Below are positions 1 through 64,000 of a stretch of DNA of 64,000 nucleotides, in pieces. The DNA comes from Neisseriaceae bacterium PsAf (GTDB lineage Bacteria > Pseudomonadota > Gammaproteobacteria > Burkholderiales > Neisseriaceae). The position numbers were made by a program, and so were the translations under genes. The notes below the pieces were generated by a model that saw only the letters and a list, made by a program, of their open reading frames with translations, ran no database searches and was not told the DNA's origin. Every line of letters begins with the position of its first letter. Within the stretch, counting starts at the first letter, position 1. The stretch spans positions 1-64,000 of the forward strand of contig WNLJ01000030.1 in the NCBI GenBank assembly GCA_017114885.1, written 5' to 3'.

Positions 1-34
1 GTTCTAATTCCGGCCCACCTCGGCTTAATTTCAC
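1..34 (-). CDS. possible 5' end of an off-window gene
   Basis: Only the first eleven codons would be inside the window. On the minus strand a GTG at 34-32 is preceded by an AAGGGA ribosome-binding-like sequence at about the right distance and opens MKLSRGGPELE without a stop to the window edge. The start resembles those of some small envelope proteins of the ExbD/TolR type, but eleven residues cannot decide that. It would be read in the same direction as tex, 137 bases after its stop. Confidence 0.25.
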   Translation of the reverse strand, partial: MKLSRGGPELE

Positions 35-170
35 ATGTCCAATTCCCTTTCTTAATTAATTTAAAAAATTATTACAAAAATTACTTTCGTCAGTATCAGT
101 AATAGTTAATTGCCTCATTTTAGCGTAATTAATTAAGCCATTTCAACAAAAAATAACTATTTTAGCAAAA

Positions 171-2333
171 TTAATTTTTATCTAAAATCATTGATAAAGC
201 AATTCTTTTTCTCTTTTCATCTACCTCCATGACTTTTACCTGTATCACCTGACCAACTTTCACTACCTCTTTAGGGTCTTTAATAAATCGTTTAGCCATT
301 GCCGAAATATGGACTAATCCATCTTGATGAACGCCAATATCGACAAATGCGCCAAAGTTAGCTACATTGGTAATTACTCCTTCTAAAATCATACCTCTTT
401 TTAAGTCTGAAATTTCTTGTACTTCGTCATTATAGTTAGCAACTTGAAATTCTCCTCTTGGATCTCTACCAGGTTTTTGTAACTCTTTTAATATATCAAC
501 TATCGTTGGTAGTCCAAATTGCTCTGTAATATAATCTTGTGCTCTAATTTTTTTTATCATGCTATCATTGCCAATTAAATCATCCGCCTCTACTCCAAGA
601 TTTTTCAACATCTTAAATACAATTGGATAAGCTTCTGGGTGAACTGCAGAAGCATCTAAAGGCTCTAACCCACCATTAATACGTATAAATCCTATTGCTT
701 GTTCATATGTTTTAGCTCCTAATCGATCTACTTTCAGCAAATCAGCTCTTTGTTGAAATGCGCCGTGTTGATTACGATAGTTAATGATATTTTTAGCATG
801 TGTATTATTTAAACCAGCAACATACGATAACAAAGCTTCTGAGGCCGTATTGACATCCACGCCTACTGCATTAACACAATCTTCTACCACATCATCCAGA
901 CTACGAGATAAAGCAGACTGGTTTACATCATGTTGATATTGCCCTACACCAATTGCTTTGGGTTCTATTTTTACTAATTCAGCCAAAGGATCTTGTAAGC
1001 GTCTGGCTATCGACACCGCCCCTCGTAAAGAAACGTCTAAATCTGGAAACTCATTAGCTGCCAATTCCGAAGCTGAATAAACAGATGCTCCAGCTTCTGA
1101 AACAATTACTTTATGAATATCTTGATAATCAGAATCAACTAATAATTCAGTCACCAATTTATCTGTTTCACGACTTGCTGTTCCATTTCCAATGGCAATC
1201 AGTTTAACGCCAAAACGATCTATCATTATCCTTAACTGTTGCCAACTGCCTGATTTATCATTACGTGGTTGAAAAGGATAAATAGTGCTTGTCTCTAATA
1301 ATTTACCCGTATCGTCAATAACAGCTACTTTTACTCCTGTTCTAATCCCTGGATCTAAACCCATAGTTACTACTCTACCCGCTGGTGCGGCCAGCAATAA
1401 ATCTCTTAAATTACTTGCAAATACGTTAATAGCCTCTTTATCAGCTATTTCTTTTAGATGATTCAATAATTCTAATTCAAGTGAAATAAATATTTTAGTT
1501 TTCCAAGCCAAACGAACTGTTTCTAACAACCAATCCAACTGTTCTTGTGACGTGATGCGGTTAAGATTAAAAAAACGAATTATCCGTTCCTCAAAAATAT
1601 TCCCATGACTGATTTCTGGATACCCTAATTTAACTTGTAAAAATCCCTCTTTTTTACCTCGTAAAATAGCCAATGCTCGATGCGATGGAATACGATTAAT
1701 ATTTTCTTGATAGGCAAAATAGTCTTTAAATTTTTCTGCTTCAATTTCTTTATCTATCACTACTTTTGTTTCAACAATACCATTTTTCCATAAATCCTCA
1801 CGCAATTTTCCAATCAACTCAGTTTGCTCACTAAATCGTTCCATTAAAATATAGCGTGCTCCTTTCAAAGCCTCTTCACTTTGATTGATTTGCTTTTCTG
1901 GATTCAAATAACTTTGCGCTTTTTGATTTAAATCTGGTATTGAAGAAAGTAATATCGCCTCTGCCAAAGGTTCTAATCCTGCTTCTTTAGCAATTTGTGC
2001 TTTTGTCCGCCTTTTAGGACGATAGGGTAAATACAAATCTTCTAACTCAGTTTTATTATCAATGTTCACAATTTTTTTTTGCAACTCTAGCGTTAGTTGA
2101 TCTTGTTCTTCAATACTTCTCAGTACTGTTTGCTTTCTATCTTCCAGCTCTCTAAAATACGCTAAACGATCCAACAGATATCTTAGTTGAGTATCATCTA
2201 AACCATTGGTTGCTTCTTTACGATAACGAGCAATAAAAGGAACGGTTGCTCCTTCATCCAATAGCTGGACTGCTCTTTTTACTTGTTGTACATCAACGCT
2301 CATTTCTTGAGCAATTTTTAAATCAATATCCAT
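171..2333 (-). CDS. tex: Tex family S1 RNA-binding transcription accessory protein
   Basis: This is the Tex/YhgF protein, a cytoplasmic nucleic-acid-binding factor linked to transcription and RNA turnover. The N-terminus (LDEGATVPFIARYRKEATNG, about residues 24-43) is the family signature. A YqgF-like RNase H fold begins at GLDPGIRTG in the middle. Helix-hairpin-helix segments follow, including YVAGLNNTHAKNIINYR, and a C-terminal S1 domain runs from about residue 645 (GVITNVANFGAFVDIGVHQDGLVHIS). At 720 residues it is slightly shorter than many Tex proteins but has all domains. AGGTTAGTA precedes the ATG. It diverges from glnE across a 111-base gap. Confidence 0.96.
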   Translation of the reverse strand: MDIDLKIAQEMSVDVQQVKRAVQLLDEGATVPFIARYRKEATNGLDDTQLRYLLDRLAYFRELEDRKQTVLRSIEEQDQLTLELQKKIVNIDNKTELEDLYLPYRPKRRTKAQIAKEAGLEPLAEAILLSSIPDLNQKAQSYLNPEKQINQSEEALKGARYILMERFSEQTELIGKLREDLWKNGIVETKVVIDKEIEAEKFKDYFAYQENINRIPSHRALAILRGKKEGFLQVKLGYPEISHGNIFEERIIRFFNLNRITSQEQLDWLLETVRLAWKTKIFISLELELLNHLKEIADKEAINVFASNLRDLLLAAPAGRVVTMGLDPGIRTGVKVAVIDDTGKLLETSTIYPFQPRNDKSGSWQQLRIMIDRFGVKLIAIGNGTASRETDKLVTELLVDSDYQDIHKVIVSEAGASVYSASELAANEFPDLDVSLRGAVSIARRLQDPLAELVKIEPKAIGVGQYQHDVNQSALSRSLDDVVEDCVNAVGVDVNTASEALLSYVAGLNNTHAKNIINYRNQHGAFQQRADLLKVDRLGAKTYEQAIGFIRINGGLEPLDASAVHPEAYPIVFKMLKNLGVEADDLIGNDSMIKKIRAQDYITEQFGLPTIVDILKELQKPGRDPRGEFQVANYNDEVQEISDLKRGMILEGVITNVANFGAFVDIGVHQDGLVHISAMAKRFIKDPKEVVKVGQVIQVKVMEVDEKRKRIALSMILDKN

Positions 2334-2406
2334 TACTAACCTATAATTATTCTGTGACTGCCAATTCTACATTCTACCATTTTGTACTGTTTATTTTGCT
2401 CAAGAA

Positions 2407-2415
2407 TGCTAAAAT
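2407..2415 (+). promoter_or_regulatory. extended -10 promoter element for glnE
   Basis: TGCTAAAAT is an extended -10 (TG, one base, then TAAAAT) about 30 bases before the glnE ATG. No convincing -35 box lies 17 bases upstream, which extended -10 promoters tolerate. The identical nine bases occur before sdhC. Confidence 0.45.
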
Positions 2416-2444
2416 AACCGAATTGTTAAGTACAAGGAGCAGTC

Positions 2445-5165
2445 ATGCCCAATCTAGTTCAAAAGGCGATTCCCTATTCTGCTTTTCTCGAACGTCTTCT
2501 GCAAAGCCGCCGTATCGATGAAGACAAACTTAACTATCTTTCTGAAAAACCACTTCCGGATAATTTCTTTAATGCTTTCGCTCCTTGGAATGAAATCATT
2601 GAACAATTAAATGAAGAAGAACTTAAAAAACAATTACGTCGTTTACGTACCATCACATTTTCTCAGCTATTAGTCCGAGATTTAGCCCTTGTAGGCAGTC
2701 TAAATGAAGTCATGCAAACCATGACTAAACTTGCTGATTTCTCTTTGTTAAAAGCTCAGGAATTAGCAGAAAAACAATACAGCATACGCTATGGTAATCC
2801 CATTGGTTCTGTCTCTCAAAACATCCAGCATTTAACAATCATCGCCATGGGAAAAATGGGGGGCTATGAACTCAATGCCTCATCAGATATCGACATCATC
2901 TTTAACTTCCCTGAAGATGGCATGACTGATGGTAAAAAATCTATTAGCAATCAAGAATTTTTTAGCAAAGTGGCTAAAAAAATTATTGCTATTATCGACG
3001 ACATTACAGAAGATGGTCGTGTTTTTAGAGTAGACACCCGGCTTAGACCAAATGGTGATTCTGGTCCTATCGTAATGAGTGAAGATGGATTAGAAAACTA
3101 CCTACTAAGAGAGGGTCGAGAGTGGGAACGTTATGCATGGATTAAAGCTCGAGTCGTATCCCCTTTTCCCAACAATATCCGTTCGTTGGTAACTCCTTTT
3201 ATATATCGTAAATATCTTGATTTCAATAGTTTTCAAGCTATGCGTAAGCTTCACCAACAAATCCGTCCAGAAATATCCCGAAATGATCTTAATGATAATA
3301 TTAAGCTCGGACATGGAGGCATTAGAGAAATAGAATTCATTGCACAAATATTTCAAATGATTCGTGGCGGCCAACTCTCAGAATTGCAATTAAAAGGAAC
3401 CGTAGAAACACTACAACAATTGCAAAAATTACAAATTCTGGATGAAGAACAAACCAGCTTATTACTAAAAGCTTATTCTTTTCTCAGAAATCTGGAGCAT
3501 CGTTTACAGTATAAAGAAGACCAACAAACTCAAAATCTACCTCAAAATACTATAGATCAAAATCTGATTGCCAAAAGTATGGGCTTTGAAGAATATAATG
3601 ATTTTTTATCTCAACTTAATTTTTATCGAGTTAATGTAAATAATCTCTTTAATGATATTATGCATGAACCAGATTCTGAAAATCAGCAATCTAATAACGA
3701 TTTGGAAAGTCTTTGGTTGAATATTGATCAAACTGAAGCGCAAATTAAAACATTAGAAAAATATCATCTACCAGAACCCGAAAAGTTTATCGCCCAACTA
3801 CAAAATTTCAAACAAAGTGCTGTTTATGAAAAAATTCGCCCTAGCGTACAAGTATTATTTGACTCTCTCATTCCAAAATACCTCGAATTTATTGCCAAGT
3901 TAAATGCAAACAGCACTACTTTAGAACGAATAATAGAATTTTCAAAAAACATTACTGGTCGATCATCTTACCTGGCTCTTTTAAACGAATACCCAGGCGT
4001 TACTTATCAACTAATTTCTATTTTAAATCAAAGTAAATGGATGAGCGATTATCTTACCAATCATCCTATCCTTTTAGATGAACTTATCAGCGCACAACTA
4101 TTAGACACCAACAATTGGGAAGAACAAAAATCAATTTTAACTCGTAAATTAGGCTTAGCACCCAATGATATTGAACAACAAATGGATGTAGTAAGAAAAT
4201 TTCAACATTCTTTTATTTTTCGTTTGGCTGTACAAGAATTAAAAGGTCTATTAACAGTAGAACATCTTTCAGACCAATTATCCATCTTGGCCGATATCAT
4301 ACTCGAAAATGCCATCACCCAAGTTTGGAATAATTACAAAAAAGCGCATATCAAAACACCAAAATTCGGCATTATTGCTTATGGAAAACTAGGAGGAAAA
4401 GAATTATCCTACGATTCAGATTTGGATTTAGTCTATTTATACGATGATGATTATGCAGAAGCCAACGAAGTTTACAGCTGGTTTTCTTCGAGATTAACTT
4501 CCTTTTTATCAGCTGCTACCAGTAGTGGTAATTTATACGAAGTTGATTTGCGTCTAAGACCTAATGGTGAAGCTGGTTTTCTTGCTACTGACTTTGAAGT
4601 CTTTGAAAATTATCAATACAATAATGCCTGGATTTGGGAACATCAAGCACTCACACGCGCTCGTTTTGTTGCAGGAGATCCTGAAATTGAACGTAAGTTT
4701 AATCAGGTCAGAAAAGATATATTGATGTTAAAACGCAATCAATCTGAATTGAAAAATGAAATCGTCGATATGCGCCATAAAATGCTCAATACTCATCCTG
4801 ATGATTTCAATAATGTTAAATATGCCAGAGGCGGATTCGCTGATGTAGAGTTTATTGTACAATATATCGTCTTAGCCTATTCCCACCAATATCCTGATCT
4901 AACAGAAAATTTAGGCAATATTGCCCTTTTAAAAATGGCTGCAGAACATGGTATTATTGATTCAGACTTAGCAGAAAAAGCAAGAGTTGCTTATAGAAAT
5001 TACCGCAAAATAGCTCATAACAAAGTGTTACACGACGTTCCACCTCCTGTTGATCTAATTGATCTAGAGGATGATTACTCAAATGTAAAACAGCTATGGA
5101 ATCACGTTTTATTAGAGGACAAAAAACACCTACTACTAGCCACTAGTAATAGGTGTTTCAACTAA
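2445..5165 (+). CDS. glnE: bifunctional glutamine synthetase adenylyltransferase/adenylyl-removing enzyme
   Basis: GlnE attaches AMP to, and removes it from, a tyrosine of glutamine synthetase, tuning ammonia assimilation to nitrogen status signalled by PII. Two nucleotidyltransferase domains are visible. The N-terminal adenylyl-removase half has GKMGGYELNASSDIDIIFNF (about residue 138) and the C-terminal half has AYGKLGGKELSYDSDLDLVY (about residue 645). Both carry the G-S/D-x-D-x-D metal-binding pattern. Length (906 residues) is normal. CAAGGAGCAGTC supports the ATG at 2445. The last dozen codons lie inside a hairpin that fits as the terminator of the convergent mdh gene, so the C-terminal residues may be shaped by that RNA structure. 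Confidence 0.97.
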   Translation: MPNLVQKAIPYSAFLERLLQSRRIDEDKLNYLSEKPLPDNFFNAFAPWNEIIEQLNEEELKKQLRRLRTITFSQLLVRDLALVGSLNEVMQTMTKLADFSLLKAQELAEKQYSIRYGNPIGSVSQNIQHLTIIAMGKMGGYELNASSDIDIIFNFPEDGMTDGKKSISNQEFFSKVAKKIIAIIDDITEDGRVFRVDTRLRPNGDSGPIVMSEDGLENYLLREGREWERYAWIKARVVSPFPNNIRSLVTPFIYRKYLDFNSFQAMRKLHQQIRPEISRNDLNDNIKLGHGGIREIEFIAQIFQMIRGGQLSELQLKGTVETLQQLQKLQILDEEQTSLLLKAYSFLRNLEHRLQYKEDQQTQNLPQNTIDQNLIAKSMGFEEYNDFLSQLNFYRVNVNNLFNDIMHEPDSENQQSNNDLESLWLNIDQTEAQIKTLEKYHLPEPEKFIAQLQNFKQSAVYEKIRPSVQVLFDSLIPKYLEFIAKLNANSTTLERIIEFSKNITGRSSYLALLNEYPGVTYQLISILNQSKWMSDYLTNHPILLDELISAQLLDTNNWEEQKSILTRKLGLAPNDIEQQMDVVRKFQHSFIFRLAVQELKGLLTVEHLSDQLSILADIILENAITQVWNNYKKAHIKTPKFGIIAYGKLGGKELSYDSDLDLVYLYDDDYAEANEVYSWFSSRLTSFLSAATSSGNLYEVDLRLRPNGEAGFLATDFEVFENYQYNNAWIWEHQALTRARFVAGDPEIERKFNQVRKDILMLKRNQSELKNEIVDMRHKMLNTHPDDFNNVKYARGGFADVEFIVQYIVLAYSHQYPDLTENLGNIALLKMAAEHGIIDSDLAEKARVAYRNYRKIAHNKVLHDVPPPVDLIDLEDDYSNVKQLWNHVLLEDKKHLLLATSNRCFN
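5124..5158 (-). terminator. Rho-independent terminator of mdh inside the glnE coding end
   Basis: A 16-bp stem with one mismatch (5124-5139 with 5143-5158) and a CCA loop lies just past the mdh stop. Read on the minus strand, the stem ends in a run of T (5126-5121). On the plus strand no T run follows, so it fits mdh and not glnE. Its whole length is glnE coding sequence. Confidence 0.75.
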
Positions 5166-5181
5166 CTTTAAAGCGCCAATA

Positions 5182-6165
5182 TTATTTCAATAAATGCGCA
5201 ATTCCTTCGCGTTCTTCTTCTAATTCTTTAACAGTTAGACTTAAACGCTCCTTACTAAAATCATCTAATGGCAAATCTTTTACAACTTGATATTCACCAT
5301 TTTCACAAGTCACAGGTACACCACAAATGATTTCCTTCGGAATTTCTGCATAAGAGCCATCAGAAGAAACACCCATAGTTACCCATTCCCCATTAGAGCC
5401 TAATACCCAATTCCTGATATGATCAATTGCTGCATTTGCTGCTGAAGCAGCACTTGATAAACCACGTGTTTCAATAATTTCAGCTCCTCTTTTACCTACT
5501 TTAGGCAAGAATGTATTGACATACCAATCTTGATCATTGACCATTTCTTTAACACTTTTTCCATCAATAGTTGCAAATCGATAATCCGCATACATAGATG
5601 GACTGTGATTACCCCAAACTACCATTTTTTCAATCTTACTCACTGGTTGTTTTAATTTTTCTGCCAATTGACTTAAAGCACGGTTATGATCCAATCTTAA
5701 CATCGCTGTAAAGTTCTTAGCTGGTAAATCAGGCGCTGATTTCATTGCGATATATGCATTGGTATTCGCTGGATTTCCTACAACCAAAACTTTTACATTG
5801 CGGTTGGCTACTTTATTTAATGCCGCACCTTGTACTGTGAAAATTTCTGCATTTGCTTGCAATAAATCAGCACGTTCCATTCCTTTACTACGAGGTCTAG
5901 AACCTACTAAAATAGCAATCTCAGCATCTTTAAATGCCTCTTCTGGATTGTCGGTGGTAAACATATCTGCCAACAAAGGAAATGCACAATCTTGCAATTC
6001 CATCATCACTCCCTTAACTGCTTTTTGTGCTTGAGGCAAGTCCAATAATTGCAAAATAATAGGCTGATCCTTACCCAACATTTCGCCACTGGCAATTCTA
6101 AACAATAAAGCATAGCCAATTTGACCTGCTGCCCCTGTCACTGCGACGCGAATCGGTTGTTTCAT
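5182..6165 (-). CDS. mdh: NAD-dependent malate dehydrogenase
   Basis: This enzyme oxidises malate to oxaloacetate with NAD, closing the TCA cycle encoded just downstream. It belongs to the long, cytosolic-type MDH family (327 residues). The Rossmann loop TGAAGQIG is at residues 10-17. The mobile loop with substrate arginines ([15 protein letters not shown]) is near residue 90, and the catalytic histidine lies in [12 protein letters not shown] near residue 188. GGAGGTT at 6177-6171 gives a clear ribosome-binding site. Many Neisseria rely on the membrane malate:quinone oxidoreductase Mqo, so an NAD enzyme is notable. It is transcribed alone and converges on glnE. Confidence 0.96.
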
Positions 6166-6174
6166 CTGTAAACC

Positions 6175-6214
6175 TCCAAAAAATTATTAATTAATCCAAA
6201 AAATTATTAATTAA
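6175..6214. repeat. perfect 20-bp tandem duplication in the mdh leader
   Basis: Two exact adjacent 20-base copies (6175-6194 and 6195-6214) start inside the mdh ribosome-binding site. A third, partial copy (AAATTATT) follows. The repeat sits in the untranslated leader, so copy number would change leader length without touching the protein. Confidence 0.9.
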
Positions 6215-6447
6215 AAATTATTGCCTTGAATTCTATTCTATAAACTTTTTTATCATATCAAATTAGAAACCTAAAAAACAGTCAATCTTGTTCAAAAAAA
6301 TCAGAAATTTATTATTAATTCGTAAATCCGATCATTTCAATAACATAGTCGTTTCACTTGACAATCAGGTATCCGTATCTATTTATGAATTTATTTTTTT
6401 CCTTTAAACTCGATAATATCTAACATAATGAATACAAGACAAACATT

Positions 6448-6479
6448 AAGGGTCACATTCCAAATGGAGTGTAACCCTT
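6448..6479 (-). terminator. likely terminator of the DJ-1/PfpI gene
   Basis: The arms 6448-6461 and 6466-6479 pair over 14 positions with two imperfect pairs and a four-base loop, 54 bases past the stop. The T tract after it on the minus strand is weak (AATGTTTGTC), so termination efficiency is uncertain. Confidence 0.5.
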
Positions 6480-6532
6480 TCTTCAAAAATACTGACTAAA
6501 GCAACTCATACATCATGTATAGTTATTTATAA

Positions 6533-7081
6533 TTAACTTTTTAATGATGTAATGATGGCTTGAGTAAATTGACTAATATCATCAGGACTTCTTGAGGTAA
6601 TAATTTTACCAAAAGTCGTATCAACAACAACAGGTTTATCTACCCAATCAGCACCTGCATTTTTCAAATCTGTGCTTACTGTCTTATAGGAAGTTAATTG
6701 TGTTTCATTAACAATTCCCGCTTCAATCAATAACCAAGGTGCATGACATATTGCTGCAATAGGTTTATTTTGCTCATTAAACTCTTTAACCAGAGAAATT
6801 GCTTTTTCATTTACTCTAATATTATCTGCATTAATAGTACCACCAGGAATAATAAGTGCTGCGTAATCATTTGCATTAACGCTATCAATTGAGCCAGACA
6901 CTTCAACCACCGGACCAGGATCTTTATCAAAAACTAAAGTTTGAATAGGTTTTCCTGTTGTTGAAACAATATAAGACTCTACACCGCCATCTTTAAGCAA
7001 AGATACAGTTTCCAATATTTCTGCCGTTTCAGTACCATAATCAGAACTAATAACTAAAACTTTTTTATTTGAATCTGCCAT
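6533..7081 (-). CDS. DJ-1/PfpI family protein (class I glutamine amidotransferase-like)
   Basis: A small cytoplasmic flavodoxin-like protein of 182 residues. Members include the PfpI/YhbO/YraA stress proteins, proposed to act as deglycases or chaperones. The nucleophile-elbow cysteine is Cys112 in AAICHAPWLLIEAG, followed by His113 as usual, and PGGTINADNIR near residue 79 is a second family motif. The start is certain: AAAGGAGGAAATAAAT precedes the ATG, nearly a perfect match to the anti-Shine-Dalgarno sequence, suggesting strong translation. It stands alone. The substrate cannot be told from sequence. Confidence 0.9.
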   Translation of the reverse strand: MADSNKKVLVISSDYGTETAEILETVSLLKDGGVESYIVSTTGKPIQTLVFDKDPGPVVEVSGSIDSVNANDYAALIIPGGTINADNIRVNEKAISLVKEFNEQNKPIAAICHAPWLLIEAGIVNETQLTSYKTVSTDLKNAGADWVDKPVVVDTTFGKIITSRSPDDISQFTQAIITSLKS

Positions 7082-7434
7082 ATTTATTTCCTCCTTTAAT
7101 ATTTAAAATTTTATAACTTATCATCTACAGTCTAGCACTTGGAAAACAACATGACTAGGAAAATTTTAAAGTGTAAATACACAAAAAATATCATAATAAT
7201 TTATTGCAAAAAACAACATAAAAATAAACTATGAAATTAGGTGTAATTGAAAATTTTGTATAATTTTTTATACCTTTGTCATCTAATAATTAAAAACCTA
7301 AAAAACAATAAATCAATAAATATAGATAGAAAACGAAAATTAAATATTTTTTTGACAATGGATAACTAAACACTAACCAACTACGATTTTCATCAATCAC
7401 TACGTAATTTAAAGTTAATTTATCGTATCATTTA

Positions 7435-7451
7435 TTGCGACATAGTCGCAA
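7435..7451. promoter_or_regulatory. perfect dyad, candidate operator of sdhCDAB
   Basis: TTGCGAC-ATA-GTCGCAA is a perfect 7-bp inverted repeat around three bases, 115 bases before sdhC. Its left arm could also serve as a -35 box (TTGCGA) spaced 17 bases from TAAATT at 7458-7463, so a bound protein would block that promoter. It is unusually GC-rich for this gap. The regulator is unknown. Confidence 0.45.
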
Positions 7452-7492
7452 AAGGTGTAAATTATATAACAGACCCCATACGAGGACATTTG

Positions 7493-7501
7493 TGCTAAAA
7501 T
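7493..7501 (+). promoter_or_regulatory. extended -10 element before sdhC
   Basis: TGCTAAAAT, identical to the glnE element, lies 66 bases before the sdhC start. No -35 box is obvious, as expected for an extended -10 promoter. It may be the main sdh promoter, downstream of the dyad. Confidence 0.45.
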
Positions 7502-7566
7502 ATGCCAAGTGTTTTAATGTGGTTTTCTTTTTTATTTTATAATTATAATTCTTTGGGAACATAACC

Positions 7567-7944
7567 ATGCACGAAAATAATTCTAAGTATTTGAATTTAT
7601 TTCATATTAGACAATCAGTTACTGCTATATTATCGATTTTGCATCGGGTCTCTGGTGCTGCTCTTTTTGTAGGATTGCCTTTCTTCATATGGCTACTCTC
7701 TAGCTCACTTAATCAAAAAGAAGCTTTTGATGCCTATCAAGCAGTAATTACTAATCCTGTCGTTAAGGTCATTTTATTACTTTTCTTATGGGCTATCTTT
7801 CACCATGTATTGGCAGGAATTCGTTTTTTAATTCTTGATACTGGCAAAGGTTTGGACGTCAAAACAGCTAAATTAACCGCAAAAATAGTGTTGTTTAGTG
7901 CACCCATAATTGCCTTGATCGTTGGAGGATACTTATTATGGTAG
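7567..7944 (+). CDS. sdhC: succinate dehydrogenase cytochrome b556 subunit
   Basis: SdhC is one of two membrane anchors of complex II, holding haem b and the quinone site in the inner membrane. Its 125 residues contain three hydrophobic helices (about 28-50, 65-88 and 103-123). The signature SILHRVSGAALF is at residues 23-34, and the haem-ligand region is FHHVLAGIRFLILD near residue 78. GGGAAC precedes the ATG. The last codons overlap sdhD by seven bases, implying translational coupling. Confidence 0.95.
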   Translation: MHENNSKYLNLFHIRQSVTAILSILHRVSGAALFVGLPFFIWLLSSSLNQKEAFDAYQAVITNPVVKVILLLFLWAIFHHVLAGIRFLILDTGKGLDVKTAKLTAKIVLFSAPIIALIVGGYLLW

Positions 7945-8282
7945 ATCGTCATTTAACTGGAGCCCATTACGGCATTAAAGACTGGATATTTCAACGTCTT
8001 TCTGCTGTGTTAATTTTGGTTTTTTCTATTATTCTAATAATAGGATTATTCTTTGTTCCCTCTAGCTATGAAGGTTGGCAGCAATTTTTCTCTTATGCTT
8101 CAGTAAAAATTATTGCTCAAATAATAGTAATTGCTGTCGCAATCCATGCATGGATTGGGGTTAGAGACATATGGATGGATTATATTAATAACTCGGGATT
8201 GCGTTTATTAATGCACACTTTGACATTTGTATGGCTTTTAGCTAGTTTTATTTATTCAGTTTATGTAATTTGGGGGGTGTAA
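7938..8282 (+). CDS. sdhD: succinate dehydrogenase membrane anchor subunit
   Basis: SdhD is the second membrane anchor of complex II. It has 114 residues with three hydrophobic helices (about 20-38, 52-75 and 88-112). The family motif [16 protein letters not shown] is at the start. [15 protein letters not shown] carries the expected haem/quinone histidine and the D-x-x-x-D-Y stretch. GGAGGA at 7922-7927, inside the end of sdhC, is its ribosome-binding site. One base separates its stop from sdhA. Confidence 0.95.
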
Positions 8283-8283
8283 G

Positions 8284-10047
8284 ATGAGTTATCCTATTCG
8301 TCACTTTGATGCAATAGTAGTTGGCGGTGGTGGGGCTGGTCTGCGCGCCGCATATCAATTATCAAAAGCAGGTATTAATACCGTAGTTTTATCTAAAGTT
8401 TTTCCAACACGCTCGCATACAGTAGCGGCCCAAGGTGGTATTTCTGCCTCATTGGGAAATGTACAGCCTGACCAATGGGATTGGCATATGTACGATACAG
8501 TCAAAGGTTCCGATTGGCTAGGCGACCAAGATGCGATTGAATATATGTGTCGTGCTGCTCCCGAAGTGGTTGTAGAATTAGAGCACATGGGTATGCCTTT
8601 TGACCGTGTTGAAAGCGGCAAGATATATCAACGCCCCTTTGGTGGACATACTTCAGAACACGGAAAACGTCCCGTGGAACGTGCTTGTGCTGTAGCTGAC
8701 CGTACAGGCCACGCTATGCTGCATACGCTTTATCAACAAAATGTAGCTGTTAATACTAATTTTTATGTTGAATGGTCTGCACTTGATTTGATTAGGGATA
8801 ATGATGGGGACGTTATCGGTGTCGTAGCCATGGAAATGGAAACTGGCGAAGTTTATATTTTGCATGCTAAAGCAGTTTTATTTGCTACTGGTGGTGGTGG
8901 TCGTATTTATGCCTCTTCTACTAACGCCTTTATGAATACAGGAGATGGTTTGGGCATGGCTGCTCGGGCTGGTATTCCTTTGGAAGATATGGAGTTTTGG
9001 CAATTCCACCCAACCGGTGTTGCAAAAGCTGGCGTATTAATTACAGAAGGAGTGCGTGGAGAAGGTGGAATACTTCTCAATAGTGAAGGTGAAAGATTCA
9101 TGGAACGCTATGCACCGACTGTAAAAGATTTAGCATCAAGAGATGTTGTTTCTCGTGCGATGGCCATGGAGATCCACGAAGGTCGAGGTTGTGGTCCTGA
9201 CAAAGATTATGTCTTGTTGAAATTAGACCATTTGGGTGCTGATAAGATTATGTCTAAATTACCAGGTATTCGTGAGATTGCTATTAATTTCGCAGGTGTT
9301 GACCCAATTAAAGATCCTATTCCTGTGGTCCCAACCACACATTATATGATGGGTGGTATCCCAACGAATTATCATGGCGAAGTTGTTGTCCCACAAGGCG
9401 ATGATTATGATGCCAAAGTAAATGGCTTTTATGCAGCAGGAGAATGTGCTTGTGCTTCTGTACACGGCGCCAACCGTTTGGGAACGAATTCGTTATTGGA
9501 CCTGGTTGTTTTTGGGCGAGCTGCAGGCAATAGTATGATTGAATTTATTAAAAATTATGGGCCATTAAAACCATTACCAGAAGATGTAGCAGAATTTACT
9601 CGTGCAAGATTAGAACGTTTAAACAGTCAAACCAATGGTGAGAATGTTTCTAGTTTGCGCAATGAATTACAAAAAAATGTTCAGGCACACGCTGGAGTCT
9701 TTAGAACTGACGCTGTTCTAAAAGAAGGTAAAGATAAGATTTTTGAATTAGCAGAACGTGTTAAAAAGACTGAAATTCAAGACAAGAGTAATATTTGGAA
9801 TACTGCTAGGTTAGAAGCTTTAGAATTAGATAATTTGATTGAAGTGGCTAAGGCTACTTTGGTATCAGCTGAAGCTCGTAAAGAGTCTAGAGGTGCGCAT
9901 GCATCTGATGACCATCCTGATAGAGATGATGCTAACTGGATGAAGCACTCATTGTATTATTCTAATAATAACTCATTATCTTATAAACCAGTACATACAG
10001 ATCCATTAACAGTGGATTATATTAAACCAGCCAAACGTGTGTACTAA
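8284..10047 (+). CDS. sdhA: succinate dehydrogenase flavoprotein subunit
   Basis: SdhA oxidises succinate to fumarate on a covalently bound FAD on the cytoplasmic face of complex II. The dinucleotide loop GGGGAGL is at residues 14-20. His45 in SHTVAAQGG is the expected FAD attachment residue. [20 protein letters not shown] and the active-site [14 protein letters not shown] region are intact. The C-terminus carries the usual [12 protein letters not shown] segment. Length is normal at 587 residues. Flavinylation would use SdhE, encoded in the same operon. Confidence 0.98.
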
Positions 10048-10058
10048 GGAGATAAATT

Positions 10059-10766
10059 ATGGAAACAATCAAGCTATCAATCTATCGTTATGATCCTGAA
10101 AAAGATGAAAAGCCCTACTTTCAGGATTATGAAATTGAAGTTGCACCTAATGAGGTGAAATTATTAGATTTACTTATTAAACTTAAAAGCACACAAGATG
10201 ATTCTATTTCATTTAGGAGATCTTGTCGTGAAGGTATTTGTGGTTCTGATGGAATGAATATTAATGGTAAAAACGGACTGGCTTGTTTGACCAATATTCG
10301 TGACTTAAAACAGCCTATCCGCTTAGCTCCTCTTCCAGGGTTACCTGTTGTTCGAGATTTAATTGTTGATATGACGCAATTTTTTAATCAATATCACTCT
10401 ATAAAACCATACTTGGTTAACAATACAACACCCCCTGAAAGAGAAAGAATTCAAAGCCAAGCGGATCGTGCTGAACTTGATGGTTTATATGAATGTATTT
10501 TATGTGCCTGCTGTTCTACACAATGCCCTTCTTTTTGGTGGAATCCAGATAAATTTATCGGTCCATCTGGTTTATTAAATGCCTATCGTTTTATTGCTGA
10601 TAGCAGGGACACGACTACTAATGATCGCTTAGATTATCTTAATGATCCTTATCGATTATTTAGATGCCATACCATTATGAATTGTGTGGATGTTTGCCCT
10701 AAACATTTAAATCCAACCAGAGCCATTGGCAAGATAAAAGATTTAATTTTAAACCGAGCAATTTAA
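10059..10766 (+). CDS. sdhB: succinate dehydrogenase iron-sulfur subunit
   Basis: SdhB passes electrons from FAD to quinone through three iron-sulfur clusters. The [2Fe-2S] site is CREGICGSDG plus the later Cys of KNGLAC (Cys56, Cys61, Asp64, Cys76 region), with the Asp ligand typical of proteobacteria. The [4Fe-4S] and [3Fe-4S] sites are CILCACCSTQCPSFWW and CHTIMNCVDVCPK. It has 235 residues. TAAGGAGATAAATT before the ATG is a strong ribosome-binding site. Its stop overlaps the sdhE start by one base (TAATG). Confidence 0.98.
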   Translation: METIKLSIYRYDPEKDEKPYFQDYEIEVAPNEVKLLDLLIKLKSTQDDSISFRRSCREGICGSDGMNINGKNGLACLTNIRDLKQPIRLAPLPGLPVVRDLIVDMTQFFNQYHSIKPYLVNNTTPPERERIQSQADRAELDGLYECILCACCSTQCPSFWWNPDKFIGPSGLLNAYRFIADSRDTTTNDRLDYLNDPYRLFRCHTIMNCVDVCPKHLNPTRAIGKIKDLILNRAI

Positions 10767-11023
10767 TGGTTGATGAGATTCTCCAGAGAAGAGCTAAGTG
10801 GTTATCAAGGAGAGGCTTGCTTGAATTGGACATAATGCTGTCTAAATTTGTTGCAAGTCCTCTTTTTGAAACGTTAAATAATGAAGAATTGTCTGTTTAT
10901 ATTCGAATTTTAGATTGGCAAGATCATGATTTCTTGCAAACTTTGCAAGGAATCAAATCTCACAATGACCCTGATATAATAAATATAATTCACAAAATAC
11001 AATCTTGTAGTAGAATTGATTAA
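10766..11023 (+). CDS. sdhE: FAD assembly factor SdhE
   Basis: SdhE (YgfY/Sdh5 family) promotes covalent attachment of FAD to SdhA. The protein has 85 residues and contains the diagnostic RRGLLELD motif (RGxxE) near residue 16, plus the acidic DWQDHDFLQTL segment that packs the helical bundle. It is coupled to sdhB through a TAATG overlap, matching its role in maturing the complex encoded just upstream. Confidence 0.93.
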   Translation: MVDEILQRRAKWLSRRGLLELDIMLSKFVASPLFETLNNEELSVYIRILDWQDHDFLQTLQGIKSHNDPDIINIIHKIQSCSRID

Positions 11024-11087
11024 ACTTAATTTTTCTACAAAATAAAAATCAAAAAAAATTTTTCAATCAAGATAACAAGGAGATGCT

Positions 11088-12368
11088 ATGTCTAAGTCTG
11101 TTAAATTACAATATGGTGAAGGCTCCACTGCAGAATTTCCAGTACTTGAAGGTACTTTAGGAAATGATGTTGTTGATATCCGAAAATTCGGTCAAACTCA
11201 AATGTTTACCTTTGACCCTGGCTTTTTATCAACGGCAAGTTGCGAATCTAAAATTACATTTATTGATGGTGCTAAAGGGCTTTTATATTATAGGGGTTAT
11301 CCAATTGAACAATTAGCAGAGAAAAGTGATTATCTTGAAACTTGTTATTTGTTAATTTATGGTGAACTGCCTACTAAAGAAGAAAAAGAAAAATTTGTAG
11401 ATGACATTACTCATCATACATTGGTACATGATCAATTAACTAGATTTTTCAATGGCTTTAGAAGAGATGCACATCCGATGGCCATGATGGTTGGTGTTGT
11501 CGGTGCTTTGGCTGCTTTCTATCAAGACAGTCTAGATATTAATAATCCAACTCATCGTCGTATTGCTGAGTACCGCTTAATTGCTAAAATTCCTACTATT
11601 GCAGCAATGTGTTATCGTTACTCAAAAGGTCTTCCTTTTATGTATCCTAACAATGAGTTAAACTATACTGCTAATTTCATGTATATGATGTTTGGTACTC
11701 CTTGTGAAGAGTATGTGCCTAATCCAGTACTGGTTAAAGCATTAGACAGAATTTTTATTTTACATGCTGACCACGAACAAAATGCCTCTACTTCAACTGT
11801 ACGTTTGGCAGGCTCTTCTGGTGCTAATCCTTTCGCTTGCATCGCTGCTGGTATTGCTTGTTTATGGGGACCTGCGCATGGTGGTGCTAATGAAGCTGTT
11901 TTAAAAATGCTCAATGAAATTGGTCATGTTTCTAATGTAAAAGATTTCATGGAAGGTGTAAAAGAGAAAAAATACCGCTTAATGGGTTTTGGACACCGTG
12001 TTTATAAAAACATGGACCCTCGTGCTGCTATCATGAAACAAACCTGCGATGAAGTGTTGAATGAATTAGGTCTACAAGATAGTCCTTTGTTTAAATTGGC
12101 TATGGAATTAGAACAAATTGCTTTAAATGATTCTTATTTTGTAGAGAGAAAATTATATCCTAATGTCGACTTCTACTCTGGAATTGTTTTATCAGCTTTA
12201 GGCATTCCTACTTCTATGTTTACTGTGATTTTTGCTTTAGCAAGAACTGTTGGCTGGGTTTCTCATTGGCATGAAATGATTGCAGATCCAGAACGTAAGA
12301 TTGGCAGACCTCGTCAATTGTACACAGGTTCAACCAAAAGAGATTATGTAGATTTGGATAAAAGATAA
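11088..12368 (+). CDS. gltA: type II citrate synthase
   Basis: GltA condenses acetyl-CoA and oxaloacetate to citrate. The 426-residue protein belongs to the hexameric, NADH-sensitive Gram-negative class. Catalytic residues are seen in [32 protein letters not shown] (His and Arg) and [10 protein letters not shown] (Asp). AAGGAGATGCT precedes the ATG. It ends the sdhCDAB-sdhE-gltA unit, 64 bases after sdhE, and is followed by a very strong terminator. Confidence 0.98.
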
Positions 12369-12379
12369 CTCAAGACCTA

Positions 12380-12413
12380 AAAAAATCACCATCTTAGGAT
12401 GGTGATTTTTTTA
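12380..12413 (+). terminator. strong bidirectional-type terminator after gltA
   Basis: A perfect 15-bp inverted repeat (12380-12394 and 12399-12413) with a TTAG loop has an A tract before and a T tract after a GC-richer core. It ends the sdh-gltA transcript 12 bases after the stop and isolates sucA. Confidence 0.92.
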
Positions 12414-12584
12414 TTAAAAATAAAGTCGTATAATAATAATTATCATAGTTTATCAATAAATTTAAATTTAACTATATCCATACTTGCTTTCTAAAAAATC
12501 GTTTATTATGAGATGGAAAGTGTTAGAATGGAACAGTAAGTAAAACATACAAAAAACTTTAGAATATACAGAGGATGATTAATC

Positions 12585-15413
12585 ATGATGAAAGAAGAAA
12601 GTGAGTTATCCTATCTTTACGGTGGGAATGCTCCATATATTGAGGATTTGTATGAACAATATCTAATGAACCCTAAAAGTGTTGGTGATTATTGGAAAAC
12701 ACAATTTGATCAGTTGGCAAAAGAAAATGGCGTAGTTGCTCACGATCAGCCAAGACTAGGAATTGAAGAGTCTTTTAGAGAATTGTCCAAAGCAAAAAAA
12801 CAAATGCCCTCCTCTCATGCAAGTGCTGAGGAGATGCAAAAGCAAGTTAATGTATTAAGATTAATTTATTCGTTTAGAATTTTGGGTTCTAGATTTGCTG
12901 ATTTGGATCCACTAGGACGTCAAAATCAAAGAATGCAATCAGATCTACTAGATCCAAAAGCTTATGATTTAAGTAAAGAGGATTTATCTAAGAAATTTTC
13001 TGCATCTCCTAATTTTAATGCAAACAATGAACCTGTTCCTTTGTCTGAAATTATTTCAAAATTGAAAAAAACTTACTGCGGTACAATCGGCGTTGAATAC
13101 ATGCATATTGTTAATTCCGAAGAAAGACATTGGGTCAGAGATCGTTTTGAATCTGAACTTTCTACCCCTAATTTTAGTAATGAAGCCAAAAGACATATTT
13201 TAGATAAATTAACCGCAGCTGAAACATTTGAAAAATATCTTCATACTAAATTTGTAGGCCAAAAACGTTTTTCACTTGAAGGAGGCGAAAGTCTTATTCC
13301 TGGTTTGGATTATTTAATTAACAAAGCCGCGGCACAAGGAGTTCAGTCCATCGTTATTGGTATGGCTCACCGAGGACGTTTAAATGTTTTAATTAATATA
13401 TTAGGAAAATCTCCTCAGGACTTATTTGATGAATTTTCAGGCAAAGCGGAAGTTATGCTTCCAAGTGGTGATGTAAAATATCATAATGGTTTTACTGCTG
13501 ATCTTGAAACAGAAGCAGAACCTGTACACGTCTCTTTGGAATTTAATCCTTCGCACTTAGAAATTGTTAACCCTGTGGTACAAGGAAATGTAAGAGCAAG
13601 ACAAAGAAGAAGAGGCCCTGAAGGTAAAGCTCAAGTGTTGCCTATTCTTATTCATGGTGATGCTGCTCTTTCAGGTCTGGGTGTTAACCAAGCGACATTT
13701 AATCTATCCCAAGTTCGTGGGTATACCACAGGGGGCACTGTACATATTGTAGTGAATAATCAAATTGGTTTTACCACTTCAGATACTAGAGATTTGCGTT
13801 CGACTACCTTTTGTACTGATATTGCGAAAATGATTGATGCACCTATTATTCATGTGAACGGTGATGACCCAGAAGCAATGTGTTATGTTTTAAAAATTGC
13901 TTTAGATTTTCGGACTAAGTTCCATAAAGATATTGTGATTGATATGGTTTGTTATCGTCGTTTAGGTCACAATGAAGGAGATGATCCTTACATTACGCAA
14001 CCGATGATGTATAAAACGATTGCAAAACATCCAACAACCCGTACTTTATATTCTGAAAAGTTAGTTAAAGAAGGTATTTTACCTGAAGATGAATCTGAGG
14101 AAATGATTGAAAATTACCGCACTCTACTTGATGAGGGTAAACATGTTCGTCAATCTAATCTTGGTGTTTATCAATATAAATATTCTCAAAATTGGGATAT
14201 TTATAAAGACACTCATTGGACAGAAGAAGTGGATACTTCACTATCAACTTCAGAAATAAAATCATTGACGGATAAATTCACAGAAGTGCCTGAAGGTTTC
14301 CAATTACACCGTGCTGTTGCTAAATTGGTAGAGCAAAGAAAGAAGATGGGTGCTGGAGAAACACCTATGGATTGGGGTATGGCTGAAACATTGGCTTATG
14401 CAAGCTTGGTTGCCCATGGTAATGGTGTCCGTATTTCTGGTGAAGATTCAGGTCGAGGAACTTTCTCTCATAGACATGCTGTTTTCCATGACCAAAATAG
14501 AGAAAAATGGGATCAAGGTATTTATATCCCATTGCAAAATATTTCCAAAGATCAAGCTTACTTCATGATTATTGATTCAATATTAAATGAAGAAGCTGTT
14601 TTGGCTTATGAATATGGTTTTGCATGCTCTGCTCCTACCCAATTAGTTATTTGGGAAGCTCAGTTTGGTGATTTTGCCAATGGTGCTCAGGTAGCTATTG
14701 ACCAATTTATTACTTCTGGAGAAGCTAAATGGGGTCGTCTTTGTGGATTGACTGTTTTACTTCCTCATGGTTACGACGGTCAGGGGCCAGAACATTCTTC
14801 AGGTCGCATGGAAAGATGGTTACAATTATGTGCTGATGACAACATACAAGTTGTCTGTCTTTCAGAAGCTGCACAAATGTTCCACGTTCTTCGTCGTCAA
14901 GTTTTGAGACCTTATAGAAAACCTCTAGTCATCTTTATGTCTAAACGTTTGCTAAGATTTAAGGATTCTATGAGCGATATTAGTGATTTCAGTAATGGTT
15001 CAAAATTTAGAAATGTTATTGGTGATAATCTTGAAAGAGATGACTCTAAAGTTAAACGTGTCATTGTTTGTACTGGTCAAGTTTATTACGATATTAAAGC
15101 TGAGCGCGAAAAGCGCAAATTAGAAAAAGAAATAGCAATTATTAGAATTGAACAGCTTTATCCATTCCCAAGTGAAGAGTTTAAAAATGAATTGGATAAA
15201 TATGGTAAAACCTCTGATATTAAGTGGGTACAAGAAGAGCCTTTGAATCAAGGTGCGTGGTATCAAATATTACACCATATCTACCCTCACATTGGTTCAA
15301 AACGAAAACTCTCTGTTTCTGTAAGACCTGCAAGTTCATCACCTGCAGTTGGTTACAAGAGTTTACACGTTCAACAACTAAATGATTTGCTCGATGATGC
15401 GCTAACTTTATAA
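12585..15413 (+). CDS. sucA: 2-oxoglutarate dehydrogenase E1 component
   Basis: SucA is the thiamine-diphosphate-dependent decarboxylase of the 2-oxoglutarate dehydrogenase complex. It has 942 residues, the usual size. The N-terminal E2-binding helix contains [17 protein letters not shown]. The core has [26 protein letters not shown] and the ThDP/Mg motif [10 protein letters not shown] ... [12 protein letters not shown], and the C-terminal half has [30 protein letters not shown] precedes two adjacent ATGs (12585 and 12588), of which the first is used here. Because gltA ends at a terminator, sucA needs its own promoter within 12414-12584. The adjacent E2 and E3 genes complete the complex. Confidence 0.98.
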
Positions 15414-15435
15414 AAATTTAAGATGGAGAATACTA

Positions 15436-16695
15436 ATGATTATTGAAATTAAAGTGCCTGTTTTACCAGAAAGTGTTACTGAAGCAACTTTGATGTCTTG
15501 GAATGTCAAAGTTGGAGACTATGTAAAACGCGATCAAAACCTAATTGATATCGAAACAGATAAAGTAGTATTGGAACTTCCTGCTCCTGATTCTGGCGTT
15601 ATCACTGAAATAATAGGCCAAGATGGAGAAACCGTTGAAGCTGAACAGCTGATCGCAAAACTGGATACTTCTGCAAAAGAAGGTAGTTCAGATAAGAGTG
15701 AAGAAAAATCAAACGAAGAAAAACCTTCAGAAGATAAGCAAGATGAAAAAGCGCCTGCAGAAGCTAAAGAAGAGAAGAAAACTTCAGATAGTGATACTGC
15801 TGAAAATACCAAAGACGCTAGCAAGGAATCTATCGCTATGCCTTCAGCTGCGAAAATTGCTGCTGAAAAAAATATCGATTTAGATCAAGTTTCTGGCTCT
15901 GGGAAAGATGGTAGGGTTTTAAAAGAAGATGTGCAAAATCAACCTTCAGGTGGAAAATCTGCTAAATCTCAAACACCTCCTCCTGCAGCCGGAGAAAGAG
16001 TAGAACAAAGAGTTCCTATGACTCGTATTCGTCAAAGAGTTGCTGAACGTCTTATGCATTCACAACAAGAAAATGCTATTTTAACGACGTTTAATGAAAT
16101 CAACATGAAACCAGTCATGGATTTACGTAAACAATACAAAGATTTATTCATTCAAGAACATGATGTAAAACTTGGATTTATGTCTTTCTTTGTAAAAGCC
16201 GCTGTTGCTGCATTGAAAAAATATCCTGTTGTCAATGCCTCAATTGATGGTACTGACATTGTTTACCATGGTTACTTTGATATTGGTATTGCTGTGAGTA
16301 CACCGAGAGGATTAGTTGTTCCTATTATTAGGGATGCTGATTTACTTTCATTTGCAGATATTGAAAAACAAATTCTTGATTTTGCTAATCGTGCTCAAAG
16401 TGGTAAATTAGGTTTAGATGAAATTACGGGTGGTACATTTAGTATTACTAATGGAGGAACATTCGGTTCTATGATGTCAACTCCTATCATTAATCCACCT
16501 CAATCTGCTATTCTTGGTATGCACTCTATTTATGACAGAGCTGTGGTAGAAAATGGTGAAGTGGTCTCTCGTCCAATGATGTACGTTGCTTTATCTTATG
16601 ATCATCGTTTAATTGATGGAAAAGAAGCCGTACTAACGTTGGTAACTATTAAACAAATGTTAGAAGACCCGTCTAGAATGATATTGGAAATCTAA
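15436..16695 (+). CDS. sucB: dihydrolipoyl succinyltransferase (2-oxoglutarate dehydrogenase E2)
   Basis: SucB transfers the succinyl group from lipoate to CoA and forms the core of the complex. The order is an N-terminal lipoyl domain with Lys43 in ETDKVVLE, a flexible linker of about 60 residues made almost only of K, E, S, D and A, a small E1/E3-binding domain ([20 protein letters not shown]), and the catalytic domain ending in [13 protein letters not shown]. Length is 419 residues. It starts 22 bases after sucA, with ATGGAG before its ATG. The biased linker causes the spurious reading frames seen around 15530-15880. Confidence 0.98.
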
Positions 16696-16703
16696 TCCAA
16701 ATT

Positions 16704-16736
16704 AGAATAAAGGTAGCGCTTAGCTACCTTTATTCT
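16704..16736 (+). terminator. strong hairpin between sucB and lpd
   Basis: Fourteen perfect base pairs (16704-16717 with 16723-16736) enclose a five-base loop, ending in a short T-rich stretch (TTATTCTCTTA). It lies eight bases after sucB and 42 before lpd. It is either a terminator or an attenuator/processing element that lowers lpd relative to sucAB. Confidence 0.75.
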
Positions 16737-16778
16737 CTTAGAATTTCCATAATAAATTTACTCTAAAGGAGTTTGAAT

Positions 16779-18209
16779 ATGTCTGAATTTGATGTTGTAG
16801 TCATTGGTGCTGGCCCTGGTGGTTATATTGCAGCAATTCGTGCTGCACAGCTTGGTTTTAAAGTTGCTTGTATTGATGCAGGTAAAAATAAAAAAGGCGA
16901 TAAACCTGCCTTAGGTGGTACTTGTTTAAATGTTGGGTGTATCCCTTCCAAAGCTTTATTACAATCTTCTGAAGAATTTCACAAAGCCAGTCATGAATTA
17001 GAAGATCACGGGATTTCGATAGACAAAGTTAAAATTGATATCCCTAAAATGATTGCTAGAAAAGATGCTATTGTGACTAAATTAACCAGTGGTGTTGGCT
17101 TTCTATTTAAAAAGAATAAAGTAGAAAATATTCATGGTCACGCTTCATTTAAAGGAAAAGATGGTGAGTGGTATCAAATTGAAGTGACTGATGATAAAAA
17201 TTCATCTGAAGTTAAAGCTAAAAACGTGATTATCGCTACAGGATCTAAACCTCGTCAATTTCCTTCTGTTGAAATTGATAATGTGAATATACTCGATAAT
17301 GTTGGTGCTTTAGATTTAGAAGCTGTTCCTAAAAAATTAGGTATGATAGGTTCTGGAGTGATTGGTTTAGAAATGAGTTCTGTTTGGAATCGTTTAGGCT
17401 CAGAAGTAACTATTCTCGAAGCCCTACCTACTTTTTTACCTATGGCTGACCAACAAATAGCTAAAGAAGCTTTTAAGATTTTTACTAAAAATCAAAAGTT
17501 AGATATTAAACTTGGTGCTAAAGTCTTAGAAGTTCACTCTAAAGGAAAGCAAGTTAAAGTAAAATACGAATTAGATGGTAAAACAGAAGAAGTTACTTTC
17601 GATAAGTTGATTATTGCTATTGGCCGAGTACCCAATACAGAAAATCTAAATCTTGACGCCGTGGGTGTTACTCAAGATGATCGTGGTTTTATTGAGGTAG
17701 ATGAAAATTGTTCTACCAAAGTTGAGAATATCTGGGCTATTGGTGATGTTGTAAGAGGTCCTATGTTGGCGCATAAAGCCAGTGAAGAAGGTGTTGCTGT
17801 GGCTGAACGTATTGCTGGTCAAAAACCACATGTTAATTTAGATATTATGCCTTCAATTTTATATACCACTCCTGAAATTGCTTGGGTAGGTAAAACCGAA
17901 GAACAATTAAAAGAAGCTGGTGTTAAATACAAAAAAGGTACTTCTAGTTTTGCACCTAATGGTAGAGCGTTGGCCATGGGAGCAGCACAAGGAACGGTTA
18001 AAGTTCTTGCTGATGAAAAAACAGATCGTATATTGGGCGTACACATGATAGGCCCTATGGTTTCTGAATTACTTGCAGAAGCCGTGGAAGCATTAGAATT
18101 TTCGGCATCTAGCGAAGATATTGCTAGAATTGTACATGCCCATCCTACCCTATCTGAAGTAATACATGAAGCAAGTTTAGCCGTTGATAAACGTGCTTTA
18201 AATGGATAA
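16779..18209 (+). CDS. lpd: dihydrolipoyl dehydrogenase (E3)
   Basis: Lpd reoxidises dihydrolipoamide with NAD using FAD and a redox disulfide. The FAD loop GAGPGG is at residues 10-15. The redox pair is Cys49/Cys54 in GGTCLNVGCIPSK. The NAD loop is GSGVIG, and the second FAD site WAIGDVVRGPMLAHKA. The catalytic His-Glu pair is in HAHPTLSE. The ATG at 16779 fits an AAAGGAG ribosome-binding site seven bases upstream, better than an in-frame TTG two codons earlier. At 476 residues it is normal. It probably serves the 2-oxoglutarate complex and perhaps others. Confidence 0.97.
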   Translation: MSEFDVVVIGAGPGGYIAAIRAAQLGFKVACIDAGKNKKGDKPALGGTCLNVGCIPSKALLQSSEEFHKASHELEDHGISIDKVKIDIPKMIARKDAIVTKLTSGVGFLFKKNKVENIHGHASFKGKDGEWYQIEVTDDKNSSEVKAKNVIIATGSKPRQFPSVEIDNVNILDNVGALDLEAVPKKLGMIGSGVIGLEMSSVWNRLGSEVTILEALPTFLPMADQQIAKEAFKIFTKNQKLDIKLGAKVLEVHSKGKQVKVKYELDGKTEEVTFDKLIIAIGRVPNTENLNLDAVGVTQDDRGFIEVDENCSTKVENIWAIGDVVRGPMLAHKASEEGVAVAERIAGQKPHVNLDIMPSILYTTPEIAWVGKTEEQLKEAGVKYKKGTSSFAPNGRALAMGAAQGTVKVLADEKTDRILGVHMIGPMVSELLAEAVEALEFSASSEDIARIVHAHPTLSEVIHEASLAVDKRALNG

Positions 18210-18229
18210 TTAAACCTATTTCAATCATG

Positions 18230-18267
18230 CTGACATATTATTCTATAACACTAAAATAATATGTCAG
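18230..18267 (+). other. AT-rich hairpin between lpd and sucC
   Basis: The arms 18230-18242 and 18255-18267 pair perfectly over 13 bp around a 12-base loop. No T run follows, so it may be an mRNA processing or stabilising structure, or a Rho-type end, rather than an intrinsic terminator. Confidence 0.6.
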
Positions 18268-18306
18268 TCATTAAAAATTTTATTAACTTAATTTTAAGGA
18301 AATTCT

Positions 18307-19476
18307 ATGAATTTACATGAATATCAGGCAAAAGCGATATTAAAACGCTATGGTTTGCCAACTCAAGATGGAATTCTAGCAACTACTCCCAAAGAAGCTG
18401 GTGATGCATTTGATCAATTAGGTGGTAAGTTTGCTGTTATTAAAGCTCAAGCACATACTGGTGGACGTGGTAAATCTGGTGGAGTTAAGGTTGCAAAAAC
18501 AAGAGAAGAAGCAGAACAAATTGCAGGAGAAATGATTGGAAGTCGTTTGGTAACTTATCAAACTGATGCCAATGGTTTACCAGTAAACTCTGTTCTTGTT
18601 TGTGAAGACATGTATCCTGTCGAACGAGAAATTTATTTAGGCGCTGTTGTCGACCGCTCTACACGTCGTGTGACTTTTATGGCTTCTACTGAAGGTGGTG
18701 TAGAAATTGAAAAAGTCGCTGCTGAAACACCTGAAAAAATATTTAAAGTATCGGCAGATCCATTAGTCGGATTAATGCCTTTTGAGGCAAGAGAAGTTGC
18801 TTTTAAACTAGGCTTAAAAGACAAACAAATTAATCAATTTGCCAAAATAATGACTGGTTTATATAAAGCCTTTGTTGAAAATGATTTTTCTTTAGTAGAA
18901 ATCAATCCATTATCTGTACGCAAAAATGGTGAGCTTGCCTGTGTGGATGCCAAAATCGGCGTTGATTCTAACTCTTTGTTTAGACACCCAGACATAGCAG
19001 AACTACATGATAAATCACAAGAAAACGAACGTGAATTAAGAGCCTCAGAACTTGATTTAAATTATGTGGCTCTGGAAGGTAATATCGGCTGTATGGTTAA
19101 TGGTGCTGGTTTGGCTATGGCTACCATGGATATTATTAAACTTTATGGTGGACAACCTGCTAACTTCTTAGATATTGGTGGTGGTGCTACTAAAGATCGC
19201 GTTATTGAAGCTTTTAAAATTATTCTTGATGACGAGTCAGTTGAAGCAGTACTGATTAATATTTTTGGTGGTATCGTACGATGCGATATGGTGGCAGAAG
19301 CAATTATAGCTGCAGTCAAAGAAATTAATGTTACAGTCCCAGTCGTTGTAAGACTTGAAGGGAATAATGCAGATGTTGGCGCTAAATTATTAGACGAATC
19401 TGGATTAAAAGTTATTTCTGCAAACGGTTTAGCTGATGCTGCTGAAAAAGTAGTTGCAGCAGCAAAACAAGCTTAA
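18307..19476 (+). CDS. sucC: succinyl-CoA synthetase beta subunit (ADP-forming)
   Basis: SucC carries the ATP-grasp domain and succinate site of the enzyme that converts succinyl-CoA to succinate with formation of ATP. The start [16 protein letters not shown] is characteristic. [18 protein letters not shown] is the nucleotide-binding loop, [18 protein letters not shown] carries Mg ligands, and [10 protein letters not shown] the succinate-binding C-terminal domain. It has 389 residues. TAAGGAAATTCT precedes the ATG. It is followed after 12 bases by sucD. Confidence 0.98.
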
Positions 19477-19488
19477 GGAGAGTCAAGA

Positions 19489-20376
19489 ATGAGTATTTTA
19501 GTTGATAAAAATACAAAAGTTTTAGTACAAGGATTTACAGGAAAGAATGGTACTTTCCATTCGGAACAAGCCATTGCTTACGGTACTAAAGTAGTTGGTG
19601 GGGTTACCCCAGGAAAAGGAGGTCAAACTCATTTAGGTTTGCCTGTTTTCAATACAATGCAAGAAGCAGTAGCAGAAACAAAAGCAGATACTTCTGTTAT
19701 TTATGTTCCTGCACCTTTCGTTTTGGACTCAATCATTGAAGCAGTTGATTCTGGTATTAAACTGATTGTTGTCATTACAGAAGGAGTCCCTACTTTAGAT
19801 ATGTTGATTGCTAAACGTTACATAGAGACAGTGGGTGATGTCCGTTTAATCGGTCCTAACTGCCCAGGTGTTATCACTCCTGGAGAATGTAAAGTTGGGA
19901 TTATGCCTGGACATATTCATTTACCTGGTAGTGTTGGTATTATTTCTCGTTCTGGTACATTAACTTACGAAGCAGTGGGACAAACTACTAAAATTGGTTT
20001 AGGCCAATCTACTTGTGTCGGAATTGGTGGAGACCCTATTCCTGGTTTCAATCAAATTGATGTATTAGAATTGTTTGAAAAAGATCCTCAAACTAAATCT
20101 ATTGTTTTGATTGGTGAAATTGGTGGTACTGCGGAAGAAGAAGCCGCTGAATACATTAAATCAAATGTTACCAAACCAGTAGTAGGTTATATCGCAGGTG
20201 TTACTGCACCTAAAGGTAAGAGAATGGGTCATGCGGGTGCGATTATTTCAGGTGGTAAAGGAACTGCTGAAGAAAAATTTAAAGCATTTGAAAAAGCAGG
20301 TATTGCTTACACCAGAAGTCCTGCTGAAATCGGTTCTACCTTACTAGAATTGCTAAAATCTAAAGGTATGGCATAA
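19489..20376 (+). CDS. sucD: succinyl-CoA synthetase alpha subunit
   Basis: SucD binds CoA and is phosphorylated on a histidine during catalysis. The CoA-binding loop is [15 protein letters not shown] (about residues 14-28). The phosphohistidine is about His248 in [17 protein letters not shown]. The core motif [10 protein letters not shown] is intact. It has 295 residues, and AAGGAGAGTCAAG gives a good ribosome-binding site. It ends the sucCD unit and is closed by a strong terminator. An intact sucCD argues against Snodgrassella-like relatives that, as far as I recall, use a CoA-transferase instead. Confidence 0.98.
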
Positions 20377-20394
20377 GTTTATTTCTACTTTTTA

Positions 20395-20428
20395 AAAAAA
20401 GGGTTAGTTCAACAACTAACCCTTTTTT
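20395..20428 (+). terminator. bidirectional terminator between sucD and the dioxygenase gene
   Basis: A perfect 15-bp stem (20395-20409 and 20414-20428) with a CAAC loop has an A tract on one side and a T tract on the other. It can end both sucD and the convergent gene at 20448-21242. Confidence 0.92.
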
Positions 20429-20447
20429 ATTGTCATTGTATTTTTCT

Positions 20448-21242
20448 TTATTTTTTGATAGCCATGCATGTCATATCTAAGGCCGTCATAGCAAAATGCT
20501 GATTAAATATTTCAAAAAATTCATCCTCTCTTGCTTGTGCTAAAACATATATTAGAGGAATGAAATGTTCTTGACTGGCAATAGATAAGGCAATTTCAGG
20601 ACTATTACTTTCCAAATAATCGAAAAATCCTTCTATATTTTTATCTTTTAGATAGCTAATAATCCGCTCTTGAAAGATTTTCGCCCATGGATAAATCTGT
20701 GATGTATTATCAATATTTCTACAATAACCTAGATTATGAATCAAATTCCCACTGCCCAAAATTAAAATATTTTTTTCACGTAAAGAACATAATGATTGAG
20801 CCAATTCAAAATGTTGTCTAAAACTTAAATCGTAATTGATACTCAATTGAATCACAGGAATATTGATGTGTGAATTGACCTGATAAATAACACTCCAAGT
20901 ACCATGATCTAAGCCCCACTCATTAGTCAAAATAGGCTGATAATTCATTAATAAGGAAGCGACATACTGCGCTATATCTTGGCTACCTGCTATGTTTAAT
21001 TGTATATCATACATTTCTTGAGGAAATCCATAAAAGTCATAAATTATCTTTTGTGGATTATTAGTGGTGATTCCTACACCATGTGTGACCCAATGAGCAG
21101 AAATACTTAATATGCCTTTTAATTCAGAGAAATTCTGTAAATATTTTTCCCACTCAATCGCATATGGGTTATCTTCTATCATTAATATAGGACTTCCATG
21201 TCCAATAAAAATAGCAGGAATTAAATCAGCTTTATTGATCAT
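20448..21242 (-). CDS. class III extradiol dioxygenase, YgiD/DODA family
   Basis: This is a LigB-fold non-haem dioxygenase of the 4,5-DOPA extradiol dioxygenase type (264 residues). Expected metal ligands are visible: His15 in FIGHGSP, His50 in SISAHW, and a histidine in GSGNLIHNLG. WGLDHGTWSVI is a further family motif. Bacterial YgiD proteins cleave DOPA-like catechols, but the natural substrate here is unknown. It lies 41 bases after the esterase-like gene in the same direction and may share its transcript. No strong ribosome-binding site precedes the ATG. Confidence 0.88.
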   Translation of the reverse strand: MINKADLIPAIFIGHGSPILMIEDNPYAIEWEKYLQNFSELKGILSISAHWVTHGVGITTNNPQKIIYDFYGFPQEMYDIQLNIAGSQDIAQYVASLLMNYQPILTNEWGLDHGTWSVIYQVNSHINIPVIQLSINYDLSFRQHFELAQSLCSLREKNILILGSGNLIHNLGYCRNIDNTSQIYPWAKIFQERIISYLKDKNIEGFFDYLESNSPEIALSIASQEHFIPLIYVLAQAREDEFFEIFNQHFAMTALDMTCMAIKK

Positions 21243-21283
21243 AAATACAATTCATTCATTAAAAAATAATATTAGCCATTAGA

Positions 21284-22165
21284 TTATTGACCACCTTCTT
21301 TATATTGATTAAACCAGTTAACAATACGCTCCGGAGAAGATGAGAGCCACTGATGTCCCGCTGATGGTTCAACATATATTTCGGTAGTAATTCCTGATTT
21401 TTTAAGTTGTCTATAATATGCTTGTGCTGTTGGTTCCGGCACAATAATATCTTTCCCCCCATGTAATAATAAAGTAGGTGGATGGTTCTTAGGCAGTTGT
21501 TTAGGCACGATACAAGCAGGACCAAAGCATGTCGCATAAGACCCAGATTGTATAGCCAATGCCTTAAACTGTCCTGGAAAAGAAATCGCCATACGACTGG
21601 TATTGTAGCCCCCGCTAGAAATTCCTGTAGCAAATTGTACTTGGGGATTAATCGGTCCAAAATCGCCTGAAGCTACTTTTTCAAATAAGGTCTTTAAAAA
21701 ATAATAATCATTGGTTTTTTCATATAATTCAGGAGTTAATGCCATGCTTGTTTCCCATATTTTATGAAATCGTGCGCTTGGCGCAATAACAGCATAACCA
21801 TTATCAAGTAAGTTTTTAATCAATTCTGTGCGATGATAATTGGCAAAAGGCGCATCTGATTGAGAACTAAAGCTGGGTGCGAAATAACCTGTCCCTTGAT
21901 ATATGAACACAACTGGCCAGCCACCTTTAGGGGCTGTCCCTTTTGGGAGTTGGTAAACAACATCTCTTTTTTCTATTTGATTTAAAGGATTAGTATAACT
22001 AATTTGTACTTTACTACTAGGACAATTTAATCTTTTCACACCTTCATTTAGATTTTCCAAATAACAATTAGATTCTTGATGTTTTCTAGCGTTCCTATGC
22101 TTGTCACTTGCAAAAGTTGCCTGAAAAACAAATAAAAAAAATAATAATAGTATTTTATGCTGCAT
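21284..22165 (-). CDS. secreted alpha/beta hydrolase, esterase/depolymerase-like
   Basis: An exported 293-residue serine hydrolase. A signal peptide with a long hydrophobic core ends near the TFAS site at residue 20. The nucleophile elbow is GISSGGY, the acid is in LLLHGGKDIIV and the histidine in PSAGHQWLSS, in the order of the feruloyl esterase/polyhydroxybutyrate depolymerase-like (LpqC) group. Two cysteine-containing segments (ATCFGPAC and the N-terminal NCYLEN/LNCPS) could form periplasmic disulfides. The substrate is not predictable. It is read toward the dioxygenase gene and diverges from the thiolase gene. Confidence 0.82.
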   Translation of the reverse strand: MQHKILLLFFLFVFQATFASDKHRNARKHQESNCYLENLNEGVKRLNCPSSKVQISYTNPLNQIEKRDVVYQLPKGTAPKGGWPVVFIYQGTGYFAPSFSSQSDAPFANYHRTELIKNLLDNGYAVIAPSARFHKIWETSMALTPELYEKTNDYYFLKTLFEKVASGDFGPINPQVQFATGISSGGYNTSRMAISFPGQFKALAIQSGSYATCFGPACIVPKQLPKNHPPTLLLHGGKDIIVPEPTAQAYYRQLKKSGITTEIYVEPSAGHQWLSSSPERIVNWFNQYKEGGQ

Positions 22166-22309
22166 TGACCAACCCCAAATTTTAAATATAAGTCAATAAA
22201 ATGGTAAAATAACACTCTATTGACGAATTTTAACAAATTAATGTGTAAAATTATATAATTAAGAATGAAAGATTGACATAAGATTAGTAAGATCTATTTA
22301 CATTCAAGA

Positions 22310-22315
22310 TATAAT
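22310..22315 (+). promoter_or_regulatory. possible -10 box of the thiolase gene
   Basis: A perfect TATAAT lies 95 bases before the thiolase ATG. The best -35-like word, TTGACA at 22273-22278, is 31 bases upstream and so not in register, so this promoter is only suggested. Confidence 0.3.
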
Positions 22316-22404
22316 AATGGTAGATAAATAATTCTTGCTAAATGTGTTTTTTCTTCTTACACTAATGTTTCTTAATTTTGATTAAAATAATAAAAGGAAA
22401 AATT

Positions 22405-23691
22405 ATGGCTAATCAACTCAGAAAAGTAGCAATCATTGGGGGAAATCGTATTCCGTTTGCTCGTTCCAATGGCGCCTACATGAAAAAATCAAACTCTGAC
22501 ATGTTTACAGCAGCATTGAATGGTTTGATTAAACGTTTTAATTTAGATGGTGAATTAATTGGCGAAGTAGCCGCTGGTGCTGTATTAAAGCATAGTAAAG
22601 ATTTCAATATGATTCGTGAGTGTGTCTTAGGCTCTAGTTTAGCGCCAGAAACACCTGCATATGACTTACAACAAGCTTGTGGTACAGGATTACAAGCTAC
22701 CTTTCAAATTGCGAATAAAATTGCATTAGGATTAATTGATTGTGGTATTGCAGGAGGTGTTGATACCACTTCTGATGCGCCTATTGCAGTTGGTAAAAAA
22801 ACTCGTGAAGCGCTAATGGAAGCAAATGCTGCTAAAACAATGGGTGCTAAGATTAAGGCACTTACTAAAATTTCCCTTTCTGGTTTGATCGAACCGCCTC
22901 AAAACAAAGAACCTCGCACAGGTCTTTCTATGGGAGATCACGCTGCAATTACCGCATTAGAATGGGGTATTACACGTGAAGATCAAGATGAATTAGCTTA
23001 TCTTAGCCATAAAAATCTAGCTGCTGCGTATGAAGAAGGTTTTTTTGAAGATTTATTGACCCCTTTTGCTGGTTTAAAAAGAGATTCTAATTTACGTCCT
23101 GATACGACTATTGAAAAATTAGCTACACTAAAACCAGTTTTCGGAAAAGGTCCTGATGCTACCATGACTGCAGGTAACTCTACTCCCCTTACAGATGGTG
23201 CCTCAGCTGTATTATTGGCCTCTGAAGAATGGGCAAAAGAACACGATCTTCCAATTCTTGCTTATTTAACCTTCCAAGAAACTGCTGCTGTTGATTTTAT
23301 CGGTAGAAATGGTAAACCAGAAGGTTTATTGATGGCTCCTGCTTATGCTGTGCCTAGAATGTTGAAACGAGCTGGTATTACTTTACAAGACTTTGATTTT
23401 TATGAAATTCATGAAGCTTTTGCTTCTCAAGTATTATCAACCTTAAAAGCATGGGAAAGCGATGCTTTCTGTCAGCAAAGATTAGGCTTAGACGGTGCTT
23501 TAGGCTCAATTGATAGAAGCAAATTAAATGTTAAAGGTTCTTCTTTAGGTTGTGGACACCCATTTGCAGCAACAGGAGGCAGAATCTTAGCGACAGCAGC
23601 CAAGCTTATCAACCAGAAAGGTCACAGTAGAGCACTTATCTCTATTTGCGCAGCTGGTGGACAAGGTGTAACTGCAATTGTAGAAAAATAA
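22405..23691 (+). CDS. acetyl-CoA C-acyltransferase (thiolase, FadI-like)
   Basis: A thiolase of 428 residues that condenses or cleaves acyl-CoA with acetyl-CoA. The acyl-accepting nucleophile is Cys92 in LQQACGTGLQA. The histidine is in SSLGCGHPFAATGGR, and the second catalytic cysteine in ISICAAGGQGVTA. IHEAFASQ is conserved in the family. AAAGGAAAAATT fits the ATG at 22405, whereas an in-frame TTG nine codons earlier has no such support. A MaoC-type hydratase lies 3 kb away, but no ketoacyl-CoA reductase is in the window. A role in fatty-acid or hydroxyacyl metabolism is inference. Confidence 0.93.
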   Translation: MANQLRKVAIIGGNRIPFARSNGAYMKKSNSDMFTAALNGLIKRFNLDGELIGEVAAGAVLKHSKDFNMIRECVLGSSLAPETPAYDLQQACGTGLQATFQIANKIALGLIDCGIAGGVDTTSDAPIAVGKKTREALMEANAAKTMGAKIKALTKISLSGLIEPPQNKEPRTGLSMGDHAAITALEWGITREDQDELAYLSHKNLAAAYEEGFFEDLLTPFAGLKRDSNLRPDTTIEKLATLKPVFGKGPDATMTAGNSTPLTDGASAVLLASEEWAKEHDLPILAYLTFQETAAVDFIGRNGKPEGLLMAPAYAVPRMLKRAGITLQDFDFYEIHEAFASQVLSTLKAWESDAFCQQRLGLDGALGSIDRSKLNVKGSSLGCGHPFAATGGRILATAAKLINQKGHSRALISICAAGGQGVTAIVEK

Positions 23692-23707
23692 TTTTCTCTC
23701 ACTGAAT

Positions 23708-23739
23708 AAAAAAGGTCAGATATAATTCTGACCTTTTTT
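23708..23739 (+). terminator. bidirectional terminator after the thiolase gene
   Basis: A perfect 13-bp stem (23708-23720 and 23727-23739) with a six-base loop is flanked by A and T tracts. It can serve both the thiolase gene and the convergent small gene at 23765. Confidence 0.92.
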
Positions 23740-23764
23740 ATTGTTACTGCTTATTATTCATGCT

Positions 23765-24058
23765 TTATCTAAAAAAAGCAGGAAGTTCCATGCCTGTCAT
23801 TCTCGCCATAAATCGAATCATCGTTGTATAAATATTAAAAAATAATTTACCATCATTTGAAATAGGTAGATTATCGACTACTTGATTGGCATTAACATTA
23901 GCTAAATTATCAACTGCTTGAGTAGCGGTAACAGGAATAGATTCATTATTATGATAATAATTAGGCGCAGAGCCTGTTATTGCATTATTTGCCAAAGCAG
24001 TCGTACTTGTTAGTAATAAAGTAGAAATAAGTAGCATAGAAAGATTCTTTTTTTTCAT
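23765..24058 (-). CDS. small secreted protein of unknown function
   Basis: I do not recognise this 97-residue protein. It begins with a clear signal peptide (MKKKNLSMLLISTLLLTS) with an ALAN cleavage-type end near residue 24. The mature part is about 73 residues, has no cysteine, is rich in Asn, Val and Ala with a loose internal repeat (AVDNLANVNANQ / QVVDNLPIS), and ends in a methionine-rich stretch, MIRFMARMTGMELPAFF. AAGGAGAG precedes two adjacent ATGs. The second (24058) has the better spacing. It lies just downstream of nusB in the same direction, 55 bases from the nusB stop, with its own ribosome-binding site. Confidence 0.7.
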   Translation of the reverse strand: MKKKNLSMLLISTLLLTSTTALANNAITGSAPNYYHNNESIPVTATQAVDNLANVNANQVVDNLPISNDGKLFFNIYTTMIRFMARMTGMELPAFFR

Positions 24059-24113
24059 CATTTACTCTCCTTATAATTTTCTTAGAGTGATAATTTAACA
24101 TAAAGTTCATTAA

Positions 24114-24560
24114 CTATGGGTTATCATAAGGTCGCAATGCAATGGATAAGCGATCCAAAACGCCATTAATAAATTTATAACTATCCTCTTTGGCATATCC
24201 TTTAGCCAATTCTACACTCTCATTAATGATGACAGGAAAAGGTGTTTCTGGTGATGTTTTTAATTCATGACAGGCAATCAATAGAATTGCTTTTTCAATG
24301 GCATTCACTTCTTCCCAACTTCTATCTAAATATGGTGTCAGTTCAATTTGATATGTTTCAATCATGGGATAAATGCCTAAAAATAAAGTATCAAAAAAGT
24401 TTTCATCTACCTTAGGCTTTTTCTCTTGTGATGCATTTAAAAAGGTTTCAGTTTCTTTAATATTTTTTGATAACTCTTGTGCGGAGTACTCGGGATTTAA
24501 AATTAATTGATAAAGTGCTTGTAAAACAAATTCCCGTGAACGACGTCTGGGCGTTCTCAT
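24114..24560 (-). CDS. nusB: transcription antitermination protein NusB
   Basis: NusB binds the boxA RNA of ribosomal operons together with NusE (S10) and promotes antitermination. The 148-residue protein has the all-helical family pattern, beginning RTPRRRSREFVLQALYQLIL with its arginine-rich N-terminus. The C-terminal VIINESVELAKGYAKEDSYKFINGVLD is highly diagnostic. AAGGAATATAATAGT precedes the ATG. It follows ribH by 21 bases, the widespread ribH-nusB order. Confidence 0.95.
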   Translation of the reverse strand: MRTPRRRSREFVLQALYQLILNPEYSAQELSKNIKETETFLNASQEKKPKVDENFFDTLFLGIYPMIETYQIELTPYLDRSWEEVNAIEKAILLIACHELKTSPETPFPVIINESVELAKGYAKEDSYKFINGVLDRLSIALRPYDNP

Positions 24561-24581
24561 ACTATTATATTCCTTAGATAA

Positions 24582-25046
24582 TTATTTCTTATTTTTTCTT
24601 AAATTTTTAAGATGATTGGCCATTTCAATAGCAACATCTGCAGCTTCTGAACCTTTTATTCTGGCCCTAGCAATAGCTTGTTCATCATTTTCTGTCGTTA
24701 GCACAGCATTTGCAATCGGCGTATTAAAATCCAGTGATACTCGAGAAATACCTCGTGCTGAAATATCAGCTACCAATTCAAAATGATAGGTTTCTCCACG
24801 GATGACCACGCCCAATGCAATCAAGGCATCAAAATCATCGCAAACCAACAAATTTTGTAATGCAATTGGAATCTCTAGTGCTCCAGGGACTGTAACCAGG
24901 GTGATATTTTTCTGTTTAACCTCTTGTTTAATTAATTCTTTAACACAAGCATTTAAAAGCTCTTCACCAATCCCATTTGAAAACCTAGATTGTACAATAC
25001 CAACCTTTAAGCCTTTCCCTTTTAGTTGAACTGGATATTTCTTCAT
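24582..25046 (-). CDS. ribH: 6,7-dimethyl-8-ribityllumazine synthase
   Basis: RibH makes the lumazine precursor of riboflavin from the ribityl-aminouracil and a four-carbon phosphate, as an oligomeric shell. It has 154 residues. Visible motifs are QSRFSNGIGEELL near residue 19, VPGALEIPIALQ, and LGVVIRGETYHFELVA, which contains the catalytic histidine. The family's C-terminal region (DEQAIARARIKGSEAADVAIEMA) is complete. It is the first gene of a ribH-nusB pair and diverges from dnaJ over 147 bases that must hold both promoters. Confidence 0.96.
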   Translation of the reverse strand: MKKYPVQLKGKGLKVGIVQSRFSNGIGEELLNACVKELIKQEVKQKNITLVTVPGALEIPIALQNLLVCDDFDALIALGVVIRGETYHFELVADISARGISRVSLDFNTPIANAVLTTENDEQAIARARIKGSEAADVAIEMANHLKNLRKNKK

Positions 25047-25193
25047 TGCTTTTCACTCTCTTCCATGAATAAGTCAGATACCATTATACGTATTTTTATT
25101 GATAATAAAACCACATTTATATTATATTAGACTTGATTTTAATAAAAGTACCCATATTTAGAAGTAATTGATAATTGAAAGATAATATAAGTC

Positions 25194-26312
25194 ATGAGTG
25201 ATAGAAATTTTTATGATGTATTAGGAGTGAGTAAAACAGCTTCTCAAGAGGAAATTACTAAAGCATTCCGCAAGCTAGCTATGAAATATCATCCGGATAG
25301 AAATCCTGATAACAAAGAAGCGGAAGAAAAATTTAAAGAAATTCAACAGGCTTATGCTGTTTTATCCGACGCAGAAAAAAGAAAACAATATGACCAGTTT
25401 GGAGAAGCTGGATTTGGTCCTAACATGGGTGGTTTTAGTAGTAGTGATGCATTTGACTTTAGTGATATATTTAGTCAAATGTTTGGTGGTGCAGCAGGAG
25501 GAAGAGGCAGAAGCCAACAACCTCAAGCTTATCAAGGTGCTGATCTACAATATGATATTCAAATTAGTTTAAAAGAAGCAGCAGAGGGTGTAAAAAAGAC
25601 AATATCCGTACCTACCGAACAAGAATGTGATGTTTGTCATGGTTCTGGTGCTAAACCAGGAAGTAAAATAGATATTTGTTCTACCTGTCATGGAACAGGT
25701 ACTGTTAATGTGAGACAAGCTATTTTTCAATTTCAACAAACTTGTCCAGATTGCCACGGTACAGGAAAAATAATCAAAGAACGTTGTGTCAAATGTAGAG
25801 GCGAAGGAAGGACTAAAACCACAAAAACCTTGGAAGTTTCTATTCCCGCAGGGATAGACGAAGGACAATTTGTGCGCTTAAATGGACAAGGTGATGCGGG
25901 TGTTAATGGCGGTCCTAGTGGTGATTTATATGTTAAAGTACACATCAAACCTGACTCTTTCTTTGTAAGAGATGGTTCTAACCTGCATTGTGAAGTGCCT
26001 GTTACCTTTACGTTAGCTGCCTTAGGTGGCGAGGTAGATGTTCCTACTTTAAATGGAAAAGTAAAACTAAAAGTACCAAAAGGAACCCAAAACGGTAAGA
26101 CCCTACGCCTTAAAGGCAAAGGCTTAAAATCGGTCAGAGGAATCGGAACAGGTGATTTATACTGTCACATATATGTAGAAACCCCTGTCAATTTAACCAA
26201 TAGGCAAGAAGAAATATTAAAAGAATTTGATGATATTTCAAAAAATCTTTCCTATTCTCAGACACCAAAACAAAAAACTTTCTTTGATAAACTCAAAAAT
26301 TTGTTTAGTTAA
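25194..26312 (+). CDS. dnaJ: co-chaperone DnaJ (Hsp40)
   Basis: DnaJ delivers unfolded proteins to DnaK and stimulates its ATPase. The 372-residue protein has a J domain with the HPD motif at residues 33-35, a short Gly/Phe linker, then four zinc-binding CxxCxGxG repeats ([32 protein letters not shown]), and the two substrate-binding barrels. dnaK and grpE are not in the window. The ribosome-binding site is weak (GAAAGA). No heat-shock promoter stood out by eye. Confidence 0.98.
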
Positions 26313-26340
26313 AAAAAACCTGCATATGCAGGTTTTTTTT
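26311..26340 (+). terminator. bidirectional terminator, perfect 30-bp palindrome
   Basis: A fully symmetrical sequence centred on CATATG, with ACCTGC/GCAGGT arms and eight A and eight T at the ends. It starts inside the dnaJ stop codon and ends two bases before the stop of the convergent MaoC-type gene, so it must serve both. Confidence 0.92.
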
Positions 26341-26342
26341 AA

Positions 26343-27248
26343 CTATTTTTCTAATGGTATTACTTGTGCAGTTAAAATAATTTTCCCTTTATCTGGCTTT
26401 TCCAACGAGTATGACCAATTATCATCAGATGTATTCGCCACAAACAATTCTGCACTGCCTGGAACTAAGAAAGGTTTACCAAATTCAACTTTATAAGTGC
26501 ACGCTGTTGGTAGCTTCTCTTCACTAGAAGATAATATTCTTGCCATCATCCAACTCCCATGTGCAATGATTTGCGGAAATCCAAAAGCTTTTGCTGTAAT
26601 AGGTGACATATGAATAGGATTTCTATCGCCAGAAATAGAAGCATACTGACGAATCATTTCAGCCGTTGCTTTGACTGTTTCTTGACTAGTAACATTTGAT
26701 TTATCAAAAGCTTCAGAAGATTCTTTAGGCGTACCGCTTAATGATGTTTTTTGTTTACGCAACATCGCACTCACTTGTGACCAAACTAATTCAGAACCAA
26801 CATATACCTCAGTAACCACGTCTATTAGTAAGCCCGAACGATGTTCTCTCATATTTTCAGTATGCACGTAAATATCGACAACGGCATCTGTCGCTACCTC
26901 TTTATACTGATTAATGGTATTGTATAGATGCACTAAACCTACTGGCACATAAGGAAAATCTGGCTCCGTTAATAGTTTAATGACTATCGGGAAAGCCACT
27001 GAATATAAATAGGTTATTGGCAAAACATTGCGATTTGCTAACTGTGTATTATCTGTATATTTTTTAACCTCTTGTGGATTTAATCGATAATTTTTCAAAA
27101 TAAATCTTTTCGCAGGAAGACTTGGTAAAGCACTACCTCCATGCTTAACAGTTAATGATTTTGTTATCATCTGCCCTGCTGCTTTCAAATATCCCTTAGT
27201 CAATGAAGGCAAACCATTTAATTCAATATCTTTATTACATGACCCCAT
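26343..27248 (-). CDS. MaoC-type acyl-CoA/ACP dehydratase
   Basis: A 301-residue protein with two hot-dog folds, the arrangement of fungal-type and proteobacterial MaoC hydratases. The C-terminal half carries the hydratase motif YASISGDRNPIHMSPITAKA followed by GFPQIIAHG. The Asp and His in GDRNPIH are the expected catalytic pair. The N-terminal half is degenerate and probably binds the acyl chain. It could hydrate 2-enoyl thioesters, and the nearby thiolase would be a plausible partner. That link is inference, because five other genes lie between them. Confidence 0.87.
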   Translation of the reverse strand: MGSCNKDIELNGLPSLTKGYLKAAGQMITKSLTVKHGGSALPSLPAKRFILKNYRLNPQEVKKYTDNTQLANRNVLPITYLYSVAFPIVIKLLTEPDFPYVPVGLVHLYNTINQYKEVATDAVVDIYVHTENMREHRSGLLIDVVTEVYVGSELVWSQVSAMLRKQKTSLSGTPKESSEAFDKSNVTSQETVKATAEMIRQYASISGDRNPIHMSPITAKAFGFPQIIAHGSWMMARILSSSEEKLPTACTYKVEFGKPFLVPGSAELFVANTSDDNWSYSLEKPDKGKIILTAQVIPLEK

Positions 27249-27571
27249 ATTACGCTCCTAAAATAGAGTAATTATTCTATCAAACAAAAAGTATTTTGAA
27301 CACCATAGTGGATGTCGTTTTTGTCTAATGAACAATACTTCTTACGGAAAATTTTTGTCTAATTACATTAATAATACAGACAATAAATGATAATTTATTA
27401 CTTTTTTGACAAAAAACAACATTATATTATAAAAAAATAAAATTTATTCAATAAAAAAAATTAGCTCTATCATATTTAATTTATTGGAATATATCAACAA
27501 TTAGTATATTTAGCTATTGATTTGTTTATTAACAATAATGATATACTAAAAAAAACATATATAGGATGTTT
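27249..27571. other. divergent promoter gap before brnQ
   Basis: These 323 bases are extremely AT-rich, with long A and T runs and no credible gene. They must hold the MaoC promoter (minus) and the brnQ promoter (plus). For brnQ the best -10 candidate is TATACT at 27542-27547, 25 bases before the start. Confidence 0.5.
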
Positions 27572-28912
27572 ATGGTTAGAATTGTTTTTATACTCGGTTT
27601 AGCACTGTTTGCTTTATTTTTTGGCGCAGGAAATTTAATCTTCCCCATTAAATTGGGTTGGGAAAGTGGTTCTTATTTTTATCCTGCTATTATTGGCTTT
27701 TTAATTACTGGTGTTGGCATTCCCTTACTCGGTCTAATCGCAAGCTCTACTTCCCCTGGTGGAATTCCTAAAATATTAGAAGAAAAAGTAAGCAGGTGGT
27801 TTTCTGTCTTATTAATGACGACCATCTATCTAACCATTGGTCCTTTATTTGCTATCCCTAGAACTACCACTACTTCTTATACCATTGGTATCGTTCCCAA
27901 CATTAGTGAAGATTCTAATCTTTATTTATTTCTATTTAGCATTGTGTACTTTGCCATCGTATTGGCATTAAGTTTAAAACCGTCTAGAATCGTAGAAAGA
28001 ATTGGCCGATTCCTAACCCCTGCTCTATTACTGGTTATTGGTTTACTTTGTGTGATGGCTTTTTTAAAGTTAAACACCCCTATCACTGATTTAAAAGGTC
28101 CTTATTTAACAAATAATCCTTTTACCGAAGGCTTTACTGAAGGTTATTTAACCATGGATGCCATTGCTTCCATTGCCTTTTCGATTATTTCTCTAACAGC
28201 ACTTAGAGCAATGGGAATTATTAAAAAGAATAAAATATTAAAATACTCTTCTTTAGCTGCTTTAGTTGCAGGAACTTCTCTAGCCATTGTTTATATCAGC
28301 TTGGGTTGGATTGGAAATCATTACCCATTAAGCACAGAACAAGTGAATTGGATTACTCGCAATGAAGTACATGAAGGTGCTTATATTTTAGCCAGTGCTG
28401 CTGATACTCTCTTAGGTAGTTTAGGTCCGATAGTTGTATCAATTGTGGTCACCTTGGCCTGTCTTACTACCGCAATTGGGTTAACAGTGGCCATTTCAAG
28501 TTTTTTCTTTAACTTACTTCATCCATATGTCCCAAGCTTAAAATATAATTTTTATGTTTATTTCTTTACTTTAATTAGTTGTATTTTATCTAACCAAGGA
28601 CTTAATAAAGTTATTAATGCGTCAATACCTATTTTAACCATTCTCTACCCTATTACGATCTTAATTATTTTCTTGACCCTCATTAATGAAATCATCCCTA
28701 TCCCCAAGATTGCATTCCAAATTACAGTAGGTACAACCTCTTTAATTAGTATTAATAATGTATTTTTCAAAAATATATCAGAACAAGCTTTTATTCCTTT
28801 TTATGAGGCATTAGGTATTTCAATGACTGATTTGACCTTTGCTTGGATTATACCTTCTGTTATTGCTCTGATTATTGGCTATTTAATAGCTTATTTACGT
28901 AAAATAGCTTAG
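27572..28912 (+). CDS. brnQ: branched-chain amino acid:cation symporter BrnQ
   Basis: BrnQ/LIVCS carriers import leucine, isoleucine and valine with Na+ or H+ across the inner membrane. The start FILGLALFALFFGAGNLIFP is the strongest family signature. About twelve hydrophobic segments are spread over 446 residues, and the long loop GWIGNHYPLSTEQVNWITRNE is typical. I prefer the ATG at 27572, because AGGA lies at a workable distance. An ATG two codons earlier overlaps that AGGA. It is followed directly by the thiC riboswitch. Confidence 0.93.
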   Translation: MVRIVFILGLALFALFFGAGNLIFPIKLGWESGSYFYPAIIGFLITGVGIPLLGLIASSTSPGGIPKILEEKVSRWFSVLLMTTIYLTIGPLFAIPRTTTTSYTIGIVPNISEDSNLYLFLFSIVYFAIVLALSLKPSRIVERIGRFLTPALLLVIGLLCVMAFLKLNTPITDLKGPYLTNNPFTEGFTEGYLTMDAIASIAFSIISLTALRAMGIIKKNKILKYSSLAALVAGTSLAIVYISLGWIGNHYPLSTEQVNWITRNEVHEGAYILASAADTLLGSLGPIVVSIVVTLACLTTAIGLTVAISSFFFNLLHPYVPSLKYNFYVYFFTLISCILSNQGLNKVINASIPILTILYPITILIIFLTLINEIIPIPKIAFQITVGTTSLISINNVFFKNISEQAFIPFYEALGISMTDLTFAWIIPSVIALIIGYLIAYLRKIA

Positions 28913-28921
28913 AATATAAGT

Positions 28922-29006
28922 TTCGGAAACAGGGGTGCCAAAAGGCTGAGATAATACCCTTAATACTCGATATGGTTAATACCATCGTGAGGAGTTAAAC
29001 GATACT
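28922..29006 (+). promoter_or_regulatory. thiamine pyrophosphate (TPP) riboswitch aptamer
   Basis: All the THI-box landmarks are in order: GGGGTGC at 28932-28938, a GCC/GGC stem, CTGAGATAATACCC at 28946-28959, a stem ATGGT-TAAT-ACCAT at 28972-28985 and CGTGAGGAG at its end. It precedes thiC, the usual target. TPP binding is expected to lower thiC translation. Outer stem P1 is short here, about three pairs (AAC at 28928-28930 with GTT at 28994-28996). Confidence 0.95.
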
Positions 29007-29036
29007 TAAAAAACCAAAGAATATTAACCAAAGATC

Positions 29037-30933
<1,897 letters not shown>

Positions 30934-31002
30934 TAAATAGTATATCCATTTGATAATAATAGACTGCAGACAAATTTTGATTTTTGAAAGGAAAAAGTTA
31001 AA

Positions 31003-31008
31003 ATGTAA
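31003..31008 (+). other. start-stop element (ATG-TAA) behind a strong ribosome-binding site
   Basis: GAAAGGAAAAAG lies at the correct distance before an ATG that is followed at once by TAA. The next gene starts 27 bases further on and has no ribosome-binding site of its own. A minimal start-stop leader could control ribosome access to that gene by reinitiation. Confidence 0.4.
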
Positions 31009-31034
31009 GCAACGAATACCTAAAATTGTAAATT

Positions 31035-32702
31035 ATGCTTACTTATAGCTCACCCGAAAAAAAACCTTTACCCAAATCTCCTGAAAAACCATGGCTACTA
31101 TTGCTTTTAGCTTTTATTTGGTTATGGGCTGGTATTATAGGTAGAGATTTATGGGGGAGTGAAGAGAGTCATCTTTATGCTTATATCAATTCTATTTTAG
31201 AAACCCAGAATTGGTTATTGCCAAGCATTTACGAAGTCCCCTATTTATCCAACTCTCCTCTATACCTATGGTTAGGTTCTATTTCAAAATTTTTGTTCAC
31301 GTCAATCGGTATTCCTGAGTACCTCTCCGTTAGGCTTCTGACCTTAATTTTAATGTCCGCTAGTTTATTAATTCTAGGGACTGCTGCCAGAAATTTTCTC
31401 GGTCGTCGCTATGGTCGAGTCGCTGCTTTAATTATTATTGGTTGTGTTGGTATCATTTTATTTGGCCATAATATTAGCCAATTACCTTTGTTATTCTTTT
31501 CTTTAAGTCTGTATAGTTATGCCCTAAGTCAATATAAAGCCAATAAAATATTCCGTACTGGACTATTAATTGCCTTAAGCTGGATGATTGCTTTTTATAC
31601 GCAAAATCTTCCACCTGTATTGTTATTAATACTTATTTCAGTCTGCTTAACCCTGCATCCTGGCTGGAGAAACAGGCAGTATTATTTAGTTCTGCTGGTG
31701 AGTATTTTTATATTTTTACCTTTAGCAGCTCTATGGCCTAGTGCTTTATATGTAGTCTATCCTTTCTATTTTGATACTTGGTTAGATTTATACTCATTGG
31801 GCATTTATGGTGGTTTTGCGGTTCCTAAATTTTCACTGCCTACTTGGTATTATTTTAAAAATATTATTTGGTACACTTTCCCAGCATGGCCATTAGCAAT
31901 ATGGGCAATTGTCAAATTAAAAAAGAATAGTTATAAAAATCCTATTTATTTTTTCTTCTTACTATGGAGTATTTTAGGATTTCTTTTCCTTTTATTCCAA
32001 AGTGATCCTGAAAATAACCAATTGGTTTTAATTATTCCCCCTTTGGCTTTTTTAGCAGCATCTCAGATTGACACCTTAAAAAGAGGTTTTTCTGCCTTTT
32101 TAAATTGGTTGGGCATTGCTACTTTTGGATTACTAGCACTGTTTATTTGGGGGGAATATATCGCGATTAATTTTAATTTATCCAGCAGCTTATATGAACG
32201 TTCTGCTTATTTTAACCCTCTATATGAACCTCATGTTTCTATATTAGCAATGCTCGTTGCATTAATTTTTACCCCTATTTGGTTATATGCTGTTAACAGA
32301 AAACGAATAGAATGCAGACAAGCAGTAACCAATTGGGCGACAGGTGTTACTTTTATTTGGCTTTTAATGATGTCTTTGTTTTTATCATGGTTGGATACAT
32401 CTAAAAGTGCTCGTCCTCTAGTAGCAGAACTAGAGGGTATTATTCCTGAAACAACATTAAGTGAATTAAATAACCTACAAGTATGTGCTAATAGCGATCA
32501 TCTAGAGACTTTAATCAATTGGAATGAATATAGCCAATACAAAATCCAATCCTCGATTAATAATCCTCTTAGTATTTGCCAATATCATATGCTACTTGGT
32601 AGTGGACAAGAATTCACCACTAAATATCCCGAAGTTAAAAATGCATGGTATGCTAAACGAGAACGCAAGAAAAATAACGTTTTTATTTTGTGGAATAAGT
32701 AA
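31035..32702 (+). CDS. ArnT-like glycosyltransferase (family 39/83 type membrane protein)
   Basis: A 555-residue polytopic inner-membrane protein with about twelve hydrophobic segments. It resembles ArnT/PMT-type enzymes that use lipid-linked sugars on the periplasmic side. The first loop, GRDLWGSEESHLYAY, fits the acidic catalytic loop of this fold, and a small soluble domain forms the C-terminus. The acceptor (lipid A, glycan or protein) cannot be inferred. The ATG at 31035 has no good ribosome-binding site, and an in-frame stop lies just upstream, so the start is either weak or coupled to the start-stop element at 31003. Confidence 0.8.
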   Translation: MLTYSSPEKKPLPKSPEKPWLLLLLAFIWLWAGIIGRDLWGSEESHLYAYINSILETQNWLLPSIYEVPYLSNSPLYLWLGSISKFLFTSIGIPEYLSVRLLTLILMSASLLILGTAARNFLGRRYGRVAALIIIGCVGIILFGHNISQLPLLFFSLSLYSYALSQYKANKIFRTGLLIALSWMIAFYTQNLPPVLLLILISVCLTLHPGWRNRQYYLVLLVSIFIFLPLAALWPSALYVVYPFYFDTWLDLYSLGIYGGFAVPKFSLPTWYYFKNIIWYTFPAWPLAIWAIVKLKKNSYKNPIYFFFLLWSILGFLFLLFQSDPENNQLVLIIPPLAFLAASQIDTLKRGFSAFLNWLGIATFGLLALFIWGEYIAINFNLSSSLYERSAYFNPLYEPHVSILAMLVALIFTPIWLYAVNRKRIECRQAVTNWATGVTFIWLLMMSLFLSWLDTSKSARPLVAELEGIIPETTLSELNNLQVCANSDHLETLINWNEYSQYKIQSSINNPLSICQYHMLLGSGQEFTTKYPEVKNAWYAKRERKKNNVFILWNK

Positions 32703-33193
32703 ATTTTCGTAATATAATAATTATATTTATGTTAAATTGCCTAAAGAGAGATGAATAAAAAGATTATCATTAATTATACTGTTGGTTCATTTTCTATTTG
32801 CTTGTCTCAAAAAAATAATACCAAATTAAAAAAATAGATACGTATAAATAATTAAATTATAAGAAAATATACTCAAACAGACAGATACAAACTAATGAAA
32901 AAATTGAAAGAATAATGAGAGTATTAATATAATATGAAGGTGTGGAATTATTAAATTAAATTTACTAGTGAAAGACATTGTAAGCTAGAAATAAATCAAT
33001 TTATCAATTACTATAACATGGTGAATCTCATACTAGTTTAAAAAAACCTCCAATAATAATAATAAGGTTACTTTTGTACTAGGAATAACATAAACCAATT
33101 ACTCCCTAGTATTAATGATAAATTTAGCAGTTAATTAGGGAGCAGCAGTAAATATTCATCTAGTGATAGATTTAGATTTTTCAGGAGTTATGA
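32703..33193. other. 491-bp gene-poor region, partly a leader for the next gene
   Basis: Most of this stretch is featureless AT-rich DNA with frequent stops in all frames. The last 120 bases contain inverted repeats that could form two exclusive hairpins (33077-33142) ahead of the unrecognised gene at 33194. I see no terminator for the preceding gene and no RNA gene. Confidence 0.5.
33077..33142 (+). repeat. overlapping inverted repeats in a leader
   Basis: CCTAGTA (33105-33111) can pair with TACTAGG (33077-33083), while the overlapping CTCCCTA (33102-33108) can pair with TAGGGAG (33136-33142). Both stems are seven perfect pairs and exclude each other, an arrangement seen in attenuators and operators. 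Confidence 0.45.
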
Positions 33194-34117
33194 GTGAATA
33201 GTAAAAATACCTTTTTTGTGATATATGATGGACCTTTACTTGAAAACAATGAATTTGAAGTGAGAGAACTGGCACCAGCTATACTTGCAATCAATGATTT
33301 GATAGAGGAGTCAAATAAAATAATTTATGGAGATTCCAACAAAATTTCTTTATGCGTTAAGGCAAATTTTAAAGCGGGGAGTTTTGGAATAGAGTTAGTC
33401 ACACATATTCAATCAATGATGTCTTACTTATTTGATTCTAATCATGTCGAATATGCTAAAAATTTATTGGAGGTTATAGGCTTCATAGGAAGCGGATGTT
33501 ACAGTTTATTTCTTCTCTTAAAGAAGTTAAAAAATAGAAAAATAAAAACAGTAATCAAAGATGAGTCAGAAGAAAATACTTATATCATCCATCTAGAAGA
33601 CGGGGAAACCATAAAAACTTCTAATGAAGTGCTTGAATTATACCGTTCTACTAAAGTCCGTAAAGATACCGAACAAATGCTACAACCATTAGAGAAGGAC
33701 GGCATTGATAGTTTTGCTACTGCAGAGTCCTACAAAAAGAAAACAGATATTTCTTTTGAAATCTCAAAAGAAGAGGTCATATATTTTAAAGAACCAAAAC
33801 AAACTGAAGAAATATTGGGGTCAGATATCAGCACTACACACGCGACGTTGATTTCTCCTGCCTTAGATGGTGGCTACAAATGGCGGTTTGATAGCGGAGA
33901 TGGTGTTTTTGTAACAGATATGTGTGATGAGAAATTTCTAGAGAAGGTTGACAAAAAGGAAATTTCATTTACGCAGGGAGATATTTTTCAAATAGAACTA
34001 GAAACTATTCAGATTTTAAATAATAATGGAAAAATCAAAAAAGAATACAAAATTTTAAAAGTCCTGAACATTCGTAATGAAGCCCTACAATTGAACCTCC
34101 CCTTTGACGATTATTAA
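33194..34117 (+). CDS. unrecognised protein with one membrane segment
   Basis: I do not recognise a characterised family for this 307-residue protein. The GTG start is supported by AGGAG at 33183-33187, and an ATG three bases upstream is out of frame. The N-terminal region (1-85) is mixed alpha/beta, opening FFVIYDGPLLENNEFEVREL. Residues 91-110 form one hydrophobic segment followed by a basic KKLKNRK stretch. A polar linker and a C-terminal domain (about 175-307) rich in beta-strand-like, acidic sequence follow. The layout recalls uncharacterised proteins in accessory regions of many proteobacteria. It stands alone between gene-poor flanks, with a possible integrase remnant downstream, which suggests acquisition by transfer. 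Confidence 0.75.
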   Translation: MNSKNTFFVIYDGPLLENNEFEVRELAPAILAINDLIEESNKIIYGDSNKISLCVKANFKAGSFGIELVTHIQSMMSYLFDSNHVEYAKNLLEVIGFIGSGCYSLFLLLKKLKNRKIKTVIKDESEENTYIIHLEDGETIKTSNEVLELYRSTKVRKDTEQMLQPLEKDGIDSFATAESYKKKTDISFEISKEEVIYFKEPKQTEEILGSDISTTHATLISPALDGGYKWRFDSGDGVFVTDMCDEKFLEKVDKKEISFTQGDIFQIELETIQILNNNGKIKKEYKILKVLNIRNEALQLNLPFDDY

Positions 34118-34184
34118 ATTGTGATAAATTAAGTCTAAATTATGAACCTGTATAGCCTCCCTTATAGCCTGTTTTCTCTTTGTT

Positions 34185-34315
34185 TTATTTTAGTTCTCTA
34201 ACAACACCAGAAAGATATCTATCTATAATATTAGTTATTTCTTTTTGAGTAAGATATTGAACTCATCCGTACTATCTCGATTAGAAAGTTTAGAAAACAG
34301 ATATTTTATGATATC
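34185..34315 (-). pseudogene. possible tyrosine recombinase (integrase) fragment
   Basis: Two overlapping minus-strand frames give short pieces: KYLFSKLSNRDSTDEF in one and QYLTQKEITNIIDRYLSG, ending VVRELK and a stop, in the other. The second reads like the helical segment (LT-x-x-E-I-x-x-[IL]-[IV]-x-R-Y-L) found in the N-terminal region of many phage-type integrases. A frameshift and stops break it, and no catalytic domain is present. The match is by eye and short, so this could be chance. Confidence 0.25.
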
Positions 34316-34382
34316 TTACTCATAAAACCTAGTTAGTAAAACTTGTATTTCGTACTAAAATTTACGGGATATAAAAAATAGA

Positions 34383-34416
34383 GTTAAACAATTGTGCTTA
34401 ATTCCATTTGTTTAAC
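34383..34416 (-). terminator. terminator of leuCD
   Basis: GTTAAACAA (34383-34391) and TTGTTTAAC (34408-34416) form a perfect nine-pair stem with a 16-base loop, 16 bases past the leuD stop. On the minus strand a U-rich tract (CTCTATTTTTTATA) follows. Confidence 0.65.
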
Positions 34417-34431
34417 CTATTTCACAAAATA

Positions 34432-35076
34432 TTAAAACATCCAAGGAAATTGTTGTTTGCGCTTATCTTCAAAAGCTTTAATCTCATCACTATTTTGCAA
34501 GGTTAAGCCGATTTCATCCAAGCCATTTAATAAACAATATTTCCTATGTTCTGTAATATCAAAATTAAAAACCTGACCACTTGGTGTACTTGGTGTAGTA
34601 ACCGTTTGTTCTGGTAGAGAAATTAATAAACGATAACCAATATTATTTTCCACTTCAGAAAATAATGTATCCACTTTTTCTTCTGACAAAACAATGGGTA
34701 ATAAGCCATTTTTATAACAATTATTAAAGAATATATCAGCAAAACTAGGGGCAATAATCGCTCTAAACCCATATTCATCTAAAGCCCATGGCGCATGTTC
34801 ACGGCTAGAACCACAACCAAAATTCTTACGTGTTAATAAAATTTCTGCGCCTTGATAACGATCTTGATTCAAAGAAAAGTCAGGATTTAAAGGGCGCTTA
34901 CTGTTGTCCATGCCCACATCCCCCCGATCTAAATAACGCCACGCATCAAAGCAATTTTCTCCATAGCCTGTACGCTTAATCGATCTTAGAAACTGTTTTG
35001 GAATAATAGCATCAGTATCTACATTCGCCCTATCTAAAGGCGCTACTAACCCGTTTAACTCTTGAAATGCTTTCAT
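34432..35076 (-). CDS. leuD: 3-isopropylmalate dehydratase small subunit
   Basis: LeuD forms the swivel domain of isopropylmalate isomerase in leucine synthesis. The start [30 protein letters not shown] is typical, and [15 protein letters not shown] is the active-site loop with its serine and arginine. The ATG at 35076 gives 214 residues, the usual length, with AAAGGA upstream. An earlier in-frame start would lie inside the end of leuC. It follows leuC by 16 bases. Confidence 0.97.
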
Positions 35077-35092
35077 ATATTTCTTATCCTTT

Positions 35093-36502
35093 CTACAGCT
35101 TTCTATGATCAATAAAATGGCCAGCAATTGCAGCTGCAGCAGCCATTTGAGGACTAACTAAATGCGTTCTGCTTAATGTACCCTGTCTGCCTTCAAAATT
35201 CCGATTAGAGGTAGAAGCACAGCGTTCTTTAGGGCCTACCTTATCATCATTCATTGCCAAACACATAGAACACCCTGGCTCTCTCCATTCAAAACCTGCC
35301 TCTTTAAAAATTTTATCTAAGCCTTCTTTTTCTGCTTGTTCTTTCACCAAACCTGAGCCTGGTACGATTAAAACACGCTTTACAGAATCGGCTTTTTTCT
35401 TACCTTTAACTACTTTGGCCGCAGCTCTTAAATCTTCAATTCGACTGTTAGTACAAGAACCGATAAATACTACATCAACTGCTACTTCTGTGATTGGTGT
35501 ATTCGGCTCTAACCCCATGTATTCATAGGCTCGCTCATAACTTTCTTTTTTAACAGGATCAGTAACACTTTGTAAATCAGGTGTTTTTTCATCAATAGCA
35601 ATAACCATTTCAGGAGAGGTTCCCCAAGTTACTTGTGGTTTAATATCTTTAGCATCAAAAGTATAAACTTTATCAAAGTGGGCATCCTTATCTGAAACTA
35701 AAGTTTTCCAGTACGCTACTGCCTTATCCCAATCTTCTCCTTTAGGAGCAAAGGGCCTATCTTTTAGATAATTCAAAGTAGTCTCATCCACTGCAACCAT
35801 ACCTGAACGAGCACCTGCTTCAATCGCAAGATTACACAAAGTCATACGTCCTTCTACGCTTAAACTTCGAATCGCCTCACCAGTAAATTCAATTGCATAA
35901 CCAGTACCCCCAGCGGTTCCAATCTGACCAATAACATACAAAGCAATATCTTTTGCTGTGACTCCATCTTCCAACTGGCCATTAACTTCTATTTTCATGT
36001 TTTTAGATTTTTTGGCCACAATACATTGCGTGGCCATGACATGTTCTACTTCAGAAGTACCAATACCGTGAGCCAAAGTCGCCAAAGCACCATGTGTAGA
36101 GGTATGTGAATCACCACAAACCACAGTCATACCAGGCAATGTAGCTCCTTCTTCAGGCCCTACTACGTGTACAATTCCTTGGCGTTTATCTAAAATAAAA
36201 GGAAAATAATTTTTAATTTCAAACTCTTTAATATTTTCATCTAAAGTATCAACTTGTAACTTAGAAATAGGATCAACAATCCCCTTATCCCAATCTTTGG
36301 TCGGTGTATTGTGATCTGCTGTAGAGACAATACTAGATTCTCTCCATAGTGGACGATTGGCTAATTTCAATCCCTCAAAAGCTTGAGGAGAAGTAACCTC
36401 GTGTACTAGATGACGATCAATATATAATAAGACTGTTCCATCATCTTCTTGTTTTACAATATGACTATCCCATAACTTATCGTATAGTGTTTGTGCGTTC
36501 AT
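35093..36502 (-). CDS. leuC: 3-isopropylmalate dehydratase large subunit
   Basis: LeuC carries the [4Fe-4S] cluster of isopropylmalate isomerase and belongs to the aconitase superfamily. Cluster cysteines lie in [18 protein letters not shown] and [14 protein letters not shown], and [21 protein letters not shown] is the aconitase signature. It has 469 residues, and AGGAATAAA precedes the ATG. It is transcribed with leuD. leuA and leuB are not in the window. Confidence 0.98.
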
Positions 36503-36526
36503 TTTATTCCTATTTTTTTCTTATGT

Positions 36527-37474
36527 TTAAATCACATAATCGACTGCAACTTCGTGCATTAATTGATCGATTCTTTCTTTTGTTAATTCTGGATTTAATA
36601 AATTAATTAAATCATAGGTATAACCTCTGATGTATTGATCTTTTCTCATAATAATTCTGGTTTCTACTTCAGAAAACAAGTGTGACACAGAAACCACTTC
36701 TAAGCTTTCGTCCAACGTTTCCAAATCAACCGCCATAGACTCTATTAAACCAATACCCAACCCCATTTTAACATAGGTTTTAATCACATCCGCATCGAAT
36801 GATGATAAGGTCACATTAGGTAAATCCAAGCCTGCTTTCTGAAATACTCGAACTATTTTTTCTTGATTAACAAAATCATAATCATAAGTAATTAGAGGAT
36901 ATTTCAATAAATCCTCTAGTTCTATCTCGTGTTTATCTGCCAATTCATGATCAATAGGCATTATCAATTGATAAGACCAAGTATTACAAGGCAGATAAAC
37001 CAGCTCTGGATTAAAAGATAAATTTTGATTGATAATGCCTAAATCTACTTCATACTCTGCGACTAAACGAGCTATTTCAACCGAGCTAGTTGGTAAAACT
37101 GAAACTTTAACATTAGGATAATTTTGCTTAAAAGCACACATTTTTTCAGGCAGCTCACAACGAGTAAAGCCATATACTCCTGCTAAATTAATTTCACCGG
37201 AGTTTTTATTAGACAGCTCATCTCCTATTTGCTTGATATTTTCAGCCTCTCGCAACACTTTCTCAGCTGTTTCCAAAATCAATTTACCAGGCTCTGTAAC
37301 TGCTGTAATTCTCTTACCTTGTCGGATAAAAATTTGTATGCCCAATTCATCCTCTAATAATCGAATTTGTTTAGAAATACCTGGCTGTGACGTAAATAGA
37401 ACTTGAGCCGCATCAGACACATTTAAATTTTGCTTGTACACTTCTAGTACATATCTTAACTGTTGTAGTTTCAT
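36527..37474 (-). CDS. cysB: LysR-type regulator of the CysB family
   Basis: CysB-type regulators activate sulfate assimilation genes with N-acetylserine or O-acetylserine as inducer. The ATG at 37474 starts MKLQQLRYVLEVYKQNLNVS, the classical CysB N-terminus, and the helix-turn-helix continues QVLFTSQPGISKQIRLLEDE. An effector-binding domain fills the rest (315 residues in all). An earlier in-frame start would add 19 hydrophobic residues and is unlikely. It lies 24 bases before leuC in the same direction, so cotranscription with leuCD is possible, an unusual sulfur-leucine pairing. Confidence 0.88.
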   Translation of the reverse strand: MKLQQLRYVLEVYKQNLNVSDAAQVLFTSQPGISKQIRLLEDELGIQIFIRQGKRITAVTEPGKLILETAEKVLREAENIKQIGDELSNKNSGEINLAGVYGFTRCELPEKMCAFKQNYPNVKVSVLPTSSVEIARLVAEYEVDLGIINQNLSFNPELVYLPCNTWSYQLIMPIDHELADKHEIELEDLLKYPLITYDYDFVNQEKIVRVFQKAGLDLPNVTLSSFDADVIKTYVKMGLGIGLIESMAVDLETLDESLEVVSVSHLFSEVETRIIMRKDQYIRGYTYDLINLLNPELTKERIDQLMHEVAVDYVI

Positions 37475-37570
37475 AAAATCCAGATATATTATTAAAATAT
37501 TAATATTTAGTAAGAAAGTTATTATAATCAATTAATCTTAGGTTTCAAACTAATTAAGGCATTATTTTAA

Positions 37571-39574
37571 ATGAATAATCTACAAACTAAATTTATCCAA
37601 ACCGAAACTCAAAAAACAGTGAATGAAATACTTGCTCAACCTGAGTGGACAACCATCAAAAAAAGCATTACTAATATTTTAGATAGTGAAGAACACATCA
37701 CTTATTGCGAAGAACATCAGGGAAGAATGTATCACCTATTACAAAGTACCGAATACCCAAAAGGTATCTATAGAAGCTGTGATGCAAAAGATTATAGAGC
37801 TGGTGTGTCGCAATGGGAATTAATATTTAATGTTGCTGATTTTGATGAGATATTGAATGATGATATTTATCTTGAAGCTTATATGCATTTTGTTGAAAAT
37901 CCAAATTTGATACTGCTAATACTAAGTAGTCAAGGTCAAGATATTCACTACACACTAGAATTTAATATCTCTCAAAAAAATATTGTTACTAATGGTTTTA
38001 ATTTTCCTCTTTCTAAATCATTTGTACAATGGAGAGATGAAAATAGTATTTGGCTTAATCCCGCATGGGAGGAAAGTCAAATAACTTCTAGTGGTTATTC
38101 TAAACAAGTTTATTTATTGAGACGTGGTCAAAATTTTTCAGAAGCTACTCTTGTTTTTGAAGGTCAACAGGATGATATCTTTGTCGAAGCTTGGCGGTAT
38201 TTAGATGTACATGGAGCACCATTGGATATTATCAAACAATCTCATTCTTTTTATCAGTTTACTTACTATGTCATTCAAGAAAACTTACAAATTCTACCGC
38301 TATCATTACCCAAAAGTTGCGATGTTTGTGGTTACCTCAATGGTTATTTATTAATACATCTCAAACAAGACTGGGTTAAATCTAAAGCAACTTATTTATC
38401 AGGAAGTGTATTGGCTGTTAAATTACAAAAGGGCCAATTAAAAACTATTCTTCCTGTATTTACCCAACAAAATCATCAGGTAGTAGAATCCATAGAAACC
38501 AGTAAAGATTATATTTTTATTCATTACTTGGATAATATTTACAGCAAAGCACATGTCAGATTATTTAAAAATGATGCGTTAATACCTGTGGCTTTCCCTG
38601 AGTTAGACACCATTAACTTTGAATTAATCGATCAGCCATGGCGTAGTAATATATTTTATATTGCTGCAAATGATTTAATCCACGAACCTATTCTTTATGC
38701 TTGGGATGCAAAACGAGAAGAATTAAGCGTACTAAGACGTCAGAAAGCTCTTTTTGATACGAACAACCTATCTATTCGCCAATATTTTGCCTCATCTAAA
38801 GACAACACCCAAATTCCTTATTTTTGGTGTGGCACGAAGCCTGAACAAAAGACACCCACTTTAATATATTGCTATGGTGGTTTTGCTGTTAATGAACTGC
38901 CTCACTATATGCCTATTATTGGTAAGCTTTGGCTAGAACAAGGATTTTCATTCATCATAGCCAATATACGTGGTGGCGCAGAGTTAGGAGAAAATTGGCA
39001 TCAACAAGCCATACAAGAAAATAAATATAAAAGTATCGAAGATTTAATTGCTGTTATACAAGATGTCCAAAAAAATAAAAAAACATCTCCCGAAATGACT
39101 GCGATACAAGGCGCTAGTAATGGGGGTTTAATCGTTGCAAATGCTATGGTTGAGGTCCCTGATTTACTCAAATCTGTTTTATGTGAAGTGCCTATTATTG
39201 ATATGCAACATTACACCGAATATGGTAGTGGGTATTTATGGAAAGATGAATATGGTGATCCTGATAATCCAGAAATGATTCCTTATTTGGAAAAAATTAA
39301 TATATTAAATAAAATTTCTGATAAGATACAATACCCTGAACTATTCATCACGACCAATATAAACGATGACAGGGTTAATCCTCAACACGCTCTTTTCTTG
39401 CATCAAAAAATGCTGGATACAGGGCATACCAACAGTCATCTCATAAGTTATCATACAGGTGGCCATGAATCCTTAAATGGCCAAGATGAATATATCCAAG
39501 AATTAGCATATCTATGGGTTTTTTTATATAATGCAATGGGTTTAGATTTTAAAACCTTTATTTCTAACAAATAA
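37571..39574 (+). CDS. prolyl oligopeptidase family serine peptidase (S9A)
   Basis: A 667-residue cytoplasmic-looking peptidase without a signal peptide. The N-terminal two-thirds should form the beta-propeller and the C-terminal third the alpha/beta hydrolase domain. The catalytic triad is Ser516 in QGASNGGLI, Asp at about 599-600 in [13 protein letters not shown] and His632 in [24 protein letters not shown] and [13 protein letters not shown] are S9 signatures. Such enzymes cut short proline-containing peptides. It diverges from cysB and is followed after 26 bases by parC, so the two may share a transcript. Confidence 0.92.
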
Positions 39575-39600
39575 ATAGAAAATTAAACACAAGAATTTTT

Positions 39601-41886
39601 ATGAGCGATACTTCAACTCCTTTTATTGGCCCCAATGACACCATCACCTTGGCAGAATATGCTGAAAAAGCTTATCTAGAATATGCCATGAGTGTCATTA
39701 AAGGCAGAGCTATTCCCAGTATTTCAGATGGACAAAAAGCCGTACAAAGACGTATTTTGTTTGCTATGAATGAAATGGGCTTAACCAACCAAGCAAAGCC
39801 TGTGAAATCTGCGCGCGTTGTTGGTGATGTAATTGGTAAATATCATCCTCATGGTGATACTTCTGCTTACGAAGCAATGGTTAGAATGGCTCAAGATTTT
39901 ACTTTGCGTTATCCCTTAGTAGATGGTGTTGGGAATTATGGTTCTCGTGATGGAGATGGCGCTGCAGCAATGCGATACACTGAAGCCAGACTAACACCTA
40001 TTTCAGAGTTGCTTTTATCAGAAATCAATCTAGGCACGGTAGACTTTATGCCAAATTATGATGGCGTTAATCAAGAACCAATAGACTTACCTGCTAGACT
40101 TCCCATGATACTTCTGAATGGCGCTTCTGGAATTGCAGTTGGTTTAGCCACTGAAATACCCTCTCATAATTTAAAAGAAGTAGCTGAAGCGACTGTAGCT
40201 CTCATTAAAAACCCAAATCTTTCTACTAAAGATTTAATGCAGTATGTAATGGGTCCAGATTTTGCGACAGGTGGACACATTATTAATTCAAAAGAAGAGT
40301 TATTACACATCTATACAACTGGTAAAGGCAGCGTTCGCGTTCGTGCTAAATATAGTGTAGAAAAATTGGCCAGAGGTCAATGGCGTATCATTGTACATGA
40401 AATTCCTCAAACTACTTCGGCACAGAAAATTCTGGCGCAAATTGAAAGCCAAACAAACCCTAAGCCCAAGGGAGGCAAAAAACAACTTACTCAAGAACAA
40501 AGTAATACCAAAGCACTCATACTTTCTGTTTTAGATAGAGTACGAGATGAATCGGACAGTGAAGAACCCACCCGTTTGGTATTCGAACCCAAATCTAGTC
40601 GCCAAGACCCAGAGGAATTTATGAATACCTTAATGGCACAAACAGATTTAGAACTAAATGTTCCTATTAATCTCATTATGATTGGCTTAGACGGAAGGCC
40701 TCAGCAAAAATCACTTAAAGATATCTTAGAAGAATGGATTGTCTTTAGAAATACTTGTGTTACTAGGCGCTTACAACATTGCTTAACTCAAGTTGAAAAA
40801 AGAATGCATATTTTAAATGGTCGTATGATTGTATTTATTCATATCGATGAAGTCATCGCCATTATTCGAGAATCCGGTGAGCCTAAAAAAGAATTAATCT
40901 CGCATTTTAAACTAACAGAAGTACAGGCAGAGGATATTCTTGAAATACGACTAAGACAATTAGCAAAATTAGAATGGATTAAACTTGAAAATGAACTTAA
41001 TAAGTTAAAAGAAGAAGCTCAAGAATTAATGCATTTACTAGCTAATGAAGATGCTAAAAAGAAATTAATTATTAAGGAAATTCAGTCTGATAGTAAAAAA
41101 TTTGGCGATGAAAGAAGAACTAAAATTGAGAAAACTGAACGTTCTTTGTTAAATCAAACAACTGCTGATGAACCGATTACTTTAATTCTATCGAAAAAAG
41201 GTTGGATTCGTTCCAGAGTTGGTCACCATTTAGATTTAAGTGCAACTAATTTTAAAGAAGGAGATGGGCAGCAACAAATCTTAGAAGCAAGAACGGTTTC
41301 TACCATCATATTACTAGATACCACAGGTCAATCGTATATGATTGACCCCGCGGAAGTCCCTAGCGGTAGAGGTGATGGCATCCCAATTGCTACACTTATT
41401 GACATCAACCCGCAAGCGAAAATTATCAGTATGTTAACAGGAGAGCCAGAAGAACAGGTTTTATTAACCAGCTCAGCAGGATATGGTTTCATTACTAATT
41501 TAGAACAGATGATGACTAAAATGAAAGCAGGAAAAAATATTCTTACGGTTCCTAAAAATCATCAAGCCCTAGTTCCTATTTTACTGCACGATGATGATCT
41601 CAAAAATGCAAATCTGGTTGCCGTAAGTGATGAAACCAGACTGATTGCTTTTCCTTTAAATGAAATGAAGTTCCTAAATAAAGGGAAAGGATTGCAAATT
41701 ATGTCTTTAGCTAATAATTATCAATTACAATACGTAACGGTTACTACCCAAGATACTTATAAGCTACATATCAAGAATCGAAAAAATACCTCAGTAGAAA
41801 CTTATCCTATCTCTGATATACTAACCACCAGAGGAAAAAAAGGAAAAGTATATAAATCAACACATCCTATTGTGGGTATTTCTTGA
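39601..41886 (+). CDS. parC: DNA topoisomerase IV subunit A
   Basis: ParC is the DNA-cutting subunit that, with ParE, decatenates daughter chromosomes. The active-site tyrosine is Tyr126 in [11 protein letters not shown]. The quinolone-resistance region reads [14 protein letters not shown], with Thr87 where most Neisseria have Ser87 and Glu91 retained. The C-terminal half is a ParC-type beta-pinwheel, weaker than in GyrA. It has 761 residues, close to neisserial ParC. There is no clear ribosome-binding site, so coupling to the upstream gene is possible. parE is not in the window. Confidence 0.95.
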
Positions 41887-41930
41887 TATATGGAATACAT
41901 ACTTTATTTTTTGAATAAAAATTCCATATA
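41887..41930 (+). terminator. hairpin directly after parC
   Basis: TATATGGAAT (41887-41896) pairs perfectly with ATTCCATATA (41921-41930), and TTTATT/AATAAA extends the fold inside the loop. It begins at the base after the stop codon. No T tract follows, so it may stabilise or process the mRNA more than terminate it. Confidence 0.5.
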
Positions 41931-42019
41931 AACTAATGAAGAAAAACATATTTTCTCCTCCAAATGATTTTTTTTATGGTATATTACAGCGTGAACTTAT
42001 GATATTTAAGCTACTGTCT

Positions 42020-42565
42020 ATGAAAATTAATTCTATTGTTAAATATATTTTTTGTCTCAGTTTATGCCTACCCTCCACCTTAGTATTTGCCGATAAAATC
42101 GATGATATTATCGTGATTAACAATACTAAAAGTAGTAGCACCACACAAAATGCAAATACTATGCTTAACAAAGTAGATAATAAAAAACAAGCCGATGATT
42201 TGCTAATGAATGCCATGGGTATGTTAGGTGTTAATTACAAGTGGGGTGGTGACAATCCAAAAAGTGGTATGGATTGTAGTGGATTTATACAATATGTTTT
42301 TAAAACAACTCAGGATGTCAATCTACCTAGAACTGCACGAATGATGTCTCAACAAGGAATACCTGTTGCTAGAAATAACTTACAACCTGGTGATTTAATC
42401 TTTTTTGCCACTGGTAAAAGCAGAGCGGTCACCCATGTTGGTGTCTATATTGGTGATGATAAATTTATTCATACCCCTCGCACAGGTAAATCAGTAGAGA
42501 TTAGACCTTTATCCAATAAATATTGGACTAAAGCATATCTTTGGGCAAGGCGAATTGATAAATAA
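42020..42565 (+). CDS. NlpC/P60 family peptidoglycan hydrolase (C40)
   Basis: A periplasmic cysteine peptidase that should cut peptidoglycan stem peptides. The ATG at 42020 is chosen because it starts a proper signal peptide (MKINSIVKYIFCLSLCLPS, cleavage near VFA-DK). The earlier in-frame ATGs would put 28 extra residues before it and would overlap a -10-like TATATT near 41982. The catalytic cysteine is in GMDCSGFIQYVF, the histidine in VTHVGVYIGDD and the third polar residue in FIHTPRTGK. It has 181 residues with no extra binding domain. It follows parC and precedes the small gene at 42577 by 11 bases. Confidence 0.9.
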   Translation: MKINSIVKYIFCLSLCLPSTLVFADKIDDIIVINNTKSSSTTQNANTMLNKVDNKKQADDLLMNAMGMLGVNYKWGGDNPKSGMDCSGFIQYVFKTTQDVNLPRTARMMSQQGIPVARNNLQPGDLIFFATGKSRAVTHVGVYIGDDKFIHTPRTGKSVEIRPLSNKYWTKAYLWARRIDK

Positions 42566-42576
42566 AGAAAAATATT

Positions 42577-42792
42577 ATGCTTACTGATTTTTCTCACAAA
42601 TGGTTGGATAAAGATGGTAACGTTGTTGCCTGTAAAGAAAAAAATAAAGTAATGCAAGAGAATATGGAGGAATTTGCCCATAACGCCCAGGATATTCTTG
42701 AAGATGCTATTCTTATGGGTTGTGAAGAAGATCAAGTAAAAGAATTTATGATTAACTTGATTAAATCGCTTTCTAATCCATACAATGAGTGA
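42577..42792 (+). CDS. small acidic helical protein of unknown function
   Basis: I do not recognise this 71-residue cytoplasmic protein. After an N-terminal FSHKWLDKDGNVVACKEKNK it is almost entirely amphipathic and acidic (MQENMEEFAHNAQDILEDA ... CEEDQVKEFMINLIKSL), suggesting a helical pair. It has two cysteines. It starts 11 bases after the NlpC/P60 stop, and its stop lies two bases before the following glycosyltransferase start, so it is part of the same tightly packed transcript and probably translated together with the sugar transferase. Confidence 0.7.
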   Translation: MLTDFSHKWLDKDGNVVACKEKNKVMQENMEEFAHNAQDILEDAILMGCEEDQVKEFMINLIKSLSNPYNE

Positions 42793-42794
42793 TT

Positions 42795-43553
42795 ATGAAC
42801 TCTAAAATATCAGCACTCATTATTGCTAAAAACGAACAAGATAATATAACCGAATGCATTAAGAGCATTGCTTTTTGTGATGAAATCATTGTTATTGATG
42901 ATTTTAGTAGTGATGACACCGTATCATTAGCCCAATCTTTAGGGGCGACTGTTTATCAGAGAGCTATGGATGGTGATTATGGCTCACAGCAAACTTTTGC
43001 TATATCCAAAGCCAATAATCCGTGGCTATTATTTATTGATTGCGATGAGCGAATTCCCGAATTATTAAAAAATGAAATTTTGCAAACCGTTCAAAAATCC
43101 CCTTTAGCTGCTTACCAAATTAAACGCTTAAATCATTTTGGTACAAAAAGGGTTTATTTCGGTACCATGAGACCAGATTATGTTTGTCGTTTAATTCCCA
43201 AAGAAGGCACTTCGGTACAAGGAAAAGTACATCAAAAAATGCAACACCCCTACCCTGAACATAAGTTAAAAAACGGCATGCTTCATTACACTTATCAATC
43301 TTGGGAAGAGTATTATGCAAAATTTGAACGTTATACACAGCTTTCTGCTGAAAAATACCAGTTTGAAGGTAAAACCTCTCATTTCTTTTTAGATTTGATT
43401 TTTAAACCTTTTTGGGCTTTTATTAAAATGTATTTTATTCATCTGGGTTTTTTGGATGGAAGATTAGGTTTTGTTTTAGCTAAAAACCATTATTTTTATA
43501 CCTACACCAAATATGTACGCTTTTATTATTTACAACATCCTATTACAAAATAA
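42795..43553 (+). CDS. family 2 glycosyltransferase, LgtF/WaaE-like
   Basis: A GT-A fold glycosyltransferase of 252 residues. It has the N-terminal SALIIAKNEQDNITECIKSI, IVIDDFSSDDTVSLA, and the DxD-like FIDCDERIP. The middle LNHFGTKRVYFGTMRPDYVCRL ... VQGKVHQKM and the amphipathic C-terminus match the WaaE/LgtF group, which adds glucose to inner-core heptose. A role in lipooligosaccharide core synthesis is therefore likely but not proven. The ATG at 42795 is preferred over GTG at 42789. The next transferase starts four bases after its stop. Confidence 0.88.
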   Translation: MNSKISALIIAKNEQDNITECIKSIAFCDEIIVIDDFSSDDTVSLAQSLGATVYQRAMDGDYGSQQTFAISKANNPWLLFIDCDERIPELLKNEILQTVQKSPLAAYQIKRLNHFGTKRVYFGTMRPDYVCRLIPKEGTSVQGKVHQKMQHPYPEHKLKNGMLHYTYQSWEEYYAKFERYTQLSAEKYQFEGKTSHFFLDLIFKPFWAFIKMYFIHLGFLDGRLGFVLAKNHYFYTYTKYVRFYYLQHPITK

Positions 43554-43557
43554 ATAA

Positions 43558-44376
43558 ATGACTTTTGCTTGCTCTATTTCTTTAATTATTTCTACTTATA
43601 ATTGGCCCTCTGCACTCGCACTGGTTCTGAAAAGTGCTATAGAACAGTCTATGCCTCCTAGTGAAATTATCATTGCAGATGATGGCTCTACTGTTGAAAC
43701 CAAAAATTTAATTGATTCTTTTATTCAAAAAAGTTCTCTTCCTATTCAGCACGTATGGCAAGAAGATTTAGGTTTTCGTTTAGCTCAATCCCGTAACAAT
43801 GCTTTAAGAATTGCCAAAGGCGACTATATTGTTTTTATTGACGGTGACACTATCTTACATCCCAAATTTATCGAAGATCATTTATATCATGCACAAAGCA
43901 ATACCTTTGTTGTTGGTTCAAGAGTGTTACTTGGAGAAAATAGCACCCAAGACTTCTTAGACCAACAAGTTTTTCATTTTAACTTTTTCACTACTGAGGC
44001 TTCTAACAAGCAAAATGCTATTTATAGTCGTTTTCTATCCAATAAAACTGCTAAAAGAAGACGTGAGCCCGTACAAGAATTAATTTTTAAAATTCGTGGT
44101 TGTAATCTCGCCTGTTTTCGACAAGACATTATCGAGGTTAACGGTTTTAATGAAGATTTTTGTGGTTGGGGTCGTGAAGATTCAGAATTTGCTTTTCGCT
44201 TACTGAAAAAAGGATTGTGGATTAAACATATCAAATTTAATGCCATACAATACCATTTGTATCATCCAGAAAATACAAAGCAAAACCTAGAAAAAAACAA
44301 CGCTCTTCTAGAAAATATTCAGAAGAGCGATTCTTATCAATGCCAAAATGGCTTAATTCATATAACTAACGAATAA
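43558..44376 (+). CDS. family 2 glycosyltransferase with galactosyltransferase-like C-terminus
   Basis: A 272-residue GT2 enzyme: SLIISTYNWPSALALVLKSA, IIIADDGSTVETK, the DxD motif in VFIDGDTILHP, then NGFNEDFCGWGREDSEFAFR, the acidic motif of the C-terminal galactosyltransferase-like domain. It probably adds a hexose to the lipooligosaccharide core, like its neighbour. The last 11 bases overlap the end of sodC on the other strand, an unusually tight convergence. Confidence 0.87.
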   Translation: MTFACSISLIISTYNWPSALALVLKSAIEQSMPPSEIIIADDGSTVETKNLIDSFIQKSSLPIQHVWQEDLGFRLAQSRNNALRIAKGDYIVFIDGDTILHPKFIEDHLYHAQSNTFVVGSRVLLGENSTQDFLDQQVFHFNFFTTEASNKQNAIYSRFLSNKTAKRRREPVQELIFKIRGCNLACFRQDIIEVNGFNEDFCGWGREDSEFAFRLLKKGLWIKHIKFNAIQYHLYHPENTKQNLEKNNALLENIQKSDSYQCQNGLIHITNE

Positions 44377-44947
44377 CGCCACAAGCAATCCTACCCCCAG
44401 CATTACCTGTTGGTTGGGTTACAAAGTCATCTGGATCACTATGCAAAATAATAGAGTGACCTAAAATATTTTTGGCGGGATCATTGCAACCAATACACCA
44501 ACTATCGGTAGTAGTTTTAAAAGTATAATCAACATTACCCTCTTTATCGGCTAAAAAGACCCCAATATCGCCTTTGTGATAGCCATTTTTATGGCCCCAA
44601 CGACCGTGTTTATCCTGAGTAGGATTCCAATGTCCGCCAGCAGAGCTACCATCAGCAGAAGAACAGTCTGGATTTTCATGAACATGAATAGCATGTAATC
44701 CAGGTGGAACATTTTTAGCTTTTAATTGCAATAAAACAGTGCCTTCTTTTAAAGCGTAAACTTCAATTGTTCCTGACACCTGACTGCCACTTTTCGCTTG
44801 TAGAGGAATAATGACTTGTTCATCTGCACCTAGCACTTTTGATTTTGTATTTGAACTTGTTTTGATATCATTAGAGGACTGGCTAGAGCTACACGCTGCT
44901 AACATTAAAACACATAAAGAAGCTAATATTTTGTTCTGTTTTTTCAT
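44366..44947 (-). CDS. sodC: periplasmic Cu/Zn superoxide dismutase, lipoprotein
   Basis: SodC removes superoxide in the periplasm and protects against host or environmental oxidants. The ATG at 44947 starts a lipoprotein signal (MKKQNKILASLCVLMLAAC, lipobox LAAC). The earlier in-frame start would put 11 residues before it. Metal ligands lie in GLHAIHVHENPDC, GGHWNPTQDKHGRWGHKNGYHKGD and LGHSIILHSDPDD. The structural disulfide cysteines (NPDC ... RIACG) and the active-site Arg near the end (GGRIACGV) are present, plus an extra WCIGC pair. It has 193 residues. It follows gdhA by 22 bases. Confidence 0.96.
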   Translation of the reverse strand: MKKQNKILASLCVLMLAACSSSQSSNDIKTSSNTKSKVLGADEQVIIPLQAKSGSQVSGTIEVYALKEGTVLLQLKAKNVPPGLHAIHVHENPDCSSADGSSAGGHWNPTQDKHGRWGHKNGYHKGDIGVFLADKEGNVDYTFKTTTDSWCIGCNDPAKNILGHSIILHSDPDDFVTQPTGNAGGRIACGVIR

Positions 44948-44969
44948 ATTGAAATATTCCTTAATTGTT

Positions 44970-46388
<1,419 letters not shown>

Positions 46389-46544
46389 CTAGTAAATAAA
46401 TTCACTAAAATTATTCCTTAATTATAGTATTGATAATTGTTTTTTGGGAATTTATTTTTTGATAATTTGCTAGGTATGCGACCAAAGGTATGTAAAATAT
46501 TATAATTTATAGCCTAGAAGAAAACGCTCAAAATAAATTATGAA

Positions 46545-46573
46545 TTGAGAAGTTCTAAAACTTAAGCTAAAAT
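46545..46573 (+). promoter_or_regulatory. sigma-70 promoter of the Pcm-like gene
   Basis: TTGAGA (46545-46550), a 17-base spacer and TAAAAT (46568-46573) form a near-consensus promoter about 30 bases before the start codon. Confidence 0.65.
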
Positions 46574-46603
46574 AAGGCAGGCTAAATGTTAATGTGGTGA
46601 AAT

Positions 46604-47269
46604 ATGGATTTTGAGAAAGCACGCTATAATATGGTCGAACAACAAATCAGACCATGGGGGGTTTTGGATTTAACACTATTAGATGTATTAAGTGATATTC
46701 CTAGGGAGAAGTTTGTTCTTCCGGATCAGCTAGAAATTGCTTATGCAGAATTAGCACTTCCTTTGAAAAATGGTTCTGTCATGCTAGAACCTAAAATGGT
46801 GGCACGTTTGATTCAATCTCTCGAGCTTAATCCTGAAAAAGATGTTCTTGAAATAGGTACAGGATCTGGTTACGCTACTGCTATTCTTTCTAAACTTGCT
46901 AAGCAGGTAGATACTTTAGATAAAGATCCAGAACAATTAGAGTTTGCTAAAAGTGTTCTCGACGAATTAGATTTAGATAATATTGAGTATTATGCTAAAA
47001 ATGGCTTAAGTGAAACAACTTACCAAGAAATTGGTAAACAATATGATGCGATTTATATTGGCGGGGCAGTACACTATGTGCCTTCTTTTTTACTAAGTGC
47101 ATTAAAACCAAATGGCAAACTAATCGCTATTGTTGGTGAAACGCCAATCATGCATGCCACTATCTACAATAAAAATGGCAGTGACATTACTGAACAATCA
47201 CTGTTTGAAACCAACGTTCACTATTTACAAGAAAACTCAAACACCATAAGCAAAAAATTCTTGTTTTAA
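46604..47269 (+). CDS. protein-L-isoaspartate O-methyltransferase-like protein
   Basis: A Rossmann-fold, S-adenosylmethionine-dependent methyltransferase of the Pcm family with 221 residues. The start YNMVEQQIRPWGVLD is characteristic of this beta/gammaproteobacterial subgroup. The SAM loop is VLEIGTGSGYATAIL, and the substrate segment AIYIGGAVHYVP replaces the usual VTAAxxxIP of true repair enzymes, so activity on isoaspartate is not assured. It has its own promoter and GGTGA ribosome-binding site and converges with alr across 15 bases. In related bacteria such a gene often precedes tolC; here it does not. Confidence 0.85.
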   Translation: MDFEKARYNMVEQQIRPWGVLDLTLLDVLSDIPREKFVLPDQLEIAYAELALPLKNGSVMLEPKMVARLIQSLELNPEKDVLEIGTGSGYATAILSKLAKQVDTLDKDPEQLEFAKSVLDELDLDNIEYYAKNGLSETTYQEIGKQYDAIYIGGAVHYVPSFLLSALKPNGKLIAIVGETPIMHATIYNKNGSDITEQSLFETNVHYLQENSNTISKKFLF

Positions 47270-47284
47270 GAGAGTAAACCAGTA

Positions 47285-48349
47285 TTACTCAAGGTAAATT
47301 TTGTTTGCTCTTTTAAGGTGACACAATAATTCATAGGAAATCGTATTGGCTCTGAATGCGATTTCATTAACAGAAACGTGTTCTCCCCAAAGTTCTACTT
47401 CACTGCCAATACCCTGACCTTCTCTATTGAGCTCTATGGATAACATGTCCATAGACACTCTGCCTACTATCCTGCTTTTAACCCCATCAATCCAGACAGG
47501 ATTATCTTGTGAAGGCAGTCTAGGATAGCCATCGGCATAACCACAAGCAACCAAACCTACTCGCATATCATAAGGTGCTCTGAATATTCCACCATAACCA
47601 ATACATTCACCTTTTTTCAACTCTTTTACTGAAAAAACTTCTGAATGTAAATGCATGACTGGTTTTAGATGAGTATCTTTTGGTGCTTCTGGAATCGGGT
47701 TCAATCCATATAAAGCTATACCTATCCTAGAAATATGTTGATAGGCATAAGGATGATATAAAATTCCTGCAGAATTACAAATACTCTTCATATTTCCTGA
47801 TGCTTTAGTGGTATCGATAAAACAATCTAATTGATGTTGTGTAAAATCCAAATCCAACTCATCTGCAAATGAAAAGTGCGTAATATCTATGATGGCATCT
47901 ACTTGAGGATGATTTTGTAAACGTTTTAAAACACTCTCAAACTCTGTCGGCATAAAACCTGCACGTCGCATTCCTGTATCTAACTTGATCCAAACATTAG
48001 TCTGGTTATGCCATGTATGCTTGAAAAACCATTCTAATTGCTGAAAATTTTGAATAACTGGTGTCAAGTGATAATCATCCACTGCTTGATATTCTCTTTC
48101 AGAAAAAACACCCTCTAACAAAATAATCGGCTCTGTAATGCCATAATTTCTTATTTCCAGAGCTTCTTCTAAAAAAGCAACTGCAAACCCGTCAGCATAA
48201 CCTTGTAACGCCTGTGCACACCGAATGGCACCATGACCATAAGCATCTGCCTTAATAACTGCCAAAGCACTGCCTTTATGTTTTTGTTTTAAATAAATAA
48301 AATTATTAATTAAATGATTTAAATAGATATATGCTTTTAATGGTCTCAT
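47285..48349 (-). CDS. alr: alanine racemase
   Basis: Alr interconverts L- and D-alanine for peptidoglycan. PLP is bound by Lys33 in LAVIKADAYGHG, and the second catalytic residue is the tyrosine in CIGYGGIFRAP. VSMDMLSIEL is also conserved. It has 354 residues. The ATG at 48349 is used. An in-frame TTG four codons earlier is less likely. The gene begins only 12 bases after the gyrA terminator hairpin, and no classical ribosome-binding site fits between, so initiation may be weak or depend on readthrough from gyrA. Confidence 0.95.
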   Translation of the reverse strand: MRPLKAYIYLNHLINNFIYLKQKHKGSALAVIKADAYGHGAIRCAQALQGYADGFAVAFLEEALEIRNYGITEPIILLEGVFSEREYQAVDDYHLTPVIQNFQQLEWFFKHTWHNQTNVWIKLDTGMRRAGFMPTEFESVLKRLQNHPQVDAIIDITHFSFADELDLDFTQHQLDCFIDTTKASGNMKSICNSAGILYHPYAYQHISRIGIALYGLNPIPEAPKDTHLKPVMHLHSEVFSVKELKKGECIGYGGIFRAPYDMRVGLVACGYADGYPRLPSQDNPVWIDGVKSRIVGRVSMDMLSIELNREGQGIGSEVELWGEHVSVNEIAFRANTISYELLCHLKRANKIYLE

Positions 48350-48360
48350 GTCATTTACCA

Positions 48361-48392
48361 AAAATAAGCCAGAATTTTTTCTGACTTATTTT
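48361..48392 (-). terminator. terminator between gyrA and alr
   Basis: A 14-pair stem with one mismatch (48361-48374 with 48379-48392) and a TTTT loop begins eight bases after the gyrA stop. On the minus strand it ends in a short T run that merges into the alr leader. Confidence 0.75.
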
Positions 48393-48399
48393 CACCTAA

Positions 48400-50997
48400 T
48401 TAATGGATAATTGGCTCTGAATCATTCAATTCTTCTGTTGCTTCTTCTTTGGTTTCAGCAACTTTTTCCATACAAACCAAAGTCTCATCTTTATCCAAAT
48501 TAATAAGACGAACACCTTGTGCTGCTCGACCTGTTTCTCTAATCTGATTAACATGAGTGCGAATTAAAACTCCACCCGAAGTAATTAACATCACATCATC
48601 GGTCTCTTCAACCAGTGAAGCTGCCACAAGCATACCGTTACGTTCACCAGTATCAATCGCAATCACTCCTTGTTTGCCTCTATACCTCTTACGGTAACTA
48701 TCAACACTTGTTCTCTTGCCATAGCCATTTTGAGTTGCTGTTAAGACCATCGCCTCTTTATCCGTTTCTGGATGAGCTGCTAGCAAACTAATTACTCTTG
48801 CATCATCGGGTAACTTCATACCCCTCACCCCATGTGCTGTACGACCCACTGCCCTTACATCAGCCTCATCAAATCTAACCGCTTTGCCCTGATTAGAAAA
48901 TAACATGACTTCGTGTCGGCCACTGGTCTTGGCAACACCAACCAAACTATCTTCCTCAGATAAACTAATAGCAATAATTCCAGAACTTCTAGGATTAGAA
49001 AAATCCATTAATGATGTTTTCTTCACTGTCCCCAAACTAGTACACATGAATACGTATTCATCTCCTGTAAATTCCTTAACCGCCAAAATAGCACTAATGG
49101 TTTCATTTTCGGATAAATTTAATACATTAGTAACCGGTCTTCCCCTACTGGCACGACTACCTATTGGCAATTTATAAACTTTTATCCAATAACATTTTCC
49201 TAGTGAGGTAAAGCACAACAAATAATCATGAGTATTAGCCACAAAAAGTGTCTTAATAAAATCTTCTTCTTTAGTAACTGTTGCCTGCTTGCCTCTACCA
49301 CCTCTATTTTGGGATTGATAATCTTCAACTGGCTGTGCTTTGATGTACCCCGTATGTGATAGTGTTACTATCATTTCTTGAGGTGGTATTAAATCTTCAT
49401 CATCAATATCTCCACCAATAGGATCAATTTCTGTTTTTCTAGCATCGCCAAAATCTGTCTTGATTTGATTTAATTCATCACGAATAATTTCAGTAATACG
49501 CTCTCTCTTAGAGAGAATATCAATCAAATCCAATATAATTTCAACAACTTCCTTGTACTCAGAAATGATTTTATCTTGCTCTAGACCTGTTAATCTTTGT
49601 AAGCGCATATCCAAAATTGCTTGAGCTTGAACTTCGGATAAATGATAACCATCTGATTTTAAGCCAAAATCTTCACCAATTTCTTCTGGGCGAGATAAAT
49701 TTGCATCTACGCGCTCTAACATTGATTCCACTAGACTAGAACGCCAAGGTTTCGCCAACAAGGCTGACTTTGCTTCTGGCGGTGTCGCACTTGATTTAAT
49801 TAATTGAATAATTTCATCTACATTGGCAAGGGCTACTGCTAAACCTTCTAACACATGACCACGGTTACGTGTTTTTTTAAGCTCAAATACTGTTCTTCTA
49901 TAAACAACTTCTCGACGGTGTTTTAAAAATTCAACAATAAAATCTTTTAAATTAAGCTGTTTGGGATGTCCGTCGACCAACGCAATCATATTAATCCCAA
50001 AAGTATCTTGCAATTGTGTGAGCTTATACAATTGATTTAAAATGACTTCTGCATTTTCATTGCGCTTTAACTCAACAACAATACGAATCCCAGATTTATC
50101 TGATTCATCACGTAAATCAGAAACCCCTTCTATGCTTTTTTCTCTGACTAATACACCAATTTTCTCAACTAATTTGGCCTTATTCACTTGATAAGGAATT
50201 TCATCAATCACAATCGCTTCTCTATCCCCTGCTTTATGGAGAGGTTCTATATGCGCTTTACCGCGAATAACAACTCTACCACGACCAGTTCTATAGCCTT
50301 CTCTAACCCCTGAAATACCATAAATAGTAGCACCTGTTGGAAAATCAGGTGCGGGAATAATATCTATTAATTCATCAACAGATATGTCTTCATTATCTAA
50401 AACTGCCAAACAGCCATTAATTACTTCAGAAATATTATGCGGAGGAATATTCGTTGCCATACCAACTGCAATTCCTGAAGAGCCGTTAACCAATAATACC
50501 GGTATTTTAGAAGGCAAAACCACCGGCTCTTTTTCATTATTATCATAATTAGGAATAAAATCGACGGTTTCTTTATCTAAATCAGCTAATATTTCTTGAG
50601 CTATCTTATGCATGCGGATTTCAGTATACCGCATGGCCGCAGCCCCATCTCCGTCAATAGAACCGAAATTTCCTTGTCCATCGACCAACTGATAACGCAT
50701 GGTAAAATCTTGTGCCATTCTTACAATCGTGTCATAAACCGCTGTATCTCCATGTGGATGATATTTACCAATCACATCCCCCACAACCCTAGCTGACTTT
50801 TTAAAAGGTCTATTCCAGTAATTACTTAATTCATGCATCGCGAACAGCACCCGACGGTGTACTGGTTTCATACCGTCTCTCACATCAGGCAGCGCCCTAC
50901 CAACGATAACACTCATGGCGTAATCTAGATAAGACTGTTTCATTTCCTCTTCTAAACTAACTGGAAAAGTTTCTTTTGCAACAAATGGTTCTGACAT
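48400..50997 (-). CDS. gyrA: DNA gyrase subunit A
   Basis: GyrA cuts and rejoins DNA during negative supercoiling, with GyrB. The catalytic tyrosine is Tyr124 in [11 protein letters not shown]. The quinolone-resistance region reads YHPHGDTAVYDTIV, with Thr85 at the position of E. coli Ser83 and Asp89 at that of Asp87. The GyrA-box in the C-terminal pinwheel (QNRGGRGKQA) is intact, confirming GyrA rather than ParC. Starting at the ATG at 50997 it has 865 residues. An ATG-like start four codons earlier is weaker. It faces away from the small membrane-protein gene. Confidence 0.98.
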   Translation of the reverse strand: MSEPFVAKETFPVSLEEEMKQSYLDYAMSVIVGRALPDVRDGMKPVHRRVLFAMHELSNYWNRPFKKSARVVGDVIGKYHPHGDTAVYDTIVRMAQDFTMRYQLVDGQGNFGSIDGDGAAAMRYTEIRMHKIAQEILADLDKETVDFIPNYDNNEKEPVVLPSKIPVLLVNGSSGIAVGMATNIPPHNISEVINGCLAVLDNEDISVDELIDIIPAPDFPTGATIYGISGVREGYRTGRGRVVIRGKAHIEPLHKAGDREAIVIDEIPYQVNKAKLVEKIGVLVREKSIEGVSDLRDESDKSGIRIVVELKRNENAEVILNQLYKLTQLQDTFGINMIALVDGHPKQLNLKDFIVEFLKHRREVVYRRTVFELKKTRNRGHVLEGLAVALANVDEIIQLIKSSATPPEAKSALLAKPWRSSLVESMLERVDANLSRPEEIGEDFGLKSDGYHLSEVQAQAILDMRLQRLTGLEQDKIISEYKEVVEIILDLIDILSKRERITEIIRDELNQIKTDFGDARKTEIDPIGGDIDDEDLIPPQEMIVTLSHTGYIKAQPVEDYQSQNRGGRGKQATVTKEEDFIKTLFVANTHDYLLCFTSLGKCYWIKVYKLPIGSRASRGRPVTNVLNLSENETISAILAVKEFTGDEYVFMCTSLGTVKKTSLMDFSNPRSSGIIAISLSEEDSLVGVAKTSGRHEVMLFSNQGKAVRFDEADVRAVGRTAHGVRGMKLPDDARVISLLAAHPETDKEAMVLTATQNGYGKRTSVDSYRKRYRGKQGVIAIDTGERNGMLVAASLVEETDDVMLITSGGVLIRTHVNQIRETGRAAQGVRLINLDKDETLVCMEKVAETKEEATEELNDSEPIIH

Positions 50998-51190
50998 ATT
51001 TACTCTCAAAGACTAAAATAGGTATATTCTACCATATTCAGCCTATTACAAGGTACTTTTATCAAATGTCAGTTGCCATTTTTTGGCTTTTCTCTTACCA
51101 TTAACAAAACAAGCACCAAAGCATATAAACAGCTATTAAAAATAAAAACAATATAAAAATAAATCTACAAATCCAAGGATTGAAATTAGA

Positions 51191-51592
51191 GTGAAAGTCT
51201 ACGATTTTTTTGTCAGCACATCAAAACAATTTAATATTCGTTACGTCTTAAAGCAATACCTAATTGCCTTTTTGTTTTGTATGCTATTTTTATACTTGGT
51301 TTATGACTCCCTTGTAATGGCAAAAGACTCCAATCCCGTTTTAATATTATTTATTGGTGCTTGGTTTATTCTTAATACTTTATTGTTCCCTTTTGCTAGA
51401 TTTGCGTTGGACTCTATCATTAACTATGTAGTCACTGGCAACCAATTTAATCTTCCTAAAATTATTTCGCTTTTAGTTAAATTATTCTATCTAGCATTAT
51501 GTTGGGCGTATGCCATTGTGCTTGCACCAATTGGCATTATTTTTTACATAATCATCAAAATTCGAGGCAGTGATCGCGATTATTATTATTAA
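51191..51592 (+). CDS. small integral membrane protein of unknown function
   Basis: I do not recognise this 133-residue protein. It has three clear hydrophobic segments (about 24-43, 51-72 and 90-122), a short amphipathic start and a charged tail, IRGSDRDYYY. It begins with GTG. AAGGATTG lies upstream at a long spacing, so the start is tentative. It is flanked by gyrA (divergent) and the AT-rich DnaA-box region. No functional motif is visible. Confidence 0.65.
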   Translation: MKVYDFFVSTSKQFNIRYVLKQYLIAFLFCMLFLYLVYDSLVMAKDSNPVLILFIGAWFILNTLLFPFARFALDSIINYVVTGNQFNLPKIISLLVKLFYLALCWAYAIVLAPIGIIFYIIIKIRGSDRDYYY

Positions 51593-51644
51593 TTTTATTT
51601 TAAATAAACAAGCTCATTCGTTGTATTTATGAGAGCCAATAGCC

Positions 51645-51842
51645 TGTGTATAACTTTGTGAATAAACTGCTAAATAAATGAAAAATTTAGTTAAAAATAA
51701 AGTCAATTAATTTTAATTACTAACTTAACGTTCATGATAGAAATAATAAATATTTTTATTTTTCAATAGTTTATATATTTTAACCTGTTTATTTTTGTTT
51801 TTAGATTTGACAAATTTATTTTTCTTTTAACTTTGTGAATAA
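51645..51842 (+). promoter_or_regulatory. three DnaA-box matches around an AT-rich segment
   Basis: TGTGTATAA (51645-51653) and TGTGAATAA (51657-51665 and 51834-51842) match the DnaA box (TTATNCACA read on the other strand). All three have one orientation. The last two lie in a repeated 15-base unit, TAACTTTGTGAATAA (51651-51665 and 51828-51842). Between them lie about 160 bases of nearly pure A/T. This could be a replication-related or DnaA-regulated site. Confidence 0.4.
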
Positions 51843-51882
51843 TTTACACTTTCTTACAAAATTAGCTTATAAGAACTCATTT

Positions 51883-52983
51883 ATGTCTACAAAAAATATA
51901 TGGATTTTCTCATCAGTTATCGATAACTTTGGCGATGCAGGTGTTGCCTATAGAATTGCCCGTGAATTATCCTTCAATGAGGAATTCAGAATTTTTTTCT
52001 TCATTGATAATATCCCTACTTTAGCAATGCTTGAAAATTCACTCGCCCAAAATAATCAAAAACAAATTATACAAAATATTACTATAATTCCATGGGAGTC
52101 TACTTATCTTCTTGATTTACCCCTTCCTGACATCCTCCTTGAGATATTTGGTTGTTTTTCAGAAAAACCACTAGACAATCAAAAACTACAATTGATTCCA
52201 CAGATTAATATTGAGTATTTGAGTGCCGAAGATTGGACTTTGGATTTTCATTTAAAACCTTCTTTATCTGGAACACAGACAAAATTCTTTTATTTTCTTG
52301 GTTTTACTGAAAACAGTGGTGGGCTATTCATCGAAAAAAACTATTTAACAGAAGAATCAAGATTTAAAGAAAATGAATCTGAAATAGCCAATTTCATACA
52401 AAAATATCAAATCTCACTTGAGCCAAACAAAAAAATATTTTTTTTGTTTGGCTATGAATCAAATATATGGGATAAGTGGATTGACATTTGGAATCAACTT
52501 GATATTGATTATGAACTATGGATAGCTGGCAAAAAAACATTACATTCCATTACAAACAAAAAAATCAATACCCAAGCACTTCCATTTGTAAATCAAACGG
52601 ATTTTGATAAATTATTATGGTTGTCTGACATAGCCGTTGTCCGTGGTGAAGATAGTTTCATTAGGGCTCAACTTGCAGGAGTGCCTTTCTTTTGGCATAT
52701 TTACCCTCAAGAGAATCAATTTCATCTAAGAAAATTAAGTGCCTTTTGGAATAAAACTAAAACTTACTATGATTCTGAAATTTTCTTTCATCAGCAACGC
52801 TTATCGCTTGAACTAAACCAGGGCGTCCAACTTTCTAACAAAGAACGCTATATTAGCTGGAAAAAACTATTAGAAGATAAAAATAATTGGCAACAAAACG
52901 CACAATCATGGAAAAATTATCTATTTTCCCAATCCAGCGCCTATGAAAAATTAACACAGTTCATCAAAAAACAGTTAAAATGA
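51883..52983 (+). CDS. earP: EF-P arginine rhamnosyltransferase EarP
   Basis: EarP attaches rhamnose from dTDP-rhamnose to Arg32 of EF-P. It is a GT-B inverting enzyme of about 370 residues; this one has 366. The N-terminal WIFSSVIDNFGDAGVAYR contains Asp14 and Asp18, matching the catalytic-region aspartates of the family. The C-terminal VVRGEDSFIRAQLAGVPFFW contains Glu256 of the donor-binding motif, and IYPQEN follows. I chose the ATG at 51883, where the family homology begins. An in-frame GTG 16 codons earlier overlaps a DnaA-box match. Its substrate gene efp lies 38 bases downstream. Confidence 0.96.
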   Translation: MSTKNIWIFSSVIDNFGDAGVAYRIARELSFNEEFRIFFFIDNIPTLAMLENSLAQNNQKQIIQNITIIPWESTYLLDLPLPDILLEIFGCFSEKPLDNQKLQLIPQINIEYLSAEDWTLDFHLKPSLSGTQTKFFYFLGFTENSGGLFIEKNYLTEESRFKENESEIANFIQKYQISLEPNKKIFFLFGYESNIWDKWIDIWNQLDIDYELWIAGKKTLHSITNKKINTQALPFVNQTDFDKLLWLSDIAVVRGEDSFIRAQLAGVPFFWHIYPQENQFHLRKLSAFWNKTKTYYDSEIFFHQQRLSLELNQGVQLSNKERYISWKKLLEDKNNWQQNAQSWKNYLFSQSSAYEKLTQFIKKQLK

Positions 52984-53021
52984 TAGCATTTGAATACTAG
53001 ATACAATATTAAGGATTATTT

Positions 53022-53582
53022 ATGAAAACAGCACAAGAATTACGTGTAGGTAACGTTTTTATGGTTGGCAACGATGCAATGGTCGTACAAAAAACAGAAT
53101 ATAATAAGTCTGGTCGTAATGCTGCCGTGGTAAAAATGAAATTAAAGAATTTATTAAATGGTAACGTTACCGAATCAGTATATCGTGCAGACGATAAGTT
53201 AGATGATATCATTCTTGAAAAGAAACAATGTACCTATTCCTATTTTGCTGACCCTATGTATGTCTTTATGGACGAAGAATTCAACCAGTACGAAATTGAA
53301 GCTGACAACATGGGCGACAGTGTTCATTATATCATTGATGGTATGGAAGATATTTGTGAGGTCACTTTTTATCAAGGAAAAGCAATTTCTGTAGAACTGC
53401 CTACTATTATCGTAAGAGAAGTAGAATACACTGAACCTGCTGTTAAAGGTGATACATCAGGGAAAGTAATGAAACCTGCTACTCTAGTAGGTGGTTATGA
53501 AATTAGCGTTCCTGCTTTCGTAGAAAATGGGGATAAAATAGAAATTGATACTCGTACTAATGAGTTTAGAAAAAGAGCATAA
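53022..53582 (+). CDS. efp: elongation factor P
   Basis: EF-P enters the ribosome E-site and relieves stalling at polyproline. The 186-residue protein has three beta-barrel domains. The modified loop reads KSGRNAAVV with Arg32, the residue used by the EarP pathway (the Lys type would pair with EpmA). This matches the earP gene just upstream and is a clear case of enzyme and substrate in one operon. TAAGGATTATTT precedes the ATG. A UUCG-loop terminator follows. Confidence 0.98.
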
Positions 53583-53584
53583 GT

Positions 53585-53608
53585 AAAAGACTACTTCGGT
53601 AGTCTTTT
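53585..53608 (+). terminator. terminator after efp with a UUCG tetraloop
   Basis: A ten-pair perfect stem (53585-53594 and 53599-53608) is closed by the very stable TTCG loop and followed by T-rich sequence, directly after the efp stop. It separates earP-efp from eno. Confidence 0.92.
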
Positions 53609-53654
53609 TATTATTTACTAATAGATAATAAATAAATGAGTAAAGGAATATTGA

Positions 53655-54941
<1,287 letters not shown>

Positions 54942-55071
54942 AGTAGTTGAAGCGAAGAGTGATGTCTGAAAAATAATATCCCTATAAATATGAAAAAATA
55001 AATATTTTTTCAAGATACCCAGGAGTGCTCAATTTTATTAGTTCAAGAAGGCCTACTGTGTTATTTAAGAT

Positions 55072-55144
55072 AAAACATAGTGAATGATTAATTACAGTCA
55101 TCTTTATTTAAATATACTAACAATTATTATCATCACTATGTTTT
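55072..55144. repeat. 12-bp inverted repeat upstream of the GNAT gene
   Basis: AAAACATAGTGA (55072-55083) and TCACTATGTTTT (55133-55144) are perfect complements 49 bases apart. The right arm ends about 25 bases before the acetyltransferase start. It could be an operator pair or a stem in the leader. Confidence 0.45.
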
Positions 55145-55168
55145 CAGCCTTGTCTTAAGGAGTAGTCC

Positions 55169-55728
55169 ATGAAAAATCTATCCAGACATCAAGAAACCGA
55201 GGGCGTGATCATACGCAAAACTGAAGTTGAAGAGGCTATTAAACTTCCTGAAATAGAATCTTCTGCTGGAAAAATTTTTGCCTCCCTAGACGATCTAAGT
55301 TGGGTCAGTGATAATGGTGTGCAAAGCATAGAAAAGCATTGTCTTTCATCGATAAACAAGCTTATTGGGTTGTTGTAGATAAGGATAATGAGCCTATTGG
55401 CTTTATTATGACACGTGATCTGCCTGAAAGCCTATTTATTCACGAACTTTCTGTGTCTCAAAAATGGCAGAATAAAGGTGTTGGTAAATTACTTATTCAA
55501 AAGATAATTGATGTAGCTAAAGAAAAAAATTACCCTATGATAAGCCTGACTACTTTTCGTTATGTCCCTTGGAACGCACCTTTCTATCAGCTTTTGGGAT
55601 TTTCAATTTTAACTCGTGATGAAGCACCCTCTTCATTACAAAGTATTTTAGAAAAAGAAATATCTGAAACTGGATTTGATCCAAAAACACGCTGTATAAT
55701 GGCGCTAGTATTACAAGGTAAATACTAG
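55169..55728 (+). pseudogene. frameshifted GNAT family N-acetyltransferase
   Basis: Two overlapping frames together make one acetyltransferase of about 185 residues. The first (55169-55378) gives the N-terminus, including SSAGKIFASLDDLSWVSDNG. The second (from about 55339) gives AYWVVVDKDNEPIGFIM, the acetyl-CoA loop QKWQNKGVGKLLIQ and FRYVPWNAPFYQLLGF. Adding one A to the AAAA run at 55332-55335 joins them in frame (SIEKALSFIDKQAYW). A strong AAGGAG site precedes the ATG. The gene is therefore broken by a one-base loss, unless the base is a sequencing error. The substrate is unknown. Confidence 0.85.
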
Positions 55729-55984
55729 AATTTAATTAATTTTAATTATTGTGTCGCCTTTATTCGTTATAAACTTATCCCAAAACTATCCATAATATCC
55801 TAGTCTATTCTTCCTATTTAAGTTAAGACTTGAACAAAATAAGTTTGACCGACTTGCTATAAATTGACTAGTATTAAAAATTTCATGAGTCGATTTCAAT
55901 AAAATATCCTATCTTCCTGCTTAGAGATCAGTATAACTTGTCTAATCCCCCTTGCTTTTTGTTTTTTTAGGAAAACCTAATTTC

Positions 55985-57853
55985 TTACATAGAACCTAAA
56001 CGAGATTTTAAAGTCCGTTTAGGAAGTCCAAACAAATGAGAATAATAAACCGTATTACTCATTACTTTTTTCACATAATCTCTGGTTTCATTAAAAGGAA
56101 TCGTTTCTGCATAAATCGCCCCTTCTAATCCACTTTGACGCCATCTTTTAGCACGTCCTGGTCCTGCATTATAAGCAGAAGTTGCCAAGGGTTCTGAATT
56201 AAACTGTTCGTATAAATCAGCTAGATACCACTCCCCCATATTAATATTCGTATCCATATTATTTAGACTGTATCCATCCAAACCAATTTTTCGAGAAATC
56301 ATTTGGGCTGCTCCTGGCATAATTTGCATCAAACCTGATGCACCCACTGAACTTCTAGCTGCCATCATAAAACGACTTTCTTGGCGAATTAAGCCAAATA
56401 CCCATGCAGATTCTATGCCATACACATTGGAATATTTATCAACAATATTTTTATAAGGTGAAGGAAATCTTAGTTGATAATTTAAAAGACTATCGCTCGT
56501 ATCCGCACTCAAAATCGACATTTCATAAAATTGATTTTGTAGTGCCAATTGAGAAGCTAAAATAAGTTTATCATCCGTAAAATTCTTAGTTGCATATCGC
56601 CATTGATCTTGGGCGGCAGTTCTCATTTTTCTATCACCCGTATTAAGTGAACTTCTAAATAAAACCAACGCTCTATGAATCTGACCATCTTGTGCTAATG
56701 CCATCACTGATGATGGGTTTCCTCCTGAAGTATTCGATTTAACATTTAAAGGCCTACCTAATTCTTCATGCGCCAAGATGGCATAAAAATTTCTACCACT
56801 TGCTGCTGCTTTTTCATACAACGCCTTAGCACTTGTCCTATCCCCTAAAGCAGTTTTTGCTCTGCCCTGCCAATACCACCAAGTTGGTGTTTCTCGCAAT
56901 GCTCTAGGCATTGTTTGAATAACCTGATTAAGTTGTCCCCACTGTTTTAAACGCAGTGCTGAACGTGCATACCATTCCCATTGCTCATTAGATAGTTGCG
57001 TTTTATCCGCTTTATTAAAATGCTGTAATGCCGAGGCCATATTTAAATCTCTGGCTTTTGAAAGTCCAATAACGCCTTCCACAAAACCAATATCATCCTG
57101 ATCTACACTGCCATATAATCCATAAACAAAGCTATCAATATCCGATCGATTTCTACCTTTGGGTGTAATCCCAGGCATAATCTTGGCTATTTTTGAGGCT
57201 TTAGAACCATCATATACTGAAGCACTTGGTATTGGTTGACCAATAGCATTCGCTAAACTTCTTGCTAACGTAATATAATTATTAGAAATTAATACCCTAA
57301 CTCGTCTCCATACATCATTTTGATTGAGCATACCTCTAGAGGCTGCCACTTCTATCATTTTATTACAGCCTTCTGGTAATTTTTCATTGCTCTTAACCAA
57401 CTCTTTTGACATGCTGGATAATGAAATTCCTCTTTGTGAGTACCCAGCAACAGCAGCATAACAATTGACTTCTAAGTTATTAGTATTAGCAGGTAATAGT
57501 TTATATTGATTAAGAAACTCACCCCAATAAGCATTTTTACCCAAAAGTCTTAATAGCCCTATCCGTACTTTTTCAACCATGCTATTTTGTTGCCCTGTTT
57601 GGGTAGATAAAAAGTTGTATGCATCTGCCGTTTGTTTCTGTCTTAATGAAATGAAAGCTGTTTGATACAGTGAATAATCATACATAATCTTTGCTTCATC
57701 TTGTTTTGCAGAAGTGGCAATAGGTGTGATTTTTATTTCAGAGCCTTGATTGTCCTGTTGTTTAGAACTACTCTCCTGATTATTATTATTTGCACAAGCA
57801 AATAACATTCCCAAAATTGAAGTTAAAATTATTGTTTGTTTTGTTTTTAGCAT
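55985..57853 (-). CDS. slt: soluble-type lytic murein transglycosylase, lipoprotein
   Basis: It cleaves the glycan strands of peptidoglycan in the periplasm, giving anhydro-muropeptides. The N-terminus is a lipoprotein signal ending LGMLFAC, so unlike E. coli Slt it is probably membrane-anchored. A long alpha-helical superhelix fills residues 30-450. The C-terminal SLT domain has the catalytic glutamate (about residue 492) in GLIRQESRF, then SSVGASGLMQIMPGAA and TSAYNAGPGRAKRW. It has 622 residues from the ATG at 57853. It follows trkH by 18 bases. Confidence 0.95.
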   Translation of the reverse strand: MLKTKQTIILTSILGMLFACANNNNQESSSKQQDNQGSEIKITPIATSAKQDEAKIMYDYSLYQTAFISLRQKQTADAYNFLSTQTGQQNSMVEKVRIGLLRLLGKNAYWGEFLNQYKLLPANTNNLEVNCYAAVAGYSQRGISLSSMSKELVKSNEKLPEGCNKMIEVAASRGMLNQNDVWRRVRVLISNNYITLARSLANAIGQPIPSASVYDGSKASKIAKIMPGITPKGRNRSDIDSFVYGLYGSVDQDDIGFVEGVIGLSKARDLNMASALQHFNKADKTQLSNEQWEWYARSALRLKQWGQLNQVIQTMPRALRETPTWWYWQGRAKTALGDRTSAKALYEKAAASGRNFYAILAHEELGRPLNVKSNTSGGNPSSVMALAQDGQIHRALVLFRSSLNTGDRKMRTAAQDQWRYATKNFTDDKLILASQLALQNQFYEMSILSADTSDSLLNYQLRFPSPYKNIVDKYSNVYGIESAWVFGLIRQESRFMMAARSSVGASGLMQIMPGAAQMISRKIGLDGYSLNNMDTNINMGEWYLADLYEQFNSEPLATSAYNAGPGRAKRWRQSGLEGAIYAETIPFNETRDYVKKVMSNTVYYSHLFGLPKRTLKSRLGSM

Positions 57854-57871
57854 AAGTGATAATTCCAAAGT

Positions 57872-59344
57872 TTAACTTTCCCAATAAGCGGGTAAAAATA
57901 AAATAAATACAGTAAAAATTTCCAATCGACCAATCAGCATTGTAAAGGCACATACCCATTTTTGAAAATCACTCAATATATTTAAATCAGCCGTCGGTCC
58001 AAGCTGCCCAATACCAGGTCCTGCATTGGTAATCGAGGCAAGAATGAAAGAAAACGCTGAGACCGCATCTACCCCTGTAAAAAGCAATATCAAAGTAGAG
58101 ATTACTACTGTCATTAAATATACTAAAATAAAAGCCATCACATTTAGTGCTGTTTTATTAGGAACAATATTACCATTTACTTTGACAGTTTTCACTGCAT
58201 TAGGATGAATTAGCAACAACATTTCTCGGTACATAAACTTAAATTGGATAATGATACGAATCATCTTAATACCACCCCCTGTTGAGCCAGAGTTAGATAA
58301 TATATTCGCCAAAATATACATCACTATTCCAACATATATCGGCCATTGAGCAAAATCAACGGAACTAAATCCACAAGCGGTACCAATCGAAATATAATTA
58401 AATGCAACATGCCTCAAAGAAGTAAAAAATCCAGATATCCCTTGTCCATAAAATCCTACATACCACAAATAACCTGTAGAAATTAAAACACTCAAAAGCA
58501 ATATTTTAAAAGAAGTCCTCACCTCTTCATCTTTCCAGTATATCATAAGACTTTTATTTTTGATGACCATCACATGATTTAGAAAACTAATTGCTCCAAT
58601 TAACATTGTAATCATCAAAATAACTTCAACACTTACTGAATTAAAATGACCAATACTATCAGAATAGGTTGAAAATCCACCTAAAGAAATACTAGAAAAT
58701 GCATGACACACTGCGTCAAACCAACCCATACCAGCTAATTTAAGTGCCACCACAACTATTGCTGTAAAAACAATGTAAATACCCCATAAAGATTTAGCTG
58801 TTTGTGTAATTCGTGGGGTTAGTTTTCTATCTTTATTCACCCCAGTTATTTCAGCTCGAAGAATATTCATCCCCCCAATGCCTAAAGTCGGAATAATGGC
58901 AACCGCCAAGACGATAATTCCCATGCCCCCAAACCAATTGAGCATATGACGCCATAAATTTAGTGAAGGTTGCAGATGTTCCACATTAGGGAAAATGCTA
59001 GAACCTGTTGTTGTTAGCCCTGAAATAGCTTCAAAATAAGAATTAGTAAAAGTCAAACTCGGTTCTGAAAAATAAATAGGGATAGAAGCAGCAAACGCAA
59101 ATAATATCCATAACAAAAAAGCTAATAAAAAACCATCCCTTGCTTGTAATTCTCTATCATATTTTTTAGTTAGTTCACGGATTAGAAAAGAAGAAACAAT
59201 CATGGCTGAAGAGGTAAGCAACCAAGTCTCCAGCAAGCCATCCCCAAAATAGTAAGAAGCTAAAGCAGGTGCCCATAATAAACACGAGAACAATATATTT
59301 AATCTCGCAAGATTATAAATAATTGGTAAAAAACGATTAACCAT
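57872..59344 (-). CDS. trkH: Trk potassium uptake protein TrkH
   Basis: TrkH is the membrane channel of the Trk K+ system, gated by cytoplasmic TrkA (not in this window). Its 490 residues contain the four pore-loop motifs in degenerate form: ISGLTTTGSSIFPN, SSISLGGFSTYSDS, SIGTACGFSSVDF and ITNAGPGIGQLG. About ten hydrophobic segments surround them. The ATG at 59344 is preferred to a TTG upstream. It pairs with the transglycosylase gene and diverges from lpxB. Confidence 0.95.
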   Translation of the reverse strand: MVNRFLPIIYNLARLNILFSCLLWAPALASYYFGDGLLETWLLTSSAMIVSSFLIRELTKKYDRELQARDGFLLAFLLWILFAFAASIPIYFSEPSLTFTNSYFEAISGLTTTGSSIFPNVEHLQPSLNLWRHMLNWFGGMGIIVLAVAIIPTLGIGGMNILRAEITGVNKDRKLTPRITQTAKSLWGIYIVFTAIVVVALKLAGMGWFDAVCHAFSSISLGGFSTYSDSIGHFNSVSVEVILMITMLIGAISFLNHVMVIKNKSLMIYWKDEEVRTSFKILLLSVLISTGYLWYVGFYGQGISGFFTSLRHVAFNYISIGTACGFSSVDFAQWPIYVGIVMYILANILSNSGSTGGGIKMIRIIIQFKFMYREMLLLIHPNAVKTVKVNGNIVPNKTALNVMAFILVYLMTVVISTLILLFTGVDAVSAFSFILASITNAGPGIGQLGPTADLNILSDFQKWVCAFTMLIGRLEIFTVFILFLPAYWES

Positions 59345-59469
59345 GTTTGTAGATCCCAACCATGCTTATTTTAAAATGAGTTTGTCCATTAGAATGGCAA
59401 TAAACCGCGAAAAAATAACTTCCTATTGTATAATAAACTTTTATTATTACCTATACTTGCAAATTAAAA

Positions 59470-60633
59470 ATGAGTGTAAAAAATTTAAATATTGCCATAA
59501 CTGCAGGCGAATCATCAGGCGACTTACTGGGTGCTCACTTAATCACAGCGCTAAAAAAACACTCTCCAAATGCTAATTTTTTTGGCATCGGAGGCCCTTT
59601 AATGATTGCCGAAGGTTTTAAGAGTTATTTTAAACAAGAAGATTTGGCTGTTATGGGCTACTTTGAAATATTAAGCCAATTACCCAAGATACTATCAATC
59701 CGTAAGCAAATTTCCAATATTATTCTCAAACAAAAGCCGGATATTTATATTGGTATTGATGCCCCAGATTTTAACTTCAAAGTCGAACAGAACGTTCATG
59801 CAAAAGGCATACCAACGATTCATTACGTTAGCCCCTCTGTTTGGGCTTGGAAACCTAAAAGAATAGAAAAAATCATACAATTTACCGATGATATTCTTTG
59901 TCTCTTTCCTATGGAACCCGACATTTACAAAGAAAAAGGTGGAAATGCAACCTATGTTGGCCACCCTCTAGCTAGTGAAATCCCTTTAGAAATTAATCAA
60001 TTAGACTCAAGAAATACTCTTAATTTATCCAATAATAACCCTATCGTTACTATTATGCCTGGTAGTCGTGAGAATGAAATCAAATACATGGCACCGTTAT
60101 TTTTAGAAACAGCGCAAAAACTATTTAAAGCCAATTCCAATATTCAATTCTTTATTCCAGTCAATAACTCAAAGAATCAAAATCTCATTCAGGAAATAGT
60201 TCAGACAAAAAAGTTACAATCACTGCCAATTCAATTCATAAATGAGACACAAAACAAGCATCTATATCTCGCAGCCTCCGATGTTACTCTAGTTGCTAGC
60301 GGAACAGCTACTTTGGAAGTTGCTCTATGTAAATGTCCTATGGTTATTAGCTATATTATTTCGCCACTCACGCACCATCTGGTTAAACCATTTGTTCACA
60401 CTGACGTATTTGGGCTTCCCAATATATTGCTACAAGAAAAAATCGTTCCCGAATTCATACAAGATGAGGCAACCCCTAATCATTTATTTAAAGCATGTCA
60501 AAATTATCTTGATCATCCTGAAAAAAGCAAGGAAATCAAACAAAAATTCTATCAACTACACCAAACATTACAACAAAATACTTCTGAACTAGCAGCACAA
60601 GCAATATTAAACGTTATCGATAAAACAAAATAG
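59470..60633 (+). CDS. lpxB: lipid-A-disaccharide synthase
   Basis: LpxB joins lipid X and UDP-diacylglucosamine to make the disaccharide core of lipid A, at the inner face of the inner membrane. Its 387 residues open with IAITAGESSGDLLGAHLI, the GT19 signature. YIGIDAPDFNFKVE, HYVSPSVWAWKPKRI and VASGTATLEVALCKCPMVISY are further conserved blocks. There is no clear ribosome-binding site before the ATG. The lpxD-fabZ-lpxA genes that usually precede it are absent from the window. It converges with alaS with only five bases between the stops. Confidence 0.96.
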   Translation: MSVKNLNIAITAGESSGDLLGAHLITALKKHSPNANFFGIGGPLMIAEGFKSYFKQEDLAVMGYFEILSQLPKILSIRKQISNIILKQKPDIYIGIDAPDFNFKVEQNVHAKGIPTIHYVSPSVWAWKPKRIEKIIQFTDDILCLFPMEPDIYKEKGGNATYVGHPLASEIPLEINQLDSRNTLNLSNNNPIVTIMPGSRENEIKYMAPLFLETAQKLFKANSNIQFFIPVNNSKNQNLIQEIVQTKKLQSLPIQFINETQNKHLYLAASDVTLVASGTATLEVALCKCPMVISYIISPLTHHLVKPFVHTDVFGLPNILLQEKIVPEFIQDEATPNHLFKACQNYLDHPEKSKEIKQKFYQLHQTLQQNTSELAAQAILNVIDKTK

Positions 60634-60638
60634 TCTAA

Positions 60639-63263
60639 TTACTTATCTTGTAATACTTTTTCTATAGAATTTAACACTTCAGGTAATTGTGGATTATGAG
60701 GTGCAGCACCTTGTGCCAAATCAGGGCGACCTCCTCCTTTACCATTTAACGGTTTTAAAATATATTTAACTAAATCTACCGCTTTAATGCGGTTACTAAT
60801 CGGTTTGGAAACCCCCACACAAACAGAAACTTTATCTTCAATGATTGAATAAAAAACAACCACTAAATTTTCAGATCTACCTGTTAATTCTGGGACAGCT
60901 TCTCTTAAGACATTAGGCTCAAAAGGTAATTCTTCTACAATTAAAGCAAAATCACCCACTTGCTGCGCATTTTCAATCAAATCATCACTTACCTTCTTTA
61001 GGGTCTCAGCTCTCATCTGAATGAGATTGCGCTCTAACTTTTTACTATTACGCAAAATATTTTCAAGTTTAGGTAATAAATCATCAGCAGTTTGTGCTTT
61101 TAACTCTTCTAACATGGCACCAACTAATCTTTCTTGACTTTGTACCCATAAAATAGAAGCTTCTCCTGTAATCGCTTCGATACGTCTGATACCAGAAGCA
61201 ATACCCCCTTCTGCTACAATTTTAAAAAATCCAATTTGCCCCGTCCTTGCCACATGGGTGCCACCACATAATTCAGTAGAAAAATCTCCCATTTGCACCA
61301 CACGAACTTCATCACCATATTTTTCACCAAATAAAGCCATAGCTCCTGTATCAATCGCATCATCATATGACATAACTTGTTTAGAAACTTCCACATCGCG
61401 CATAATCTCTTGATTAACCAAAGACTCAATATTGATAAGCTCTTCTTCCGTTAAAGCATTCGGATGCGTAAAATCAAATCTTAATCTTTGACTGGTCACC
61501 AAAGAACCTCTTTGTTCAACATGTTCTCCCAGTATCTTTCTTAACGCTGCATGCAACAAATGAGTTGCACTATGATTTCTCATACTGTCTAAACGAGTAG
61601 GAGAATCAATCATGGCCATAACAGACTGTCCAACATGAATTGGTTCATCCATCACACTGCCCATATGTCCAAATACATCCGATTTAATTTTTTGTGTATC
61701 TTTCACTTGAAAAATTGGCTTTTGATCAACATAAAAGTATCCTATATCCCCGATCTGTCCACCACTTTCTGCATAAAACGGAGTCTCATCCAAAACAACA
61801 ACCCCTGGTTCCCTAGATTTCAATTGAGAAACAGGTTCTCCATCTTCATCATATAATGCCAAAATTTTTGCTGTTTGTTTTGTTCTATCATAACCAATAA
61901 ACTGAGTCGCAGGCCCTGTATATTCTAACTGACGCTCAGATTTAAATTGTGATGCTTGTCTTGCTCTTTCTTTTTGCAATTGCATTTCTTGATTAAATTC
62001 TGCTTCATCAACCGTAATATTTTTCTCTCGACAAATTTCTGTTGTCAAATCTAAAGGAAATCCATAAGTATCGTACAATTTAAAAGCTATTTTCCCAGGT
62101 AAAATCTTGGGATTGGTATTTAAAAAATCTTGTAAATAACCTATGCCATGTGTCAGAGTTTGAGAAAACTTTTCTTCTTCATCTAATAAAGTTTTTTGAA
62201 TAATCTCTTTTTTTTCTACTAGTTCTGGATAAGCCCGACCCATTTCAATAATCAAATCCGGCACCAAGCGATAAAAAAAGGAACTTTTTTGGCCTAGCTT
62301 ATACCCATGCCTAATAGCTCTTCTGATAATACGTCTTAATACATAAGAACGACCTTCATTACCTGGATAGACACCATCAGCAATCAAAAAACTACAAGTA
62401 CGAATATGATCTGCAATAACATTCAAAGATGAATTATTTTTTTCAAATGGCACGCCAACTTCTCTAGCTACGGCATGAATCAGATTTTGAAATAAATCAA
62501 TTTCAAAATTACTGTGCACTTTTTGCATAACCGCCGTAATTCTTTCCAAGCCCATTCCTGTATCTACCGATGGCTTAGGTAAAGGATTCATTTGACCTTT
62601 TTCATCTCGGTTATATTGCATGAAGACACAATTCCAGATTTCTACAAAACGATCACCATCTTCGTCTTTACTGCCTGGCGGCCCTCCAAAAACTTTCTCT
62701 CCATGATCATAGAAAATTTCAGTACATGGTCCACAGGGGCCTGTATCTCCCATTTGCCAAAAATTATCGGAGGCATATTTAGCCCCTTTATTGTCCCCAA
62801 TTCTGATAATCTTATCTTTAGGTAGTCCTATCTGTTGATGCCAAATATCATATGCTTCATCATCTTCTGCATAGACAGTAACTAATAATTTCTCTTTGGG
62901 AAGAGCGAGCCAATCACTTGAAGTAAGAAACGCCCATGCAAATTCAATCGCTTTTTCTTTGAAATAATCACCAAAACTAAAATTACCTAACATCTCGAAA
63001 AAAGTTAGATGCCTTGCTGTATAGCCCACATTTTCTAAATCATTATGTTTGCCACCTGCACGTACACATTTTTGTACCGAGGTAGCTCTTGTATAAGGTC
63101 GAGTATCAAATCCTAGAAAGACATCCTTAAACTGATTCATCCCTGCATTTACAAATAATAACGTGGGATCATTATTAGGAACCAACGAACTTGAAGGAAC
63201 TCTAGTATGTTTTTTAGACTCAAAAAAACGTAAAAAATTTTCTCTTATTTCTGATGTTTTCAT
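60639..63263 (-). CDS. alaS: alanyl-tRNA synthetase
   Basis: AlaS charges tRNA-Ala and edits mischarged serine and glycine. The 874-residue protein is full length: a class II catalytic core (FVNAGMNQFKDVFLG, TARHLTFFEMLGNFSFGDYF, GMGLERI), the editing domain with HSATHLLHAAL and CGGTHVARTG zinc-site residues, and the C-terminal C-Ala domain with the glycine-rich PLNGKGGGRPDLAQG near the end. The ribosome-binding site is weak. It lies 70 bases after the LOG-family gene in the same direction. Confidence 0.98.
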   Translation of the reverse strand: MKTSEIRENFLRFFESKKHTRVPSSSLVPNNDPTLLFVNAGMNQFKDVFLGFDTRPYTRATSVQKCVRAGGKHNDLENVGYTARHLTFFEMLGNFSFGDYFKEKAIEFAWAFLTSSDWLALPKEKLLVTVYAEDDEAYDIWHQQIGLPKDKIIRIGDNKGAKYASDNFWQMGDTGPCGPCTEIFYDHGEKVFGGPPGSKDEDGDRFVEIWNCVFMQYNRDEKGQMNPLPKPSVDTGMGLERITAVMQKVHSNFEIDLFQNLIHAVAREVGVPFEKNNSSLNVIADHIRTCSFLIADGVYPGNEGRSYVLRRIIRRAIRHGYKLGQKSSFFYRLVPDLIIEMGRAYPELVEKKEIIQKTLLDEEEKFSQTLTHGIGYLQDFLNTNPKILPGKIAFKLYDTYGFPLDLTTEICREKNITVDEAEFNQEMQLQKERARQASQFKSERQLEYTGPATQFIGYDRTKQTAKILALYDEDGEPVSQLKSREPGVVVLDETPFYAESGGQIGDIGYFYVDQKPIFQVKDTQKIKSDVFGHMGSVMDEPIHVGQSVMAMIDSPTRLDSMRNHSATHLLHAALRKILGEHVEQRGSLVTSQRLRFDFTHPNALTEEELINIESLVNQEIMRDVEVSKQVMSYDDAIDTGAMALFGEKYGDEVRVVQMGDFSTELCGGTHVARTGQIGFFKIVAEGGIASGIRRIEAITGEASILWVQSQERLVGAMLEELKAQTADDLLPKLENILRNSKKLERNLIQMRAETLKKVSDDLIENAQQVGDFALIVEELPFEPNVLREAVPELTGRSENLVVVFYSIIEDKVSVCVGVSKPISNRIKAVDLVKYILKPLNGKGGGRPDLAQGAAPHNPQLPEVLNSIEKVLQDK

Positions 63264-63333
63264 TTTTATATTAACTTTTAGCGTGGAATATGAATATGTT
63301 TATTTTATCGTAAATTAATGCTACTTGCCTATA

Positions 63334-63921
63334 TTAAAGACCTGTATTCATACGTTTATTAAAGTCAGGCATCTTAAAATTTCTCATAACTTGTACAAGA
63401 TCATCTATATTTTCATTAATACAAAACAACTGCATATTCTCCTTTGGAATAAATCCTGCATCTGACATCGTTTGCATTATATCAACAAAACTATCGAAAA
63501 AATGGTTAATATTTAAAAAACCAATTGGTTTTTCTAGTTGCCTTAATTGCAATCGAGACAAAACTTCGAATACCTCTTCATAAGTTCCTATCCCTCCTGG
63601 CAATACGATAAAACCGTCAGCAAGCTCTATCATTTTATCTTTTCGAATTGCCATATTAGGCACTACTTGCATTTCAATTAATTTTTCATAGCCCATTTCT
63701 TGACCTTGCAAAAATTCAGGAATAATACCTAAAATATCACCCCCTTCATCAATAACTGCTTGGGAAGTCGCTCCCATTAAACCTATACGACCACCTCCAA
63801 AAATTAATTTTATTTTATTTTGCGCTAAATAATGTCCTAATTCTTTAGCTTTCTGCTCATATTCAGGATGATTGCCTAAATTCGATCCACAAAAAAGAGT
63901 AATACTATTAATGGTATGCAT
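63334..63921 (-). CDS. LOG family nucleotide phosphoribohydrolase
   Basis: LOG-family (TIGR00730) proteins split nucleoside 5'-monophosphates into base and ribose 5-phosphate. The plant and some bacterial members act on cytokinin nucleotides, but many bacterial ones hydrolyse AMP. The 195-residue protein has SITLFCGSNLG at the start, LIFGGGRIGLMGATSQAVID, and the diagnostic PGGIGTYEEVFEVLSRLQL with its catalytic glutamate. GGAGATAAG fits the ATG at 63921. Five more in-frame codons upstream are not needed. Confidence 0.93.
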   Translation of the reverse strand: MHTINSITLFCGSNLGNHPEYEQKAKELGHYLAQNKIKLIFGGGRIGLMGATSQAVIDEGGDILGIIPEFLQGQEMGYEKLIEMQVVPNMAIRKDKMIELADGFIVLPGGIGTYEEVFEVLSRLQLRQLEKPIGFLNINHFFDSFVDIMQTMSDAGFIPKENMQLFCINENIDDLVQVMRNFKMPDFNKRMNTGL

Positions 63922-63943
63922 CTTATCTCCAAACAAAATAAAA

Positions 63944-63969
63944 TAGACTTATCACTCAGAATAAGTCTA
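63944..63969 (-). terminator. terminator of a gene beyond the right edge
   Basis: TAGACTTAT (63944-63952) and ATAAGTCTA (63961-63969) form a nine-pair stem with an eight-base loop. On the minus strand TTTTATTTTG follows. It would end a transcript entering from beyond 64000, and the frame KFNRVTESNM followed by TAG at 63969-63967 could be that gene's last residues. Confidence 0.6.
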
Positions 63970-64000
63970 CATATTACTCTCGGTAACTCTATTGAATTTT

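Follow-up and report, generated by a model that had tools for sequence, protein, structure and literature searches.

A DnaA box cluster upstream of earP in a Neisseriaceae bacterium, possibly a diverged copy of a DARS-like control element

Why do three DnaA boxes lie close together between gyrA and earP in a bacterium of the family Neisseriaceae? The stretch of DNA analyzed here (64,000 nucleotides, referred to as the window) is located on contig C29 of a low-GC genome of 1,814,374 bases (1.81 Mb) in 32 contigs (G000). A first-pass annotation had pointed out the cluster and proposed a replication origin or auxiliary origin, a DnaA-titrating site or DnaA control of earP-efp as its function. DnaA regulates promoters, and the recharging of DnaA at chromosomal sites has been worked out in E. 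coli. The answer that we prefer, and consider slightly more likely than not, is that the cluster controls DnaA from outside the origin, as a diverged copy of a DARS-like element that part of the Neisseriaceae retains upstream of earP. The element combines DnaA and IHF sites and probably acts by adjusting how active DnaA, the replication initiator, is. This reading is based on the sequences, order, spacing and conservation of the boxes, the position of the IHF consensus in relatives and the location of the probable oriC elsewhere in the genome.

Results

DnaA boxes between gyrA and earP

An exact motif search bore out the initial description of three matches to TTATNCACA within 200 bases, all in one orientation (here the minus strand), two of them in an exact 15-bp repeat, around an A/T stretch. 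Boxes II/III and box D, numbered after the E. coli DARS sites, flank this A/T-rich stretch. The features are as follows, compared with G001, the one-contig genome (1.607 Mb) of a sister species of the same genus.

51631..51842, plus strand: entire element, spanning the box I position through box D; orthologous position and spacing upstream of earP in relatives; apart from the boxes and the IHF-like site, the sequence is 59% identical to G001
51631..51639, plus strand: place of DARS box I, box lost; the sequence is GAGAGCCAA, and G001 has TTATTCGAA at exactly the same distance
51645..51653, minus strand: DnaA box II, TTATACACA, exact match; the same in G001 except for the free fifth base
51657..51665, minus strand: DnaA box III, TTATTCACA, exact match, 12 bp from box II; identical in G001
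51761..51773, plus strand: IHF-like site TTTCAATAGTTTA with one mismatch, at +130 relative to the box I position (most relatives: about +120); 12 of 13 aligned bases identical in G001
51834..51842, minus strand: distal DnaA box D, TTATTCACA, exact match; identical in G001 and at the same place in relatives
51651..51665, plus strand: exact 15-bp repeat TAACTTTGTGAATAA, first copy
51828..51842, plus strand: exact 15-bp repeat TAACTTTGTGAATAA, second copy
51883..52983, plus strand: earP (EF-P arginine rhamnosyltransferase), downstream gene; TIGR03837 at 291 bits, below the cut-off of 347; efp is next
53022..53582, plus strand: efp (elongation factor P)
48400..51009, minus strand: gyrA, divergent neighbor, named in the first-pass annotation and from a reading of its protein; a gyrA query found both earP and gyrA at locus L126

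The element is intergenic, with a small ORF on one side and earP on the other, and lies outside the probable oriC. The interval between gyrA and the element holds an ORF of 133 amino acids with a hydrophobic appearance (51191-51592), whose counterpart in G001 has 136 amino acids (L072 10076-10486). Relatives of the window earP are found mainly in Neisseria and other Neisseriaceae. No E. coli DNA similar to efp was found. A 21-mer of the window, TGTGTATAACTTTGTGAATAA, recurs in another genus (L103, G004 contig C1, 181693-181713), away from the earP gene of that genome.

The number of boxes in the window is ordinary: five matches to TTATNCACA were counted, compared with a mean of 4.5 in shuffled sequences. 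Their proximity is less so, in line with the original claim. The genome-wide count is 138, and random placement of 138 sites gave three within 198 bp in 1.3% of the trials and the same clustering in one orientation in 0.34% (genome-wide), under a uniform placement in which A/T-rich patches are not modeled, so that neither percentage takes account of them. Two tandem copies of TGTGNATAA within 30 bases are present at a single place in G000 and a single place in G001, in each case just before earP. A chance cluster in A/T-rich DNA would be in keeping with the roughly 4.5 sites expected per 64 kb, but it was obtained in only 1.3% of the random placements, and the sister species and other genera have the same boxes at this place. 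This conservation makes chance so improbable that we give it almost no weight.

Location of the replication origin

The suggestion that the cluster is the main replication origin is not supported. No lasting switch of the GC skew from negative to positive was observed at 51.6 kb of contig C29. A probable oriC is instead located on contig C30 (L204/L205, about 53.8 kb), far from dnaA: two exact boxes lie just upstream of lpxC, and the skew changes from negative to positive around this gene. The dnaA gene is indeed absent from the window, as noted at first, and sits on contig C12. The dnaA locus was considered as an origin and rejected, since no exact TTATNCACA was found within about 5 kb of it in G000, and dnaA of G001 lies near a positive-to-negative skew change.

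In sampled stretches of G001 the skew is negative or near zero between 320 and 900 kb; it is positive in those beyond 1120 kb and in those between 1 and 180 kb. Near the switch, at 965-966 kb, a very A/T-rich gap with four exact boxes separates a waaC-like gene from lpxC (L075 5068-6298; both genes named from a reading of their proteins). Within the probable oriC of G001 (L075 5466-6227; 965466-966227), a box pair 62 bp apart recurs 691 bp further on, as if duplicated. Judged from these sequences, oriC is probably located upstream of lpxC in both G000 and G001; in a further genome, G009, a dense box array lies upstream of lpxC, and L114 is the probable oriC of that genome. The earP element of G001 is found at 774.5 kb, about 190 kb from the skew switch, and the orthologous element of G018 lies near a positive-to-negative skew change; the distance between element and oriC differs between these two genomes. 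Although tandem boxes beside A/T-rich DNA would suit an origin or auxiliary origin at the window site, the missing skew switch, the assignment of a probable oriC to the region before lpxC in both G000 and G001, and the position of the element in G018 make this explanation very improbable.

Conservation of the element upstream of earP

In boxes II, III and D, the free fifth base of box II is the sole difference between G000 and G001. Both genomes have the same CTT spacer, against 59% identity (141/238) in the rest of the intergenic region. The sister species keeps seven of the nine bases of box I, the box that is lost from the window copy. At least two exact boxes within 450 bp upstream of earP were found at 11 of 27 named loci and at 11 of 30 loci of relatives, two sets that have at least five loci in common. 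Fourteen of the 27 named loci, N. gonorrhoeae among them, have no exact box upstream; of the remaining two, one contains just one box and the sequence of the other stops 82 bases upstream. When triples with one mismatch are counted, six of the twelve genus labels in the family have the element before earP.

With one mismatch allowed, a recurring plan becomes apparent before earP: an inverted box I, box II at +14, box III a further 12 bp on and, as a rule, an IHF site around +120 together with a distal box around +200. The core lies 180-310 bp and box D 40-120 bp before the gene in relatives, and box II and box D are 176-190 bp apart in two-box loci. Some ruminant MAGs have a spacing of 13 instead of 14 between boxes I and II. 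Boxes I, II and III of both DARS1 and DARS2 of E. coli MG1655, the sites at which ADP-DnaA is recharged, are spaced at exactly 14 and 12 bp. PMC8682772 and PMC5742627 describe DARS sites as having three boxes whose spacing is the same from site to site, box I facing the opposite way to II and III, and DnaA head to head on I and II. Many relatives have such a triple in their earP and proS elements, whereas in the window copy boxes II and III are correctly spaced and the place of box I reads GAGAGCCAA. As the opposition of box I to box II marks a DARS, the window copy is not classed as one.

Genome-scale search for the core and its gene contexts

The core pattern TTANNCACA-N5-TGTGNATAA-N3-TGTGNAT was searched with up to three mismatches in the family and up to two in the order and the class; the IHF site and box D were left out of the pattern. 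It was found in 81 of 83 genomes of the family (143 matches, two or more in 42 genomes), a count that is partly circular because the earP loci and E. coli DARS had served as the source of the pattern. The reversed pattern gave four matches, and a shifted control with three bases added between boxes I and II gave 21 matches in 15 of the 83 genomes, some of them inside box arrays. The core was also present in 139 of 200 genomes of the order (reversed pattern, 0) and in 298 of 369 of the class (reversed pattern, 1). The window copy itself is five mismatches away and was not matched. One genome (G254) carries two cores 292 bp apart on contig C5 (L190 1501-1850) and another core pair on contig C14.

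The hit in G000 is a second copy before proS on contig C4 (L143 3856-3888; C4 99355-99387), which is also present in G001. It has a weak box I, a perfect box II and a perfect IHF consensus at +121, and no box D within one mismatch. Between the two species box II alone is fully conserved in this copy, while box III and the IHF site are not clearly better kept than the rest. Neither copy in G000 is complete: the earP copy is without box I and the proS copy without box D.

The genes beside the core vary. Thirty family loci were assigned to proS (17), earP (7), gltX (4), mutS (1) and lpxC (1), and two family copies precede a ygfZ-like gene. Twenty loci of the order comprised seven at xseA, five at priA (three also with hemE), one at parE and seven at none of the tested genes; among 30 loci of the class, 13 were at priA (one also with hemE), one at xseA and 16 at none of the tested genes. 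The priA-adjacent loci are L214, L215, L218-L222, L236, L237 and L239-L242 in the class and L191, L194, L195, L197 and L198 in the order. The neighborhood of priA may be the older home of the element. Since the plan stays constant while the gene contexts vary, an action on DnaA is favored over the control of a single gene.

IHF site and distal box in relatives

The IHF consensus is WATCAANNNNTTR. An equivalent form, TAAnnnnTTGATW, is given in PMC8682772. From the sampled loci (30 family, 20 order, 30 class), near-duplicates and one locus that was too short were removed, leaving 23, 19 and 28. Counted from box I, an IHF consensus with at most one mismatch starts at +116 to +121 in 20 of 23 loci of the family, 14 of 19 of the order and 18 of 28 of the class; background windows of equal width gave 0.1 to 0.3 loci. 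Box D is found at +187 to +206 in 17 of 23, 12 of 19 and 22 of 28 loci, respectively. Taken together, 45 of the 70 loci have both features, 17 have one and eight, including L114, have neither. Whereas the IHF site is clear in these relatives, the window copy has a one-mismatch site at +130, which is common to G001 and whose assignment at 51761 is weak on its own because two further one-mismatch sites lie nearby.

The partners of such an element are encoded in G000: one full DnaA, an Hda-like protein at 187 bits (the cut-off of the Hda model is 195), IHF-alpha and IHF-beta, both of which pass one cut-off or more, and an HU-like protein that falls short of the cut-off.

Discussion

Several observations argue for a DARS-like element: the occurrence of the core in most genomes of the family, order and class with few reversed matches, its 14/12 geometry with an inverted box I identical to that of DARS1 and DARS2, the retention in G001 of boxes II, III and D within surroundings that are 59% identical, the IHF site and box D of relatives, both outside the search pattern, and the presence of DnaA, both IHF subunits and an Hda-like protein in G000. 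Against it count the lost box I, the five mismatches to the pattern and the weak IHF-like site that is 10 bp off, as well as the absence of box D from the proS copy, the 14 of 27 named earP loci without an exact box and the differing distance to oriC in G001 and G018. The published restriction of the DARS2 core also speaks against it, and a later review speaks partly for it: PMC4245941 calls this core specific to gamma-proteobacteria related to E. coli, while the review PMC5742627 names E. coli-proximal beta- or gamma-species. The conservation of DARS2 in some beta-proteobacteria is thus already in print. Searches of the literature on DARS in Neisseria, betaproteobacteria, Burkholderia and Pseudomonas and at priA, and on Neisseria DnaA boxes, with most subscription journals outside their scope, returned no such Neisseriaceae elements among the matches listed.

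By analogy with E. coli DARS2, from which we infer DnaA binding, IHF binding and nucleotide exchange, ADP-DnaA would assemble head to head on boxes I and II of the complete form, and box III would take a third DnaA. A bend introduced by IHF would lie between the core and the distal box D, and the resulting complex would release ADP, so that DnaA would be recharged with ATP for the next round. The window copy, having lost box I, may have a weaker or a different activity, and to judge from its sequence it may raise or lower ATP-DnaA.

The latter direction would correspond to a datA-like element, an explanation that we regard as unlikely but worth keeping in view. Boxes of one direction flanking an IHF bend would gather ATP-DnaA, promote ATP hydrolysis and lower initiation, and the loss of box I would have pushed the window copy into this role. 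The boxes of the window all point one way with an IHF-like site, albeit a weak one, between them, and along the box direction the distances from D to IHF and from IHF to III are 69 and 108 bp, compared with 65 and 97 bp for the presumed boxes 2 and 3 of E. coli datA. According to the review PMC5742627, the essential datA boxes likewise share one direction around a single IHF site, but the same review places the close pair (boxes 7 and 2) on the other side of that site. Moreover, relatives retain an inverted box I with exact DARS spacing, which is absent from datA, where the best match has five mismatches. The first suggestion of DnaA control of earP-efp has the conserved place before earP in its favor, and DnaA, perhaps with IHF, might tune earP transcription. 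We find this doubtful: the same plan precedes proS, gltX, mutS, xseA, priA, a ygfZ-like gene and others, sometimes opposite to the direction of the gene (priA). A scan of 51500-51900 returned no consensus promoter, which weighs little either way. As for the proposal of a DnaA-titrating site, conservation speaks for a DnaA site outside the origin, and the family to which the element belongs resembles DARS, a more specific role than titration. A decayed relic or a plain titrating site without nucleotide exchange would accommodate the lost box I, the weak and shifted IHF-like site and the box I of the sister species, with only seven of nine bases; it is distinctly improbable, since a dead relic would not predict intact boxes II, III and D in both species next to surroundings of 59% identity.

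If the DARS-like reading is true, the constant arrangement of core, IHF site and distal DnaA box would make DARS-type control widespread and provide a sequence handle for it in species without genetics, and a shared origin of DARS and datA would become checkable. A broader and decidedly tentative proposal, which we think will probably not hold in full, is that an old, mobile DnaA switch is widespread in gamma- and beta-proteobacteria. It would consist of a DARS core, an IHF site and a distal same-direction box (the datA-like half) and would have moved between priA, xseA, mutS, earP, proS and gltX contexts. DARS1, DARS2 and datA would be specialized derivatives, and loss of box I would be turning one of the two copies in this genus from reactivating to datA-like.

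Comparison with known systems

Like the window site, the Neisseriaceae oriC upstream of lpxC consists of DnaA boxes in A/T-rich intergenic DNA, but it carries the skew switch. In the window copy, DnaA boxes of one direction stand on either side of a weak IHF-like site, at distances similar to those around the IHF site of E. coli datA. The order differs: datA has box 7, box 2, IHF and box 3, with the close pair on the opposite side of the IHF site, whereas along the box direction the window has a single box, the IHF-like site and the pair. No DARS core was found in the datA region of E. coli; the best match has five mismatches.

DARS1 has the same 14/12 core as the element of relatives. No IHF consensus was detected from -200 to +420 of this site, and PMC5742627 states that it needs no other protein in vitro. 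DARS2 has, in common with the relatives, an inverted box I followed by II and III at 14 and 12 bp, an intergenic location and an IHF consensus downstream of the core, while its gene context is different and its box I is missing from the window copy. In the distal region, relatives have a same-direction box near +200, whereas the corresponding part of DARS2 contains Fis sites, and its box at +211 is oppositely oriented. The same IHF scan located sites at +93 and +109 in DARS2, 3 bp apart, in agreement with the separation of 3 bp given for IBS1 and IBS2 in PMC4245941. The IHF site thus starts at +109 in DARS2, at about +120 in relatives and probably at +130 in the window copy and its genus, places about one helical turn apart that would fit a bent complex.
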